64,000 nt of DNA, taken from assembly GCF_023657595.1 (NCBI RefSeq), contig NZ_CP098323.1, positions 3,806,001 to 3,870,000 of the forward strand, read 5' to 3'. Shown here piece by piece: positions 1 through 64,000 of the stretch. Source of the stretch: Cytobacillus firmus. GTDB taxonomy: Bacteria > Bacillota > Bacilli > Bacillales > Cytobacillaceae. The notes below the pieces were generated by a model. It made no database searches. It saw nothing but the letters and a program-made list of their open reading frames with translations, and had not been told where the DNA came from. A program made the translations under genes and the position numbers. Within the stretch, counting starts at the first letter, position 1; every line of letters starts with the position of its first letter.

Positions 1-1466
1 GCTTGAATATAAATCTCCGGATTCATTAAGGTTTGAACTGCCAGCTGGGTATATGCAGAGATTCCTTCAGCCCCCAAGCCCAGCAATATTGTCAGCAGGC
101 TGAGACAGGCTATCGGGAACATCACCCCTTTAGTGGTACCTGACTCCATTTCCTCACTTAAAAACGTTTCTCCCCAAAAACAATTCATAAAAATTTTAAT
201 AACGGAGTAGAGGGCCATCAGACTTGTTAACAGACCTATTGCGCCAAGCCAGAAATAGCCGGCTTCGAAAGTGCCTTGCGTTATAAATACTTTGCCAAGG
301 AAACCGCTTAATGGAGGTATTCCTGCCAGGGACAGAGCAGCAATAAAGAACATCCATCCAAGATATGGGTGATTGCGAATGAGACCGCTCATATCTTTTA
401 GTTTCCCTGTGCCTGTAAGACTGATGATTGTCCCGCCTAATAAGAATATAAGCGCCTTAACGATTATGTCATGAATCATATAGTATACAGAGCCGGTTAA
501 TCCCTCGATTGAGAAAGAGGCCAGCCCAGCAATGATAAAACCAACGCCTATAATGACGTTATAAGCAAGTATGTTCTTAATATCCCAATGTGCAACAGCT
601 CCAATCGCACCAAGGATCATGGTTGCCGCTCCCAAAATGCCGATTAGGAGATGTGTAACTTTTGGCTCGTGGTAGAAAACCAGGGTAAACAAACGAAATA
701 TCGCATAGATGCCAACCTTTGTTAATAGCGCGGCAAAAACCGCAGCCACAGCCGCTGGTGGGGCACTATATGAGCCTGGGAGCCAAAAGAATAGAAAGAG
801 TGCAGCTTTGAGGCTGAATATGACCAGCAATAATATAGATATAATGGTCAATAGCCCGCTCTGGCCTGTCTCTGCAACCCTCACTGAAAGATGGGCAAAG
901 TTTAAAGTTCCTGTAATAGCATAAATATAGGCGATTGCCACGAGGAAAAGAAATGATGAAATAATATTGGTAAGTACATATTTAATAGACTCCCGGAGCT
1001 GCACCTTAGTGCCCCCCAATGAAATCAATACGTATGAAGAAATGAGCATCACTTCAAAACAGACAAACAGGTTAAATAAGTCCCCAGTAATAAAAGAGCC
1101 ATTTACTCCGGTAATCAGAAATAAAAATAAAGGATAAAAATAATGGCTCTCCCTTTCTTCTCCTATTGATCTGAAGGCATAAAGCAAGCAGCAGACAGCT
1201 ACAATACTTGTTATTAAAAGCAGCATGGAAGAAAACATATCAGCGACCATGCTTACCCCAAACGGGGGCTTCCAGCCGCCTAAATGCAGGGTCTGAATCC
1301 CGGTGTTTTTATTTTCGCCCATTAACATGACCGCAATGATTCCTGATGCTGATAATGCAATGAGGCTTAAGATTTTATGAAGTTTTATATTCCTCCTAAA
1401 AATCACCATGACCATTCCTGTAATCAGAGGGATGATTATGGGCAAAATAATTAAGTTATTCATCAT
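1..1466 (-). CDS. mrpD: Mrp Na+/H+ antiporter subunit D (3' end cut by window)
   Basis: Polytopic membrane subunit of the multi-subunit Na+(K+)/H+ antiporter Mrp/Mnh, of the NuoM/NuoN-like proton-antiporter family. The reverse strand stays open from an ATG-ATG pair at 1461-1466 to the window edge, 488 codons; the Bacillus subtilis protein is about 493 residues, so only the last few residues are missing. The translation is hydrophobic throughout, with family motifs such as FEVMLISSYVLISLG and FFWLPGSYSAPP. The start overlaps the end of mrpC by about 10 bases and has an AGAGG ribosome site. mrpE, F and G should follow beyond the left edge (inference from the conserved operon). Confidence 0.93.
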   Translation of the reverse strand, partial: MMNNLIILPIIIPLITGMVMVIFRRNIKLHKILSLIALSASGIIAVMLMGENKNTGIQTLHLGGWKPPFGVSMVADMFSSMLLLITSIVAVCCLLYAFRSIGEERESHYFYPLFLFLITGVNGSFITGDLFNLFVCFEVMLISSYVLISLGGTKVQLRESIKYVLTNIISSFLFLVAIAYIYAITGTLNFAHLSVRVAETGQSGLLTIISILLLVIFSLKAALFLFFWLPGSYSAPPAAVAAVFAALLTKVGIYAIFRLFTLVFYHEPKVTHLLIGILGAATMILGAIGAVAHWDIKNILAYNVIIGVGFIIAGLASFSIEGLTGSVYYMIHDIIVKALIFLLGGTIISLTGTGKLKDMSGLIRNHPYLGWMFFIAALSLAGIPPLSGFLGKVFITQGTFEAGYFWLGAIGLLTSLMALYSVIKIFMNCFWGETFLSEEMESGTTKGVMFPIACLSLLTILLGLGAEGISAYTQLAVQTLMNPEIYIQ

Positions 1467-1794
1467 GATTACCTCTCATTTGATCCGTATCGTCTGTGCC
1501 CAGCACTTTATATGCACGATAGCTCAACACTAAGAAAAGGGCAGTTGTTGCAAAATTAATAACAATCGCAGTTAATATAAGTGCCTGCGGCAGCGCATCG
1601 GTAAATGGAAGGTCCTGCAGACCCAATAATGGAGGACCTCCCGTCTTTAAACCGCCCATAGTGAGAATAAGCAGATGGACCCCATGACTGATAATGGACG
1701 TTCCCAAGATGATTCTAAGCAAACTCTTGGTTAAGATTAAATAGGTTCCTATAGCAAAAAACAGACCGACAAGCAGTGACATTAAAGTTTCCAT
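1456..1794 (-). CDS. mrpC: Mrp Na+/H+ antiporter subunit C
   Basis: Small membrane subunit related to NuoK, part of the Mrp antiporter that expels Na+ and helps hold cytoplasmic pH under alkaline stress. The 112 residues match the family's usual length (about 113) and form three hydrophobic segments; the motif LGTSIISHGVHLLIL is typical of MrpC/NuoK. It sits 2 bases after mrpB and its stop codon lies inside the mrpD start region, so the genes are translated from one message. Nothing is unusual in the sequence. Confidence 0.95.
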   Translation of the reverse strand: METLMSLLVGLFFAIGTYLILTKSLLRIILGTSIISHGVHLLILTMGGLKTGGPPLLGLQDLPFTDALPQALILTAIVINFATTALFLVLSYRAYKVLGTDDTDQMRGNHDE

Positions 1795-1796
1795 TC

Positions 1797-2222
1797 TTAG
1801 TGATCATCACCTATACTCAGAATTATGGACATCGATGTCCCAATAACTGCCAGCGCAACCCCGACATCGAAGAGAACTGCAGTAGCCAGTTCAGTCTTTC
1901 CGAAAACCGGAATGTCGAAATAATCAAATGCCTGTGTTAAAAATGGCGCCCCAAAAACAATGCCTCCTACCCCTGTAAAAACAGCAATTAAAACTCCAAT
2001 GGCTGTAAGCACTTTAAAATCAACGGGTATGTTTTGACGGACTGTTTCAATATCGAAAGCCAGTAACAGAAGCGTCAGAGCAGCTGAAAACCCTAAACCT
2101 CCGATGAATCCTCCGCCAGGGTTATGATGTCCTGAGAAGAATAGGTTAATCGAAAAGGTAAGTATGATAACTACTGCAACCTTTATAACAGCATGCAAAA
2201 TGATATCATTTGGTTCTTTCAC
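1797..2222 (-). CDS. mrpB: Mrp Na+/H+ antiporter subunit B
   Basis: MnhB-domain subunit of the Mrp antiporter: 141 residues, against about 143 in B. subtilis, with four membrane segments and the conserved glycine-rich stretch GHHNPGGGFIGGL. The start is a GTG at 2220-2222 that lies inside the last codons of mrpA (17-base overlap), which suggests translational coupling. Second gene of the mrpABCD... operon. Confidence 0.95.
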   Translation of the reverse strand: MKEPNDIILHAVIKVAVVIILTFSINLFFSGHHNPGGGFIGGLGFSAALTLLLLAFDIETVRQNIPVDFKVLTAIGVLIAVFTGVGGIVFGAPFLTQAFDYFDIPVFGKTELATAVLFDVGVALAVIGTSMSIILSIGDDH

Positions 2223-4623
2223 TTCTATCCCTCCCCGATATTCTCAGTTTCACAAGTGTGTACACTCCTAAGGAAGCAATGCCAAGAACAAATATTTCAA
2301 GCATTGTATCAATCCCCCGGAAGTCTACAAGTATGGCGTTAACAATGTTTCTTGCCCCGGCAAGTTCATATGAATTTTCATAATAATAGGCGATAGGCTC
2401 GAATAACCTTGTCCCATTAGCTGATAGTGCTAGAATTGCCACTATCGCCCCAACACCAAGAGAAATCACTAAATTTGTCATTCTGAATTTCACTCTGACT
2501 GCTTCCCTCCGTAATTCGGGCAAATGGTAAAAACATAAAAGGAAAAGGGCAGTTGTTACTGTCTCAACCACCAGCTGTGTTAAAGCTAAATCCGGTGCGC
2601 GGAAAATGACAAAGAAAAGTGAAACCAGGTATCCAAGAGCACCAACTGCTACTATAGCCGTCAGCCTTGATTTGGAAAATAGAACGGTTAAGGCCGCTGT
2701 TAACATACTAATGATTAACACACCTTCATATATGCTGACAGGTCCATTATTGCTGGCATCAAAGGCTGCTCCATCCAAGAACAATATACAACCGCCAACA
2801 ATAATGATTAGAAAAGTGAAGATATAAACAAAATAATCACGTATAAAACCTGTCATATAACTCTTTGTTAGAGAAAGGGACATGTCTTCCATTTTGCCGA
2901 GCCCTTGATTATAGAAGTTATTGAAGGTCATGCTATACGGATAGGTCGAATAAATGCCAATCCACTTTTTTAGATATAGATATAGAAGTGCTCCTGCTGC
3001 GACGACCCCCATGGTCATAAATAATTCAGTATTCCAGCCATGCCAGGCACTGATCTTGATCTCAATTTCCCCAGGCTGAGAATAGGCAGGCAAAACGGCT
3101 CCCATTGCAGGCTTAAGAATGTATTTAGAAAGTACATTAGGGAAAAAGAAAATAATAATAACCAGGGAAGATAAAATAACCGGAGGCACTAACATTCCAA
3201 CTGGTGCTTCGTGAGCTGCTTTTTCCAGCTTTTTCGGCTTGTATTTCCCGGTAAAGGTCTTGAAAATCAGGATCATACAATAGATAAAAGTAAACACACT
3301 TGCTGCCCAGGCGATAACAGGGAAAATTACCCCTAAGGATTCCATGCTGAATATAGACATATCAGAAGCATTCAACACAGCGGTAAAGAACATTTCTTTA
3401 CTTAGAAATCCATTAAATGGAGGAAGGCCAGCCATTGAAAAGCCGCCAATTATAGCCAGGGTAAAAGAAATTGGCATGAGGTGCATCAAACCGCCAAGTC
3501 TTCTAATATCCCTTGTTCCGGTTTCATGGTCAATGATCCCCACAACCATAAACAAACTTCCCTTAAACGTAGAGTGATTGATTAAATGAAAGATTGCAGC
3601 GAGGACGGCTACTGCGTACATTGAAGCTTCATCACCTGTACCGTAATACAGGGAAGCTGACCCCATGCCAAGCAGACTCATAATCAGCCCGAGCTGGCTG
3701 ATGGTTGAGTAGGCTAATAAAGCCTTTAAGTCTGTTTGTTTTACCGCGTTAAGAGAACCATACAGTAATGTTACAAGCCCGGCACTGGTTACGAGCCAAA
3801 ACCACTCTGCAGAACCTCCAAAAATCGGCGTCATACGCGCTACTAGGTATATTCCCGCTTTTACCATTGTCGCTGAGTGCAGGTAAGCACTAATTGGCGT
3901 TGGAGCTTCCATTGCATCTGGAAGCCAAATGCTGAATGGGAATTGTGCGGATTTTGTGAACGCCCCAAGAAGAAGGAGAATCATTGCAGGCAAAAATAAG
4001 GAATGATCATATATTGAGTCAGTTTGGTGGATTATTTCACGAATGCTATATGTTTCTGTCATCATTGACAGCATGATAAATCCGGCAAGCATGGCAAGTC
4101 CGCCAAAAATCGTAATATTCATTGATTTCTGTGCCCCATACCGCGATTTTTCCCTTTGATACCAATAAGCAATTAATAAGAAAGATGAGATGCTTGTCAA
4201 TTCCCAATAAACATATAAAACAAGAATGTTATCAGAGAAAACCAAGCCAAGCATGGCTCCCATAAATAACAGCAAATAAACATAAAAATTATGCAGTGAT
4301 TCTTTCAGCTTTGACATGTAATAAATGGAATACAGAACAACCAATGAGCCGATTCCTGTAATAACCAAGCCAAAAACTAAGCTTAATCCATCAATATATG
4401 TTGTGTAATTTATTCCATAAGATGGTATCCAGGGCACAGAAATAAAAATCGTTTCACCCTTTGAAATAACTGGAATATACCTTAGTAAATACAGAAAGAT
4501 AACTGAAGGCACACTAAGCACAAACCAGCCCGTATGTATACGTGGTGTAAACACTCTATAAATCAACGGAACAATTATTGCAAATAAAAATGGAATTAAA
4601 ACCATTATGTGCAGCCAAGACAA
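2206..4623 (-). CDS. mrpA: Mrp Na+/H+ antiporter subunit A
   Basis: Largest subunit of the Mrp antiporter, 805 residues (about 801 in B. subtilis). The N-terminal two thirds resembles NuoL, with the conserved LYVYWELTSISSFLL and WLPDAMEAPTPISAYLHSATMVKAG regions; the C-terminal third carries MnhA-type helices. It begins with TTG at 4621-4623, chosen because a strong GGGAGGGG ribosome site lies just upstream and the resulting N-terminus MSWLHIMVLIPF fits the family. First gene of the operon; the next gene upstream is divergent. No clear promoter was recognised in the 228-base gap on this strand. Confidence 0.96.
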   Translation of the reverse strand: MSWLHIMVLIPFLFAIIVPLIYRVFTPRIHTGWFVLSVPSVIFLYLLRYIPVISKGETIFISVPWIPSYGINYTTYIDGLSLVFGLVITGIGSLVVLYSIYYMSKLKESLHNFYVYLLLFMGAMLGLVFSDNILVLYVYWELTSISSFLLIAYWYQREKSRYGAQKSMNITIFGGLAMLAGFIMLSMMTETYSIREIIHQTDSIYDHSLFLPAMILLLLGAFTKSAQFPFSIWLPDAMEAPTPISAYLHSATMVKAGIYLVARMTPIFGGSAEWFWLVTSAGLVTLLYGSLNAVKQTDLKALLAYSTISQLGLIMSLLGMGSASLYYGTGDEASMYAVAVLAAIFHLINHSTFKGSLFMVVGIIDHETGTRDIRRLGGLMHLMPISFTLAIIGGFSMAGLPPFNGFLSKEMFFTAVLNASDMSIFSMESLGVIFPVIAWAASVFTFIYCMILIFKTFTGKYKPKKLEKAAHEAPVGMLVPPVILSSLVIIIFFFPNVLSKYILKPAMGAVLPAYSQPGEIEIKISAWHGWNTELFMTMGVVAAGALLYLYLKKWIGIYSTYPYSMTFNNFYNQGLGKMEDMSLSLTKSYMTGFIRDYFVYIFTFLIIIVGGCILFLDGAAFDASNNGPVSIYEGVLIISMLTAALTVLFSKSRLTAIVAVGALGYLVSLFFVIFRAPDLALTQLVVETVTTALFLLCFYHLPELRREAVRVKFRMTNLVISLGVGAIVAILALSANGTRLFEPIAYYYENSYELAGARNIVNAILVDFRGIDTMLEIFVLGIASLGVYTLVKLRISGRDRSERTK

Positions 4624-4763
4624 ATTGGTCCCCTCCCTTTCTTATGAATTCCAGGTCACTCTGCTGCTTTAGAATTTCAGGGTATTTTAATTGGTCTCTT
4701 AGAGTATGCTCCCATATTCATAAAACCATTACCTCAGAGATTGATTAAATTTCTTGAATGACA

Positions 4764-4792
4764 TTGACTGTTCAAGTTGCATAAGCTATAGT
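4764..4792 (+). promoter_or_regulatory. sigmaA-type promoter of the Usp-like gene
   Basis: TTGACT at 4764-4769 and TATAGT at 4787-4792 with a 17-base spacer, each one mismatch or close to consensus. It would give a leader of roughly 54 bases ahead of the GTG start at 4853. Confidence 0.65.
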
Positions 4793-4852
4793 CATACATA
4801 GTTTAATTTATGAACACTACTATTTTTCACATCTATTCGAGGTGAGTTTACA

Positions 4853-5539
4853 GTGAAGAAACTAAAAGGACGAATGGACGAAAGCATTCTTGTTTGCGTT
4901 TATTACGGCCCAAATGGTGAAAAGTTAATTCGCCGCGGATGCCAAATAGCAAGTATGCTAGATTGTCCTTTATATATTTTGACCATTGATCCAAAACCTT
5001 TTGATGAAATGGATGCGGAGAAATCCCATTACATCACGAGATGGAAACAATTAGCCGAACACTTTAGTGCTGATGCTTTCATTTTGAAGGATAATGATAA
5101 GCGGCCAGTATCCAAAGTAATCACCGAAGTGGCAAGGGAAAAAGGAATTACACAAATAATTCTTGGCCAAACAGCTCAAAGCCGCTGGGAACAAATTGCC
5201 AAAGGGTCCATCATCAATACACTTCTTCGTGAAATTCCATTTGTGGATCTTCATATCATTTCTGTGTCCCGCTACCTGAAAGATCAGGAGGGCCAATTTG
5301 AAAAAGGCGTCCGAGCATACCTCGTTAAGGATGGCAGCAACTATCGTGTGACATTTAAACATACGAAGGATGCTGAATATGAAGGAATCTTCTTTAAAGA
5401 TCAGGGTACTGACTTTAATAATGGGGTTTTTAAATTTATGAAAGACCAGAAGACACTACAAGTCATCGTGACAGAAGACATAATATCTGACTTAACTAAT
5501 GTTGATTTAGATGATTCCTTGAATGATGATGATGAATAA
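4853..5539 (+). CDS. Universal stress protein-like (KdpD-type Usp domain) protein
   Basis: A 228-residue soluble protein. Residues about 9-150 read as a Usp nucleotide-binding-like domain of the kind found in the cytoplasmic part of the KdpD sensor (ILVCVYYGPNGEKLIRRG at the start, IILGQTAQSRWEQIAKGSI with the G-x2-G/S-type phosphate-loop pattern near 120-140). The remaining 75 residues are less familiar and end in a very acidic tail (DLDDSLNDDDE). GTG start at 4853 preceded by GAGGTGAG. It is divergent from mrp, and a role linked to monovalent-cation or pH stress is only a guess from that position. There is no kinase domain, so it is not KdpD. Confidence 0.8.
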   Translation: MKKLKGRMDESILVCVYYGPNGEKLIRRGCQIASMLDCPLYILTIDPKPFDEMDAEKSHYITRWKQLAEHFSADAFILKDNDKRPVSKVITEVAREKGITQIILGQTAQSRWEQIAKGSIINTLLREIPFVDLHIISVSRYLKDQEGQFEKGVRAYLVKDGSNYRVTFKHTKDAEYEGIFFKDQGTDFNNGVFKFMKDQKTLQVIVTEDIISDLTNVDLDDSLNDDDE

Positions 5540-5549
5540 TGAATAATTC

Positions 5550-5580
5550 CTCCTCTGCTGAAATGCGGAGGAGTTTTTTT
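5550..5580 (+). terminator. Intrinsic terminator after the Usp-like gene
   Basis: A 9-bp stem (5550-5558 with 5565-5573, one G-T wobble) around a TGAAAT loop, followed by seven T. It starts 10 bases after the stop codon. Confidence 0.85.
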
Positions 5581-5595
5581 ATGCTTTCAATAAGA

Positions 5596-6180
5596 CTAAA
5601 GATTAACATCCACCTTAATTAATTGCTTTTGGCCTCTCTCAATTCCTAAATAACGCAATGTTTCAGCTGATGAATGGTGATTATATATGGACATAATGAT
5701 CGATATGGCAATCCCTTTTCTGTAAGCATGATAACCAAAGGTTTTACGGAGTGTGTGTGTACCGATTTTTCCCTCTATTCCCGCTTCCTTTGCAGCACTA
5801 TTTATGATCCGGTAAGCCTGCTGGCGAGTTATTGGCTGATTATTCTTCTTGGATTTAAAAAGAAAATCGCACTCAGTAAAATCATGCTGGGAAAAATATT
5901 TTTTTAATTCTTTTTTCACACTGTTATTTAAATAATACGCTTTCTGTTCATTGCTATTTTTAGATTCGGCACAATTGTTTAAATCATCAATATATATAAA
6001 TTCCTTTATTTCTTTCCCATCTGAAACATCGCTGATTCTCAAAGAAAGCAGGTCACTGACTCTAATGCCTGTATTTATTCCCAATACAAATAGCAATAAG
6101 TCCCGCTGTGATTGTCTCTTTAAAATCTCTTTAATTTTATAAATACTTTTGATGTCCTTGATAGGATCAACATATTCCAC
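5596..6180 (-). CDS. Small lone tyrosine recombinase (phage-integrase family)
   Basis: A 194-residue tyrosine recombinase consisting of the catalytic domain only; the N-terminal core-binding (SAM-like) domain of XerC or phage integrases is absent. The full catalytic set is present: R40 (NTGIRVSDLL), a candidate lysine near K80, H142-x-x-R145 (HTLRKTFGYH), H168/H169 and the nucleophile Y177 (TLRYLG). GTG start at 6178-6180 with a GGAGGG ribosome site. It stands alone: neighbours are backbone genes and no phage or transposon genes or second recombinase are nearby. A domesticated recombinase or a relic of a lost element is possible; the target is unknown. A 12-bp inverted repeat spans its promoter. 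Confidence 0.85.
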   Translation of the reverse strand: MEYVDPIKDIKSIYKIKEILKRQSQRDLLLFVLGINTGIRVSDLLSLRISDVSDGKEIKEFIYIDDLNNCAESKNSNEQKAYYLNNSVKKELKKYFSQHDFTECDFLFKSKKNNQPITRQQAYRIINSAAKEAGIEGKIGTHTLRKTFGYHAYRKGIAISIIMSIYNHHSSAETLRYLGIERGQKQLIKVDVNL

Positions 6181-6198
6181 TAGATTCCCTCCTGCATC

Positions 6199-6241
6199 TA
6201 ATGTTACTTAATTATATGCTATCAGAAACTAAGTAACATTA
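6199..6241. repeat. 12-bp inverted repeat across the recombinase promoter
   Basis: TAATGTTACTTA at 6199-6210 and its exact complement TAAGTAACATTA at 6230-6241, 19 bases apart. On the reverse strand a perfect TATAAT -10 box occupies 6211-6216, directly beside the first arm, and the expected -35 position (about 6234-6239) falls in the other arm. This looks like an operator; binding by the recombinase itself is an alternative reading. Confidence 0.7.
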
Positions 6242-6273
6242 CAAACAATTCATTTGTATTTTTGTCCACAACA

Positions 6274-6310
6274 GAAACATGCAAGAGAAGTACATTCCCT
6301 TGCATGTTTC
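6274..6310 (-). terminator. Hairpin between bofC and the recombinase gene
   Basis: Perfect 12-bp inverted repeat GAAACATGCAAG / CTTGCATGTTTC with a 13-base loop. It lies just after the bofC stop; the following bases on the reverse strand (TGTTGTGG) are only weakly T-rich, so termination is likely but not certain. Confidence 0.55.
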
Positions 6311-6319
6311 ACCGCTTTT

Positions 6320-6868
6320 TCAATTCGCCTGCTTTTCACCGGCAGAATAGCTTTTAAAGGTTTCCAGAACTTTCACATATCGATCTTTTGAAACAATAGG
6401 TATTCCTTTTTTTAATTCTTCACATTTTGCACTTTCTAATTTTCCTAAGTCGATTTGAAAGAATGACTGAATAATATTCGTATTTTGCGGCTTTCCATTG
6501 AAGATGGTAAGTGTTCCGTCCTCCGTTACACCGAAATACCCATTTGCTTTTAATAACGGTGAAATATCATCCACTTTCCTGCGGAATACCATATAATCTA
6601 TATCCATATCAACAAGCTGCCATTGATCATATTTAGCCCAGAAATCTTCAAGAGTCCATATGGTTTCCTCTATTGTTTCCTGGCTCACTTCCCCATCCAG
6701 ATACTCCCTTTCCAAAATGACCTCCATCTTAAGCGGACCTTCAATTCGTTCCTCTGCTGCCTTAGCATATATAGATGTGCTGTTAGATAGAAAATTGAAT
6801 GCATCCGGATGGAAGAAGAGATAAAAGGAAGCAGCTCCTGCTATTAGCAAGCACCATATGGTTCTCAT
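6320..6868 (-). CDS. bofC: BofC, forespore inhibitor of SpoIVB-triggered pro-sigmaK processing
   Basis: Secreted forespore protein that restrains the SpoIVB signalling protease, so that pro-sigmaK is processed in the mother cell at the right time. The 182 residues (170 in B. subtilis) begin with a hydrophobic signal segment (residues 4-20) and contain the BofC pattern VILEREYLDGEVSQE and the C-terminal region beginning GYFGVTEDGTLTIFNG. ATG start with a CGAGGTGA ribosome site. In Bacillus it is a forespore (sigmaG) gene; I could not recognise a convincing sigmaG promoter here. It works with the SpoIVFA/SpoIVFB pair encoded about 17 kb away. Confidence 0.92.
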   Translation of the reverse strand: MRTIWCLLIAGAASFYLFFHPDAFNFLSNSTSIYAKAAEERIEGPLKMEVILEREYLDGEVSQETIEETIWTLEDFWAKYDQWQLVDMDIDYMVFRRKVDDISPLLKANGYFGVTEDGTLTIFNGKPQNTNIIQSFFQIDLGKLESAKCEELKKGIPIVSKDRYVKVLETFKSYSAGEKQAN

Positions 6869-6988
6869 GATCGATCACCTCGATTAAATAGTAACTTCTT
6901 CACTATCTGCCTGAGCCTGTTTTTCCCAGATCTTTATGATTAGTGTGGCCAAAATTTTCATGTTTATCCTGAAATAATTTTATATGTG

Positions 6989-7020
6989 GAAAGGGGCAAA
7001 GCATAGCTGCTTTCCCCCTT
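6989..7020 (-). terminator. Hairpin downstream of coxA
   Basis: Arms AAGGGGCAAAGCA and TGCTTTCCCCCTT pair with one bulge-like mismatch just after the coxA stop. Only a short T run follows on the reverse strand, so this is a probable rather than textbook terminator. Confidence 0.5.
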
Positions 7021-7029
7021 GCTAATTCG

Positions 7030-7773
7030 TTATTTTTCCCTGCGGAATAAGTTTTTCAAATCCCAATCAATTTGCTCTCTTGGGCCTCCATCACGAAGGT
7101 TGTTATCAATGTTTCTTAAACGGCTGAATGTTCCTTCGTCTGTTACCACCTTTGCAGATCTTCCCCGCAAATATGGCTCAACAGCTTCATGAATCGCTTC
7201 TTTCGTTTGTTCTTCCTTATCGTAATCAGTCAGATCTACAGCAATCAAAACATTGCTGCCATACGTAACAGATCTGACGTCTTCAACATTCGGAACAGAT
7301 GCTGCAACGTCGCCGATTTTTTCAGCAAGCTCACCTTCATAAGCCTGATAATAGGAATTTTTAGCTTGTCGCGTATTATCATCGAGATGCCCGTGATAAT
7401 TTGCATCACTATGGCTAAAACGATTATCTTTCATGAAAAAGCTGCGATCTCTGTCCGCAATAGGAATAGTAGGGTTTCCGGTATTTTCGTTCCGGACTCT
7501 TCTGGCATTATTGTTTACTTGGTTATGGCGATTGTTTTCCCCCTCGCCTCCAAGCGTATGATAGATCATTTCTGTCAGAGGCCCATCATTATCGGTACCA
7601 TCTTCCACCCGGGCATTGCCGCCGCGGTTTCCGTGATTCTCATTCGAGTAATATCCCATGGGCTGACCAATTTCATTGTTCCGTTCAACACCTGCATCTT
7701 CGTTCGTTCCGCATCCTGTCATTCCCATTGATAAAATAGCAGCCATCGGCACTGCAAGCAGTTTCTTGTGCAA
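7030..7773 (-). CDS. coxA: CoxA-like sporulation lipoprotein (YhcN/YlaJ family)
   Basis: A 247-residue lipoprotein with signal peptide MHKKLLAVPMAAILSMGMTGC; the lipobox cysteine is C21. The middle is Asn/Arg-rich and low complexity, and the C-terminal half carries the YhcN/YlaJ-type domain (YEGELAEKIGDVAASVPNVE, then VLIAVDLTDYDKEEQ). Position downstream of safA matches B. subtilis coxA (yrbB), a cortex-associated spore protein; that protein is shorter (about 199 residues). The start is TTG at 7771-7773, the only codon that keeps the Lys-Lys signal-peptide head. Its ribosome site GAGGGGGG is the 3' arm of a terminator-like hairpin (7777-7850), so expression may be controlled at that structure. 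The family assignment is firm, the orthology slightly less so. Confidence 0.82.
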   Translation of the reverse strand: MHKKLLAVPMAAILSMGMTGCGTNEDAGVERNNEIGQPMGYYSNENHGNRGGNARVEDGTDNDGPLTEMIYHTLGGEGENNRHNQVNNNARRVRNENTGNPTIPIADRDRSFFMKDNRFSHSDANYHGHLDDNTRQAKNSYYQAYEGELAEKIGDVAASVPNVEDVRSVTYGSNVLIAVDLTDYDKEEQTKEAIHEAVEPYLRGRSAKVVTDEGTFSRLRNIDNNLRDGGPREQIDWDLKNLFRREK

Positions 7774-7776
7774 GCG

Positions 7777-7850
7777 AAAAACCCCCCTCGCTAATATTAC
7801 AAGCCCTGAGCATTTCTGCTCTTATTTAGCTTGTGAGCGAAGAGGGGCTT
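7777..7850 (-). terminator. Terminator-like stem-loop that contains the coxA ribosome site
   Basis: On the reverse strand a long imperfect stem forms from CCCCTC/GAGGGG, GCT/AGC and ACAAGC/GCTTGT pairs with an inner GAGC/GCTC hairpin, followed by five T. The 3' arm GAGGGGGG ends 8 bases before the coxA TTG start. Confidence 0.7.
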
Positions 7851-7890
7851 TCATTCTGTCCATTTACGTCCAATTTTTTAATGGGCATTA

Positions 7891-8880
7891 TTAGTTTTTG
7901 TCATTGGCAGCATATTTAAGAGCTTTAATAAAACGCTGTCTTTCAGCAAACTGGCCTACAGTTAAGTCCAGAACAGGACGAATTTTCACAGAATCAAGAT
8001 ATGATCTATCCCTTATTACACGATTCCATTCCCTGAATATATCAGTAGGAAATGCCAAGGCATGAAGAAAACCCTTTTCTTCAAGATTGGATTTTAAGGT
8101 GGGGTATTTTCTCAAATCTTCAAAGGACCAATTCATATAAGGAAGGATGCGATTTGCATACTGCAGATAATCAGAATGAGGAGACCCTATTGCTACCAGG
8201 TCAAAATCGAGCAAATATAAAGATTGATCTTTTGCTCTGAGAAAATTATGATGTGCTACATCACCGTGCAGAATTACCTGCTTCCCTGACTGAAATAGCC
8301 AGGCTTCGTCTTCCATGCCTTTTAAGGACCAATCTGCCCAGGCTAATAGCTCATTAATAATTTCTTTTTGGACAAAATACCTTACTACAGGGAGATTATT
8401 AAGGAAAAGGGTTGCTCTTTCTCTCCACTTATCCGCCTGCCTATATGCCGGTACAACCGTTTGATAGCGGCTGACGAGCTTCTCTGTAGTATCGTGGAAT
8501 TTCTTCAGCAGCTCCAGCCCTTCTAAACGATCTGTCTTCAGGTAATAAGTAAAAACTTCTTTCGAAGGCGGTAAATACTCCAAGCAGCCGTAATAAGTCC
8601 TGTCAAAAAACAAAGGCGGTTCCTTGGCAACTTCGTAAAAAATATATGTTTTTGAAAATCCTTCCTTCATTAATGAAGAGGTGAATGCTTCCTGTAGCTT
8701 TAGACGGTGATAGGATGAAAACCCTTTAAGTATAAAGGATCTTTCCTGTGTCCTCAGTAAATAAACCTTCTTTCTGATTGGCTTTAATTCTTCAATTTTA
8801 AATGGCAGCTGATCCTGCAAATAGGAGAGGAGACGATTTTGAACTAAATCGTCTCCTCCATTATTAACCGTCGTATTCAC
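7891..8880 (-). CDS. CotS/YutH-type spore-coat kinase-like protein (APH fold)
   Basis: A 329-residue protein of the aminoglycoside-phosphotransferase-like fold used by Bacillus spore-coat proteins of the CotS group. The catalytic loop ILHGDVAHHNFL (H205 G206 D207, N212) and the metal-binding LLDFDL (D225-F-D227) are intact, so it may be an active kinase; its substrate is unknown. It lies between safA and coxA, which are adjacent in B. subtilis, and its GTG start at 8878-8880 lies before the safA stop (17-base overlap), implying coupled expression in the mother cell. The ribosome site for this GTG is weak; a good GGAGGAG follows safA but has no standard start codon behind it and is held in a 13-bp hairpin. 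Confidence 0.82.
   Translation of the reverse strand: MNTTVNNGGDDLVQNRLLSYLQDQLPFKIEELKPIRKKVYLLRTQERSFILKGFSSYHRLKLQEAFTSSLMKEGFSKTYIFYEVAKEPPLFFDRTYYGCLEYLPPSKEVFTYYLKTDRLEGLELLKKFHDTTEKLVSRYQTVVPAYRQADKWRERATLFLNNLPVVRYFVQKEIINELLAWADWSLKGMEDEAWLFQSGKQVILHGDVAHHNFLRAKDQSLYLLDFDLVAIGSPHSDYLQYANRILPYMNWSFEDLRKYPTLKSNLEEKGFLHALAFPTDIFREWNRVIRDRSYLDSVKIRPVLDLTVGQFAERQRFIKALKYAANDKN
8827..8858 (-). repeat. 13-bp perfect hairpin at the safA/kinase junction
   Basis: GAGGAGACGATTT at 8827-8839 and its exact complement at 8846-8858 with a 6-base loop. It begins right after the safA stop codon, inside the first codons of the kinase-like gene. No T run follows, so it is not a plain terminator; it could slow ribosomes or protect the safA message. 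Confidence 0.75.
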
Positions 8881-10744
8881 TGCTTTCGTCTATGTTTCTT
8901 GGCATTCCGAAAGCCGCTCCGTCCATTGGGCCAAAACCCTGACCGAAACCAGGTCCCGGGCCATAGCCGAATCCCGGACCATACCCCTGCCCTGGACCAA
9001 ATCCTGGTCCAGGTCCGAAGCCTCCAGGAGCAAATTGCGGTCCTCCACAGCCGCAATCATTGGAAGCTCCCATCACCGAGCCAGGCATCAATGGCTTTTG
9101 AGACATGCCTGGGGATTCTTCCATTCCCTGCACCTGTGGCATCTGATGCGGCATTTGCATTCCCATGTCTTCTGCCCCCATCACACCCGGTGGCATTTGG
9201 TGCGGCATCTGCGGCATCATTGCTCCCTGCACCTGCGGCATTTGGTGCGGCATCTGCGGCATCATTGCTCCCTGCACCTGCGGCATTTGGTGCGGCATCT
9301 GCGGCATCATTGCTCCCTGTACCTGCGGCATCTGGTGCGGCATCTGCGGCATCATCGCTCCCTGTACCTGCGGCATTTGGTGAGGCATCTGCGGCATCAT
9401 TGCTCCCTGCACCTGTGGCATCTGGTGCGGCATCTGCGGCATCATCGCTCCCTGTACCTGCGGCATTTGATGCGGCATCTGCTGTCCCATATCTTCTGCG
9501 CCCATCACACCTGATGGCATTTGAGCCATTGGCATAAACGGCGAAGATTCATCATAATCCGGACTTTCCACTCCGGCCATCATACCCATATGAGGCATTT
9601 GATGCTCTGGCATCATCGCTCCCTGTACCTGTGGCATTTGATGCGGCATTTGCGGCATCATTGCTCCCTGTACCTGTGGCATCTGGTGCGGCATCTGCGG
9701 CATCATTGCTCCCTGTACCTGTGGCATTTGGTGCGGCATCTGCGGCATCATCGCTCCCTGTACCTGTGGCATCTGATGCGGCATCTGCGGCATCATCGCT
9801 CCCTGCACCTGTGGCATCTGGTGCGGCATCTGCGGCATCATCGCTCCCTGTACCTGTGGCATCTGATGCGGCATCTGCGGCATCATCGCTCCCTGCACCT
9901 GTGGCATCTGGTGCGGCATCTGCGGCATCATCGCTCCCTGCACTTGAGGGAATGGCATTTGCGGGTAACATGGATTATAAGGAAACATCGGCTGATATTG
10001 ACCTCCTTGATGTGTATAAAGAGATGATTCGCTTTCCGGCGATTCAGGGCTTTCTTGATTTGAAGACGGCTTTACCTGCGGAAGGATATTAACTGGTTTA
10101 GGCGGAAGCTGAGGCTGCGGCTTAGATTCTGAAATTGGCAATGGCTTTTGCTGTGGTTTTGTTTCTGCAGGCTTCACTGGTTTTTCCTTTGCTTTAACTT
10201 CTTTCACAGGCAGAGGTTTCTGCTGCTGCGGCTTAACCTCTTTTGCCGGCAGCGGCTTTTGCTGCGGTGCCGGCTGCTGAATATTCATCATGTAATAATT
10301 ATTTATATCAATTTCCGGCATAATAGGTGTTGGCATTTTGGGCTTATAAGGTTTTTTTGGAACTTCCTTCGGGGCCTCTGCTTTTGGTGCAGTCTTAGGC
10401 ACTTCTTTCGGAATTTCAACCTTCGGTGCCGTTACTTTTGGCATTTCCTTTTTTGGTGCTTCAGCTTTCGGCATGGTAATAGGTTTCTCTTTGGCAAAAG
10501 GCTGTTCTGCTTTTGGCATTTCCTTTTTGGCACCCAAATTTATTTTTGCTTCCGGTTTTCCTCCAATAGGAGCTTCTTTTTTTATAGAGCCTCCACTTGC
10601 GGGAACTTTTATTTTCATACCGGGCATAATCATATCAGGGTTGCTGAGCTGTGTATTCATCTTTTTCAGCTCTTCAAAATTCACGCCGTACTTTTTGGCA
10701 ATCTTCCAAAGAGTATCCCCTTTCTGTACGATATGGATTTTCAC
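8864..10744 (-). CDS. safA: SafA, LysM inner-coat morphogenetic protein with long repeat region
   Basis: Spore morphogenetic protein that binds cortex peptidoglycan through an N-terminal LysM domain (residues 2-48, IVQKGDTLWKIAKKYGV) and recruits inner-coat proteins, in partnership with SpoVID. It is 626 residues, against about 387 in B. subtilis. Residues about 50-220 are Lys/Pro/Ala-rich. Then come two blocks of a 15-residue repeat (QMPHQMPQVQGAMMP), seven copies and six copies, separated by an acidic linker (SPDYDESSPF); the C-terminus is Gly-Pro-Phe-rich (GPGFGPGQGYGPG). GTG start at 10742-10744 with AGGAGGG upstream. Transcribed ahead of the kinase-like gene and coxA; a CATACACTA element at 10941 may be its sigmaE/sigmaK -10. 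Confidence 0.93.
   Translation of the reverse strand: MKIHIVQKGDTLWKIAKKYGVNFEELKKMNTQLSNPDMIMPGMKIKVPASGGSIKKEAPIGGKPEAKINLGAKKEMPKAEQPFAKEKPITMPKAEAPKKEMPKVTAPKVEIPKEVPKTAPKAEAPKEVPKKPYKPKMPTPIMPEIDINNYYMMNIQQPAPQQKPLPAKEVKPQQQKPLPVKEVKAKEKPVKPAETKPQQKPLPISESKPQPQLPPKPVNILPQVKPSSNQESPESPESESSLYTHQGGQYQPMFPYNPCYPQMPFPQVQGAMMPQMPHQMPQVQGAMMPQMPHQMPQVQGAMMPQMPHQMPQVQGAMMPQMPHQMPQVQGAMMPQMPHQMPQVQGAMMPQMPHQMPQVQGAMMPQMPHQMPQVQGAMMPEHQMPHMGMMAGVESPDYDESSPFMPMAQMPSGVMGAEDMGQQMPHQMPQVQGAMMPQMPHQMPQVQGAMMPQMPHQMPQVQGAMMPQMPHQMPQVQGAMMPQMPHQMPQVQGAMMPQMPHQMPQVQGAMMPQMPHQMPPGVMGAEDMGMQMPHQMPQVQGMEESPGMSQKPLMPGSVMGASNDCGCGGPQFAPGGFGPGPGFGPGQGYGPGFGYGPGPGFGQGFGPMDGAAFGMPRNIDESSEYDG
9215..9484. repeat. 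Six tandem 45-bp repeats in safA (3' block)
   Basis: Six consecutive 45-bp units begin at 9215, 9260, 9305, 9350, 9395 and 9440. They differ mainly at synonymous positions (for example ATT/ATC, TGC/TGT). Each encodes 15 residues. Confidence 0.95.
9611..9925. repeat. Seven tandem 45-bp repeats in safA (5' block)
   Basis: Seven 45-bp units start at 9611 and recur every 45 bases, followed by a degenerate eighth at 9926. Same unit as the 9215-9484 block. Because 45 is a multiple of three, the opposite strand also stays open, which explains spurious reading frames there. Confidence 0.95.
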
Positions 10745-11061
10745 TCTGAATTCCCTCCTATGCTTAAGGTGATGCTTCCATCTGTGATGGCTGGGCTTAG
10801 GTCCACATGATGTGGGTGGTCACACAGAATTTGCCGCAGGTGCGGCTTTCTCAGTCTGTGCCCTAATCAGCATTTACGGGCATTTCATCCATTTATGTGA
10901 AAGGTGCAGATTAGTGCCCGTTAATCTCGATGAGTCCATATAGTGTATGAAGGATTGGGCAAATTGCTAACAATCTACACAAAAAGATATGCTTTTTTTC
11001 CGGGAATTATGATTCATCGTTTCATTCATATACCAATCACAGCAATTGGCAGTAAGGCAAT
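10745..11061 (-). promoter_or_regulatory. safA upstream region: candidate sporulation promoter and leader hairpin
   Basis: No gene is seen here. On the reverse strand CATACACTA (10941-10949) fits the -10 of sigmaK (CATANNNTA) and of sigmaE, but no convincing -35 was found. A hairpin with arms CTAATCAGCA / TGCAGATTAG (10863-10914, one mismatch) would lie in the leader. Assignment is tentative. Confidence 0.35.
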
Positions 11062-11095
11062 AAAAAAAATCCTCCTGGATTGGAGAATTTTTTTT
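11062..11095. terminator. Bidirectional terminator after nadA
   Basis: TCCTCC / GGAGAA stem around TGGATT, flanked by eight A on the left and eight T on the right, so it can work on both strands; it closes the nadBCA operon. Confidence 0.75.
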
Positions 11096-11173
11096 AGGCT
11101 TAGCTTCCGCGAAGTATATTTTACCCTGCGAGCTATTTTTCAATTTTAACAGCCTGAAAACCTTTTGCCACAT

Positions 11174-12289
11174 TTATGGACGTTCAAGCATCCTGTCAAG
11201 TGCCAGTTTGGCATATGCCGCAGTTGGCTCTTCAACCTGAATCAGATTTTGGCTTTCACCCTCCCCGATTGCTTCAAGAGACCAAACCAGGTGCGGCAAA
11301 TCGATTCGGTTCATGGTCAGGCAAGGACACATATGCGGGTTAAGTGAAATAATTTTCTTATCCCGATGCTGTGCGATAATCCTTTTAACTAAATTCATCT
11401 CTGTACCGATTGCCCAGGAAGATCCAGGCTCTGAGTGTTCAATTGCTTCGATAATGTAATTGGTTGACCCTGCCATATCGGAAAGCTCCACCACTTCTCT
11501 CCTGCATTCGGGATGGACAATGATTTTCATATCGGGATATTGTTCGCGAACTTCTTGTACATTTTCTATAGTAAAGTTTTCATGAACAGAACAATGCCCT
11601 TTCCAAAGAATCACTTTTATGTCCTCCAGCTGCCCTTCATATTCCAGCTGATCTGTAATAGGGTTCCATACAGCCATTTCTTCAAGAGCTATACCCAGGT
11701 TATATGCTGTATTTCTTCCAAGATGCTGATCAGGCAGAAAAAGAACTCTCTGCTTCTGCTTAAAGGCCCAGCCAACCATCTTTTCAGCATTCGAAGAAGT
11801 AACTGTAGCTCCCCCGTAACGGCCAACAAAAGCCTTTATTGCCGCAGTAGAGTTTACATATGTTAAAGGAAGCATAGTATCGCCAAACAAATTCTGCAGC
11901 TTCGTCCAGGCTCTTTCTGTTTGGCTGATATCAGCCATATCAGCCATGGAACAGCCTGCACGCATATCAGGCAAAATCACCTTTTGATGTGGAGATGTTA
12001 ATATATCCGCCGTTTCAGCCATAAAGTGCACTCCACAAAATATAATATATTCCGCCTCGGTATTCTCCTGTGAAAGCTGGGCAAGCTTGAGTGAATCACC
12101 TGTAGCGTCCGCAAATTGGATGACCTCATCCTTCTGATAATGATGACCCGGAATGAACAGCTTATTCCCAAAACTATTTTTTATTTCCCTTGCCCGATCC
12201 TCCAATTCCTTTACAGTCATCATCCGATATTTTTCCGGTAGGATATTTGCTTGTTTTTCTGCTGTCTGAAAAATATTCATTTGCCCCAA
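11174..12289 (-). CDS. nadA: Quinolinate synthase A
   Basis: Condenses iminoaspartate with dihydroxyacetone phosphate to quinolinate, the second step of de novo NAD synthesis, using an oxygen-sensitive [4Fe-4S] cluster. The 371 residues (368 in B. subtilis) include the three cysteine-bearing regions expected for the cluster: [25 protein letters not shown] and [16 protein letters not shown]. Last gene of nadB-nadC-nadA, 17 bases after nadC, with a terminator downstream. Confidence 0.97.
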
Positions 12290-12306
12290 ACCCCTTTGTC
12301 AACAAT

Positions 12307-13143
12307 TTATTCCACAATAACCTTCACGCTTATATCAAGTGATTTCACAGAATGGGTAAGAAAGCCGAGGGAAATGAAATCAACTCCTGTATCGCTGTAA
12401 GCCTGCAGGTTATCGAGGGTTATTCCTCCGGAGGCTTCAGTCACTATCCCATTCGGCACGCTTCTGATCCACTCTTTTATCTCTTCCGGACTCCTGTTGT
12501 CGAACATAATTACATCTGCACCTGCCTCAACTGCTTCCAGGACTTGTTCTTTTGTTTCCGTTTCGACTTCGACTTTTACCATATGCCCAATTTTTGACCG
12601 CACTTCTTCCACAGCTTTCGCAATTGAGCCGGCAAAAGAAATATGGTTGTCTTTGATCATGACTGCATCATAGAGGCCATATCGATGATTAAATCCCCCT
12701 CCGGCCCTGACTGCATATTTTTCAAGCATTCTCAGGCCTGGAGTAGTTTTTCTTGTATCACAGATCTTTGTATGTGAACTGTCCAGAACCCGGACAGCCT
12801 CATTTGTTTTTGTTGCTATTCCGCTCATTCTTTGGAGCAGATTCAAAATAACTCTTTCTCCTTTTAATAAATCCGATACTGGCCCTGCGGCTTCAGCAAG
12901 GATTTGACCTTTCTCTATCCATTCTCCGTCCCTTACTTTCATATTGACTTCAGCCGCCGGGTTCAGCACCTTAAATCCTGATCTGACTATTTCTTCACCG
13001 CAAAAAATCCCATTGTCTTTTGCAAGAAAAATGACCTTTCCTATCTGGCCCTCTCCAAAAATAAGTTCACTTGTCAGGTCGCGGTCACCAATGTCCTCGA
13101 GAAAATATTGTTCAAGTTGCAATCGCAGCTTTAATTTGTTCAT
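12307..13143 (-). CDS. nadC: Nicotinate-nucleotide pyrophosphorylase (quinolinate phosphoribosyltransferase)
   Basis: Converts quinolinate and PRPP to nicotinate mononucleotide and CO2, the third de novo NAD step. I start it at the ATG at 13141-13143 (MNKLKLRLQLEQYFLEDIGDRD, 278 residues), which has AAAGGA nine bases upstream and fits the family N-terminus; the frame is open further to 13236 but that would bury it in nadB. Family features: DIGDRDLTS near the N-terminus, CDTRKTTPGLR and GGGFNHRYGLYDAVMIKDNH. It overlaps the nadB end by 32 bases. Confidence 0.95.
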   Translation of the reverse strand: MNKLKLRLQLEQYFLEDIGDRDLTSELIFGEGQIGKVIFLAKDNGIFCGEEIVRSGFKVLNPAAEVNMKVRDGEWIEKGQILAEAAGPVSDLLKGERVILNLLQRMSGIATKTNEAVRVLDSSHTKICDTRKTTPGLRMLEKYAVRAGGGFNHRYGLYDAVMIKDNHISFAGSIAKAVEEVRSKIGHMVKVEVETETKEQVLEAVEAGADVIMFDNRSPEEIKEWIRSVPNGIVTEASGGITLDNLQAYSDTGVDFISLGFLTHSVKSLDISVKVIVE

Positions 13144-14695
13144 TTTCACCATTCCTTTCAGCTTTTCGGCAGTGAATAATCCTTTTTCCAAGCCATTCCG
13201 GGCTTTCGAAAGGATAATCCTGCCGGAAATGACCACCCCGGCTCTCTGTTCGCCTTAATGCAGAATCTGTGATCAGATAGGCTGCAATCAGCATAAAAGC
13301 CCGTGTTATTTCCTCTTTTGAAAAATGTTCAAGATCTGCTTTTATCCATTCTTCAATTTTGCAGCCTTCAAGCCAGGCCATCTGAGCGAAAAGCCCTTCC
13401 TTTGTTTTGATAATCCCGGCATTTTTCATCATGTTCACTTTAATTTCTTCAATGGAAGGCAAATCTTCTTTAAATGGCCGCCTTAGTTCAGGGTTATGAC
13501 TTTGCTTTTCTTCAGCAGGTTCACTATAAGGCAGTCCATTAAGCCAATCCGCTAGCCGCTTGCCGCAATACAGCCCTTCCAGCAGGGAATTGCTTGCAAG
13601 CCGGTTAGCACCATGTATGCCTGTGCAGGCAGCTTCACCAATCGCATACAGTCCAGGAATGCTGGTGCGGCCCAATAAATCAGTTTTTATTCCTCCCATT
13701 AAAAAATGACTTCCGGGAGAAACAGGGATTTTCCCAAGACCTAAATCTACGCCGTTTTCTTCACATATTTTTGTTATGGTCGGAAATCGGGATTTAAAGT
13801 TTTCAATTGAAGAGATATCCAGGAACACGGTTTTCCCCTTCTCCAGTGAATGATAAATGGCCTGTGACACTATATGTCTAGGCGCTAAATCACCCTGTGG
13901 GTGAAGACCTCCCATTACAGGGCTCCCGTCTTCTGTAATAAGACGCCCGCCCTCTCCCCTTACAGCTTCAGAGATCAGCCCCAGTGCTTTGCCGTCTTTA
14001 TAGAGAAGTGTGGGGTGAAATTGGATGAACTCCATATCTGCAATCTCTGCCCCGGCCCTGTATGCTAAGGCAATCCCATCTCCAGTTACAGTGACGGCAT
14101 TGGAGGTATATTCATACAGCTGGCCGCAGCCTCCCGTAGCGAGCACAACATGAGAGGAAAAGAATCGATGAATGGCACCAGCAGAATCTTTTCCTTTTAG
14201 CCCTATACACCTGCCGTCTTTTTCATTTATGAGCAATTGGAATACAAGAATATCTTCTAAGAAACGAACGTTGGGATTTTGCTTTAACAGCATAAAATCG
14301 ATGACTGTTTTTCCTGTGCTGTCTCCTCCCCCATGAACAATTCTATTTTCTGAATGAGCCCCTTCCCTTCCTAACGCAATGGATCCTTCAGAATCCATAT
14401 CAAACAGGCATCCCTCCTGATTCAGCTCTTTTATAAGGGTTGGCGCCTCACTGGTCAAGGACAGCACTGCATCAGAATCATTATGGAACCTTCCTGCTTC
14501 GAGTGTATCCATGTAGTGCTTTGATGGGTGATCATTTTTTCCCAGGGCAGCAGCAATACCGCCCTGCGCCATATATGAGTTTCCATTTTTTATACTCGAC
14601 TTTGTGAGAATAATCACATTTAAGTCCTGGCGCAGCTTCTTTGCCAACTGCAGAGCGGCTACCCCGCTTCCAATAATTAAAACGTCGGCATTCAT
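13112..14695 (-). CDS. nadB: L-aspartate oxidase
   Basis: FAD enzyme that oxidises L-aspartate to iminoaspartate, first step of de novo NAD synthesis, delivering it to NadA. The 527 residues (531 in B. subtilis) open with the dinucleotide-binding fold VLIIGSGVAALQLA and contain MAQGGIAAALG, GGCGQLYEYTSN and GIHGANRLASNSLLEG typical of succinate dehydrogenase/NadB flavoproteins. ATG at 14693-14695 behind GGAGG. First gene of the nad operon, divergent from nifS with a probable NiaR operator between them. Confidence 0.97.
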   Translation of the reverse strand: MNADVLIIGSGVAALQLAKKLRQDLNVIILTKSSIKNGNSYMAQGGIAAALGKNDHPSKHYMDTLEAGRFHNDSDAVLSLTSEAPTLIKELNQEGCLFDMDSEGSIALGREGAHSENRIVHGGGDSTGKTVIDFMLLKQNPNVRFLEDILVFQLLINEKDGRCIGLKGKDSAGAIHRFFSSHVVLATGGCGQLYEYTSNAVTVTGDGIALAYRAGAEIADMEFIQFHPTLLYKDGKALGLISEAVRGEGGRLITEDGSPVMGGLHPQGDLAPRHIVSQAIYHSLEKGKTVFLDISSIENFKSRFPTITKICEENGVDLGLGKIPVSPGSHFLMGGIKTDLLGRTSIPGLYAIGEAACTGIHGANRLASNSLLEGLYCGKRLADWLNGLPYSEPAEEKQSHNPELRRPFKEDLPSIEEIKVNMMKNAGIIKTKEGLFAQMAWLEGCKIEEWIKADLEHFSKEEITRAFMLIAAYLITDSALRRTESRGGHFRQDYPFESPEWLGKRIIHCRKAERNGENEQIKAAIAT

Positions 14696-14718
14696 TATTT
14701 TTTACCTCCTGTTTTTAC

Positions 14719-14734
14719 AGGTGTCTTGACACCT
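14719..14734. promoter_or_regulatory. Probable NiaR (YrxA) operator
   Basis: Palindrome AGGTGTC-TT-GACACCT between divergent nadB and nifS, resembling the GTGTC/GACAC motif of the nicotinate-responsive repressor NiaR as I recall it. The repressor gene itself is the second gene of the rightward unit. The -35 box of the nifS promoter lies inside the palindrome. Confidence 0.75.
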
Positions 14735-14755
14735 ATATTTACACAGATTTAGAAT
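14726..14755 (+). promoter_or_regulatory. nifS-niaR promoter
   Basis: Consensus TTGACA at 14726-14731 and TAGAAT (5 of 6) at 14750-14755, 18-base spacer. Transcription would start near 14762, downstream of an ATG at 14757 that could otherwise be taken as the nifS start. Confidence 0.65.
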
Positions 14756-14828
14756 TATGACAAGAGGTTTTCATAGTTTAAGAGGAACTTCCGACTTTTT
14801 GAACGATTTAATTAGAAAGCGAAAGCAG

Positions 14829-15980
14829 GTGAGGTACATTAAATATTTCGATTACGCAGCATCTTGTCCGCTTGACAAGGAAGCCGCAGATGCCTATATA
14901 AAAGCCTCAACTGAATACTTTGGCAATTCCCGCAGCCTTCATGATACCGGGAGCGCAGCAGAAGGGCTTCTTGAAAATTGCAGGATGGAATTGGCAGGCA
15001 TTTTAAGCGTTAAGAGTGAAGGAATCTATTTTACCAGCGGAGGTACGGAAAGCAATTTTCTTGCAATAGATGCGTTGCTGTCTGCTTCTGAAAAATCAGG
15101 AAAACATATCATAACGGGAATCGCTGAACATTCATCCATTCATAGTATTTTAGAGAAATTACGCCTTGAGAAAGGGTATGAAATTACAAAAATTCCTTTT
15201 GGTGCAGATGGCCGAATAGACCTGAAAAAATTAAGTTCCGCCTTCAGGGATGATACCGTCTTAGTTACCATACAGCATGGCAATTCTGAAATCGGCACAT
15301 TGCAGCCTCTCCTTGAGATCAGCGAGCTTTGCAGGGAAAGGCAAATATTGCTGCATAGTGATTGTGTCCATACGTTTGGCAAATCAGATTTAAAAGAAGT
15401 CGCCCGCTTTGCTGATAGCCTGTCCTTTTCTGCACATAAATTTTATGGGCCAAAAGGGATCGGAGGGATTTACTTAAAACCAGGCATGCGGTGGAGCTCC
15501 TTTTTACCAGGAGTTTCACATGAAAAGGGATTCAGGCCAGGCACCGTAAATCTTCCGGGGGTTGTTGGGATGACAGTGGCTGCACAGAAAGCTTATGTAA
15601 ATTTAAGCAAGCATAACAGCCATTTCCAAATGCTGCGAGAAGTACTGCTAAAGGAACTTGAAGCTGCACAGGAGAAATTCGTAATATACGATTTTACAGG
15701 CTCTTACCAGCTTCCTTCTACATTGGGACTTCGGCTAAAAGGGGTGGAAGGACAATACATCATGCTCGAATGCAATAGGCTCGGATTTGCCATATCTACA
15801 GGAAGTGCATGCAGCACAGGCCTGCAAACTGTTTCTAAAACGATGGAGGCACTGGGAGTTGCAGATAAAAAAGGCAAAGAATTTATCAGGATTTCTTTCG
15901 GATGGAATACATCTGCAGCGGATGCAAAGGCATTGGGGGAAAAGCTGGCTATCATGGCCAGGGAACTTGTACCTCTCTAA
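14829..15980 (+). CDS. nifS: Cysteine desulfurase for NAD synthesis (NifS)
   Basis: PLP-dependent cysteine desulfurase; in B. subtilis its homologue matures the iron-sulfur cluster of NadA. Visible motifs: YFDYAASCPLD at the N-terminus, TSGGTESNFLA (PLP phosphate), the PLP lysine in LSFSAHKFYGPKG and the catalytic cysteine in ISTGSACSTGLQ. The ATG at 14757 lies upstream of the predicted transcription start, so I give the GTG at 14829 (383 residues). An even better fit is ATT at 14838: it has AGGTG at ideal spacing and would give MKYFDYAAS, exactly the family start. Co-transcribed with niaR, divergent from nadB. Confidence 0.92.
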   Translation: MRYIKYFDYAASCPLDKEAADAYIKASTEYFGNSRSLHDTGSAAEGLLENCRMELAGILSVKSEGIYFTSGGTESNFLAIDALLSASEKSGKHIITGIAEHSSIHSILEKLRLEKGYEITKIPFGADGRIDLKKLSSAFRDDTVLVTIQHGNSEIGTLQPLLEISELCRERQILLHSDCVHTFGKSDLKEVARFADSLSFSAHKFYGPKGIGGIYLKPGMRWSSFLPGVSHEKGFRPGTVNLPGVVGMTVAAQKAYVNLSKHNSHFQMLREVLLKELEAAQEKFVIYDFTGSYQLPSTLGLRLKGVEGQYIMLECNRLGFAISTGSACSTGLQTVSKTMEALGVADKKGKEFIRISFGWNTSAADAKALGEKLAIMARELVPL

Positions 15981-16044
15981 TTTTTTCTTCTGCCGTTTCC
16001 TTATGTTAAAATGAGACATTATCGGATTATAAGGGTGAGAAAAT

Positions 16045-16587
16045 ATGAATGAACAAAAAAAGGTGCTCGGAGAAGAGCGGAGGACCTTTCTGCTTGAGCT
16101 GCTGAAAGAAAGCGGACAGCCCATTACAGGAGGCGACCTTGCAGCAAAAACAAATGTAAGCAGACAGGTAATTGTTGGGGATATCACCCTTCTAAAAGCA
16201 AGAAAAGAGCCAATCATTGCCACGAGCCAGGGTTATATGTATCTTCATCAGGCTTCTCCTGCATCAGCAGCCGAGCGGGTCATTGCCTGTCATCATGACC
16301 CTGGGAGGACTGAAGAGGAATTGAATCTGCTTGTCGATCATGGAGTTACTGTAAAAGATGTAAGAATTGAACATCCCGTCTATGGTGACTTAACTGCATC
16401 GGTTATGGTATCCACCCGCCAGGAAGTGAAGCAATTTATGAATAAAATTACTTCTACAAAGGCTTCTTTCTTATCAGAATTAACAGACGGCATCCACCTC
16501 CATACTCTGTCCGCAGCCTCCGAACGGAAACTCGATGAAGCTGAGAAATTATTAAAAGAAGCTGGATTTCTTATTAACCTGGAATAG
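16045..16587 (+). CDS. niaR: NiaR, nicotinate-responsive transcriptional repressor of NAD genes
   Basis: DNA-binding repressor (formerly YrxA) of de novo NAD biosynthesis, with nicotinic acid as co-repressor in B. subtilis. 180 residues, the same as B. subtilis: an N-terminal HTH_11 helix-turn-helix (residues 12-60, GGDLAAKTNVSRQVIVGDITLLKA) and a 3H domain with the histidines in ACHHDPG, DHGV, IEHPVYGD and GIHLHTL. ATG with GGGTGAG upstream. It follows nifS and faces pheA across a shared terminator. It probably binds the palindrome at 14719-14734, so it would repress its own operon and nadBCA. Confidence 0.93.
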   Translation: MNEQKKVLGEERRTFLLELLKESGQPITGGDLAAKTNVSRQVIVGDITLLKARKEPIIATSQGYMYLHQASPASAAERVIACHHDPGRTEEELNLLVDHGVTVKDVRIEHPVYGDLTASVMVSTRQEVKQFMNKITSTKASFLSELTDGIHLHTLSAASERKLDEAEKLLKEAGFLINLE

Positions 16588-16597
16588 CTTTATATAC

Positions 16598-16634
16598 AAA
16601 AAGGACCCGGATATGTATTTGCCGGATCCTTTTT
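16598..16634. terminator. Bidirectional terminator between niaR and pheA
   Basis: AAAAAGGACCCGG (16598-16610) pairs with CCGGATCCTTTTT (16622-16634), one mismatch. It serves the convergent niaR and pheA genes. Confidence 0.85.
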
Positions 16635-16637
16635 GTT

Positions 16638-17516
16638 TTATTCCTGCAGAACTCTGCTGTTCTTATTCCGAAGCTGAAAATACGGATAGCTGCCCAAAAC
16701 CTTAACACTGCAGCCCAATGCCTCCAATTCAGCAGCTGCACCAGGGATTAGGATGTCATCCAGTTTCATATCCACGTCAATGATAAAGAAATAATTCCCT
16801 AATCCTGTTTTCATCGGTCTTGATTCAATCTTGGTCAAGTTGAGCTTCCTCCAGGCAAATGCCGAAAGTACCTGATGAAGAGCCCCTGACCTGTCAGCCG
16901 GCAGCGTCACCATAACAGTCGTCTTGTGCCCTGCAAATTCCTTGCGGTCATCGCTGATTGACAATTCTTTATTGGCTAAAACAATGAACTTTGTATGGTT
17001 ATAATCAAAATCATGGATATCTTCTCTAACGATCGCCAACCCATATACTTCCGCAGCTAATTCATTAGCTATGGCGCCTGCCCGCATGTCTGGATTTTCC
17101 TTTACAAATTGAGCTGCGGCTGCTGTGGAAGTAGTGCTTTCACAAGGGATCCCTTTCAGCTCTTTATGCAGAAATTTATGGCATTGTGCAATAGCATGGG
17201 AATGACTATAAACCACATCTGTTTTATCCCACTCCTTAACATGAGCTGGATGAACCATAAAATGCTGGCGAATAGGAGCTGTCAGTTCGCCGATAATCGG
17301 AAAATCCACTTCATGGATTAAATAGTCCAATGTAATGTTCACTGAGCCTTCCAATGCGTTTTCAAGAGGAACTACCGCCAGCTCTATTTCATTCTCATTT
17401 AAAGCATCAAAACAGGCAGGTATCGTTGGGTAGGCAACGGCTGTCTCATTAGGGAACAAGCTCCTGGCTGCAATATCTGTAAAAGTGGCTTTAGGTCCTA
17501 AAAATCCTAACTTCAC
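16638..17516 (-). CDS. pheA: Prephenate dehydratase
   Basis: Converts prephenate to phenylpyruvate in phenylalanine synthesis. 292 residues (285 in B. subtilis). The catalytic domain begins GFLGPKATFTDIAA and includes ENALEGSVNITLDYL and the STAAAAQFV stretch; residues about 200-280 are an ACT domain (GALHQVLSAFAWRKLNLTKIESRP), the Phe-binding regulatory part. GTG start at 17514-17516 behind AGGAGG. pheB lies upstream, separated by 132 bases that include a weak hairpin and three ACTTTA repeats. Confidence 0.97.
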   Translation of the reverse strand: MKLGFLGPKATFTDIAARSLFPNETAVAYPTIPACFDALNENEIELAVVPLENALEGSVNITLDYLIHEVDFPIIGELTAPIRQHFMVHPAHVKEWDKTDVVYSHSHAIAQCHKFLHKELKGIPCESTTSTAAAAQFVKENPDMRAGAIANELAAEVYGLAIVREDIHDFDYNHTKFIVLANKELSISDDRKEFAGHKTTVMVTLPADRSGALHQVLSAFAWRKLNLTKIESRPMKTGLGNYFFIIDVDMKLDDILIPGAAAELEALGCSVKVLGSYPYFQLRNKNSRVLQE

Positions 17517-17616
17517 GGTAATTACCTCCTTCTTATTCAGACTTATTTTAAATCACTGAAAATTTACTTTATACTTTATTACTTTAACATATGTATGTGG
17601 TTTACAAAATAAAAAA

Positions 17617-17655
17617 TGAAAAAAGGGCAGGGTACAGAGCACATTTTCTCATGCA
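17617..17655 (-). terminator. Weak terminator-like hairpin after pheB
   Basis: GGGTGCA / TGTACCC stem (one wobble) overlapping the pheB stop, followed by TGCCC and six T on the reverse strand. It could reduce read-through from pheB into pheA. Confidence 0.4.
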
Positions 17656-18104
17656 CCCGTTCCCAGCACCTCTACTTTTTCTACAAACTCCAATTTTCGA
17701 AGCCTCGTCAAGAGTTCCTCAATCTCGATGCCCATTTCAGTTACATTCAGGGAAAGCGTGACATTTGCCCTTCCCTGAAGGGGAATGGTCTGGTGAATTG
17801 TTAAGACATTGCACCCCGATGAAGCCACAACGCCCAATAAATGTGATAAAGTCCCTGACCTGTCTTCCAGGTGAAAGAATAAAGTGATCAGCCGTTCTTT
17901 GACAACCGTATGGAAAGGGAACACAGTGTCTCTATATTTATAAAAAGCACTTCTGCTCAAATCAACTTTCTGGACAGCATCCCAAACCGATTCGGCTTTT
18001 CCCCTTTCGATCATTTCCTTCGCATCCAATGTTTTCTTCATGGCTTCAGGCAGAACATCTTCACGAACCAAATAAAATTTCTTATCGAATCTATCTTTTC
18101 TCAT
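17649..18104 (-). CDS. pheB: PheB, ACT-domain protein (putative chorismate-mutase-like or regulatory)
   Basis: A 151-residue protein (about 147 in B. subtilis) with a C-terminal ACT domain ([32 protein letters not shown], residues about 72-145), a fold that usually binds amino acids. The N-terminal part ([26 protein letters not shown]) is the conserved UPF0735 start. It lies between obg and pheA as in B. subtilis. The name suggests a role with PheA, but its biochemical role is not firmly known. Confidence 0.9.
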
Positions 18105-18129
18105 TTCTCCACCCCGTCAATCGAGAAGG

Positions 18130-19422
18130 TTAGTCAATAAACTCGAATTCATAATCAAGCAGCTTAACGGTATCACCGTCTTTTGCTCCTTTTTCACGAA
18201 GAGCATCATCCACACCCATTCCGCGCAGCTGTCTGGCAAACCTGCGGACAGATTCATCTCTTGAGAAGTCAGTCATCTTAAAGAGTTTCTCAATAGCATC
18301 ACCTGATACAACGAACACTCCTGCAGGATCTCTAGTAATGACAAATTCGGTCTGTTCTGCTTCATGCTTGTAAAGAACGCGGTGGACACCTGTGTCTTCC
18401 TCTTCTTCATGTGACAGCGGGAATTCAGGGGTTTCTTCAACCTTATCTGCAACGGCAAATAATAAATCCCTTAACCCTTGTCTTGTTAAAGCGGATATCG
18501 GGAAAATCGGATAATCTTCATCAAGCTGTTCCTTGAATTTTTTTAGATTTTCCTCTGCATCAGGCATGTCCATTTTATTAGCCACAATGATCTGCGGCCT
18601 TTCGGTGAGACGCAGGTTATATTCTTTTAATTCTTTATTGATCGTTAGATAGTCTTCAAAAGGATCTCTGCCCTCAACAGCAGCCATATCGATAACATGA
18701 ACAATAACCCTTGTTCTTTCAATATGCCGCAAAAACTGATGGCCAAGTCCTACTCCCGAATGGGCTCCTTCAATTAATCCAGGCAAGTCTGCCATTACAA
18801 AGCTGCGTCCATCTTCAGTCTCAACCATTCCCAGATTGGGAGCAATTGTCGTAAAGTGGTATTCCGCAATCTTTGGTCTTGCTGATGATACAACTGACAG
18901 TAAAGTTGATTTTCCGACGCTTGGGAAACCTACTAAACCAACATCAGCTAAAAGCTTGAGCTCAAGCACAACATCTCGTTCCTGGCCAGGTTCGCCATGT
19001 TCGGACAATTCAGGCGCAGGATTGGCAGGTGTCGCAAATCGGGTATTTCCCCTGCCTCCGCGGCCCCCGCGTGCTATGACAGCTCTTTGCCCGTGCTCAG
19101 TCAGATCGGCGATTACTTCCCCTGATTCGGCATCTGTTACGACTGTTCCCGGCGGTACTTTAACAATCATGTCTTTTGAATTTCTTCCATGCTGGTTCTT
19201 GGACATGCCATGCTCACCGCGGGGAGCTTTAAAGTGGCGCTGATAACGGAAATCCATTAACGTGCGCAATCCTTCATTCACTTCAAAAACAACATTGGCA
19301 CCCTTGCCGCCATCTCCGCCGGCCGGGCCTCCGTTCGGCACATACTTTTCCCGGCGGAAAGCAACCATTCCGTTGCCCCCGTCCCCACCTTTAACATAAA
19401 CTTTGACTTGATCGACAAACAT
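18130..19422 (-). CDS. obg: Obg/CgtA GTPase
   Basis: Essential GTPase linked to 50S ribosome assembly, stress response and entry into sporulation. I start it at the ATG at 19420-19422 (430 residues; 428 in B. subtilis), behind GGGAGGA; the open frame reaches 19485 but that extension is not Obg-like. Order: glycine-rich Obg fold (residues 2-158, [21 protein letters not shown]), G domain ([29 protein letters not shown]) and the C-terminal OCT domain. Sits upstream of pheB and downstream of spo0B, as in B. subtilis, where it is co-transcribed with spo0B. Confidence 0.97.
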
Positions 19423-19564
19423 ATATAAATTCCTCCCGTCTGCAGTATGTCCCGATTGTCTGGCATTCAGCCAGATTACCGGCACTGACCGGATCCGCTT
19501 CTTACACTTAAGAAGTGCCCAGCCTGCAGAGTTTCACACTTAGTATTGCTTTTTTTGGCGGAAA

Positions 19565-20116
19565 TCACTCTCTGCCATTCGCAATGAATGGCACAAATAA
19601 TTCCAGTGCAAGCTCCTCTTCAGCTAAGTCCTGAACAGCAGCCGTTATGTCAGTGTTCTTCTTTTTAAAGAACTTCTCCAATTGATCCATATCTGTTAGT
19701 ATTCCGCTAAAATCAAAAAAGAAACGAGCCCCTTCTTTTTCATGCCTGATGGACACAGATAAATGATTATCATGGTAAGGCTTAACTGATGAGTCCAAAA
19801 TGGCCAAAAAAGAGCCTGTCCACTCAGAAAGGACAGAGTCATCCAACCGTCCGGCAATGGGATCATCGAGCACCTCATATTCAACCTGAAAGTAGTGGTT
19901 CTCCCAATTATAAGTCAATAAAAGCGAAGCAAAACCAGGAAGATTCAAATTCGAAAGTCTTGCCTCCTGCTGTGCTTCCACTACAATTTCATCTATGATT
20001 TCCTTAGCCCTGTCTATCTTATTAAGGGAAAGGTTGCCTTTAATTAATTGTATTTTATTCAGCCAGTCATGCCGGGCATGACGCAGCACTTCAATCATAT
20101 TCCAGTCTTTTTCCAT
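19565..20116 (-). CDS. spo0B: Spo0B sporulation initiation phosphotransferase
   Basis: Phosphorelay protein passing phosphate from Spo0F to Spo0A. 183 residues (192 in B. subtilis). The N-terminal helical hairpin has RHARHDWLNKIQLIKGNL; its histidine H16 corresponds to the phosphorylated His30 of B. subtilis, so this protein lacks about 14 N-terminal residues of that one. The ATG at 20114-20116 is supported by CAGGAGTG six bases upstream. The remainder resembles a degenerate histidine-kinase ATPase domain, as is usual for Spo0B. Confidence 0.93.
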   Translation of the reverse strand: MEKDWNMIEVLRHARHDWLNKIQLIKGNLSLNKIDRAKEIIDEIVVEAQQEARLSNLNLPGFASLLLTYNWENHYFQVEYEVLDDPIAGRLDDSVLSEWTGSFLAILDSSVKPYHDNHLSVSIRHEKEGARFFFDFSGILTDMDQLEKFFKKKNTDITAAVQDLAEEELALELFVPFIANGRE

Positions 20117-20305
20117 ATATGCACTCCTGTATGGTTATTAGGCTGTCAGAAGACTGTGCTTGCTGTAAGTATATCAAAAAACATAGGTACAGTAAGCAAA
20201 TTTATGATAAATAAGAAAATATTGCTTATGCGATGAAGAGCTTATGTCTTCAGCTGCTATAAATTTATCAGATAAAATTTGAAGTGCACCGGCGGGGTTT
20301 TTTGC

Positions 20306-20345
20306 CAAAAAAAGAAAACCCTAACCTTGTGGGGCTAGGGTTTTC
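20306..20345 (-). terminator. Terminator of the rplU-prp-rpmA operon
   Basis: GAAAACCCTAACC / GGCTAGGGTTTTC 13-bp stem with a TTGTGG-type loop (one G-T wobble) and seven T on the reverse strand, right after rpmA. Confidence 0.9.
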
Positions 20346-20355
20346 TCGAAAAGGC

Positions 20356-20649
20356 TTACGCCTCTTGAGCTGCAGGATATACGCTCACTTGCTTGCGGTC
20401 ACGTCCAAGACGCTCGAATTTAACAACACCGTCAACTTTCGCGAATAGTGTGTCATCGCCGCCTTTACCCACGTTTACACCTGGGTAGATCTTAGTACCG
20501 CGCTGACGGTATAAGATTGAGCCGCCAGTAACGAATTGTCCGTCCGCACGCTTAGCGCCAAGACGCTTAGAGATTGAATCACGGCCGTTCTTTGTAGAAC
20601 CTACTCCCTTTTTAGAAGCGAACAACTGAAGATCTAATTTTAATAGCAT
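20356..20649 (-). CDS. rpmA: 50S ribosomal protein L27 (precursor form)
   Basis: 97-residue large-subunit protein near the peptidyl-transferase centre. It begins [18 protein letters not shown]: the LDLQLFA leader is the Bacillota-specific extension removed by the Prp protease between Phe and Ala, which frees the functional N-terminus. The protease gene prp is immediately upstream with no gap. Last gene of rplU-prp-rpmA. Confidence 0.97.
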
Positions 20650-20988
20650 TTATTCCACCTCCTGCTTTTTGAAGGTAATTTTTATATACTTTCCGTAGTC
20701 CTCTTCAATCGTCTGCAATGAGACAACCATGCCTTCAAGCAGAAGCTGCACTTTCTCATTCATGTCATCCCGAAGATCAGGAAGGACACAGCGGAGAAAG
20801 CCCTCTCCATGGCTGATTTCTGGTGTCACGCCGGTTAGGGCATGGACAGCATTAATGGCACCGATGGACACAGCAGATACGCCTGCACAGACGATATCCT
20901 TGCCTCTGTTTGCGAAGAATGCATGACCACTAATTTCAAACGAATGAATATTTCCGGAATCTTTACGAATAATCGTAATTTCAATCAT
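20650..20988 (-). CDS. prp: Prp, cysteine protease that trims L27
   Basis: Also called YsxB. 112 residues, DUF464 family. The catalytic pair is visible as H22 (SGHAFFANRG) and C34 (DIVCAGVSAV), the same numbers as in Staphylococcus aureus Prp. It cleaves the N-terminal extension of L27, encoded by the next gene, an essential step in Bacillota that carry the extension. Overlap-free but directly abutting rpmA and 14 bases after rplU. Confidence 0.96.
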   Translation of the reverse strand: MIEITIIRKDSGNIHSFEISGHAFFANRGKDIVCAGVSAVSIGAINAVHALTGVTPEISHGEGFLRCVLPDLRDDMNEKVQLLLEGMVVSLQTIEEDYGKYIKITFKKQEVE

Positions 20989-21002
20989 CTTAAATCGCCT
21001 GA

Positions 21003-21311
21003 TTAAGCGTTGATTTTTTCAATCACAACTTTAGTGTAAGGCTGACGATGACCTTGCTTCTTACGATAGTTTTTCTTCGCTTTGTATTTGAATACAGTGA
21101 TTTTCTTTTGACGGCCTTGTTTTTCAACTTTAGCTGTAACAGTAGCACCTTCAACTACAGGGCTTCCTACTTTTACGCTGTCTCCGCCAACGAAAAGAAC
21201 CTTTTCAAAAGTAACTGTTTCGCCTGCTTCAGCGTTAAGCTTTTCGATGTAGATAGCTTGACCTTCTTCTACACGTAATTGCTTTCCGCCAGTTTCGATA
21301 ATCGCGTACAT
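21003..21311 (-). CDS. rplU: 50S ribosomal protein L21
   Basis: 102 residues from the ATG at 21309-21311 ([18 protein letters not shown]), identical in length to B. subtilis L21; a GTG nine bases upstream is in frame but lies in the GAGGAGGTG ribosome site. The C-terminus [19 protein letters not shown] is typical. First gene of the rplU-prp-rpmA operon, preceded by a leader of about 110 bases. Confidence 0.97.
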
Positions 21312-21425
21312 GAACTGCACCTCCTCTTAGACTAAGACTCGCCATCCCAGGCGCCGACACGAAATACGGGCTTATGTACCTGTTCTGTGCGGTTGTAGCA
21401 CGGGTGCGCTACAAACATAACATGA
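21312..21425 (-). ncRNA. Probable L21 leader (cis-regulatory RNA of rplU)
   Basis: The 5' untranslated stretch between the rplU promoter and its start is GC-richer than its surroundings and can fold (for example GTAGCGCAC with GTGCTAC, 21394-21412). An L21 leader motif is described at this position in B. subtilis. I identify it by position and foldability, not by a covariance search. Confidence 0.55.
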
Positions 21426-21427
21426 AA

Positions 21428-21457
21428 ATCCTATCATATAATGATTAATCATGTCAA
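21428..21457 (-). promoter_or_regulatory. rplU promoter
   Basis: On the reverse strand TTGACA (21452-21457) and TAGGAT (21428-21433) with an 18-base spacer. Confidence 0.6.
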
Positions 21458-21563
21458 TAAGAATTATATGATTCTCTTTGTTTGCACCTGAAAGTAACTC
21501 TTTTGCGTGCCTTTACAATTATAATGCTAATGGGGTTATTAGGGAAGTGGGAAATACTGCACT

Positions 21564-21598
21564 AAAAAAGCAGGCGGGACGCTTAACCCAGCCTGCTT
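21564..21598 (-). terminator. Terminator of the RNase E/G gene
   Basis: AAGCAGGC / GCCTGCTT 8-bp stem, 15-base loop, then six T on the reverse strand. Confidence 0.85.
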
Positions 21599-21602
21599 GG
21601 AA

Positions 21603-23057
21603 CTATCCCAGCTCATTAACTCTGCCAAACTTTCGGATTTCATAAAATGGCTTGCTATTTTCCTTAATGGAAAAAATAATTCTAAAGCCAATACTGTCTT
21701 CGATTCTTTTTTTATGGTCATCATTTTCCCCTGAGAATACCGCTGCTGTGTCTCGTGTGGTTTCGATCAGGACAGCTTCATGGTCTTTGCCGCGATGTTC
21801 CCACAGTTCTCTTTCCAGCCTGAAGGCAATGGTCTCAGCACTCAGCACTCTTCCGGTGCCCTCGCATAATTGACACCTTTCGGTAAGTGATTCAGAAATG
21901 GCCGGTCTCGTTTTCTTGCGGGTCATCTGAAGGATCCCTAGAGGGGAGAATCCAACAAGATTCGTGCGTCTTTCATCTTTTTTCAGCGCGTTTTCCATTA
22001 TGGCAAGAATATGCTTCCTGTCGGATGCTTCTTTCATATCAATAAAATCGATTAGGATCATGCCGCCAATATCACGGAGCCTGATCTGTCTTGCAGCTTC
22101 TTCAGCTGCCATTTCATTGGTTTTTAGCACAGTGTCTCTGCGGTCCTGTTTACCGGCGAACTTCCCGGTATTGACATCGATGACTGTTAAAGCTTCTGCT
22201 TCATCAAAAATAAGATAGGCCCCATTTTCAAGCCATACAATTCGTTTCAGCGCTTTATCAATCTCAGCTTCCGCATTAAAAGCAGAGAAGATATTTTCCT
22301 TGCCCGTGTATAGCTGAATTGTCAGGCCCGTGATTTTCGCTAGCACATTCTTCAGTGATAAATCGTCCACGGCGATTTCACCGCCAGCCATTTTCTTCGC
22401 CTCTTCAATAATTTCCTTAATAAAAGAATCCGCTTCATACACTTTTCCCGGCTTCTTTTTCATTTCCGCTTCCCTTAACAGGTCCCTGTACTCCAGCCTG
22501 AGCTTTTCCAGTTCATCCATAATCTCATTCTCTTTCCTGCTGACGCAGGATGTTCTGAAAATCAGACCTTCATTCTCTTCTTTAGCACGATAGCCAAATT
22601 GGCGCCAGTTTTCTCTTGCTTTACTATCCTCAATTTTCTTGGAAACAGCAACATAACGGCCGTTTGGCATATATATCAGTGACTCTCCTGAAAATTCAAT
22701 TAAACCAGACAATCTTGGTCCTTTCGTGCCAGCAGCGTCTTTTTCAACTTGAACAAGTATTCTTTCTCCCTGATGGACAAAGGAAGAAATGCTCCGTTTT
22801 TCCTTCATTTGCAAATCCTCGGCAGAACAAACATAAGATGCCAGTTTGTCCCGGTGAAGGAATCCGCTTTGATCTTCACCTATCTCTACAAAAGCTGCAT
22901 TCAATCCAGGCATTACTTTTGCAACAGTGCCTAAGTATATATCCCCAACTGATGAACGATGCTTCGGCTGGTCAATAAATAGCTTCTCGACCCTATTATC
23001 TTTTAAATGCACAAATCGGCGCTCTCTTGATGCATAATTTACAACTAACTTATCCAA
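21603..23057 (-). CDS. rng: Ribonuclease E/G family endoribonuclease
   Basis: 484 residues, the length of RNase G-type enzymes. An S1-like RNA-binding domain is near the N-terminus (VGDIYLGTVAKVMPGLNAAFVEIG, residues 37-60), followed by the catalytic DNase I-like core with the two metal-binding aspartates in VIDVNTGKFAG and LIDFIDMK, and the zinc-link CQLCEGTG. B. subtilis itself lacks RNase E/G but many relatives keep it at this locus. TTG start at 23055-23057 with a modest AGGA site. It has its own terminator, so it is not joined to rplU. Confidence 0.9.
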   Translation of the reverse strand: MDKLVVNYASRERRFVHLKDNRVEKLFIDQPKHRSSVGDIYLGTVAKVMPGLNAAFVEIGEDQSGFLHRDKLASYVCSAEDLQMKEKRSISSFVHQGERILVQVEKDAAGTKGPRLSGLIEFSGESLIYMPNGRYVAVSKKIEDSKARENWRQFGYRAKEENEGLIFRTSCVSRKENEIMDELEKLRLEYRDLLREAEMKKKPGKVYEADSFIKEIIEEAKKMAGGEIAVDDLSLKNVLAKITGLTIQLYTGKENIFSAFNAEAEIDKALKRIVWLENGAYLIFDEAEALTVIDVNTGKFAGKQDRRDTVLKTNEMAAEEAARQIRLRDIGGMILIDFIDMKEASDRKHILAIMENALKKDERRTNLVGFSPLGILQMTRKKTRPAISESLTERCQLCEGTGRVLSAETIAFRLERELWEHRGKDHEAVLIETTRDTAAVFSGENDDHKKRIEDSIGFRIIFSIKENSKPFYEIRKFGRVNELG

Positions 23058-23111
23058 AACGATTTCCTCACTTTAAAACATTATTTATTCATGTTAATCA
23101 AAATTTGCTCT

Positions 23112-23978
23112 TCAGTAAACATAAAGCAAATCCCCTATTTTTGCTGTCAGCACTTTTTCCGCAAAGCATGCATGCAGCAGTTCATTTTCATCTAATGCAC
23201 CCTTTTCTTTCCCGTCCTTTTCAACAATGATGGGGTGCTTGCATCCTCGCTGAAATCTTTCCAGCACGTCAATAACCAATTCCTCTTCCCGGACAACGAT
23301 TGGCTTCAATGTCCGAAAGTCGCTGTGCTTCCCATAATACCTTTCGAGAAGAAAACGGATAAACACAAACCGGCTCTGCTTCCATTCATGATATAGCGAA
23401 AACACCAAAAAAGCGAGGATTACCCAAATGTTCAAGTTAACCGGAGAGGTCAGCAAAGTTAGTATAATGAAACTGATTAGACCCGCAGCCGAAATGAAAA
23501 GTGTTTTTCTGTGCGCTTCCGGAAATGCCTGATTAAGAGAAAGCCATAAGAATACAAGCTTTCCTCCATCCAATGGCCAGACAGGGAGCAGGTTAAAAAT
23601 TAATATCATTAAATTAAATTGAATAAACAGATGAAAGATATCAGCAGAAAGCCAGGAAAGCTCATAAAATAACAGCCCCGCCCCCATCATCCATATATGC
23701 TGAAGCGGCCCTGCTATAATGACTATAATCTCCTCTTTCAGCGGCCGGTTCCCGTGCTCATCCATTTCCGCTACACCGCCAAATGGCAGGAGGGCAATCT
23801 TTTTTATTCTCCAGGAATAGAAGGATGCAGCAGCGGCATGGCCCATTTCATGAACAAAGATAATCAGCAGCAGCATGCATAATTCCATAAAGTGAGCAGT
23901 TGCAACAGACAGTCCGATAACGGCCCATAACAAAGGATGAATATGAATATGTGTAATTAACCCTGTTATTTTATTCAA
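23112..23978 (-). CDS. spoIVFB: SpoIVFB, intramembrane metalloprotease for pro-sigmaK
   Basis: Site-2-type protease in the mother-cell membrane around the forespore that cleaves pro-sigmaK. 288 residues; zinc motif HEMGH at residues 43-47, the same positions as in B. subtilis, and the second motif NLLPVWPLDGG with the metal-binding aspartate. About six membrane segments, then a CBS-like C-terminal domain from about residue 210 (IVVREEELVIDVLERFQ). Overlaps spoIVFA by 8 bases, so the inhibitor and protease are made together. Confidence 0.96.
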   Translation of the reverse strand: MNKITGLITHIHIHPLLWAVIGLSVATAHFMELCMLLLIIFVHEMGHAAAASFYSWRIKKIALLPFGGVAEMDEHGNRPLKEEIIVIIAGPLQHIWMMGAGLLFYELSWLSADIFHLFIQFNLMILIFNLLPVWPLDGGKLVFLWLSLNQAFPEAHRKTLFISAAGLISFIILTLLTSPVNLNIWVILAFLVFSLYHEWKQSRFVFIRFLLERYYGKHSDFRTLKPIVVREEELVIDVLERFQRGCKHPIIVEKDGKEKGALDENELLHACFAEKVLTAKIGDLLYVY

Positions 23979-24747
23979 ATGGGATCACCTGGATCGGATC
24001 TATAAAATCATCATCTTTTTTAATCGCGAAATAAAAAGAGCCTTTTTCAGCATCACCGGCGTCACCCGCTGTACCAATACCTGTTCCTTTTTCGACGTAT
24101 TGATATAAATTCACATTAATTTCAGCCAAATTGCCATACCAGGACTCACTTTTATCACCATGCTGAATAATGACCGTATTTCCAAAACCATCCTTCTTTC
24201 CAGCAAACCGCACAAGCCCTTCACTCATTGCTTCAATGGAAGCTTCCTTTCCTGTTTCGATTGTTATTCTCTGTCCATTATCATCAAATTCTTCCAGGAT
24301 TTTTGCAGAAGCGGGCAATGCATATTCGCTGTTTTCTTTAACGTTCTTCTCTTCACTTTTGCCATCTGAAAATGGCAGCAGGGCCAGCGGTTTACCAAAT
24401 TGTTCTTCATACCAGCCGGAAACTGCGGCGAATTGAAAATCTTTCTCCATTGCTGTTTTTACAAAATCTCTTGCAGGATCAAAAGTCGCTGCCTGGTTTT
24501 TAAAAAGTATGGCAGCGAATAAAAAAATACAGGCAGAAGCAAGCAATTTGAAAAGAAATAGTTCCTTGCGAAATAAAGGGTGGTTTCCCTCTTCAAGCTT
24601 GCTTTCGTATGAGGGCAGCTTATTAAAGCCGTACCGCTCTTCATCTTCTGTCCAAAGAACCGTTGAATCTTTCTTTTTGGAGAATCTCTCTTTGTCCTTT
24701 TTTCTCCGCTCGATTCTCTTGCGTATTTCATCCGCTCTTGAATTCAT
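23971..24747 (-). CDS. spoIVFA: SpoIVFA, regulator of SpoIVFB
   Basis: Membrane protein that anchors and inhibits SpoIVFB until SpoIVB cleaves it. I use the ATG at 24745-24747 (258 residues; 264 in B. subtilis) behind GGTGGGGA; the frame extends to 24873 but the extra residues have no family match. Basic, charged cytoplasmic head (ERRKKDKERFSKKK), one membrane segment near residues 83-100, then a degenerate M23/LytM-like extracytoplasmic domain (VRFAGKKDGFGNTVIIQHGD). Confidence 0.94.
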   Translation of the reverse strand: MNSRADEIRKRIERRKKDKERFSKKKDSTVLWTEDEERYGFNKLPSYESKLEEGNHPLFRKELFLFKLLASACIFLFAAILFKNQAATFDPARDFVKTAMEKDFQFAAVSGWYEEQFGKPLALLPFSDGKSEEKNVKENSEYALPASAKILEEFDDNGQRITIETGKEASIEAMSEGLVRFAGKKDGFGNTVIIQHGDKSESWYGNLAEINVNLYQYVEKGTGIGTAGDAGDAEKGSFYFAIKKDDDFIDPIQVIPFE

Positions 24748-24833
24748 GATATCCCCACCATTTCTATATAACTCTATTTGTACAAGTTTATGAGTTGTCC
24801 AAATAGAGTATGACTTGAAGTGGTGTCTTGAAT

Positions 24834-24865
24834 AAAAAAATAAACCGGAGATGGCTCCCCGGCTT
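24834..24865 (-). terminator. Terminator after minD
   Basis: 10-bp stem AAACCGGAGA / TCCCCGGCTT (two wobbles) with a 4-base loop and seven T on the reverse strand. Confidence 0.85.
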
Positions 24866-24882
24866 TGGTTCAATAGATATTA

Positions 24883-25686
24883 TTATTTTACTCCAAAAAA
24901 CTTTTTCAGTTTTGAAAATACACCCTTATTCTCTTCTTCCAGAGGCTGAAGGGGTACAGCTTCGCCAAGAATTCTGCGGGCGATATTACGGTAGGAAACC
25001 GAAGCTTTGCTGTTAGGGTTTAAAGCAATAGGCTCACCATGATTCGATGCCTTGATTACTTCATCATCATCTGCCACAATTCCGATTAAATCAATCGACA
25101 AATGCGCAGTTATTTCATCAACATCAAGCATGTCGCCATTTTTCATCATATGGCTTCTAATTCTATTTATTATCAGTTTAGGAGCCTCTACATTTTCTTC
25201 TTTTTCAAGCAAGCCGATAATCCGGTCGGCATCACGTACAGCTGAAACTTCCGGAGTGGTTACAACAATTGCTTTATCTGCACCAGCAACCGCATTTTTG
25301 TACCCCTGCTCAATTCCGGCAGGGCAGTCTATGACAATATAGTCATAATCCTGCTTTAATTCATCAACCAGCTTTTTCATCTGTTCGGGTGTAACAGCCG
25401 TCTTATCACTTGTTTGAGCAGCAGGAAGCAAATACAGCAGATCTTCAAACCGTTTGTCTTTAACCACAGCCTGATGTATTTTGCACCGGCCTTCCACTAC
25501 ATCGACCAGATCATAAATAATGCGGTTTTCAAGCCCCATTACCACATCAAGATTTCGAAGGCCAATGTCTGTATCCACCAGGCACACTCTTTTTCCCTGA
25601 AGGGCCAGAGCAGTACCTACATTTGCGGAAGTAGTCGTTTTCCCGACTCCGCCTTTTCCGGACGTAATGACAATCGCTTCTCCCAT
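24883..25686 (-). CDS. minD: Septum site-determining ATPase MinD
   Basis: Membrane-associated ATPase that, with MinC and (in Bacillus) MinJ/DivIVA, keeps the division septum from the poles. 267 residues (268 in B. subtilis). Deviant Walker A GKGGVGKTT at residues 10-18, switch region VCLVDTDIGLRNLD and VIDCPAGIEQG; the C-terminal amphipathic membrane-targeting helix GVFSKLKKFFGVK is intact. One base after minC. Confidence 0.97.
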   Translation of the reverse strand: MGEAIVITSGKGGVGKTTTSANVGTALALQGKRVCLVDTDIGLRNLDVVMGLENRIIYDLVDVVEGRCKIHQAVVKDKRFEDLLYLLPAAQTSDKTAVTPEQMKKLVDELKQDYDYIVIDCPAGIEQGYKNAVAGADKAIVVTTPEVSAVRDADRIIGLLEKEENVEAPKLIINRIRSHMMKNGDMLDVDEITAHLSIDLIGIVADDDEVIKASNHGEPIALNPNSKASVSYRNIARRILGEAVPLQPLEEENKGVFSKLKKFFGVK

Positions 25687-25687
25687 C

Positions 25688-26365
25688 CTAGCTTCCCCCT
25701 TGCAATCTAGTTATATTAGGTCTTAGATGCATCAAAACTTGTAATCTATCTACTGTAATTTGATCATTTTCATCAATATAAGCACATTCCATTTCCCGTT
25801 TTTCTTCCTCCTGATCATTGTCAGGTGCACGGTTAATACAATTGCTGATTCTTAACTGGGACGGCTTCATAAGCGAAGCTACCACCACGGCTTCATTATT
25901 TCCATGGCAACCGGCATGGGCTATGCCTTTTAGAGCACCCATAACAAAGATGTTTCCTCCTGCCATAACAGTGCCTCCTGGATTTACGTCTCCGATAAGA
26001 AGCAAATCTCCAGGAGTTTCGAGAACCTGCCCCGAACGAATTACCTTCGCAACAGATACAATTTCGTTTTCTTCCTTCTGTTTTTCAGCTTCTTCTTTGG
26101 TAATGACATTGGAGCTTATAGACTCGACGATCAGGTTCTTCTTTTGCCTGATTAACTCCTTTAATTCTTCCTGCTGCTCTTCTGTGAGATAACGGTTGCC
26201 GACTTGTACCCTAACGGAAAGAAGCCGGTCTTCAACAGATCTGGAGTTTTCTGAAAGCTTTCTATCAAGCTCTTTCTTCAGCTCTCCATAAGAGCAGGAA
26301 TCATCAAGATGCAAAGTCAGTCCATCTTTCGTGCCTTTTATTGTAACGTTTTGGTTTTTTTTCAT
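25688..26365 (-). CDS. minC: Septum site-determining protein MinC
   Basis: Inhibitor of FtsZ assembly carried by MinD. 225 residues (226 in B. subtilis): N-terminal FtsZ-inhibitory domain (residues 1-105) and a C-terminal beta-helix dimer domain with LRSGQ-like [24 protein letters not shown] and [13 protein letters not shown]. Unlike B. subtilis, where mreBCD and minCD form one operon, a 546-base stretch with a terminator and a repeat separates minC from mreD. Confidence 0.97.
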
Positions 26366-26539
26366 TACAAGATGTTCACCTCAATGATAAGAAACACATT
26401 CGTGCTGATGCACTCTATTTTTAAACAGGCTATTACTATAAACATAGCCAGTTTGGGAAATCCCATAAAAAATATGTCGATTTTCCTTATCCTTATTTGC
26501 CCATAAAGGTAGAATTCGACAGAAACCTTCTAAATCCCT

Positions 26540-26735
26540 TTTTTACTGAAAGGCTCTTTTTTCAAAGATTTTTGTTTTAGTTTGTGAATTCTGCCTGTTG
26601 TGTTCCGCTCCAGGCACGCAGCGAACGCGGGGGGAGGAATGCGAGCCTCCTCGGCTTCGCCTGCGGGGTCTCACACTTCCCTCTCCTCCCGCAGGACATT
26701 GAATAAGCTTCCTCGATTGAACACCGCACGAAGGA
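26540..26735. repeat. Bacillaceae dispersed GC-rich intergenic repeat
   Basis: A sharply GC-rich block in AT-rich surroundings, with GGAGGCTCGC, GACCCCGCAGGCG, TCCTGCGGGAG and the flanking word CAAAGATTTTTGTTTTAGTTT. I recognise this composite from intergenic regions of many Bacillus-group genomes, where it occurs in many copies; the match here is from memory, not a search. It encodes no credible protein. The rest of the minC-mreD gap (26366-26539, 26736-26849) shows nothing I can name. Confidence 0.7.
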
Positions 26736-26849
26736 AATGCGTCAGCTTTTTCGAGGATCAAGTGCCCACAGCGATAATCAACTCAGCAATAAACTAAGTT
26801 ATGAAAAAGCAACAAACTTTAATAAACAGGGTACTGAAAATGATTCATT

Positions 26850-26880
26850 TAAAAGAAACCGGAGTAATCCGGTTTCTTTC
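26850..26880. terminator. Bidirectional hairpin terminator after mreD
   Basis: AAAGAAACCGGA / TCCGGTTTCTTT 12-bp perfect stem with a 4-base loop, T-rich on both outgoing sides. It would end mreBCD transcription before minC. Confidence 0.8.
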
Positions 26881-26911
26881 TCTGAATTGTAAAATTATAT
26901 CACTTCAACAA

Positions 26912-27427
26912 TTATTCGTTTAAGCTGTCTGCAAATTTTTCAGAAAGTCTTTTAAATGGGTAGACAGCTAATATAATAAAAATGGCATTCAATATCAAAG
27001 TAGGCAGGAGACGGGACGAAAGAAAGACTGCAAATTCCATATCTGTATGGTGAATTAGTAAGTTCATCTGGTAAACACCTGCCTCAAGAAGGGTGATGCC
27101 CAAAAGAACAATTATAGAAGCCATCGCTATATTCGTCTGAAGAATTCTCATTAGTTTGGTTGTAATAAAAGCAATGACCGGAAATAGAAACAAATAAATG
27201 CCGATAATTTCAACATACACAATATCAAAAAGCAGCCCGAATAATAGGCCGTAAAGAATTCCGTGCTTTTTTGAGCCAAAAATAGTCAAAAAAAGCAATG
27301 CAGCCATCAGAAAACGGGGAACTGCTATTTTTCCGCTGCCTAATAAATCATGCGGAGTTACTTGAACAAATATGCTTTCCCCAATAAATAAGGCCAGGAG
27401 AATGAGAGGAAGAAGGAATCTTCTCAC
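26912..27427 (-). CDS. mreD: Rod shape-determining protein MreD
   Basis: Polytopic membrane partner of MreC in the cell-elongation complex. 171 residues (172 in B. subtilis), five or so membrane segments, basic linker FGSKKHG. Its ATG overlaps the mreC stop (4 bases), a typical coupling. Confidence 0.94.
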   Translation of the reverse strand: MRRFLLPLILLALFIGESIFVQVTPHDLLGSGKIAVPRFLMAALLFLTIFGSKKHGILYGLLFGLLFDIVYVEIIGIYLFLFPVIAFITTKLMRILQTNIAMASIIVLLGITLLEAGVYQMNLLIHHTDMEFAVFLSSRLLPTLILNAIFIILAVYPFKRLSEKFADSLNE

Positions 27428-28308
27428 AGTTCCTCCTCCTTCTCATCAACCATTTCCATTAGTTCAGGCTGGGATGCCCCTCTTTTAACGACCATTACAT
27501 GTCCGATATCATAGAAGTCTGCTCCTGGCTTAACATATGCGGTTTGAGTCAGACCAAATTCATCTGGAACAACATCTACAACCTTCCCAATCGGAAGGCT
27601 CTCAGGGAAAACACCGCCCAGACCTGATGTAATAACGTTTTGACCCTTTTCAACCTTCGCATCATAAGGAATCTTCTTAAGCAAAAGAAGACCCTTATCA
27701 TCATCATAGCCTTCAATCAGACCGAAAAAGTTATTCTCGCCTGCCTGAATCTTAGCTGAGATGCGATTGGTCGGATCCATTGAACTAAGAAGCTGGACGG
27801 TTGAAGTAAATGTATTGCTGCTTTTTACTTTGCCAATCAGGCCTTTTGAAGTAATGACCGCCATATTCGGTTCAATTCCGGCATTTTTCCCCTTATTTAT
27901 AATAAGCAGCTCATGCCATCTGTCAGGATTTCTTCCTATTACTGTTGCCTGCTTTGGTTCAAATTCACTTAAAGAATCCTTCTTATCCAAAATTTCTCGA
28001 AGTTCCGTATTATCCTTTTTCAGCCTCTGAACCTCAGACTCAAGTCTTGCAAGTTCATCCAGCCTTTTTTTCAGATCTTTATTTTCTTTGTATGTATTTT
28101 GCAAGTCTTCGACATTTTCAAAGAATCCCGCCACATAATTCACAGGGCTGGAAACAGCATTTTGTATAAACCCGGTAGTATCTTTTAAAAATTGTTCAGG
28201 CCAGGTCAAATTTTCTCTATCCTTTAAAGAAAATCCAATCAATGCCACGAGAATAATAATGCTGACAAGCAAAATAATCAGGCGTTTGTTCAGAAAGAAC
28301 TGTGGCAT
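27424..28308 (-). CDS. mreC: Rod shape-determining protein MreC
   Basis: Membrane-anchored extracytoplasmic protein linking MreB filaments with the wall-synthesis enzymes. 294 residues (290 in B. subtilis): one N-terminal membrane helix (residues 10-25), coiled coil at about 70-110 (LKKRLDELARLESEVQRLKKD) and the beta-domain with VIGRNPDRWHELLIINKG and GLIGKV. 176 bases separate it from mreB, with a hairpin in between. Confidence 0.95.
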   Translation of the reverse strand: MPQFFLNKRLIILLVSIIILVALIGFSLKDRENLTWPEQFLKDTTGFIQNAVSSPVNYVAGFFENVEDLQNTYKENKDLKKRLDELARLESEVQRLKKDNTELREILDKKDSLSEFEPKQATVIGRNPDRWHELLIINKGKNAGIEPNMAVITSKGLIGKVKSSNTFTSTVQLLSSMDPTNRISAKIQAGENNFFGLIEGYDDDKGLLLLKKIPYDAKVEKGQNVITSGLGGVFPESLPIGKVVDVVPDEFGLTQTAYVKPGADFYDIGHVMVVKRGASQPELMEMVDEKEEEL

Positions 28309-28426
28309 CCTTTACACCTCGAATAGTATTTTTCTAGGGAATCCTGTGCCATTTAGGCACTGCTCAACAAAATATAACATATATCTGCAAAGATATCATT
28401 TGAAGCTCAATAAAAAACCAAATTTG

Positions 28427-28457
28427 AGCCCATACACTTTAAAGAAGTGAATGGGCT
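28427..28457 (-). terminator. Hairpin between mreB and mreC
   Basis: AGCCCATACACTT / AAGTGAATGGGCT, one mismatch, 5-base loop. The T run on the reverse strand starts nine bases later, so it is more likely a partial terminator or processing site inside the mre operon. Confidence 0.45.
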
Positions 28458-28484
28458 TTATTATTTTACTTATTCAGAACTCTA

Positions 28485-29507
28485 TTATCTGGATTCTTTA
28501 GCTTTTGTTTTGAATAAATCGATATGGTCAAGAGCTTTTCCGGTTCCAATAGCAACACAGTCCAATGGATTTTCTGCAATTAGGACAGGCATTTTGGTTT
28601 CTTCACTGATCACCTTGTCCAGATTTCGAAGAAGCGCTCCTCCTCCAGTCAGGACAATACCCCGGTCCATAATATCTGCTGCCAGTTCAGGAGGTGTTTT
28701 TTCAAGAGTATTTTTTACTGCATCCACAATCGCATATACTGTATCATTCAATGCTTTTGAGATTTCTTCTGCAGTAATTTCAATTGTTTTAGGCAAGCCT
28801 GTCAACAGATCGCGTCCGCGAATTTCCATGTTTTCGACGCCTTCCGGATCTCCGGCAGAGCCTACCTCCACTTTTATTGTTTCTGCTGTACGATCACCAA
28901 TCATCAGGTTGTAATTTTTGCGGATATAATTAATAATCGCATCATCCATTTCATCACCGGCAATGCGGATCGATTGGCTTGTAACAATTCCGCCCAGGGA
29001 AATGATCGCTACTTCAGTAGTTCCCCCACCAATATCAACTACCATGCTTCCTGTAGGTTCCCAAACAGGCAGATTAGCTCCGATTGCTGCGGCGAACGGC
29101 TCTTCGATGGTATAAGCATCACGGGCGCCTGCCTGGCGGGTTGCATCCACAACAGCGCGCTCTTCAACGGCTGTAATACCTGATGGTACGCAAACCATTA
29201 CATACGGCTTCCCTGAGAAGAAGCCCTTATTTTTATTGGCTTGTTTAATATAATATTTCATCATGACAGCAGTGGTCTCATAATCCGCAATAACGCCATC
29301 CTTCATTGGACGCAGCGCAACAATATTGCCGGGAGTACGGCCGATCATATTTTTAGCGTCATTACCTACGGCTACAATATTTTTAGTATCTGTCTGCAGT
29401 GCCACTACAGACGGCTCTCTGACAACAATCCCTTTTCCTTTAACATAGACAAGCGTATTAGCTGTTCCTAAATCTATTCCAAGGTCTCTAGTACCGATTC
29501 CAAACAT
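28485..29507 (-). CDS. mreB: Rod shape-determining protein MreB
   Basis: Actin-like ATPase that guides lateral wall synthesis. 340 residues (337 in B. subtilis), with the actin-fold signatures [13 protein letters not shown] (phosphate 1), [14 protein letters not shown] (phosphate 2) and [14 protein letters not shown] (adenosine). ATG with GGGAGA upstream. First gene of mreBCD; radC lies 161 bases upstream. Confidence 0.97.
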
Positions 29508-29668
29508 AAATGGTATCTCCCTTTCTGATACAAATTGCTCATTTTCCTAAGTAAGGTTTTTTAATGGAATTTTCTTTTATTTTTCTAGTACAATCCGCCT
29601 CCAAAAATGCAAGGCATCTCAAAAATCATAACCAATATTATATCTTAACGTCAAACAAAAACATAGTG

Positions 29669-30358
29669 TTATAAATACCCTTTTTCCTTTAAACTGACAA
29701 ATTTATTTTCACCGATGATCAGATGGTCCAGCACATCGATGCCGATTATTTTTCCGGACTCTGCTAGTCTTTTGGTTACTTCAATGTCTTCCCTGCTTGG
29801 AGTCGGATCGCCGCTCGGATGATTATGAATGCAGATGATGGAAGCAGCCGACCTGCGAAATGCCTCCTTAAAGACCTCTCTGGGATGAACAATTGAAGCG
29901 TTCAGGCTCCCAATAAAAATAGTCTGCTTATGAAGCACCTGATTTTTTGTATTTAAATAAAGGCATACAAAATGCTCCTGAGACAAAAATCGCATTTCAT
30001 GCATGACATAATTTGCCCCATCCTCAGGCGAACGGATAATATATCTGTCATCATATGTGAGTTTTGAAATTCTCCGGCCAATTTCAACTGCTGCCAGCAC
30101 CTGAATTGCCTTTGCCGATCCTATTCCTTTAATGGCCGTTATTTCATCCAGGGATGCATCCTTTAACAGCCGAAGTCCTTCAAAATGGGTAAGAAGCCTA
30201 TTCGCTAATTGCAGAACTGATTCATCTTTCGTGCCTGTTCTGAGTAATATTGCTATCAGTTCGTGATTGGACAAGCTCTCTGGACCATTTTGGACAAAGC
30301 GCTCACGAGGGCGCTCATCCTGAGGAAAATCTTTAATTAAAAGAGAATCTGTTTGCAT
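29669..30358 (-). CDS. radC: RadC/YsxA JAB-domain protein
   Basis: 229 residues (231 in B. subtilis). Helix-hairpin-helix region at about residues 60-90 (LDEITAIKGIGSAKAIQV) and a C-terminal JAB1/MPN metalloprotease-like domain with the metal motif HNHPSGDPTPSREDIEVT. Despite the name a DNA-repair role has not held up; its function remains uncertain. Starts at ATG behind GGGAGG. Confidence 0.94.
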   Translation of the reverse strand: MQTDSLLIKDFPQDERPRERFVQNGPESLSNHELIAILLRTGTKDESVLQLANRLLTHFEGLRLLKDASLDEITAIKGIGSAKAIQVLAAVEIGRRISKLTYDDRYIIRSPEDGANYVMHEMRFLSQEHFVCLYLNTKNQVLHKQTIFIGSLNASIVHPREVFKEAFRRSAASIICIHNHPSGDPTPSREDIEVTKRLAESGKIIGIDVLDHLIIGENKFVSLKEKGYL

Positions 30359-30409
30359 ATTGTCCTCCCTAAACTCTGGGCTCAGGGAGCTGAAGATGAA
30401 TGAAGTATA

Positions 30410-30982
30410 TTAAGGTAGCGAATATCCCGCTTTCCTCAGTTCACGAACCGTTCTGGAGACAGGAAGTCCGACAACAGAAAAATAATCTCCGCTTATACTT
30501 TTTACAAGCATGCTGCCAATGCCTTGTATCCCATATGCCCCTGCCTTGTCAAACGGTTCACCGGTGCCAATATAAGAGTTAATTTCTTCATCTGTTAACT
30601 CCCAGAACACCACATCAGTTTTTTCATAAAATGTAATGGCATTTTTTTCAGGCGTCATGATAGATACACCTGTGTAAACAGAATGAATGGTTCCAGACAG
30701 ACTTTTCAGCATAGTAAAGGCTTCCTTGCTGCTGTCTGGCTTTCCTAAAACAGCGCCGTCCTTAACAACAACTGTATCTGATCCAATTACATATGAATCA
30801 GGGTGCTTATTAAATACAGCCTTTGCCTTTCTATGGGCAAGCTCCTTCACGATCTCTCCTGGTGTCAGCACTGGATCAAAACTTTCATCGACATCACTGC
30901 TGGAGACTTCAAATTGCAAATGAAGATTTTCAAGAAGTTCTTTTCGCCGCGGGGAAGAGGAGGCTAAAATGAGGTTTTGCAT
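30410..30982 (-). CDS. maf: Maf nucleotide pyrophosphatase
   Basis: House-cleaning pyrophosphatase acting on modified or canonical nucleoside triphosphates; overproduction blocks septation in B. subtilis. 190 residues (189 in B. subtilis). Conserved N-terminus LILASSSPRRKELL, SDVDES and VIGSDTVV and the PFDKAGAYGIQG loop near the C-terminus. Upstream of radC as in Bacillus generally. Confidence 0.96.
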   Translation of the reverse strand: MQNLILASSSPRRKELLENLHLQFEVSSSDVDESFDPVLTPGEIVKELAHRKAKAVFNKHPDSYVIGSDTVVVKDGAVLGKPDSSKEAFTMLKSLSGTIHSVYTGVSIMTPEKNAITFYEKTDVVFWELTDEEINSYIGTGEPFDKAGAYGIQGIGSMLVKSISGDYFSVVGLPVSRTVRELRKAGYSLP

Positions 30983-31097
30983 GTAATCACCTTACCTTTA
31001 TGTATCATATTGGGAGATACAGGTTAATCGTATCAAAAAATTGCCAGACAAACAATTTTAAAGAAGAAATTCACGGTATTTTTATATCAAATAATGA

Positions 31098-31136
31098 CAA
31101 AAAGAAAGAGTCTGTCTAAATTTCCCGAACAGACTC
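31098..31136 (-). terminator. Terminator after spoIIB
   Basis: GAGTCTGT / ACAGACTC 8-bp stem followed by TTTCTTTTTG on the reverse strand. Confidence 0.75.
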
Positions 31137-31205
31137 CGCTTAATATGTGATATTTCCCAGAAAATATTCGAATCTTATAACCTTATGGCACAATATGCCG
31201 GGTCC

Positions 31206-32288
31206 TTACTGCCCGCCTGACTGAAGCAGTGACTGATAAGCGGCAAGAAACCCAAGCAGATGCTCCTGAATTTTACCGGCTGATGCAGCATCACCTGACT
31301 GCTGGTAAGTTTCCAGTTGCTTAGAAGCATTCAATAGTTCTTCTCTTACCGAAATCAGGCTTTTATTTTGAATTTGATCTGTTTCCAGTTCATTCACTGT
31401 CTTTCTGTGGCTTTCTATTTTTTCAGCTGTTTCAGGAGTTATGGAGCTGCCGAGAGTGGCACTGGCTGCACCTTCTGACAGGCTTTGATATAAAGCGGGA
31501 GCAATTTCAGCCAGTTTTTTCTCTTCGGCATTTACTCCTTCAATTGCTTTGCCTTCAAAGGTTACTTCTTTAGCAAATACATCAATTCCCTTGCTTTTAA
31601 GATCAGCTCCTATTTCCTTTGCCTCATCAAGGCTGCCTGATACCCCTAAGAAAAGAAAAGTTTGCTCTCCCATTGTTATGGATTGGCTATAAACCCCTTT
31701 TTGAGAGTTGGCATCCTTGATTTGCTGTGCTGCTTCGCTGTTTGAAAAAACGCCCCCTTGAACTACATATGTTGCAATCGTTTTTAAACCCGCAGATCCT
31801 GCAGGAGTCTGCTGACTGGCTGCTGCCGGTTTTTCATTGATTGGAGGCGCCACCACAGTTTCTGCTGCCTGATCTGTGAATACCAGCTTCAGCATGATGA
31901 ATCCGAAGCTTGTCCCAAGAAGGACCGCAAAAAAGACAGCGAGAAAAATGGATGTTAAGAATCCTTGCTTATTTCTTCCCCGGAATTTCCTGGCCAGTGT
32001 ACTCAGACCATTTTTAGCTGGTGATTTAGGAGGAGCTGCTATTTTATATTCCTTTATATCCTCATCTTCCGTTTCCTCAGGCAGAATCCAGTCAAAGCTG
32101 TCATCCGCCTCTTTGCCGGCCGCTGTTTGTATGGAAGCGAAAAATTCAGTTTGATCCTGTTTTTTCTGTCTATCCAGCTGCCTCGGATCCCATGATTTTT
32201 CCTTCATTTCTTCCTTTTTCTCCTGAAACGGACGGTCCTTGCCATTAATCTTTATCGTGATTGTTTTTTCGCTTTTAGGCTTGTCCAC
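31206..32288 (-). CDS. spoIIB: SpoIIB, SPOR-domain engulfment protein
   Basis: Septal protein that helps start engulfment (septal thinning) and localise SpoIIDMP. 360 residues (332 in B. subtilis): charged cytoplasmic region, one membrane helix (FLTSIFLAVFFAVLLGTSFG, about residues 111-130), and a SPOR peptidoglycan-binding domain at about 165-240 (TYVVQGGVFSNSEAAQQI). The tail is helical, Glu/Gln/Ala-rich. Located between maf and comC as in Bacillus. Confidence 0.9.
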   Translation of the reverse strand: MDKPKSEKTITIKINGKDRPFQEKKEEMKEKSWDPRQLDRQKKQDQTEFFASIQTAAGKEADDSFDWILPEETEDEDIKEYKIAAPPKSPAKNGLSTLARKFRGRNKQGFLTSIFLAVFFAVLLGTSFGFIMLKLVFTDQAAETVVAPPINEKPAAASQQTPAGSAGLKTIATYVVQGGVFSNSEAAQQIKDANSQKGVYSQSITMGEQTFLFLGVSGSLDEAKEIGADLKSKGIDVFAKEVTFEGKAIEGVNAEEKKLAEIAPALYQSLSEGAASATLGSSITPETAEKIESHRKTVNELETDQIQNKSLISVREELLNASKQLETYQQSGDAASAGKIQEHLLGFLAAYQSLLQSGGQ

Positions 32289-32342
32289 ATCTCATCCTCC
32301 CTTCCGCACCGTTTCCTGAATTGTTTCCATCCTAACATAATG

Positions 32343-32378
32343 AAAAAAAAAAATAACAAGACTTTTGTCGTCTTGTTA
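32343..32378 (-). terminator. Strong terminator downstream of comC
   Basis: Perfect 9-bp stem TAACAAGAC / GTCTTGTTA, 7-base loop, followed by eleven T on the reverse strand. It lies 278 bases after the comC stop. Confidence 0.9.
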
Positions 32379-32656
32379 CGGAAGGATTTCGTCAAATTTT
32401 TCATTTGGTTGTTCAGTTAGTTACTGAAATTATATCAGGATCTAATTTATTTTTTGTGGATTCCTTAATTACCATCAGAATAGCATCAGCTCCGCTTTTC
32501 TTATCTTAAACAAACAGCGGGTTATGAATTTTCTCTGAATTATTGTAAACAGAGAGTCTATCATTTCCGCATTTGATTTTATATCAAAATAATATAAATC
32601 TTGAAATAAAAATATAGATCTTTTACTCATTAACTTCTTTACAATTCTGAGTATCT
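32379..32656 (-). other. Untranslated or decayed stretch after comC
   Basis: AT-rich, read from comC before the terminator. Two short reverse-strand frames run on from each other: one from an ATG near 32632 (MSKRSIFLFQDLYYF...) ending at 32475, and one that picks up near 32510 in another frame (KKSGADAILMVIKEST) ending about 32420. Together they would make about 70 residues if one base were restored. No homologue is recognised, so this may be a frameshifted small gene or chance. Confidence 0.25.
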
Positions 32657-33409
32657 CTATAAGACTGAGTGAAAGTACCATTCTATCAATTCATTGCCAT
32701 AAAAGTAAGCAATCATGGTTCCCATACCAATAAAAGGACCGAATGGAATTGGTTTTCCCTTTTTCACAACTCCTAAAAGCATGCCTATCCCACCTAGAAA
32801 TGCTCCAAGCAAAGTTGCTAGAAAAAACGAAACCAAAACAAGCTTCACACCTAAAGCAATACCAATAACTGAGTATAGCTTTATATCACCTCCACCCATG
32901 CCGCCTTTACTGATTACAGCTATAATTAAAAGTAGTGAAAAACCAAGTACCCCACCAACTAAACTATCCCACCATGGAGAAAGGGGAATTAGAATCCGTT
33001 CTGCTGTTAGGATCACGCCAAACAAAAAGAGAATTTTATTTGGAATGATCATATATTTATAGTCAGATACAAATATAATGACCATAAGAGAAACTAGTGT
33101 CCAGGCAACAATCAACTCTGAAGTCCACCCCAAAATTAATGGAGCAGCAGCAAACAAAGTACCTGTTAAAAGCTCAACAGCCGGATATAAGGCTGAAACT
33201 GACTCCTTACAGCGCCTGCATTTTCCACCTAGAAATACATAAGAAAGAATTGGGATAAGCTCTAAATATGATAAAGTATGCTTACAGTGTTTACAATGTG
33301 ACCTCGGCTTTACTATTGATTGATTTTCAGGAACTCTTAGGCCAACTACATTGTAAAAGGAACCTAGTATGGAACCAAATAAAAATAATATTATCAAGAG
33401 ATTTAGCAT
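32657..33409 (-). CDS. comC: ComC prepilin peptidase (competence)
   Basis: Type IV prepilin leader peptidase and N-methyltransferase that processes ComG pseudopilins for DNA uptake. 250 residues with two CxxC pairs in the first cytoplasmic loop (SHCKHCKHT and KCRRCKES), about seven membrane segments and the aspartate motifs VSDYKYMIIPN and GGGDIKLYS. The N-terminus MLNLLIILFLFGSILGSFYN fits the family, but no ribosome site is visible before the ATG at 33407-33409, so translation may be weak or regulated. No clear pair of ComK boxes was seen upstream. Confidence 0.93.
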   Translation of the reverse strand: MLNLLIILFLFGSILGSFYNVVGLRVPENQSIVKPRSHCKHCKHTLSYLELIPILSYVFLGGKCRRCKESVSALYPAVELLTGTLFAAAPLILGWTSELIVAWTLVSLMVIIFVSDYKYMIIPNKILFLFGVILTAERILIPLSPWWDSLVGGVLGFSLLLIIAVISKGGMGGGDIKLYSVIGIALGVKLVLVSFFLATLLGAFLGGIGMLLGVVKKGKPIPFGPFIGMGTMIAYFYGNELIEWYFHSVL

Positions 33410-33670
33410 AAATATTAACGCAACGGCGTAGGCACAAGAAAGCTGATTTCCTCAGTGTCCTATTTATAGAGGTTCTCAATATTGTTATATGCCCGCAGCT
33501 TGTTTCCTCCTCTAAAATTTGTAAAAAATCAAAAAATGATCAATGGAATCTGAATATACTTGACAGTATATGTGTAATCTTTATAAACTTCAATGATGTA
33601 TATCACTAATATTAGACCAATACACCTGTAAGAACCATATATTGAATTGCTAAAAAGGTTTACTTCTGCC

Positions 33671-33702
33671 AAAAAAATCCTTTTGACAGGCAAAAGGATT
33701 TT
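33671..33702 (-). terminator. Terminator of the GGDEF gene
   Basis: AAAATCCTTTTG / CAAAAGGATTTT 12-bp stem, 5-base loop, extended T run on the reverse strand. It overlaps the stop codon. The interval 33410-33670 upstream of comC shows no other feature. Confidence 0.85.
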
Positions 33703-35350
33703 ACTTCACATATTCCGCAACCCTATTCCTCCCAGCCTGCTTAGCTCCAACATATAAAGCTCTGTCAGCATGGCGTATGAGGGCCAGTGAATCATCGGCA
33801 TCATCTGGTGCAGCAGCTACCCCAATAGAAGCGGTTATATATACTTTTGTGTTGCTGCTTCTTCCATCGATGGTCTGTTTGAGTATAAATGGTCGATTGG
33901 CAATGGTCTGTCTGATAAGCTCGGCCCAGCCTATTGCATCTTCCTTGCTGGTATCAGGCATTAAGACAATAAATTCCTCGCCGCCATATCGGGCAGCAAT
34001 TCCAGCCGTATCAATCAAATTTGTCAGCCGATCAGCCAATTCACAGAGGATTTCATTTCCGCTCTGATGCCCATACGTATCGTTCACTTTTTTAAAATGA
34101 TCGATATCGAGTATGATGAGAGAGAGGAGATCCCTTGAACCATTATGCAATCTGCTGAACTCTTCATTTAGTTTCGCTTCTATATAGCGGTAATTATATA
34201 GTTTCGTAAGCGCACAGCGCTCGCTTTTGGCTTTTGTTTCTTCATAGTGCCTGGCATTCTCAATCGCTATTGCAAAATGCGAACATAATATATCGACAAT
34301 CATGAGCTGCGACTTTTCATATGCCCTCTTTTTCGTGGATGAAAGCAGCAGAATCCCCAATATTTCATTACTACGGACTATGGGAACGCAAATGATGCTC
34401 TCAGCATCTTCAGGCAAAAATTCCTTAGCAATGCTTTTCCATTTATTTTTCGAATGAAAAAGGACAGATTTTCCGGTTTCCAAAACCAATCCGCTGATTC
34501 CCTCATTTTTATTTGTTGGCATAAGATCATTCGGCTTAATTAGTTCATGCTCTTTCCGGTAAATGGAGTGAAGTTCATCATTGTCTTTGATATCAAGGAT
34601 ATAGGCATAATCAACAGGAACCATTTCGCTCAATTTCAAAATGAAAAGCTCCATAACCTCATTAACATCAAGATGCTCGGCCATTTTGTGACTAATTTCT
34701 GAGGCTTTTTGAAGGTAATCAATCACCTTTTCACTTGAGTAATAAAGATGAAGTATGGTTGAAAGACTTACAAATGGCACACCTACAATCAGGAGTGCAA
34801 GAATTCCCACTTCAGCATAGAGAATGTAAAGGATAAGGCCAATCGGGAATGTTATGAGTGAAGTGACCGTTTCCCAAATCAGGTCTTTTTCCAGAAAGGA
34901 TATTCTCCTGCCGTATAAGGCAGCCTGAATTACACTGATCAATATCTGATTTAGTGTAAAATGAATAACCGGATAGGCGGCCGCAACCCAGAAATACCGG
35001 GGTTCAGCAATCAAATCTATGCCTGTTTTTCCTCCCATTGCAAAGTAAGCCAGCCCGCTCAATAAAGAGACCGTAAAGAATAAAAGTGAGTTAAGCGGCA
35101 GACGAAACAACTGGTCTTTTTGTACTTTAAGTCTAATAAGAAGTACCAGGACACCCACCTGAACCATAACCATTTCAGCAAGAAGACCAAAGGTTAAGAA
35201 TACTGCCATGGAAACCCATTGAATCAAAAAGATTGGTGTATTATTGACAACCATCGGCATGGAAGAAACGAGAAACATTAAAATAAAAAAGGCAAATAAA
35301 CTGATTCCCTGTCCTGAAAGATCGGGAGGGTAAAAATGATAGGTTAGCAT
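33701..35350 (-). CDS. Membrane GAF-GGDEF protein, probable diguanylate cyclase
   Basis: Likely makes cyclic di-GMP. From the ATG at 35348-35350 it is 549 residues: about six to seven membrane helices (residues 1-210), a GAF sensor domain (about 230-365) and a GGDEF domain (about 385-549) with the active-site loop RYGGEEF and DIDHFKKVNDTYGH. The inhibitory RxxD site before GGEEF is absent (it reads IDTA). The frame continues upstream without a stop through KKIWLLWILLFPAGS, a plausible first membrane helix, to an ATA at 35414-35416 that sits 7 bases after a GGAGGAGGGG ribosome site; no ATG, GTG or TTG is in that stretch, so the true start may be ATA (571 residues). Lies between comC and folC. 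Confidence 0.88.
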   Translation of the reverse strand: MLTYHFYPPDLSGQGISLFAFFILMFLVSSMPMVVNNTPIFLIQWVSMAVFLTFGLLAEMVMVQVGVLVLLIRLKVQKDQLFRLPLNSLLFFTVSLLSGLAYFAMGGKTGIDLIAEPRYFWVAAAYPVIHFTLNQILISVIQAALYGRRISFLEKDLIWETVTSLITFPIGLILYILYAEVGILALLIVGVPFVSLSTILHLYYSSEKVIDYLQKASEISHKMAEHLDVNEVMELFILKLSEMVPVDYAYILDIKDNDELHSIYRKEHELIKPNDLMPTNKNEGISGLVLETGKSVLFHSKNKWKSIAKEFLPEDAESIICVPIVRSNEILGILLLSSTKKRAYEKSQLMIVDILCSHFAIAIENARHYEETKAKSERCALTKLYNYRYIEAKLNEEFSRLHNGSRDLLSLIILDIDHFKKVNDTYGHQSGNEILCELADRLTNLIDTAGIAARYGGEEFIVLMPDTSKEDAIGWAELIRQTIANRPFILKQTIDGRSSNTKVYITASIGVAAAPDDADDSLALIRHADRALYVGAKQAGRNRVAEYVK

Positions 35351-35500
35351 GGAACCTGCGGGAAATAGCAGTATCCATAATAACCATATTTTTTTCTTGG
35401 CTCGTGAACTAACTATCTTTTTTCCCCTCCTCCAATTTATTCAGGAAAATAGTCTGATAATAAAAATATTTTATCAAATTTTCTAACTTTTGTCATATTT

Positions 35501-36814
35501 TCATTGTTTGTTTTCCAAAAGTTTCAAAAGAACTGGCTTCACTTCTGACAGGAAGTAAAGGGATCCGGTTATGACAAGGACACTGTTTTTTCCTGATTCG
35601 CACACTTCAGTCTTCAATAGCTCTTTCCAATCTGTGTGAAATTGTTTCCTGCTGTTGTCACTGAGATTATATAAATCTTCAGCTGATGCTGCTCTCGGAA
35701 AGTGAAATTCTGTAAAGGTGATGGAGTCTGCAGCAGAGTCAAGCTTATTGATCATTTTATCAAGCTTTTTATCAGCCAGCGCAGCAAATATAATCTTTTT
35801 GCTTCGATCTCCAAAACGCTTCTCCAGCTCAGCAGTTAAAGCAGATATCCCTTCTTCATTATGTGCCCCATCTATTACCACCAGCGGGTCATGAGACACA
35901 ATTTCAAATCTGCCGGGCCAGAAGGCTGTTTTCAATCCGGCTCTTATGTGTTTCTCCTCTATTAAGAACGAATAAAACTTATTTAATAGCTCTGCTGCCA
36001 TTACAGCCAGGGATGCATTTTCAATCTGGTGTTTCCCGCTCATCCCTGTCTCAAGATCACGGAACTCCTGAAATACTGTCTCAAGGGAGAAAAACTCACC
36101 CTGGACCAGGGATTTATGATCCGAAATAGTAAATTCATTTCCCAGCTGATAAATCGGGGACTTTAAACCTAAAGCTTTATCTTGAATAACAGCGAGGGCT
36201 TCTTCCTGTTTAACAGCTGTAATAACACTGATACCAGGTTTAATGATTCCCGCTTTTTCAAAAGCGATTTTCTCATATGTATCCCCAAGTATGGCTGTAT
36301 GATCGAGCCCGATGCTTGTAATGATTGATAACACGGGATAGATGATATTAGTGGAGTCATATCTGCCCCCAAGCCCCACTTCAAACAATACAAGATCCAC
36401 TGGTCTTATATGACCAAAATATTGAAAAGCCATGGCGGTAATGATTTCAAACTCAGTTGGGCCGCCAAGTTCAGTCTGTTCCAATTCAACAGCCAGCGGA
36501 TATATATCATTAGCAAGCTGAACGAGATCGTCATCCCCAATTGGAGTTCCGTTAAGAGAAATGCGTTCATTAAAATTCTCAAAATATGGCGATGTAAACG
36601 TCCCGACCGAATAACCCGCCTCTTGAAGAATTGATCTCAAAAATGTGACTGTTGAGCCTTTCCCATTCGTTCCGCCAATATGAACAGACTTAATCCTTCT
36701 CTCCGGATGCCCGAGTTTTTCCATCATCCATTCCATTCTCTGCAGACCAGGTTTCATCCCCAGCCTAAGCCTTGAATGAATCCATCCAAGAGCTTCCTCA
36801 TAAGCAGTAAACAT
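35501..36814 (-). CDS. folC: Folylpolyglutamate synthase
   Basis: Adds glutamates to folates (and, in many bacteria, glutamate to dihydropteroate). 437 residues (430 in B. subtilis). Mur-ligase type ATP loop HIGGTNGKGSTVTFL at about 47-61, the FEVGLGGRYDSTN region, LDHTAILGDT, and the C-terminal VIDGAHNEEGISAL. Downstream of valS as in B. subtilis. Confidence 0.96.
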   Translation of the reverse strand: MFTAYEEALGWIHSRLRLGMKPGLQRMEWMMEKLGHPERRIKSVHIGGTNGKGSTVTFLRSILQEAGYSVGTFTSPYFENFNERISLNGTPIGDDDLVQLANDIYPLAVELEQTELGGPTEFEIITAMAFQYFGHIRPVDLVLFEVGLGGRYDSTNIIYPVLSIITSIGLDHTAILGDTYEKIAFEKAGIIKPGISVITAVKQEEALAVIQDKALGLKSPIYQLGNEFTISDHKSLVQGEFFSLETVFQEFRDLETGMSGKHQIENASLAVMAAELLNKFYSFLIEEKHIRAGLKTAFWPGRFEIVSHDPLVVIDGAHNEEGISALTAELEKRFGDRSKKIIFAALADKKLDKMINKLDSAADSITFTEFHFPRAASAEDLYNLSDNSRKQFHTDWKELLKTEVCESGKNSVLVITGSLYFLSEVKPVLLKLLENKQ

Positions 36815-36885
36815 CTATATGCACCTCCGTTATAACAGGAAGGAAGACGAATCCTTAATATGGACCCGCCTTCCGCAACTTTTAA

Positions 36886-39531
36886 TTATTCTCCTTTTAA
36901 CTCTCTAATGCGGGCTTCTACAGCTGCTCTCTTCTCGCTGTAGTCTTGTTCTTTTGCTTTCTCTTCTTCAATTACCTTTTCAGGCGCTTTTTTAATAAAG
37001 CCTTCATTTGAAAGTTTCTTTTGAACCCGTTCTACTTCTTTATTTAATTTATCCCATTCTTTCTGCAGTCTGGCCACTTCTTCTTCAATATTAATCAAGC
37101 CCTCAAGAGGCAGGATAATTTCTGCACCAGTCACAACTGCTGTCATCGCCTTATCAGGTGTTTCAACCTCTAAAGCCAGCACCAGTTCCTCAGGATTACA
37201 GAAGCGTTCAATATAGGCACTGTTATTTTCCAGTGTAGTAAGAATTTCCTGGTCTTTAGCCCTAACCATCATTTTAATTTTCTTGCTCATTGGCGTGTTC
37301 ACTTCAGCACGGCTGTTGCGGACAGAACGGATGATTTCAACAAGCAGCTTCATTTCATTTGCAGCCTGGTTGTCTGTGTATTCATCGTTTACAGCTGGCC
37401 ACTGAGCAACTGTGATGGATTCGCCTGAATGAGGAAGGTTCTGCCAAATTTCCTCCGTTATGAATGGCATAAATGGATGAAGCAGGCGCATTGTGTTATC
37501 CAGAACATATGCCAGGATGGAGCGCGTCGTTTTCTTGGCAGCTTCATCTTCTCCATAAAGGGGAAGCTTCGCCATTTCGATATACCAGTCGCAGAAATCA
37601 TCCCAGATGAAGTTGTAAAGCACTCGGCCAACCTCTCCAAACTCATAGCGGTCAGACAATCTTGTAACAGTCTCAATTGTTTCATTCAAACGGGTTAATA
37701 TCCACTTATCAGCAACAGACTTTTCACCGCTTAAATCAATTTCTTCGAATTTTAATCCATCCATATTCATTAAGGCAAAGCGGGATGCATTCCAGATTTT
37801 ATTGGCAAAGTTCCAGGTTGCCTCTACCTTTTCCATACTGAAACGAAGATCCTGTCCCGGCGAGCTTCCTGTAGAAAGGAAATAACGGAGTGAATCGGCA
37901 CCATACTGGTCGATTACATCCATTGGATCAACGCCATTTCCAAGGGACTTACTCATCTTGCGTCCCTGTGAGTCACGAACAAGTCCATGAATTAATACAT
38001 CCTGGAAAGGACGCTCTCCTGTAAATTCGAGACCTTGGAAGATCATTCGTGATACCCAGAAGAAAATGATGTCATAGCCTGTTACAAGAGCTGCTGTCGG
38101 ATAGTATCTCTTAAAGTCAGCAGATTCAGTATCCGGCCAGCCCATCGTTGAAAACGGCCATAATGCAGAACTGAACCATGTATCTAATACATCTTTATCC
38201 TGTTCCCAGTTTTCACTGTCTTCAGGAGCTTCATGACCTACGTAAACCTCACCAGTCTCCTTGTGATACCAGGCCGGGATGCGGTGTCCCCACCAAAGCT
38301 GGCGTGAAATGCACCAGTCGCGGATATTTTCCATCCAACGCAGATACGTTTTTTCAAATCGCTCCGGAACAAAGTTCACTTTTTCCTCTTTATTTTGAAG
38401 TGCGATGGCTTCATCTGCAAGAGGCTGCATTTTTACAAACCATTGTGTTGAAAGGTATGGTTCGACTACTGCACCGCTGCGCTCTGAATGGCCCACAGAA
38501 TGCATATGCTCTTCAATTTTGAAAAGAACTCCTTCTTCCTGAAGGTCCTTTACGATCTGCTTGCGGCATTCAAAGCGGTCCATACCCTGGTATTTACCGG
38601 CTCTCGTGTTCATCGTGCCGTCTTCATTCATTACAAGGATTCTTTCAAGATTGTGGCGGTTTCCGATTTCGAAATCATTTGGGTCATGAGCCGGTGTAAT
38701 TTTTACTGCACCTGACCCGAAATCCATTTCTACATAATCATCTGCAACAATCGGAATTTCCCGTCCTGTAATCGGCAGTTTAACCGTCTTGCCGATTAAA
38801 TGCTTATAACGCTCATCTTCCGGGTGTACTGCTACAGCTGTATCGCCAAGCATCGTTTCAGGGCGCGTAGTGGCAATTTCGATATGTCCCGAACCGTCTG
38901 TCAGTGGATATCTCATATGGTAGAAAGCACCTTGAACATCCTTATATATAACTTCGATATCAGAAAGGGCTGTTTTCGTAGACGGATCCCAGTTGATGAT
39001 GTACTCGCCGCGGTAAATCAGGCCTTTATTATAAAGTGAAACGAAAACCTCTCTAACAGCTTTTGATAAGCCTTCATCAAGGGTGAAGCGTTCACGGCTG
39101 TAATCAAGCCCTAATCCAAGCTTTGACCATTGCTGGCGGATATGGCTGGCATATTCCTCTTTCCATTTCCATGTTTCTTCCACAAATTTTTCACGGCCTA
39201 GATCATAGCGGCTTTTTCCATCATTGCGAAGCTTTTCTTCAACCTTTGCCTGCGTGGCGATACCTGCATGGTCCATTCCAGGAAGCCATAAAACATCGTA
39301 ACCCTGCATACGCTTCATTCGGGTGAGGATGTCCTGCAGCGTCGTATCCCATGCATGGCCGAGATGAAGCTTTCCTGTTACGTTTGGAGGCGGGATTACA
39401 ATTGTATACGGCTGCTTCGTTTCGTCATCTTTTGCCTCAAAGAACTTCCCTTCCAGCCACCAGTCATATCTTCCTTTTTCAATCGCCAGCGGATCATATT
39501 TCGTCGGCATTGTTAATTCATTGTTATCCAT
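36886..39531 (-). CDS. valS: Valyl-tRNA synthetase
   Basis: Class I synthetase, 881 residues (880 in B. subtilis). HIGH-type motif [13 protein letters not shown] near residue 50, editing domain with [22 protein letters not shown] motif [11 protein letters not shown] near 525, anticodon-binding domain, and a C-terminal coiled coil ([24 protein letters not shown]). Preceded by a T-box leader with a GUC specifier, so expression should rise when tRNA-Val is uncharged. Confidence 0.98.
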
Positions 39532-39569
39532 ATGTCATACTTCCTTTCTAAAAGCAATCAGCAAAAATA

Positions 39570-39858
39570 AAAAAACTCCACTCGCCATAAAAGGACGAAT
39601 GGAGTTTGTTTCGCGGTACCACCTTTTTTTCAGCCACTCAAGAAAATCCCCAAAAGACATTCTAAATAGTGATTGACACTTATGCAGATAACGGATTTCC
39701 CGTCTTTTACTACTTGGCTTAAGCCTTTCGCAAAAGATGCTCTGGGGCGACCTTCCAACGGTTTTGCCTGGATAACCTTTCAGCTGCTGGTTTTCCTCTC
39801 TAAAAGGCAAATGGCCATTGTACTCTTCCCTGTCTTAGCATCGATATAAAGTTATATA
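39570..39858 (-). ncRNA. T-box leader of valS, GUC (valine) specifier
   Basis: Tandem evidence on the reverse strand: Stem I closed by GATGCT (39838-39843 region) with AGCATC near 39737; a valine codon GUC at 39749-39751 on its 3' side, the specifier position; the conserved T-box AGGTGGTACCGCGA at 39611-39624, whose UGGN pairs with the acceptor end of uncharged tRNA; and a terminator with AACTCC / GGAGTT stem ending in seven T (39570-39608). Confidence 0.93.
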
Positions 39859-39864
39859 TAAAAT

Positions 39865-39894
39865 ATACTACCGAAAAAAGACTGTTATAGTCAA
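39865..39894 (-). promoter_or_regulatory. valS promoter
   Basis: Reverse-strand TTGACT (39889-39894) and TAGTAT (39865-39870), 18-base spacer, just upstream of the T-box leader. Confidence 0.55.
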
Positions 39895-40028
39895 TAAGGA
39901 TATCCCAGTTTTTTATATATTATTCACTGTCTCCATTGAAGTGCTGATTAATCTGCCCTTATTCATTGCCGGGTGCGTGAATGTTATAGAGGGAAAAATG
40001 AAAATAGGCACTTTACGGAAAAAAGAAT

Positions 40029-40037
40029 CATAGGATA
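40029..40037 (+). promoter_or_regulatory. Candidate sigmaK-type promoter of the small membrane gene
   Basis: CATAGGATA fits the sigmaK -10 CATANNNTA, with an AC element (40010-40011) 17 bases upstream. It lies 35 bases before the start at 40072. Confidence 0.35.
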
Positions 40038-40071
40038 TATATAAGAACATTGGGAAAAGGGGTATGCACAA

Positions 40072-40263
40072 ATGAGAAGAAAATATAATCCATACACACT
40101 GCCTCCCTGGTTAAGAACTTTCAGGAATGTATGTGCACAATTCATTATCCCGTTCTGTGTGTTTCAAGGCATAAGAACCATATTATTGCCTACTACCTTC
40201 GATGTACTGCTGCTCTCGCTGTTCATCCTGATCGCTATCGCCTTTCATCTTCAATTGGTTTAG
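40072..40263 (+). CDS. Small membrane protein, function unknown
   Basis: 63 residues with a basic N-terminus (MRRKYNPYTLPPWLR) and one or two hydrophobic segments (residues about 23-35 and 43-61). ATG with AAAAGGGG nine bases upstream. It sits alone on the forward strand in the gap between valS and ysxE, both transcribed the other way. I do not recognise a family. A possible sporulation promoter upstream and the neighbouring coat genes hint at a spore role, which is only inference. Confidence 0.6.
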   Translation: MRRKYNPYTLPPWLRTFRNVCAQFIIPFCVFQGIRTILLPTTFDVLLLSLFILIAIAFHLQLV

Positions 40264-40292
40264 GAGCCCGCTTTCTTCAGCTTTGGGCTCCT
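40262..40292. terminator. Hairpin between the small membrane gene and ysxE
   Basis: AGGAGCCC / GGGCTCCT 8-bp perfect stem. It lies over the ends of the two convergent genes; neither side has a strong T run, so it is a weak terminator candidate. Confidence 0.45.
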
Positions 40293-41344
40293 TCCTGTGT
40301 CTGAGCTTCTGCTGCGGCTTTGGCTTCCTGCTTTTGCCTCTCAATCTCATCGATTCTCATAACAGCATATTCAATATTTTTTAAAAGCCAGTACTGCCTT
40401 TGCAGATGCTGAACCGCCTTTCTCTCTCCTCTCTTTCCTTCCCCTTTATAATATTGTTCGCAAGCTTTGATAATCGGACCCGGATGAGCAAAGTAGCTTT
40501 GAAACAGCAGCATCTCGTCGTCCCTGAAGGGAAAGTACTTCATATATGTGTATATCCATTCTACACTTTCTTCCGATCTTTTTGGATATGTTTTCAGTGT
40601 TCTTGATAAAAACGGCAACAAATCATGGAGCGGCGATCCCTGTCTTGCATTTTCGAAATTTGTGAAGTAGCCATATCCCCTATCATCGTATAAAAAATGT
40701 TCGGTTGAAACTTTTCCATGAATGATGACCGTACGTGCTTTTTCACTTTCCTTTGTTTTTTCATACCAATCCTTAAATTTGTTTGTGGAGAATTTTAGTG
40801 CCTGGCTGACATCATGGTAGTATAGGGAAAACATTAGCTCAAAAGGAGACATATACTCTTTTCGTTCGCAGGCCTCGATGAATCCCTCCAAAAACTCCTT
40901 TTCCTTCTCCCATTCCTGTAAGGTATTTTCGTAATGTTCAGTACGGTCTTCTTTTTTTATAGGAACTTCCCGTGAGGACAATGTGTGGAGTCTTGCCAAT
41001 TCCCTAATCATCTGCTGATGCCGCTCAAATCTGTCCTCCTTTTCTTCATTGGACATCCAGGGCATTAAATAAAATAATTCATTCTGATGGAGCACAGCAT
41101 ATCTCCCGTCCACCGTTGGGTAAATAGGAACTATTCTGTTATAGCCTTTTTGAAAGAGTGTTTGTACATGCCTTATAAAGTCCGCTCCACGCTGAGGCTT
41201 TATTTTTTTCAAAGCAAACACGCCTTTGCTGCTGTAAACCTTCTGAACTCTCCCAAAATCCTCTACAAAATGCGGCTCTAATGAATAATGTTTTAAAATG
41301 GGAGAGACTTTCTGCAGCCGATTTTTTTCTTCCACCTTAACCAC
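40277..41344 (-). CDS. ysxE: YsxE, CotS-family spore-coat protein
   Basis: 355 residues (342 in B. subtilis), kinase-like APH fold. Unlike the kinase-like protein at 7891-8880, the catalytic loop is degenerate: HGK (209-211) replaces HGD, the expected Asn is H216 and the DFD motif reads NFE. It is therefore probably a pseudokinase with a structural role in the coat; in B. subtilis YsxE belongs to the SpoVID-dependent coat layer. The C-terminus is an Ala/Gln-rich tail. Encoded directly downstream of spoVID. Confidence 0.9.
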   Translation of the reverse strand: MVKVEEKNRLQKVSPILKHYSLEPHFVEDFGRVQKVYSSKGVFALKKIKPQRGADFIRHVQTLFQKGYNRIVPIYPTVDGRYAVLHQNELFYLMPWMSNEEKEDRFERHQQMIRELARLHTLSSREVPIKKEDRTEHYENTLQEWEKEKEFLEGFIEACERKEYMSPFELMFSLYYHDVSQALKFSTNKFKDWYEKTKESEKARTVIIHGKVSTEHFLYDDRGYGYFTNFENARQGSPLHDLLPFLSRTLKTYPKRSEESVEWIYTYMKYFPFRDDEMLLFQSYFAHPGPIIKACEQYYKGEGKRGERKAVQHLQRQYWLLKNIEYAVMRIDEIERQKQEAKAAAEAQTQEGAQS

Positions 41345-41428
41345 TCACTTTCCAGAATGAAAAAATATATATTGGTCAAACAAAAATAGCTGAGCGGGTT
41401 ATCAATACCTGCTCAGCCTTTTAACCTT

Positions 41429-42706
41429 TTAATGGGCTACCGCAACAGGAATGTACAGCACTTGCCCTTCATAAATATCCTGATTAATTTCCAGATGATT
41501 CACCCTTAATAGCTGCTGAGCCGGTATATCATACCTTTCAGCAATGGCATCAATTGTGTCACCGTTCTGCACAATGCAAACCTTGAGTTTAACATGTTCT
41601 TCCGACTCTTCCTTGCGGGCAAAAAACTCAGTTAACGACATGCTTTTCTTTTTGGAGATTTTCTTTTTCTTAGCTTCCTGTTCTGAAGAGGATGATGATT
41701 CCTCTGTTTCCTCAGGGGTTTGCTGTGCAGCTGCCTGGACAGGTTTCTTTTCAAAAGAGGGGCTATCCGATTCAGATGCTTCCGTCATTTGATAAATTTC
41801 CTGTGCAGTTGGCGGTGTTTCCTCTTCACTGCGCTGAGAAGAGAAAGATATTTCCGGTGCAGTTTTTTGCGTTTGTTCTTCTTGCGGCTGGTCTTGTGTT
41901 ACTTCAAGCGCTGCCGGCACTGCAGGTTTGATGACTTCCTGCTCTTCCGTTTCAGGCTGCTTTCTTGCCTCTGCCTCAAATGGGATATATACCTCAGCTG
42001 TCTCCGGCTGCTCTTCCAGCTGTTCCTCTTCCCGTATATCTTCCTCGGCACCAGCGAATACCTGCTCAGCGGATGCCCGTTCCTCCCTTTCTTCCTCCTG
42101 CTCCTGTTCTTCCTGCTGATAAGACGGCCATTCCTGCAGAATCGGCTCTTCTTCCTCTGTCTCCTCCACCGCTTCAGGAGATCTGTACAGAGGCTCTAAT
42201 TCTTCAATTTCAGGTTCAATTTCAGTTTCAGGTTCAATTTCTTCCTCCCATACTTGAACAGGCACATGCTGCTGATCGCCATATAATCCTGTTATGGTTA
42301 AATTAGCTGTCAGCTTCATACAGCTTCTTTCCGGCAGAACATAATCGAAGGACTCTACCGCAACGTCAATATCGTAAATGCTTTGGATTCTATTATTCGG
42401 AATGGTGATATCGACAGGAAAATAATGCTTGAATTCACAAATTCCTTCTCCCCGTTCTTCGATTGTCTGAACGAACTTGGTAACTGCAAAATCCTCTTGT
42501 TCTTCCTCGGATGCTTCTTCATCGCTGCGTCTATACTCACCCGCCAGTTCCAGTGCTCCCTGGATTGTTACATATTGATCGCTTTCCTGAATCGTTATAT
42601 TGGGGTCTAACGAGATGGAAATCAGGTCTGATACTTCCTGTCCTTTTTGAAACCATACTGATTCTTCTAAAGAAAATCGTAAGCACGATGGATTCCCCTG
42701 AGACAA
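41429..42706 (-). CDS. spoVID: SpoVID, coat encasement protein
   Basis: Morphogenetic protein needed for the coat to surround the forespore; it binds SafA and SpoIVA. I start it at TTG 42704-42706 (425 residues, MSQGNPSCLRFSLEESVWF), 5 bases after GGGAGGAG; the ATG at 42742 lies upstream of that site. The conserved N-terminal domain covers residues 1-155, a very Glu-rich low-complexity middle follows, and a LysM domain is at the C-terminus (CIVQNGDTIDAIAERYDIP). It is shorter than the 575 residues of B. subtilis, mainly in the acidic middle. Confidence 0.93.
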   Translation of the reverse strand: MSQGNPSCLRFSLEESVWFQKGQEVSDLISISLDPNITIQESDQYVTIQGALELAGEYRRSDEEASEEEQEDFAVTKFVQTIEERGEGICEFKHYFPVDITIPNNRIQSIYDIDVAVESFDYVLPERSCMKLTANLTITGLYGDQQHVPVQVWEEEIEPETEIEPEIEELEPLYRSPEAVEETEEEEPILQEWPSYQQEEQEQEEEREERASAEQVFAGAEEDIREEEQLEEQPETAEVYIPFEAEARKQPETEEQEVIKPAVPAALEVTQDQPQEEQTQKTAPEISFSSQRSEEETPPTAQEIYQMTEASESDSPSFEKKPVQAAAQQTPEETEESSSSSEQEAKKKKISKKKSMSLTEFFARKEESEEHVKLKVCIVQNGDTIDAIAERYDIPAQQLLRVNHLEINQDIYEGQVLYIPVAVAH

Positions 42707-42813
42707 AGCGACTCCTCCCTTCGAATCTTTGCGTTTAATCACTATGTCATTAACAATCCTATGAGGGATGAGGATACTTTATGATTAGAAAAATAGCGCT
42801 TAATGGGAATATG

Positions 42814-42841
42814 AAAAACACTCATCAAAAATGATGAGTGT
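42814..42841 (-). terminator. Terminator of the hem operon
   Basis: ACACTCATCA / TGATGAGTGT 10-bp stem, 4-base loop, five T on the reverse strand, just after hemL. Confidence 0.88.
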
Positions 42842-42851
42842 CAGGTTTTGC

Positions 42852-44138
42852 TTATTTTAATTTGGAGAATGCCTGTTCAGCAGCCAGGATTGTTTTTTCG
42901 ATATCCTCATCTGTATGTGCAGTTGAGAGGAAGAGTCCTTCGAATTGGGATGGCGGCAGGAAGACTCCCTGGTTTGCCATTTCCCTGTAGTATTCTGCAA
43001 AGAATTCTAGGTTGGATGTTTTGGCTTTTTCATAGTTAATAACGTCTTCATTTGTAAAGAAGATGCCGATCATGGATCCGGCACGGTTGATGGTGTGCGG
43101 GATATCATATTTTTCAGCAGCTGCCTTAAGCCCTTCTTCCAGTCTGTCTGCTTTTCTTTCAAATTCTTTGTAGGAATCCGGTGTCAGCTGGCTTAAAGTC
43201 TCGAAACCGGCTGTCATGGCAAGAGGATTTCCTGATAATGTTCCTGCCTGGTAAATTGGGCCGCTTGGTGCAATCTGCTTCATTATTTCAGCTTTTCCGC
43301 CATATGCACCGACTGGGAGACCGCCGCCAATAACTTTTCCAAGACATGTAATGTCCGGAGTCACCCCAAAATAGCCCTGCGCACAATTGTAGCCAACGCG
43401 GAATCCGGTCATTACTTCATCAAAAATAAGCAGGGATCCGCTTTGCTCTGTAATTTCCCTTAAGCCTTCAAGGAAGCCTGGCTGTGGAGGAACGACTCCC
43501 ATATTTCCAGCTACCGGCTCCACAATCACACCTGCAATATCATCTCCGAATTGTTCGAAGGCATATCTTACACTTTCAAGATCATTATAAGGAACTGTAA
43601 TCGTGTTTTTAGCAACACCTTCAGGAACCCCCGGACTGTCAGGCAGCCCCAATGTTGCTACACCAGAGCCGGCTTTGATTAGAAGAGAATCGCCGTGGCC
43701 ATGATAGCAGCCTTCAAATTTCATTATTTTATTCCGGCCGGTATATCCTCGGGCAAGTCTTAAAGCACTCATGGTAGCTTCTGTTCCGGAAGAAACCATC
43801 CGCACCACTTCGATGGATGGGACGCGCTCAATAACAAGCTTAGCAAGCTCGTTTTCAATTTCAGTTGGAGCTCCGAAGCTTGTCCCCATTTCAGCTACTT
43901 TTTTAATACCCTCGACCACACGTTCATTCGTATGACCCAGAATTAAGGGGCCCCAGGACAATACATAATCGATATATTCATTGCCATCGATATCGTAGAT
44001 TTTAGAGCCGCGTCCGCGTTCCATAAAAATGGGATCCATATTAACCGATTTAAAGGCACGTACAGGAGAGTTTACTCCTCCAGGCATCAATTCGCTTGCC
44101 TCTTTAAAAGCCTTGTTAGATTTTTCATAAGAGCGCAT
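42852..44138 (-). CDS. hemL: Glutamate-1-semialdehyde 2,1-aminomutase
   Basis: PLP enzyme making 5-aminolevulinate from glutamate-1-semialdehyde, second step of the C5 haem pathway. 428 residues (430 in B. subtilis). [11 protein letters not shown] near the N-terminus, [23 protein letters not shown] and the PLP lysine in [12 protein letters not shown]. Last gene of hemAXCDBL, followed by a terminator. Confidence 0.97.
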
Positions 44139-44192
44139 GTCATCCCTCTTTTCAATTTAATAAGGAGTTTCATTAACTAATGATCTGCAGTT

Positions 44193-45173
44193 TTAGCCTT
44201 GTTCCTTAATCCACCTTGCCGCATCTTTTGCATGGTAAGTAATAATTAAATCACTTCCTGCACGCTTCATGCCTGTAAGCATTTCCATAACTATTCTCTG
44301 TTCATCGATCCAGCCGTTTTGTGCCGCAGCTTTAACCATTGAATATTCACCGCTCACATTATAAATCACAATTGGCAGATTGATGTTGTTCTTAACGTCC
44401 CGTACAATGTCCAAATATGGCATTCCCGGCTTAACTATCAGGAAGTCTGCCCCTTCCATTAAATCAGATTCAGCTTCGCGCATGGCTTCCATGCGGTTGG
44501 CAGGATCCATCTGATATGCTTTACGGTCGCCAAATTGCGGTGTGCTGTCAGCTGCATCTCGGAAAGGACCATAGAATGCAGATGCATATTTAACTGCATA
44601 AGACATAACAGGGATATCTTCAAATCCGGCTTCATCAAGACCTGCCCGGATGGCTGCTGTAAACCCATCCATCATATTTGATGGGGCAATAATGTCTGCT
44701 CCTGCTTTAGCCTGGCTTACAGCCGTCTGCACAAGCAGTTCCAGAGATGCATCATTCAGCACTTCCCCATTTTCAATTAAACCGCAGTGGCCATGGTCGG
44801 TATACTCGCAAAGGCAAGTATCAGCGATAATGATGATTTCCGGAAATTTAGCTTTAATAAATCTTGTAGCTTCCTGTACGATTCCATGATCATGATAAGC
44901 CTGCTGTCCACATGCATCTTTCTCTTTAGGAATTCCAAATAAGAGAACTGATTTTATTCCAAGAGAAACGACTTCGTTCATTTCCTCTTCAAGATGATCC
45001 AGCGATAAGTTGAAGATGCCCGGCATTGAAGGTATTTCTCTTTTAATGCCTTCTCCTTCTGCCACAAAAATCGGATAAATTAAATCCTCAGTACGCAAGA
45101 AGTTTTCACGAATAAGCGCTCTCATATTCGGACTTTTACGAAGGCGTCTATGCCTGTTAAATTGAAGATCCAT
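44193..45173 (-). CDS. hemB: Porphobilinogen synthase (delta-aminolevulinate dehydratase)
   Basis: Condenses two 5-aminolevulinates to porphobilinogen. 326 residues (324 in B. subtilis). The zinc cysteines are in [15 protein letters not shown], and the two Schiff-base lysines in [16 protein letters not shown] and [12 protein letters not shown]. Its start abuts the hemD stop (1-base overlap). Confidence 0.97.
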
Positions 45174-45952
45174 TAATTTTCCCTCCTGGTTTCTGCTAAG
45201 TATCTGCTAATGCTCTTGAGCATGCTATGTACTGTATATTCTTCCGGAACTGCATGTACCTGCAGGCCATATGCCTCTGCACGTTCTTTAGTCACAGGGC
45301 CGATGCAGCCCACCACACTGTCTTTTACAGCATTCAGAAATCCAAGCTCCTTAACAGCCCCCATAAAATGATCCACTGTGGAAGGACTGGTAAAAGGAAG
45401 AATGTCTAACCCTTTTCCTGAAAGCTGATCTCTTAACAGACTGATGCTTTCACGTGGAAAAACAGTTTTATATACAATAATTTCATCAACATTTGCACCC
45501 TTTTCTGAGAGAGATGCTGCGATATAGTCACGTGCCAGATTTCCTTTAGGGATCAATACCTTCATCCCTTTTTCTACTAATGGCAAAAAATCCTCAACAA
45601 ACCCTTCAGCAACATATTCTCCGGGCACAAACTGCACCTTTAATCCCTTGTCGGCAAGCAATTTTTTAGTTTTCTCGCCGATAACCGCTATTTTAGGGAA
45701 GGGGCTGCTTAGACTAAAATTTTCAAAAAAAGCATCCACAGCAGTTTTGCTGGTGAATATCACCCAGTCATAAGTATGAATTTTCTTATGGGCCTGAAAT
45801 AAAGCTATATCCCGCAAAGGCTCGAAAGCAATCAGGGGGATCTCAACCGGCATCCCCCCATAGCTTCGGATAAGAGCTGAAAAGGACTGAGCCTCTTTTT
45901 TCCCTCTTGGCACCAGAACATTCATGCCTTCTAAAGGGGAAGTCCGTTTCAT
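45173..45952 (-). CDS. hemD: Uroporphyrinogen-III synthase
   Basis: Cyclises hydroxymethylbilane to uroporphyrinogen III. 259 residues, close to family length; sequence is poorly conserved as usual, but [39 protein letters not shown] and [11 protein letters not shown] are the recognisable family stretches. Position between hemC and hemB supports the call. Starts within the hemC stop (4-base overlap). Confidence 0.93.
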
Positions 45953-46884
45953 TGCCCGTCAAGCTCCTCTTTTACCCTGTCGATAAGCTCTTTAGCTCCC
46001 TGTTCGGTTAACTTAACAGCCACCTTAACACCAAGCTCTTCCGGGTTTGAACCTGTTAATGTCTCCTTATAAATCACTTTTCCATCAGGAGAGCCTACAA
46101 GTCCAGTTAACTCCAATTCCCCTGTTTCATTAATTGTTGCAAACCCTGCAATCGGAACCTGGCAGCCGCCTTCCATCTTATGCAGGAACTCACGCTCTGC
46201 ACGTACAGTCTGGTTCGTCTCAGGGCATGTGAATTTATCCAGCAATGCCCGAAGCTCCTTATCACTTTCACGGCACTCTATGGAAAGTGCTCCCTGGCCA
46301 ACTGCCGGCACACAGATTTCCGGCTCCAGGAATTCCGTAACAGCATCCGATGCCCAGCCCATCCTGGATAGACCTGCTGCCGCAAGAATGATTGCATCAT
46401 ATTCTTCCGTTTCCAGTTTGGATAATCGGGTATCTATGTTTCCTCTGATCCACTTAATCTCGAGATCCGGACGCTGCGCCAGAAGCTGTGCCCCTCTGCG
46501 CAGGCTGCTTGTTCCAATTACAGATCCCGGCTTTAAGTCATTCAGTTTGATATGCCCTTTTGAAATGAGTGCATCCCGATGGTCTTCTCTTTCCGGAATG
46601 CTTCCAATTGTCAGACCTTCCGGAAGAACAGCAGGCATATCCTTCATGCTATGTACAGCCATATCAATTTCCTCATCAAGCATGGCCTGTTCAATTTCCT
46701 TTACGAATAAACCTTTTCCTCCGACCTTTGAAAGGGTAACATCAAGAATTTTATCACCTTTTGTGACAATTTCCTTCACTTCAAACTCAAAGGATGAATC
46801 GATGTTTTTCAATTGGCTGATCACCCAGTTGGTCTGAGTTAATGCCAGCTTGCTTCGTCTTGAACCTACAATTATTTTTCTCAT
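45949..46884 (-). CDS. hemC: Porphobilinogen deaminase (hydroxymethylbilane synthase)
   Basis: Links four porphobilinogens into hydroxymethylbilane. I start it at the ATG 46882-46884 ([18 protein letters not shown], 311 residues; 314 in B. subtilis), 6 bases after [34 protein letters not shown] and the cofactor cysteine in [11 protein letters not shown] are present. Its upstream gap to hemX holds a 120-bp tandem repeat, unusual for this operon. Confidence 0.97.
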
Positions 46885-46912
46885 GACAGCCTCCTGCAAT
46901 TATGTCTGGCAG

Positions 46913-47294
46913 CGAACAGCCGCCTCCGCTTTTCTTTGTCCAGCTCCGGCTCCTGCCCCTCGAGGTCATAAGCTGTTATGCTCTGCGGCAAACTGCGCCG
47001 CGGCCGCAGACCATCTTATGCTTGTCGGGCCTGAACAGTCGCCTCCGCTTTTCTTTGTCCAGCTCCGGCTCCTAGCCCCTCGAGGTCATAAGCTGTTCTG
47101 CTCTGCGGCAAACTGCGCCGCGGCCGCAGACCATCTTATGCTTGTCGGGGCTGAACAGTCGCCTCCGCTTTTCTTTGTCCAGCTCCGGCTCCTAGCCCCT
47201 CGAGGTCATAAGCTGTTCTGCTCTGCGGCAAACTGCGCCGCGGCCGCAGACCATCTTATGCTTGTCGGGGCTGAACAGTCGCCTCCGCTTTTCT
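46913..47294. repeat. Three tandem copies of a 120-bp GC-rich repeat between hemX and hemC
   Basis: Units at about 46922-47040 (119 bp), 47041-47160 and 47161-47280, plus stubs at both ends (GAACAG... at 46913 and GCCTCCGCTTTTCT at 47281-47294). Units 2 and 3 are identical; unit 1 differs by a few bases. Each contains an inner palindromic part, CTGCGGC ... GCCGCAG with GCCGCGGC. I recognise the unit as a Bacillus-group dispersed intergenic repeat from memory. The array begins about 28 bases upstream of hemC and abuts the hemX stop codon. Confidence 0.93.
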
Positions 47295-48126
47295 ATGAAT
47301 ACCAAAAATGGAAAGATGAAAGTTTGCCGAATAAAAAGAAGTTAATTAATACAATTAAAAATGATGCTAAATTCCAGAGTGCTAAAGATTTTCCATATAA
47401 GCCCTTTCCTACTTTCATATAGAGATAAATACTATATAAAGCCAGGACAATGAATGAACCGATTACCTTGGAGTCATACCAGACCATATGCGGCAGTTTA
47501 ATGTATGCCCACTGGATGCCTAAAATTAAACTTATCATCAGCATAGGTACACCGATTACATTTAATACATAGGACATATGTTCAAGCTTTGACAAATCCG
47601 TTATCCGGAGCAGCCTCGTTCCCCACTTTTTCCTTTTCAGCAAATCATATTGAATAAGATACAGCAATGAGAAAACGAAGGAGAGCGAGAAGGCTCCATA
47701 TGAAAGTATCGCAACTGTTATATGAATCAGCAGCAGTTCTGATATGAGCTGCTGCGCTTTGACAGCCGAATCAATCTGCACAGGTGCGAATGTATGGATC
47801 GCCATTATGATAAAGCCGAGAACATTTGTAAAAAAGACGATAAAATCAACTCTAAGCAGCCTGTTAATTCCCAAAGAAAGAGTGATAAGCACCCAGGCAT
47901 AAAAGTACAGGCCCTCAAAAATGGTCAATACGGGAAATCTTCCTGTATTAATCATATAAAGAATTAGGAACACCGTTTGAAGCACCCATACAAATGCAAG
48001 TAACCAGAAGGCAATTCTATTCGCCTTCCGGTTATGATGAAGAAAATCAATAAAATATAATAAGACACATAAGGCATACAGAACCACCGTGAATTCATGC
48101 AGCCGTGTCATATAGATGTCAAACAT
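47293..48126 (-). CDS. hemX: HemX, membrane protein of the hem operon
   Basis: 277 residues (276 in B. subtilis), CcsA/ResC-like membrane protein with about eight helices and the WAYIKLPHMVWYDSKVIGSF stretch near the C-terminus that resembles the haem-handling family. In B. subtilis it lowers the amount of glutamyl-tRNA reductase (HemA). 14 bases after hemA. Its TAG stop is formed at the edge of the 120-bp repeat array (the AG belongs to the repeat), so the original stop context has been replaced. Confidence 0.92.
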   Translation of the reverse strand: MFDIYMTRLHEFTVVLYALCVLLYFIDFLHHNRKANRIAFWLLAFVWVLQTVFLILYMINTGRFPVLTIFEGLYFYAWVLITLSLGINRLLRVDFIVFFTNVLGFIIMAIHTFAPVQIDSAVKAQQLISELLLIHITVAILSYGAFSLSFVFSLLYLIQYDLLKRKKWGTRLLRITDLSKLEHMSYVLNVIGVPMLMISLILGIQWAYIKLPHMVWYDSKVIGSFIVLALYSIYLYMKVGKGLYGKSLALWNLASFLIVLINFFLFGKLSSFHFWYS

Positions 48127-48140
48127 GGACAGAACCCCTT

Positions 48141-49490
48141 TTATGATTGAAAGGAAGTTTGCTGTGATTGAGCGAATGCGTGCTTTGGTTTAGCTGCTGC
48201 GTGCACGTTCTGCTGATCTGAAACAAGTTCTTCTATATTAAAGATTTTTACAAATAAATCTAATGCCTGTTCGGAATCTTTCTGTCCAGCCATTTCTTTA
48301 GCTTGTAAAATAGGATCCTTTAATAGCTGATTGATAATGCTCTTTGTATGCTTGTTCAGCACTTTTTTATCACGATCACTCAAATGCGGCAGCTTTCTTT
48401 CAATGCTTGTCATGGTTTCACTCTGTATAGCCAGTGCTTTCTCACGCAAGGCGGAAATGACCGGAACAACACCAAGCAGGTTCAGCCATTGCTTGAATTC
48501 AACAATCTCTCCTTCAATCATAAGCTGAATCTTTTCGGCTGCCTTTTTACGCTCCTGAAGGTTCGCTTCAACAATGCCTTCAAGATCATCAATATCATAT
48601 AGGAAAACACTGTCCAGGTCTGCCAGTTTCGGATCCAGGTCTCTTGGAACAGCAATATCAACCATAAATAGAGGCTTGCCTTTACGCATTCTTTCTGCGT
48701 AAGCCATCATTTCCTTTGTGACAACAAATTCTTTGGCCCCTGTAGAACTGATTAAAATATCAGCTTCAACAAGAGCACACTGAAGCTCATGCAGCGTTTT
48801 TGCCTGGCCCGCATAGCGGCTTGCAAGATTCTGTGCTTTCTCAAATGTACGGTTAATTACCGTTACTTTGCTTGCTCCGTTGGCATGAAGATTTTGGATT
48901 GCCAGCTCACCCATTTTACCGGCTCCTAATATTAGAACATGTTTATTTTCGAGTGATCCAAAAATCTTCTTAGCCAGTTCCACTGCTGCATAGCTGACAG
49001 ATACTGCATTTGCTCCTATATCCGTTTCGGAGTGTGCACGCTTAGCAAGCGTTACTGCCTGCTTAAACAAGTGGTTAAAGACGGTACCGGTTGAATTTTC
49101 CGATTGAGCTCCCAGGAAACTAGACCTTACCTGTCCTAAAATCTGTGTCTCGCCAAGGATCATGGAGTTTAGGCCGCATGCTACTTTGAATAGATGCTCT
49201 ATTGCCCCATCCCCTTCATAAATAAATAGGAATGGAGAAAATTCATTCTGATCCATATTGAAATGTTCTGCCAAAAATTCCTTTATATAATAGCGGCCAG
49301 TATGAAGCTGGTCCACAACTGCATAAATTTCGGTCCGATTGCAAGTAGACAGAATGACATTCTCTAAAATGCTTTTTTTGTCATTTAAAGTCTTCATTGC
49401 CTCGCCCAATTGTGAAGGATTAAAGGTTAGACGTTCACGGATTTCAACAGGGGCAGTTTTATAGTTAAGACCGACGACTAAGATATGCAT
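48141..49490 (-). CDS. hemA: Glutamyl-tRNA reductase
   Basis: First committed step of haem synthesis: reduces glutamyl-tRNA to glutamate-1-semialdehyde with NADPH. I start it at ATG 49488-49490 ([21 protein letters not shown], 449 residues; 455 in B. subtilis), with GGGGTG nine bases upstream. The catalytic cysteine is in [11 protein letters not shown], the NADPH fold in [13 protein letters not shown]. First gene of hemAXCDBL; a PerR-box-like sequence lies at its promoter. Confidence 0.97.
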
Positions 49491-49526
49491 TGAAATTGAC
49501 ACCCCCAGAATTATTGCCTAGTTCAT

Positions 49527-49541
49527 TAATATTAATTATAT
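49527..49541 (-). promoter_or_regulatory. PerR-box-like operator and -10 of hemA
   Basis: Reverse-strand ATATAATTAATATTA matches the PerR consensus TTATAATNATTATAA at 11 of 14 positions and contains a perfect TATAAT. hemA is a known PerR target in B. subtilis. No good -35 was found at standard spacing. Confidence 0.45.
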
Positions 49542-49718
49542 CATTTCTATTTTTTCAATTAATGCTTAAATGTGAACAGATAATGAACACATATGATACT
49601 ATATTTTAAACAGGAGCCTTGTATTAAGGTAATCTTAAAATAGACAAATACTCCCTTATGTACAGTAACAAAAAAACTTGCCGGATTCAAGTGAACCTTA
49701 TTGGAAGTGGTGTTTTTC

Positions 49719-50204
49719 ATGAAAAATCAGCGTATTTTCCCCGGAATTATTTTACTCGGATTTGGAGCCTACTTTTTTCTCCAGCAGAGCGGATTTACTG
49801 CCTTACAGTCTTATTATTCCTGGCCGACTCTTCTCATTATCGTCGGAGCAGCCTTTTTAACTCAGGGATATGGCGCCAGGGATTATGACTCCATATTGCC
49901 AGGGGTTATTTTAACCGGATTTGGCCTGCATTTTCATGTGGTGAACCGCCTCGAAATTTGGCCGGATCATATTGGTACATTCATTCTTATAATTGCTCTC
50001 GGCTTCCTCCTTCGGCATCAGAAAACAGGTGCAGGATTATTCCAGGGCATCTTATTCTTAATTCTTGCCGCGTTGCTCCTGTTTTATGACAGAGTAGCTG
50101 AGTGGATGGGACTTCTTGAAAATGGCGTCTCTGATGTTTGGCAGTTTTGGCCAATCTTATTAATGTTAATTGGATTATATTTTTTACTATCAAAGAAAAA
50201 ATAA
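49719..50204 (+). CDS. Polytopic membrane protein (LiaF/LiaI-like transmembrane region)
   Basis: 161 residues from the ATG at 49719 (MKNQRIFPGIILLGFGAYFFL), which has GGAAGTGG upstream; the frame opens at 49701. Five hydrophobic segments with repeated motifs of the kind IILLGFGAYFFLQ / GVILTGFGLHF / WPILLMLIGLYFLL, as in the DUF5668/LiaF N-terminal membrane region. B. subtilis has an uncharacterised gene, ysxD, between hemA and ysxC; this could correspond but I cannot confirm it. It is divergent from hemA and ends in a bidirectional terminator. Confidence 0.75.
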   Translation: MKNQRIFPGIILLGFGAYFFLQQSGFTALQSYYSWPTLLIIVGAAFLTQGYGARDYDSILPGVILTGFGLHFHVVNRLEIWPDHIGTFILIIALGFLLRHQKTGAGLFQGILFLILAALLLFYDRVAEWMGLLENGVSDVWQFWPILLMLIGLYFLLSKKK

Positions 50205-50237
50205 AAGACAGGGATATTTAGCTTTTCCCTGTCTTTT
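50203..50237. terminator. Bidirectional terminator between the membrane protein and the ABC operon
   Basis: AAAAGACAGGGA / TCCCTGTCTTTT-type 12-bp perfect stem (50203-50214 with 50226-50237), flanked by A and T runs. Confidence 0.9.
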
Positions 50238-50251
50238 ACCATTAAAACTGT

Positions 50252-50989
50252 CTAAAGAACCGAATCCAAGAAATTTTTGGTTCTCTGCTCTCTTGGATTG
50301 TTAAACAAGTCCTCCGGGTGTCCCACTTCTACAATTCTTCCGTCATGCATATAGACAGCCCAGTCTGCCACTTCTCTTGCAAAGCCCATTTCATGCGTGA
50401 CGACGACCATTGTCATGCCTTCCAGGGCCAGCTCCTTCATTGTGGAAAGCACTTCCCCCACCAGCTCCGGATCCAGTGCCGATGTCGGCTCATCAAAAAG
50501 CATGATATCGGGCTTCATCGCCAGTGCCCTTGCAATGGCTACACGCTGCTTTTGTCCGCCTGAAAGTTTTGATGGGTATACATTCTCCTTGTCAGAAAGC
50601 CCAACTTTTTTTAATAGCTCCTGGGCATCGTTTTTCACTTGATCCTTAGGAAGCTTTTTCACATGCAAAGGTGCTTCCATCACATTTTCGAGAACAGTCA
50701 TATGAGGAAATAAATGAAAATGCTGAAAGACCATTCCTACTTTTTCTCTTACTTTATTTAGGTCATGTGTTTCTTTCTCAACCTTTTCACCCTCAAAAAT
50801 GATATTGCCGCTGTCCTTTAATTCAAGAAAGTTCAAGCAGCGGAGCAGTGTGCTTTTTCCGGACCCGCTGGCACCAATCAGGCAAACAACATCGCTTTCC
50901 TTCACTGTTATGTCAATGTCTTTCAGGACATGGAGATCCCCGAATGATTTGTTCAATTTTTCTACCTTGATCATGTACGATTCACTCAT
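50252..50989 (-). CDS. Polar amino-acid ABC transporter, ATP-binding protein
   Basis: 245-residue ATPase of the GlnQ/HisP type: Walker [11 protein letters not shown]-loop [17 protein letters not shown], signature LSGGQKQR, Walker [15 protein letters not shown] and the His switch [15 protein letters not shown]. Energises uptake through the permease encoded 13 bases upstream. The ATG at 50987-50989 has GGAGG upstream; an alternative start five codons in is possible. The amino acid carried cannot be told from sequence alone. Confidence 0.93.
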
Positions 50990-51002
50990 TCCTCATTCCT
51001 CC

Positions 51003-51650
51003 TCAATCACTGCTTGCCATTCTTTTCTCAATCATATTTACAAGGATGGAGAAAATAAGTACAAGTACTAAATAGTAAACAGCTACAATCAGCAAATAGC
51101 TCATGTAGTCATATTCATTGGAACCATATGTTGTTGCCACGTTAAAGAGCTCGTACATGCCGATGAAGGAAGCCAGTGAGGAATCCTTCAATGCAATGAT
51201 AAACTGATTCCCAAGAGGCGGCATAGCCCGGCGGAATGCCTGAGGAAGAATGATTCTTCTCATCGCAAGGCCGGCAGTCATACCCAGTGAACGTCCTGCT
51301 TCCATTTGTCCTTTGTCGATGGATTGAATGGAGCCCCTGAAAATTTCGGCTATATAGGCACCGTTGTGAAAAGCAAGTCCAAGCACAACCGACCAAAACT
51401 GTGAAATATCCAGCGCTGTCAATCCGAAATAGAAAATGAATATCTGGACAACAAGAGGCGTTCCCCTCACAAGAAAAATATAGATGTCTGCAATCCATTC
51501 CAGAACTTTCACTCTTGATATCTTTAAAAAAGCAAAAAACAACCCTATAAAAATAGCAATAAACACCGATACAATGGTTAATTGAAAGGTTAAGAGCATC
51601 CCCTTTAAAAATACGGGATATGTATCAATAAACTTTGTAAATAAATCCAC
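51003..51650 (-). CDS. Polar amino-acid ABC transporter, permease
   Basis: 215 residues, HisMQ/GlnP type, about five membrane helices, with the ATPase-docking EAA loop EAGRSLGMTAGLAMRRIILPQA. N-terminus LLTFQLTIVSVFIAIFIGLF is typical. Middle gene of a binding protein-permease-ATPase operon; a hairpin precedes it. Confidence 0.93.
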   Translation of the reverse strand: MDLFTKFIDTYPVFLKGMLLTFQLTIVSVFIAIFIGLFFAFLKISRVKVLEWIADIYIFLVRGTPLVVQIFIFYFGLTALDISQFWSVVLGLAFHNGAYIAEIFRGSIQSIDKGQMEAGRSLGMTAGLAMRRIILPQAFRRAMPPLGNQFIIALKDSSLASFIGMYELFNVATTYGSNEYDYMSYLLIVAVYYLVLVLIFSILVNMIEKRMASSD

Positions 51651-51686
51651 AAAAATCCCCCTTCAGATGGCAATTTCATTCTGTGT

Positions 51687-51725
51687 AAAAAAACAAAACA
51701 GGCGAATGTCTAATACACATCCGCC
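51687..51725 (-). terminator. Attenuator-like hairpin between binding protein and permease
   Basis: GGCGAATGT / ACATCCGCC 9-bp stem with one wobble, then GTTTTGTTTTTTT on the reverse strand. It would let more binding protein than permease message be made. Confidence 0.65.
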
Positions 51726-51732
51726 CGCAATG

Positions 51733-52515
51733 TTATTCCTTCTCAGGATCAACTGTTATATCTTCACCGATATATTTTTTGCTGATTTCTGTGAGTGTTC
51801 CATTCTCGCGAAGTGTTTCAAGAGCTTCATTCACTTTTTCGAGCAGCTCTTTATTATCCTTTGCAACTGCAATTGCCTGCTCACTGCGGCCAAGCAGCTC
51901 TTTGCCTTCAATTTTCATTCCGGCGCCAATTGCTTCTTTGCCTGTAACAAAATCAGTGATAACAGCATCATGTTTTCCCTTGCTCAATGCTTCCAGGGCG
52001 ACAACATCACTGTCATAAAACTGAATGTTATCTGTCACTTCCTCTGCATTTGATGTGTATGTTGATCCTTTTGATACTGCAATCTCCTTGCCTTCAAGAT
52101 CAGACAGTGTCTCAATCGTGCTATCCGGACGCACATATATTTGCGGGCCTGAATAGTAATATGGTGTTGAAAAATTGACTGCTTTCAAACGTTCTTCGGT
52201 AATGGTGTGGCTGGCTACCGCTGCATCAAAACGGCCTGACTTAACTCCCTCCACTATACCGCCGAACTTAAATTTATTCTGAACCGGCTCAAGCCCGAGT
52301 TCTTTTGCTACAGCCTCTGCTACATCAATATCAAAGCCGCTCATGCTTCCATCATCATTTGTATAACTAAAAGGTTTGAACTCTCCCGAAGCCGCATATG
52401 TAAATTTGTCTTCGTCTACTAGATCCATTCCGCTTTTAGAAGCTTCTTCTGATCCGCATGCAGCCAGGACCAATACAAAAGCAGCTGCTATGATTCCTTT
52501 TAACCAATGTCTCAC
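51733..52515 (-). CDS. Polar amino-acid ABC transporter, substrate-binding lipoprotein
   Basis: 260 residues, family-3 solute-binding protein. Lipoprotein signal peptide ending in LVLAACGSEE (lipobox LAAC), then ASGEFKPFSYTNDDGSMSGFDIDVAEAVA and GRFDAAVASHTITEERL typical of GlnH/YxeM-like proteins. First gene of the operon, behind a sigmaA-type promoter. Confidence 0.92.
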   Translation of the reverse strand: MRHWLKGIIAAAFVLVLAACGSEEASKSGMDLVDEDKFTYAASGEFKPFSYTNDDGSMSGFDIDVAEAVAKELGLEPVQNKFKFGGIVEGVKSGRFDAAVASHTITEERLKAVNFSTPYYYSGPQIYVRPDSTIETLSDLEGKEIAVSKGSTYTSNAEEVTDNIQFYDSDVVALEALSKGKHDAVITDFVTGKEAIGAGMKIEGKELLGRSEQAIAVAKDNKELLEKVNEALETLRENGTLTEISKKYIGEDITVDPEKE

Positions 52516-52562
52516 TAGTCTAAATTCCCCCTTCAGTATCTCTCTTTTTTATGTGCCCTTTA

Positions 52563-52591
52563 ACTCTATCATCATTTATGAATATTCTCAA
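52563..52591 (-). promoter_or_regulatory. Promoter of the amino-acid ABC operon
   Basis: Reverse-strand TTGAGA (52586-52591) and TAGAGT (52563-52568) with a 17-base spacer; leader of about 40 bases, too short for a riboswitch. The rest of the gap to ysxC (52592-52805) shows nothing else recognisable. Confidence 0.5.
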
Positions 52592-52805
52592 AATTCATAT
52601 TTTATGATAATTTATGAAATAAAAGTATATAAGCTGTTCTCATTAAATGATCATCTGCAGACTCCAACATAACTCCATATTCTCCCGTATCCTTGAGATT
52701 CCTTACCTTTCGACAAAATTAATATACAGTTAATACCAAATGCGCAGTGAAATACAGGTTATCTCAAATACCCATTTCCAGGACGAAAGACCTGAATGGA
52801 GAAAA

Positions 52806-52839
52806 CAAAAAATCCCGCTGCAAATGCTGCGGGATTTTT
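52806..52839 (-). terminator. Terminator after ysxC
   Basis: AAAATCCCGC / GCGGGATTTT 10-bp stem, 10-base loop, T-rich on the reverse strand. Confidence 0.88.
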
Positions 52840-52841
52840 AT

Positions 52842-53423
52842 TTACATATAGCTTTTTAATGCCGACCAGGCCTGGTCTTTCCCATAACCTGTTTCAGAAG
52901 AAAACATAATGATCTGATCATTCGGATCGATATCCAATGTTTCTTTCGTGATTTTCATATGTTTTTGCCACTTGGATTTCGGTATTTTATCCGCTTTTGT
53001 GGCTATTACAACACAGGGAATTTCATAATGCTTTAAAAAGTTGTACATCATGACATCGTCACTTGTAGGGGGATGGCGCAAATCAACAATCAGCACAACT
53101 GCTTTTAACTGCTCTCTGTTTGTTAAGTATGTTTCTATCATCTTTCCCCAAGCTTCACGTTCCTTTTTGGATACCTTTGCATACCCATAGCCCGGAACAT
53201 CAACAAAGTGAAGAATTTCGTTAATAAGGTAAAAATTCAGGGTTTGTGTCTTCCCCGGCTTAGAGGATATTCTGGCAAGTCCTCTTCGATTAAGCATTTT
53301 ATTAATGAAAGAAGATTTGCCGACGTTTGAACGGCCGGCTAGGGCAAATTCCGGCAAATCACTTTCAGGATATTGATCAGGCTTAACAGCACTGATGACT
53401 ATTTCTGAGCTGGTTACTTTCAT
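52842..53423 (-). CDS. ysxC: Ribosome biogenesis GTPase YsxC (EngB)
   Basis: Essential GTPase for 50S assembly. 193 residues (195 in B. subtilis): G1 [14 protein letters not shown]3 [10 protein letters not shown]4 TKADKIPK, and the family stretch [15 protein letters not shown]. Starts inside the lonA stop (4-base overlap). Confidence 0.97.
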
Positions 53424-55747
53424 GCTTGTGCACCGCCATTCAGGGCATGTTTCAAGACTTCGTCCACATGTGATACCAAAACGAAATCAAGTTCTTCCCT
53501 GATGCTTTCAGGGATATCTTCAATGTCTTTTTCATTATCTTTAGGGAGGATGATCTTCGTCAATCCTGCACGATGGGCGCTCAAAGATTTTTCTTTCAAG
53601 CCGCCAATAGGAAGCACCCGGCCTCTTAAAGTAATTTCCCCTGTCATTCCCACTTCTTTACGGATTGGTTTTCCTGAAAGAGCAGAAACCAGGGCGGTTG
53701 TAATTGTTATTCCGGCAGATGGGCCGTCTTTCGGGACAGCACCTTCGGGAACATGGATATGAATGTCATGCTTTTCATGGAAGTTCTCATCAATGCCCAG
53801 TTCTTTAGCTTTTGAACGAACATAACTGAATGCCGCTTGAGCAGACTCTTTCATCACATCCCCCAGTTTGCCTGTAAGAACGAGCTTTCCTTTTCCGGGA
53901 GAAAGGGATACTTCTATTTGAAGGGTATCGCCGCCAACTGTTGTATAGGCAAGCCCTGTCGCAACGCCAACCTGGTCTTCAAGCTCAGCCTGACCATATC
54001 GGTATTTTGGCTTCCCAAGAAACTCTTCAGCATTTTTTGCATTCACAATCACTTTCTTCTTTTCCCCGGATACAATAATTTTAGCCGTTTTTCTGCAGAT
54101 AGTAGCCAGCTGGCGCTCTAAACCGCGGACTCCTGCCTCACGGGTATAATAGCGGACTACCTTCTGAAGTCCATCCTCACGAATCTGAAGCTGGGATTTC
54201 GAAAGACCATGCTCTTTAATTTGCTTAGACAGCAGGTGGTCTTTAGCTATGTGGATCTTCTCCTGCTCTGTATAGCCTGCAATCGTGATAACTTCCATTC
54301 TGTCCAGCAGCGGGCCAGGGATTGTGCCAAGATTATTGGCTGTGGCTATGAACATGACCTTTGAAAGATCATAGGTTTCTTCAATGTAATGATCACTAAA
54401 ATTATGGTTCTGCTCAGGGTCTAAAACCTCCAGCATCGCAGATGAAGGATCCCCGCGGAAATCAGAGGACATTTTGTCGATTTCATCAAGCAGGAATACA
54501 GGGTTAATCGTCCCTGCCTTTTTCATGCCCTGAATGATGCGGCCAGGCATGGCACCAACATAAGTTCGTCTATGTCCGCGAATCTCAGACTCATCCCGGA
54601 CTCCGCCGAGTGATACTCGGACGAAATTACGATTTAGCGATGTTGCAATAGAACGTGCAAGACTTGTTTTACCGACACCTGGAGGCCCTGCAAGGCATAG
54701 GATTGGTCCCTTAAGGGAGTTCGTCAGCTTTTGCACTGCAAGATATTCCAAAACCCGTTCCTTTACTTTTTCAAGACCGTAATGGTCTTCATTCAGGATT
54801 CTCTCAGCCCTCTGAATATCCAGGTCATCTTCAGTTGACTTCGACCATGGCAATGTGACAAGCCACTCAATATAATTACGGATAACCGCGCTTTCGGCTG
54901 AACTGGATGGAACCTTTTCGTAGCGATCCAGTTCTTTTAAAGCGGTAAGCTGGACATGTTCAGGCATACCGGCGTTTTCAATCTTTTCCGTCAGCTCAGC
55001 GATTTCTCCTGTCTTGCCTTCCTTATCCCCAAGTTCTTTTTGGATTGCCTTCATCTGTTCACGCAGATAATATTCCTTCTGCGTACGTTCCATTGATTTT
55101 TTTACACGCTGGCCAATCTTTTTTTCAAGGTTCAGAACTTCTTTTTCATTATGGATGATTTCAATAACCTGATTCATGCGCTCTTTAACATCAATGGTTT
55201 CAAGTATTTCCTGTTTTTCCTTTAGCTTTAAAGGCAAGTGGGAAGAGATGATATCTGCCATACGCCCCGGCTCTTCTATATCTGCTACAGAAGAGTAAGT
55301 TTCGGCTGATATTTTCTTCGATACCTTTATGTATTGCTCAAAATATTCAAGCATAGTCCTCATCAATGCCTGATCTTCTACGTCCTTTGTCTCAGGATCC
55401 TCAAAAACCTTCACACTAACGGAATAATGTACAGTTTCGTCCTGAAAATCAATGATTTGCGCTCTCTTAAGCCCTTCAACAAGAACACGGATTGTACCGT
55501 TTGGAAGCTTGAGCATCTGCTTGACACGTGTGAGCGTGCCCATTCCATAAAGATCATCTTCTGATGGTTCATCTATAGATATATCCTTTTGTGTTGTTAA
55601 GAAAATTAAATGGTCATCTACCATTGCTTTTTCCAGAGCCTGAACCGATTTCTCACGGCCTACATCCAAATGCAGAACCATGGTCGGATAAACGAGCAAG
55701 CCCCGAAGCGGCAGGAGGGGGACGATGATTTCTTTCTTTTTCGCCAT
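53420..55747 (-). CDS. lonA: ATP-dependent protease LonA
   Basis: Cytosolic AAA+ serine protease for damaged and regulatory proteins. 775 residues (774 in B. subtilis): N-terminal LON domain (1-205), AAA+ module with GPPGVGKTS at about 356 and [10 protein letters not shown], and the protease domain with catalytic serine in [14 protein letters not shown] and lysine in [16 protein letters not shown]. Overlaps ysxC and follows lonB. Confidence 0.98.
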
Positions 55748-55913
55748 TCCATTGCACCTCCAAAATGCATCTTTTTAACCCCATTATTGCTAATAATTTC
55801 TTTGTACAATTCTATCGTATTTAAATAGCAGTGTCTATTAAAGAGAAATAGCGGAAAGCCGTATTTCAATGATATTCATTTATAATTACACTTTATCCTT
55901 CTTTACGCAAATA

Positions 55914-55951
55914 AAACTTCGGTTTGTAGCCTAAACTGCAAACCGAAGTTT
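55914..55951 (-). terminator. Terminator between lonB and lonA
   Basis: 13-bp perfect stem AAACTTCGGTTTG / CAAACCGAAGTTT, 12-base loop, then TTATTTG on the reverse strand, so lonA must have its own promoter. Confidence 0.85.
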
Positions 55952-56015
55952 CTGACCGCGATTAGCGGAGGCGTTTATACAGCGGGCTTTCAGCAACTGC
56001 AAACCGGGCCACACA

Positions 56016-57683
56016 TCATATGCTTTCTTTTTTCTTTAATTCGATTGAAGCAGTTACAGCCTGCTCTTTGAGATACTCTTTTTGAAGCGCTGCCTCAAAT
56101 ACCTCATTCAAATGAGATACCGGGATGATCTTAATTCCTGTTATCTCCTTTAAGATGGATTGCATATTTTCTTTTGGAATGATTACTGTCTGTGCTCCCG
56201 CTTTTTTGGCAGCCTTCACCTTAGGATATACGCCTCCGATTGGCTTTACATACCCATGAATGCTGATTTCCCCGGTCATAGCAACAGTATTGTCAACTGG
56301 CCGTTTATAAATGGCAGAATAAATCCCTGTCGCCATGGCAATGCCGGCTGAAGGACCGTCAATTGGAACTCCGCCAGGGAAGTTGACATGAATATCATAT
56401 TCGTCAGCCGGGACGCCCATCGATCTCAGAACGGTAATAACATTTTCAATTGAACCCCTGGCCATACTTTTTCTCCGGATTGACTTTCCTTGGCCGCCAA
56501 TGCTTTCTTCTTCCACTATGCCTGTAATATTAATGCTGCCCTTCTCCTTTGCAGGAATCACAGTAACTTCAATATCCAGCAGAGCACCTGTGTTCGGCCC
56601 ATATACCGCCAGTCCGTTGACAAGGCCAACAGCAGAATGGGAATTGATTTTTCTCTCCATTCTCGGTGAAAGCTGACTCGATTGGACAACCCACTCAATA
56701 TCTTCATCTTTTATGTAATCACGGTCCTCAGTAATTGCCAAACCCGCAGAGATTTGAATCATATTTACCGCTTCGCGTCCATTTCTTGCATAATTAGCAA
56801 GAATGCCAAGCCCCTTTTCACTAACAGCGAGATTGACCTTTTCCGCAGCTTTTCCAGCTACAGCTACTATCTCTTCTTCAGCTAACTCCCTGAAAAATAC
56901 CTCCATACATCTGGAACGAATGGCAGGCGGAATTTCATTAGGTGTTCTGGTAGTTGCACCGATCAGGCGGAAGTCCGCAGGCAGGCCATTTTTAAAAATA
57001 TCATGAATATGGGTTGGTATTTGAGTGTTTTCTTCATTATAATAAGCGCTTTCCAGAAATACTTTCCGGTCTTCAAGCACTTTCAGGAGCTTGTTCATCT
57101 GAATGGGGTGAAGCTCACCGATTTCATCAATAAAAAGCACACCGCCATGTGCATTTGTAACAGCACCCTGTTTAGGCTGCGGAATTCCCGCCTGTCCCAT
57201 CGCCCCTGCCCCCTGATAGATAGGATCATGAACAGAACCTATCAGGGGATCCGCAATACCCCTCTCATCAAATCTCGCAGTAGTGGCATCCAGTTCGATA
57301 AAAACAGAAGCTGCCTTAAAGGGTGATTTTGCATTTTTCTTGGCTTCTTCCAGAACCAATCTGGCCGCAGCCGTTTTTCCCACGCCCGGTGGACCATAAA
57401 TAATAACATGCTGAGGATTGGGTCCGCACAATGCTGCTTTCAGAGATTTAATTCCATCTTCCTGCCCCACAATGTCAGCAAAACTGGATGGACGAACTTT
57501 TTCTGATAAAGGTTCAGTTAATGAAATGGAACGCATCTTTTTTAATACATCCATTTCTTTCCTTGATTCACGGTCGATAGAAACTTTCTGTGTCCGCTGG
57601 CTCCTAAGCAAATTCCAAAAATAAAGCCCAATGACAATTCCAAAAAACAATTGGATAAATAAAGCGATCCCCGTCCAACTCAT
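56016..57683 (-). CDS. lonB: ATP-dependent protease LonB (sporulation-type, membrane-anchored)
   Basis: 555 residues (552 in B. subtilis). An N-terminal membrane helix (GIALFIQLFFGIVIGLYFW, residues 5-23) replaces the LON substrate domain; AAA+ module with [11 protein letters not shown] and GVLFIDEIGELH, then the protease domain with IDGPSAGIAMATG and PIGGVYPKVKAAKKAG. In B. subtilis it is forespore-expressed (sigmaF). Separated from lonA by a terminator. Confidence 0.96.
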   Translation of the reverse strand: MSWTGIALFIQLFFGIVIGLYFWNLLRSQRTQKVSIDRESRKEMDVLKKMRSISLTEPLSEKVRPSSFADIVGQEDGIKSLKAALCGPNPQHVIIYGPPGVGKTAAARLVLEEAKKNAKSPFKAASVFIELDATTARFDERGIADPLIGSVHDPIYQGAGAMGQAGIPQPKQGAVTNAHGGVLFIDEIGELHPIQMNKLLKVLEDRKVFLESAYYNEENTQIPTHIHDIFKNGLPADFRLIGATTRTPNEIPPAIRSRCMEVFFRELAEEEIVAVAGKAAEKVNLAVSEKGLGILANYARNGREAVNMIQISAGLAITEDRDYIKDEDIEWVVQSSQLSPRMERKINSHSAVGLVNGLAVYGPNTGALLDIEVTVIPAKEKGSINITGIVEEESIGGQGKSIRRKSMARGSIENVITVLRSMGVPADEYDIHVNFPGGVPIDGPSAGIAMATGIYSAIYKRPVDNTVAMTGEISIHGYVKPIGGVYPKVKAAKKAGAQTVIIPKENMQSILKEITGIKIIPVSHLNEVFEAALQKEYLKEQAVTASIELKKKESI

Positions 57684-57798
57684 TGTGTTCCCTCCTGCAT
57701 TATTGTTCTCGGTAATAATGCTAGTATCTCCCTGACTGAGTTGGAATAAACAAGGAATTCATTTAAAAGTAAGGTAAGAAAAAGGGTCAGAAAGGCGC

Positions 57799-57837
57799 AA
57801 AAAAATGGCCATGCCCCGCAGGGACTGGCCATTTTTT
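57799..57837. terminator. Terminator after clpX
   Basis: AAAAATGGCCA / TGGCCATTTTT 11-bp stem with inner CC/GG pairs and long A and T flanks, active on either strand. Confidence 0.9.
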
Positions 57838-57840
57838 CAA

Positions 57841-59106
57841 TTACGCTGAAGTCTTGCGCTCTTCTTCTACGACTGTACCGTCCTCCAAAACAAGCTTAGG
57901 AGAACCGTTATCGATAACCGTTTCTTTCGTAATAATGCATTTTTTAATATCTTCGCGCGAAGGAAGATCAAACATTACATCCAGCATAATGCCTTCAATA
58001 ATGGAGCGCAGTCCGCGGGCACCTGTTTTTCTTTCAATTGCTTTTTTAGCAATTTCCTCCAGTGCGCCTTCTTCGAACTCAAGCTCAACATCATCTAGTT
58101 CAAGCATTTTTTGGTATTGTTTGACAAGTGCATTTTTAGGTTTAGTTAAAATCTCAATTAAAGCCGCTTCATCAAGCTGGGAAAGGCTTGCAATAACTGG
58201 AAGACGTCCAATAAATTCAGGGATTAATCCGAATTTCAGCAAGTCTTCAGGAAGCACTTTTGCAAGAAGATCCTTTGGCTCGATTTCTTTTTGATTCTGG
58301 TCGGAACCAAAGCCAATTACCTTCTGGCCTAAACGGCGTTTAATAATTTGCTCAATGCCATCGAAGGCTCCGCCGCAAATAAACAGGATATTGGTCGTGT
58401 CAATCTGGATAAATTCCTGATGAGGATGCTTGCGGCCGCCTTGTGGAGGTACGCTTGCAACTGTTCCTTCAAGAATTTTCAACAGCGCCTGCTGCACACC
58501 TTCACCAGATACATCACGAGTTATAGACGGATTTTCCGACTTACGTGCAACTTTATCAATCTCATCAATATAAATGATTCCTTTTTCTGCCTTTTCCACA
58601 TCATAATCTGCTGCCTGAATAAGCTTTAGGAGGATATTTTCAACATCTTCCCCGACATATCCGGCTTCAGTTAATGATGTCGCATCTGCAATGGCAAATG
58701 GAACATTAAGAATACGAGCCAATGTCTGAGCCAGCAAGGTTTTACCGCTTCCAGTCGGCCCGATCATGGCAATATTACTTTTAGATAGTTCAACTTCATC
58801 AATTTTGCTGTTGGAATTGATGCGCTTATAGTGATTATATACTGCAACAGACAGAGATTTCTTCGCCTGCTCCTGGCCAATTACATATTCATCCAGAATA
58901 TCGCGGATTTCAGCCGGCTTTGGCACATCTTTGAACTCCACTTCTTCTTCTGTTCCCAGTTCTTCTTCCACAATTTCAGTGCAAAGTTCAATGCATTCAT
59001 CACATATATATACTCCAGGCCCAGCAACAAGTTTGCGGACCTGATCCTGTGTCTTGCCACAGAAAGAACACTTCAATTGCCCTTTTTCGTCATTAAATTT
59101 AAACAA
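57841..59106 (-). CDS. clpX: ClpX, unfoldase of the ClpXP protease
   Basis: AAA+ chaperone feeding ClpP. Start at TTG 59104-59106 (421 residues; 420 in B. subtilis), giving [18 protein letters not shown], behind AAGGGGTG; the frame is open upstream to 59166 but that head is not ClpX. Zinc-binding domain with CSFC and CDECIELC, Walker [22 protein letters not shown], the GGAFDGIE pore-side region and the IGF-type loop for ClpP (KVIGFGSD). Confidence 0.97.
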
Positions 59107-59579
59107 ATCCTTCACCCCTTGAAAAAACTTCAAAACGATATATAAAGCTTGCGAAATCACATGCATTTAGTTCTTTGTTCAGCCATAGAAAGGTTGGGAA
59201 TGAAAGCGGACACTGAGTCATTGCACTTGCAAAACAGGCCTCTTTAATCATTCACACTTTCGTAAAAATCAAAACCTTCAGCAGTTATGTATTGCATTGT
59301 AACACATTTTTACAGTGGACAGGAAATGATAACTCTTAAAACATTTCAATTATGTATGCATGCATGTGATGGGACTTCGCAAAGATAAACCAGGCTGAAT
59401 TTTATATGTACTTTCATAAGCTTAACCAAAAATGGCTAAATTAAGTCGGCCCTCTGGACCGATAATTAAATTATCTATTTATATGTATTTGTATTCCTGT
59501 CCATGTGCAATATGCCGTAAAACTTTTCACCAGGCAAAAGGTACAAGGGAGATTTTTATTATGTAAGGTCTTGATGGTA
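59107..59579 (-). promoter_or_regulatory. clpX upstream region with weak extended -10
   Basis: A 473-base gap with no gene. TGTTACAAT on the reverse strand (TACAAT at 59296-59301) looks like an extended -10 for clpX with a leader of about 183 bases; the -35 is poor. A small hairpin TCGGCC/GGACCGA sits at 59443-59463. No CtsR or CIRCE element was seen. Confidence 0.35.
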
Positions 59580-59612
59580 TAAAACAAGGCACGATAAACT
59601 CGCGCCTTGTTT
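59580..59612 (-). terminator. Terminator after tig
   Basis: AAACAAGGC / GCCTTGTTT 9-bp stem extended by CG pairs, then TTATAC on the reverse strand. Confidence 0.75.
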
Positions 59613-59625
59613 ACTACTATTTCTA

Positions 59626-60912
59626 TTATGCAACAGTCTTGCTATTTTCCACAAGGAAATCTACTGCTTTTTTAATTTGAAGATCTGCTTTTAAGCCTTC
59701 AAGGCTTCCAAGAGCTTGTGTGATCTGGTCAGCAGACATGTTGTACATTTCTGCCATTTTGTTAAGTTCTTCTGAAACTTCTTCATCGCTTACTTCGATG
59801 TTTTCAGCTTTTGCGATTGCTTCAAGAGTCAGGTTAACGCGGACGCGCTTTTCAGCTTCCTCTTTCATTTGCTCGCGCAGTGCAGCTTCATCCTGTCCGG
59901 AGAACTGGAAGTATAGTTCAAGGTTCATGCCTTGCATTTGAAGACGCTGTTCGAACTCCTGCATCATGCGGTTAACTTCAGTATCAACCATTGCAGCCGG
60001 GATTTCCATTTCTGCATTAGCAGCAGCTGCTTCAACAACAGTGTCGCGGACATGGTGCTCAGCTTCATGCTTTTTGCTTTCTTCTAAGCGAGTTTTAATT
60101 TTTTCTTTTAATGCATCCAAAGTTTCAACTTCTTCGTCTGCATCTTTAGCAAACTCATCATCAAGCTCAGGAAGCTGTTTTGTTTTAATTTCATGTACAG
60201 TTACTTTAAAAGTTGCAGGCTTACCAGCTAGCTCAGCCGCATGGTATTCCTCTGGGAAAGAAACTTCAACATCTTTAGATTCTCCAGCAGCAGTACCAAT
60301 CAGCTGCTCTTCAAATCCAGGGATGAATTGTCCTGAACCAAGTTCTAAAGAGTAGTTCTCAGCTTTTCCGCCTTCGAAAGCTTCACCATCAACGAATCCT
60401 TCAAAGTCCATAACAACTGTATCGCCGTTCTCTGCTTTGCCTTCTTCTTTAACAGCCAGTTCAGCTTGTCTTTCCTGAAGGGAAGTTAACTCATTGTTAA
60501 CATCTTCTTCAGTAACGTTTGTTTCAAGCGGCTTAACTTCAACACCTTTGTATTCGCCAAGCTTTACTTCAGGCTTAACAGTTACTGTAGCTTTGAAGAT
60601 AAGGCTTTTTCCTTTTTCGATTTGCTCAACATCGATTTCAGGACGATCAACAGGCTCAATGCCAGTTTCATCAATTGCATTAGCATATGCTTCTGGAAGA
60701 AGATAATCCACTGCATCCTGGTATAAAGATTCAACTCCGAAACGCTTTTCAAACATTCCGCGAGGCATTTTACCTTTACGGAATCCAGGTACATTTACCT
60801 GCTTAACTACTTTTTTGAATGCAGCGTCTAAACCTTCGGTTACTTTCTCTGCATCTACTTCAATTGTAAGAACCCCGCGGTTCCCTTCTAACTTTTCAAA
60901 TTTAGCAGACAT
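59626..60912 (-). CDS. tig: Trigger factor
   Basis: Ribosome-bound chaperone and peptidyl-prolyl isomerase. I start at ATG 60910-60912 ([19 protein letters not shown], 428 residues; 424 in B. subtilis) with GGAGGG upstream. Ribosome-docking signature [18 protein letters not shown] near residue 44, FKBP domain at about 160-250 ([17 protein letters not shown]), then the helical C-terminal substrate domain. Confidence 0.97.
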
Positions 60913-61074
60913 ACAATCATTTCCCTCCAAAAATCTATTATCATTTCATTCATGACAGAATGTTATGAATATCTCTTGTTTTTTCAAGTCATATCCATTT
61001 AATTAAAATGTATATATACACATAATACAACCATTATATTATAACACACACTCCCTGTCTTTCAACATTGAAGG

Positions 61075-62103
61075 CTAAATATTGGGATAAGAAATTTCTT
61101 CTATCTTTCTTATAAAGGCAAGAGCCTCTTCTATTTCCTCTTCAGGAGCATCATAAATATTACCTAGCTTGCTTATCGAGCTGTTTAAGCCATGATACTC
61201 ATTTGAGAGCATATGGTATGCCGCTGCCCAGGACGCAGCATTCTCCGGCGGGGCTTCATGCGGATAAAGCAGGAAAAAGTGCCTTTCTGCAATGCTCTTT
61301 GTATTTTCAAATAGTACCGGGTCTTCCTGCTCGAGCTGATTTTCCAGTTTATTGACTATTTTTAACAGCATCGGCTGCTGATGAACAGGTGCTAGTTCAG
61401 CCGGATTTACCCGAAGGCTTTTATCAAACTTCCGAATCGTTACATATTTTTCATACCCATGCTCAGAAAGTACATTTAACAGCATCGTTTTAAAAAAAGG
61501 ATTTCCATCCTTCGCTTCCAAATAGGCTTTAATATCTTCGAGATAAGGCCTGATGTTATGTACTGCCAGCTGTGCAGCAATCTGCATTTGTTCATGCTGA
61601 TCCTGGCAGGAAAACAGATCGAGCTTCCTGCCGTTAAATTCCTCCAGATCGGGTGCTTCAATCTCAGTTTCAGAAGGTGAAGCAGCCATCTTTCTGCTGA
61701 ACTCAAGCATTCTGTTAAAATGCTCAAATTTCTCCTTCGGGATCTCCCTTTCTTCAAGCAAAACCTCGATTGTTGCTGCAATCTCACTGTATTGATGCAG
61801 CTGCACAAGAATCATTAAATAAAGATCCATTACTTGTATGTAATCCCCTATGCCTGTCTGGAGCATTTTATTAGCCAGTTCTTTTGCCTTTTCCAAAGCT
61901 CCGGCTTCATAATATGCCAAAACGAGCCCAATATGAACATCCGTATTCTCAGGCTCCATATCCAGCGCTTCTTCAAAGAACCTGATTGATTCTTTATACC
62001 TTTTCTGCTGAAAGGACTCAAGCCCCTTTTCCAGCAGTCGTTTCTCAAGGCCGGGAAATAGAATGATTTTATTTTTTTGTTTTTTCTGTTCCCGCTTTCC
62101 CAT
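61075..62103 (-). CDS. ysoA: YsoA, TPR-repeat protein
   Basis: 342 residues (about 340 in B. subtilis). Tetratricopeptide repeats are visible at residues about 25-90 (YKESIRFFEEALDMEPENTDVHIGLVLAYYEAGALEKAKEL); the rest is helical and charged without a domain I recognise. Function unknown; TPRs imply a protein-binding scaffold. It lies between leuD and tig exactly as in B. subtilis. Confidence 0.88.
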   Translation of the reverse strand: MGKREQKKQKNKIILFPGLEKRLLEKGLESFQQKRYKESIRFFEEALDMEPENTDVHIGLVLAYYEAGALEKAKELANKMLQTGIGDYIQVMDLYLMILVQLHQYSEIAATIEVLLEEREIPKEKFEHFNRMLEFSRKMAASPSETEIEAPDLEEFNGRKLDLFSCQDQHEQMQIAAQLAVHNIRPYLEDIKAYLEAKDGNPFFKTMLLNVLSEHGYEKYVTIRKFDKSLRVNPAELAPVHQQPMLLKIVNKLENQLEQEDPVLFENTKSIAERHFFLLYPHEAPPENAASWAAAYHMLSNEYHGLNSSISKLGNIYDAPEEEIEEALAFIRKIEEISYPNI

Positions 62104-62154
62104 GCTAAAACCGCCTCAACTATTATTTTTGAAGTTAGTGTAGCATGAAATAGA

Positions 62155-62195
62155 ACAAAAACAAAAAGATTCATGGTTTCATGCCATGAATCTTT
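62155..62195 (-). terminator. Terminator of the leu operon
   Basis: 12-bp perfect stem AAAGATTCATGG / CCATGAATCTTT, 7-base loop, then TTGTTTTTG on the reverse strand, just after leuD. Confidence 0.9.
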
Positions 62196-62204
62196 CATAG
62201 GTAT

Positions 62205-62798
62205 CTACTTTACCGCAAACCGTTTTTCTTCAAAACTTGAAATGCTGCTTTCCAATTGAAGAGTAATCTCTATTTCATCCCAGCCGTTTATCAGCATTTT
62301 TTTCCAGTATTCATTAATTGTGAATGATGCGGAAAAATTATATTCATCTTCAACTATTCCATTCTGCAAATCAACCTTCAATTCATACGGCTGATTTTTG
62401 GCTCGTTCGAGCAAATATTCGACTGTTTCAGCCGGCAGAGTGATTGGCAGAAGTCCATTTTTTAAACAATTTTGATGGAAGATATCCGCAAACGAAGGTG
62501 CAATAATTACTTTGAAGCCATAATCCCCTAAAGCCCATGGCGCATGCTCCCGGGAAGAGCCGCAGCCGAAATTTTCATTTGCAATGAGGATGGAAGCATT
62601 CTGATTTTCCGCCTTATTCAGCTCAAACTCCGGGTTAGGCAGCCCTTCTTTCGTAAATCTCCAGTCATAAAAAAGATATTGTCCAAATCCCGTTTTCTCA
62701 ATTCTTTTTAGAAATTGCTTGGGGATAATCTGATCTGTATCCACATTGGCTCTATCCATTGCAGCTGCTTTTCCCTGAAGTGTTTTAAATCCGCTCAT
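62205..62798 (-). CDS. leuD: 3-isopropylmalate dehydratase small subunit
   Basis: With LeuC, isomerises 2- to 3-isopropylmalate in leucine synthesis. 197 residues (199 in B. subtilis), swivel domain with NVDTDQIIPKQFL, the substrate loop NFGCGSSREHAPWAL and NCLKNGLLPI. 16 bases after leuC; last gene of the operon. Confidence 0.97.
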   Translation of the reverse strand: MSGFKTLQGKAAAMDRANVDTDQIIPKQFLKRIEKTGFGQYLFYDWRFTKEGLPNPEFELNKAENQNASILIANENFGCGSSREHAPWALGDYGFKVIIAPSFADIFHQNCLKNGLLPITLPAETVEYLLERAKNQPYELKVDLQNGIVEDEYNFSASFTINEYWKKMLINGWDEIEITLQLESSISSFEEKRFAVK

Positions 62799-62814
62799 TT
62801 AGTTCTCCTCCTTC

Positions 62815-64000
62815 TTAATGGACAGTCTCTGCACTTAGCAAGGCACCTACGTCAACAAAATGTCCGTATATAGCGGCTGCTGCCGCCATTAAAGGGCTGA
62901 CAAGGTGTGTTCTGGCCCCTGATCCCTGGCGTCCTTCAAAATTGCGGTTTGATGTCGACGCACAATGCTCGCCATTTGGCACAATATCATTATTCATGCT
63001 TAAACACATGCTGCAGCCTGATTCCCTCCATTCAAACCCAGCCTGCTTAAAGATAAGGTCCAGTCCTTCTGCCTCTGCCTGCTTCTTGACCTGCTGTGAA
63101 CCTGGTACAACAAGTGCACGGACATGGGGATGAACCTTCTTCCCTCTAATGATTTCAGCTGCCTGTCTTAGGTCTTCCAGCCGGGAATTCGTGCAGGATC
63201 CAATAAAAACGTGCTGAATTTGAATGTCTTCTATTTTTTGGCCTTCCTGCAGTCCCATATATTCTAAAGCTCTTGATAGTGACTTTTGTTCAAGCTCGTT
63301 TTTGCATTCCTCAAGTTTTGGAATTTGTTCATTCACCTTGGAAGTCATTGATGGATTCGTGCCCCAGCTGACCATTGGCGCAATATCGGCGGCATCAATT
63401 TGAATAGTTTTATCGTATTGTGCATCAGAATCAGATCCCAGCCCTTTCCAATTCTCGACTGCATCCGCAAATCCTGCTCCTTTTGGTGCATACTTTCGTC
63501 CTTGAAGATACGCAAACGTTGTTTCATCAGGACTAACAAGCCCCGCTTTTGCGCCTCCTTCAATGGACATATTGCAAATCGTCATTCTTTCTTCCATTGA
63601 CATTTTTGCAACCGTCTCCCCGCAATATTCAATAATATGGCCTGTACCAAAACCAATTCCATTTTTGGCAATAATATAAAGGATGACATCTTTTGCAGTA
63701 ACACCTTTTTTCAGCTCGCCGTTTATCTCCAGTTTTAATGTTTTAGGCTTGCTCTGCCATAAAGTCTGGGTAGCCAGGACATGCTCAACTTCACTTGTGC
63801 CGATGCCAAAGGCTATTGATCCAAATGCTCCATGTGTGGATGTATGGCTGTCCCCGCAAACAATCGTCATGCCTGGCTGTGTTAGCCCCAGCTCCGGCCC
63901 GATGACATGGACAATCCCTTGTTCAGGACTATCCAGCCCGGCAAGAGGGATGCCGAATTCCAGACAGTTTTTTTCCAAAGTCGTCATTTGATTTAATGCA
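62815..64000 (-). CDS. leuC: 3-isopropylmalate dehydratase large subunit (5' end outside window)
   Basis: Aconitase-family [4Fe-4S] subunit. The frame is open to the right edge (codons A-L-N-Q precede the ATG at 63985-63987), so about 395 of the usual 470 or so residues are seen and the ATG there is internal. Cluster cysteines are in [12 protein letters not shown] and [23 protein letters not shown] is the conserved substrate region. The remainder of the leu/ilv operon presumably lies upstream. Confidence 0.96.

Follow-up and report, generated by a model that had tools for sequence, protein, structure and literature searches.

The coxA upstream region of Cytobacillus firmus: a predicted sigma-G-type promoter with a spacer complementary to the coxA ribosome site

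In phage T4, hairpins on early RNA block the translation of late genes. Translation there takes place only from RNA begun at the gene's own later promoter, and in this the T4 hairpins resemble what is proposed below for coxA, although they serve phage timing rather than cell-type control and no link between a 5′ arm and a promoter spacer is claimed for them. A second known system is the sigG (spoIIIG) gene of Bacillus subtilis, located behind spoIIG, where, according to PMC5942855, a large hairpin over the ribosome site is predicted to keep RNA that reads in from the upstream operon from being translated and cannot form in RNA from the sigG promoter itself. In coxA as in sigG, a strong hairpin has the ribosome site in its 3′ arm and a co-directional gene lies upstream. 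It is unlike sigG in being a spore lipoprotein gene, in having a run of T right after the stem and in carrying a conserved apical hairpin; the −35/−10 spacing at coxA is 18 as counted here, whereas PMC5942855 gives 14 for sigG, with different element boundaries. A G+C-rich stem with a T-run behind it, placed between co-directional genes, is what the coxA structure shares with intrinsic (rho-independent) terminators, but the coxA stem holds the ribosome site of the next gene and, in its 5′ arm, a predicted promoter spacer, and it encloses 43 bases. Taken as sequence, the locus is well described as a sigG-type design with a terminator-like T-run, a design that is known but has been little generalised. 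In the open-access literature the hairpin of sigG was found, and none was described at coxA, yunB, yqfC or ypjB among the matches listed; since subscription papers fall mostly outside that literature, this is weak evidence of novelty.

The window, as the whole 64,000-nucleotide stretch of C. firmus DNA that was analysed is called here, carries the genes safA, kinase, coxA and bofC in that order on its minus strand, and all coordinates below that are given without a locus name refer to this strand. The safA-like spore coat gene (8864..10744; TIGR02899 over its cut-off) overlaps a CotS/YsxE-like kinase gene (7891..8880; NCBIfam matches under the curated cut-offs), which is the upstream neighbour of coxA and a possible source of read-through. 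The end of the kinase gene lies 117 bases from coxA and both genes are co-directional, so that read-through is conceivable. coxA itself (7030..7773) encodes a YhcN/YlaJ-family spore lipoprotein (PF09580, E 1.8e-32) and begins with a TTG codon (7773-7771); the next gene is bofC (6320-6868). Among 161 homologous loci, which include duplicates, TTG was chosen as the start codon in 128, and the nearest named relatives of coxA are 93-96% identical and mostly from C. firmus. Apart from this, QMPHQMPQVQGAMMP-type repeats, nearly identical to one another, form a long array in safA at 9130-9990.

A sequence-only reading of this DNA had proposed that the coxA ribosome site is the 3′ arm of a terminator-like stem-loop of 70 bases. 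Direct reading and folding confirmed the structure, which runs from 7852 to 7777, ends in GAGGGGGG and five T, and spans 76 bases, near the size first claimed. The RNA folding that had been suggested as a check gave −35.9 kcal/mol with a z of −5.0, and none of 200 dinucleotide shuffles was equally stable. In the folded outer stem, the 5′ arm GAAAGCCCC-T-CTTCGCT (7836..7852) is joined to the 3′ arm AGCGAGGGGGG plus TTTTT (7777..7792), which holds both the Shine-Dalgarno sequence GAGGGGGG (7782..7789), 8 bases ahead of the TTG as had been stated, and the five T (7777..7781) that follow the stem as a terminator-like tail. The bases enclosed by the outer stem include inner stems, and folding places an apical hairpin, GAGCA-GAAA-TGCTC (7808..7821), where the coxA transcript is predicted to begin (~7820).

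This structure stands out in its own genome. Among 363 predicted genes in 464 kb (the window and 20 further stretches), the ribosome-site region of coxA showed the strongest pairing with upstream sequence, −23.1 against −19.8 for the runner-up. Strong arms together with a ribosome site paired over long range were found at nine of the 363 genes, coxA included, and coxA alone had a T-rich tail in addition. As for intrinsic terminators, the G+C-rich stem directly 5′ of a T-run is present at coxA, and the short loop of 3-8 bases is not; a generic terminator scan, which takes loops of 3-8 bases only, did not have the coxA stem-loop in its output.

The stem-loop is straddled by a sigma-G-type site, GAATGA...CAAGCTA (7856-7827), with the −35 just 5′ of the outer stem and the −10 after the 5′ arm. 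The predicted −35 element, GAATGA, lies at 7851..7856 and the predicted −10 element, CAAGCTA, at 7827..7833, directly 3′ of the arm, as judged from the sigma-G consensus and a matrix. Of the 17 bases in the 5′ arm, 16 fall in the 18-base spacer between them (7834..7851, counted from GAATG); this is the sequence that complements the ribosome site, and in folding the ribosome site was paired 1.0 to the spacer. CAAGCTA agrees with the sigma-G −10 consensus at only five of seven positions. Genes for SASPs are the textbook sigma-G set, and so that the prediction would not hang on the consensus alone, the matrix was built from them: 36 loci of the same order were collected, one weak match (L073) was excluded and two (L070 and L072) had no start, which left 33, of which 25 entered the matrix (GCATGA, mostly 17-18 bases, CACTCTA). 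With this matrix the window site scored 12.9, a value reached by 0 of 50 shuffles. The predicted transcript would start near 7820, some 47 bases ahead of the TTG, and the 5′ arm would then lie outside it if the prediction is right. A different candidate, a promoter on the 3′ side in the AATATT bulge (−10 AATATTA), was rejected. The genus-level alignment shows it without variation, but it is lost in the more distant regions inspected, whereas the −35/−10 pair around the 5′ arm is kept.

Conservation was assessed across the order. A coxA profile gave matches in 230 of 397 genomes (E<=1e-20), from which 30 returned loci and a further 80, hand-picked for spread among the matches listed, were used; an earlier search among relatives had yielded a match in 58 of 61 at E<=0.001, paralogs included. 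A start was obtained for 161 of 162 coxA loci (L188 has no recognised lipobox, and the start chosen for L195 is doubtful), and 94 of the 161 upstream regions, with mutual identity below 80%, were retained; as these are still related by descent, p-values computed from them overstate independence. Class-level homologs supplied 12 extra loci, 8 outside the order and 4 inside it, of which 10 had an upstream region; some look similar, and all were kept out of the counts.

A site exceeding the 95% shuffle null of the SASP matrix was found in 49 of the 94 regions, and the other 45 fell below it. When the best site was taken regardless of score, its −10 lay at −65 to −46 in 69 regions and at −30 to −26 in 10, and in 8 of these 10 a shorter hairpin pairs the ribosome site with the spacer. 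An ACTRACA motif was also observed in 26 of the 94 regions (1.9% in shuffles), starting 7-8 bases before the −35 in 21 of the 26; the window has the variant TGGACAG at 7856-7862, just before its −35. The motif may be an activator site or an extended −35.

Folding was unusually stable (z < −2) in 63 of the 94 regions, and in 63 of 94 the ribosome site was more than 0.5 paired with the predicted spacer when 140 bases of context were folded. The same pairing was found in 69 of 940 shuffled upstream sequences, in 5 of 33 SASP genes and in 27 of 29 sigG genes, the positive control, for which the pattern used found no promoter pair in one of 30 loci. At coxA the pairing reaches well past the ribosome site itself. 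Poor conservation of the pairing had been named in advance as evidence that would count against the earlier interpretation, and it did not occur: the pairing is kept in many lineages, though in 31 of the 94 regions the ribosome site is not paired with the predicted spacer. The earlier interpretation was partly right; what it lacked, as these comparisons support well, is that the predicted promoter spacer doubles as the arm that pairs with the ribosome site.

Within the order the arm sequences vary and yet remain complementary, as in CCCCATCC/GGATGGGG at L148 and ACTCCTGG/CCAGGAGT at L181. In the genus alignment A2, made up of 20 Cytobacillus-type sequences (those with one G fewer have the U-tract shifted by one column), covariation by column matched that of shuffles (282/500) because the 3′ arm is nearly invariant, and RNAalifold on 16 wider sequences (A3) recovered the apical hairpin and nothing else; all five pairs of this hairpin are conserved in every row of A2. 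With covariation uninformative, swaps of native and foreign arms and shuffles were used instead. At most 4 of 93 foreign 5′ arms paired equally well in 31 of 94 regions, with a median over all regions of 18 of 93 where 46.5 would be expected. In a long-arm test against shuffles, at most 5% were as good as the native 5′ arm in 46 of 94 regions and more than 20% in 33, some of the latter being of the short-hairpin type that this test misses. The best folds of L037 and L043 had no pairing of the site to far-upstream sequence. Strong arms combined with a paired site were found in 45 of 94 coxA regions and 26 of 30 sigG regions, and in none of 18 YhcN/YlaJ-family paralogs, a set of 20 loci from which two without a start or lipobox had been removed.

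At least four T in the eight bases after the ribosome site were counted in 59 of 94 coxA regions, in 60 of the 363 genes of the scanned genome and in none of 30 sigG loci. A co-directional upstream gene lies within 140 bases in 73 of the 94 coxA regions. Both the T-run and the close neighbour would fit a plain intrinsic terminator of the upstream gene, with coxA borrowing the 3′ arm as its ribosome site and blocking arising as a by-product. This explanation is nevertheless considered unlikely. The outer loop is far longer than that of usual terminators and the structure was absent from the terminator scan output, shuffles put the 5′ arm in the promoter spacer far less often than is observed, sigG has the arms-around-promoter layout without a T-run, and at ypjB, described below, the layout has arms that extend almost to the start codon.

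The identity of the upstream gene bears on what the structure may be for. By sequence match, the 94 regions divide into 56 with the kinase as this gene, 26 with an NAD-synthase-like gene (one of these assignments was confirmed by Pfam), 5 with a SafA-like gene and 7 left unassigned. The NAD-synthase-like gene stands in place of the safA-kinase unit in, for example, L056, L059, L065, L133, L134, L137 and L155. Pairing of site and spacer, taken from the folding of the long and own RNA, was found in 33 of 56 regions behind the kinase, 24 of 26 behind the NAD-synthase-like gene, 2 of 5 behind the SafA-like gene and 3 of the remaining 7. Since the pairing is retained, even more often, behind the NAD-synthase-like gene, it looks like a protection from any upstream transcription and not from that of one neighbour. 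A strong hairpin was present in 39 of the 73 regions with an upstream gene within 140 bases and in 6 of the 21 with the gene farther away, a weak tie (Fisher p 0.051).

It is considered likely that the stem-loop is a lock against read-through built into a sigma-G promoter of coxA itself, so that CoxA would be made from its own promoter only, in the forespore. Polymerase coming from the upstream kinase/safA unit would transcribe both arms, and the hairpin in the resulting RNA would conceal the ribosome site and, with the T-run, would probably also end part of the transcripts. Sigma-G polymerase in the forespore would bind the promoter that has its −35 just 5′ of the stem, the 5′ arm as its spacer and the −10 next. 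The own RNA of coxA would begin past the 5′ arm, could not form the outer stem and would therefore be translatable. With read-through RNA locked and own RNA readable, CoxA would come from its own promoter only, in the forespore, whatever gene is located upstream. SafA is a mother-cell coat protein. Forespore expression of B. subtilis CoxA is stated in PMC13059800 and PMC11841064, and taken together with the mother-cell location of SafA, this would mean that the lock excludes CoxA from the mother cell.

Modelling of the two RNAs is consistent with such a lock. The own RNA was taken to start 6 bases past the −10. In the 85 of 94 regions for which values were computed, the share of the ribosome site left unpaired had a median of 0.07 in the long RNA and 0.53 in the own RNA, and the site opened by more than 0.5 in 35 of the 85. 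At the window coxA the modelled value rose from 0.00 to 0.29, the site staying mostly paired in the own RNA because weak local pairs persist; the folding of the window's own coxA transcript did not clearly exceed that of shuffles (z +1.3 at a length of 81 bases, −0.6 at 65). The sequence-only reading had held that read-through from the safA-kinase unit would be both terminated and translationally blocked, and in silico the site is indeed fully paired and the stem does end in a T-run, with termination and blocking as predictions from the model. Its suggestion of a separate, later promoter for coxA agrees with the separate promoter predicted here, which straddles the stem-loop and is not positioned further downstream. 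A transcript from inside the stem-loop with a free ribosome site, which had been named as a refuting case, matches the predicted own transcript and would complete the idea of blocking rather than refute it.

A factor that opens the structure had been offered as the other way to express coxA, and it is not needed under the proposed lock. The related possibility of a regulated switch in a long leader of coxA's own, whether a riboswitch, a thermosensor or a hairpin opened by a protein, would account for the conserved apical hairpin GAGCA..TGCTC and for a ribosome site that is partly paired in the own transcript. It is regarded as improbable, given that Rfam returned 0 matches at E<=1 in 7000-9000, that the predicted own transcript is without the 5′ arm, and that the arm sequences differ among lineages with their complementarity kept, unlike a ligand-binding core.

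A layout of the same kind was sought at other genes in an extended scan of 1.264 Mb, about a quarter of one genome, with 989 genes that have a ribosome site, the window included. The scan gave 22 hits, the strongest three being yunB, coxA and yqfC, with cwlD among the others. ypjB had been found in the smaller scan of 363 genes and was dropped by the intergenic filter of the extended one because a predicted open reading frame on the opposite strand overlaps its start. In yunB (L363 near 10380, minus strand), yqfC (L278 near 10048, minus) and ypjB (L277 near 1011, minus), the ribosome site is in the 3′ arm and the arms enclose a sigma-E-type −10, CATACATA or close to it. Coding for coxA or for families with sporulation names was noted for 4 of the 22 hits (21 looked up) against 0 of 20 random genes (30 drawn), and with a Fisher p of 0.11 this excess is not significant by itself, so that the enrichment is suggestive only. 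Two further observations came from these scans. At cwlD (L327 near 4247, plus strand) the ribosome-site region pairs strongly with sequence upstream of it. Of the 989 genes, the one that pairs most strongly with its upstream sequence when no filters are applied (−26.1) is at L363 near 12330 (minus), and it narrowly missed the long-range cut (0.82 where the cut is 0.85).

For the three sigma-E-type genes, loci were taken from genomes with a match (39 for yunB, 41 for yqfC and 29 for ypjB). The pairing beat shuffles, with at most 5 of 100 equally good, in 23 of 30 yunB, 27 of 30 yqfC and 25 of 29 ypjB loci, many of which are close relatives; among loci from other families the counts were 8 of 9, 4 of 5 and 9 of 10, respectively, and six of the seven yunB failures fall in the genus of the window itself. 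Where a −10 was recognised, the ribosome site pairs 5′ of it in 24 of 24 yunB, 28 of 30 yqfC and 22 of 24 ypjB loci (of 30, 30 and 29). In L398 and L404 the sequence upstream of yqfC is replaced, exactly up to the −10, by one shared foreign-looking stretch, possibly an inserted element, and the 5′ arm is destroyed.

Arms that flank a −10 could also be read as a DNA operator, an inverted repeat bound by a regulator, with the RNA pairing incidental, and the ypjB repeat CTTGTCC/GGACAAG is almost invariant, as such a site might be. At coxA, yqfC and yunB, by contrast, the arms vary among lineages yet remain complementary, and the ribosome site sits in one of them, which makes the operator the least probable of the explanations weighed here.

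From the lock proposed for coxA, a wider rule can be put forward, namely that Bacillales sporulation genes share a design in which the complement of a gene's ribosome site is written into the spacer of its cell-type-specific promoter, so that only RNA from the promoter of the right sigma factor would be translatable. The balance of the evidence tilts slightly towards this rule, which rests on a quarter of one genome. If it is true, its first set would be coxA, of the sigma-G type, sigG, and the sigma-E-type genes yunB, yqfC and ypjB; each mRNA would in effect be checked for its origin, and leak-proof control of the compartment would be an RNA-level property encoded by the promoter. Sporulation requires each protein to appear in the proper cell and at the proper moment, yet spore genes like coxA have co-directional neighbours upstream that are expressed elsewhere. 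A hairpin that joins a spacer arm to the ribosome site would shield a gene from any transcription arriving from upstream, with no extra terminator needed, and coxA, yunB, yqfC and ypjB suggest that this may be a shared solution of which sigG is the one described example found. The layout also offers a simple signature that can be searched for in sequence and, for annotation, read-through RNA-seq coverage over such genes would not imply protein.
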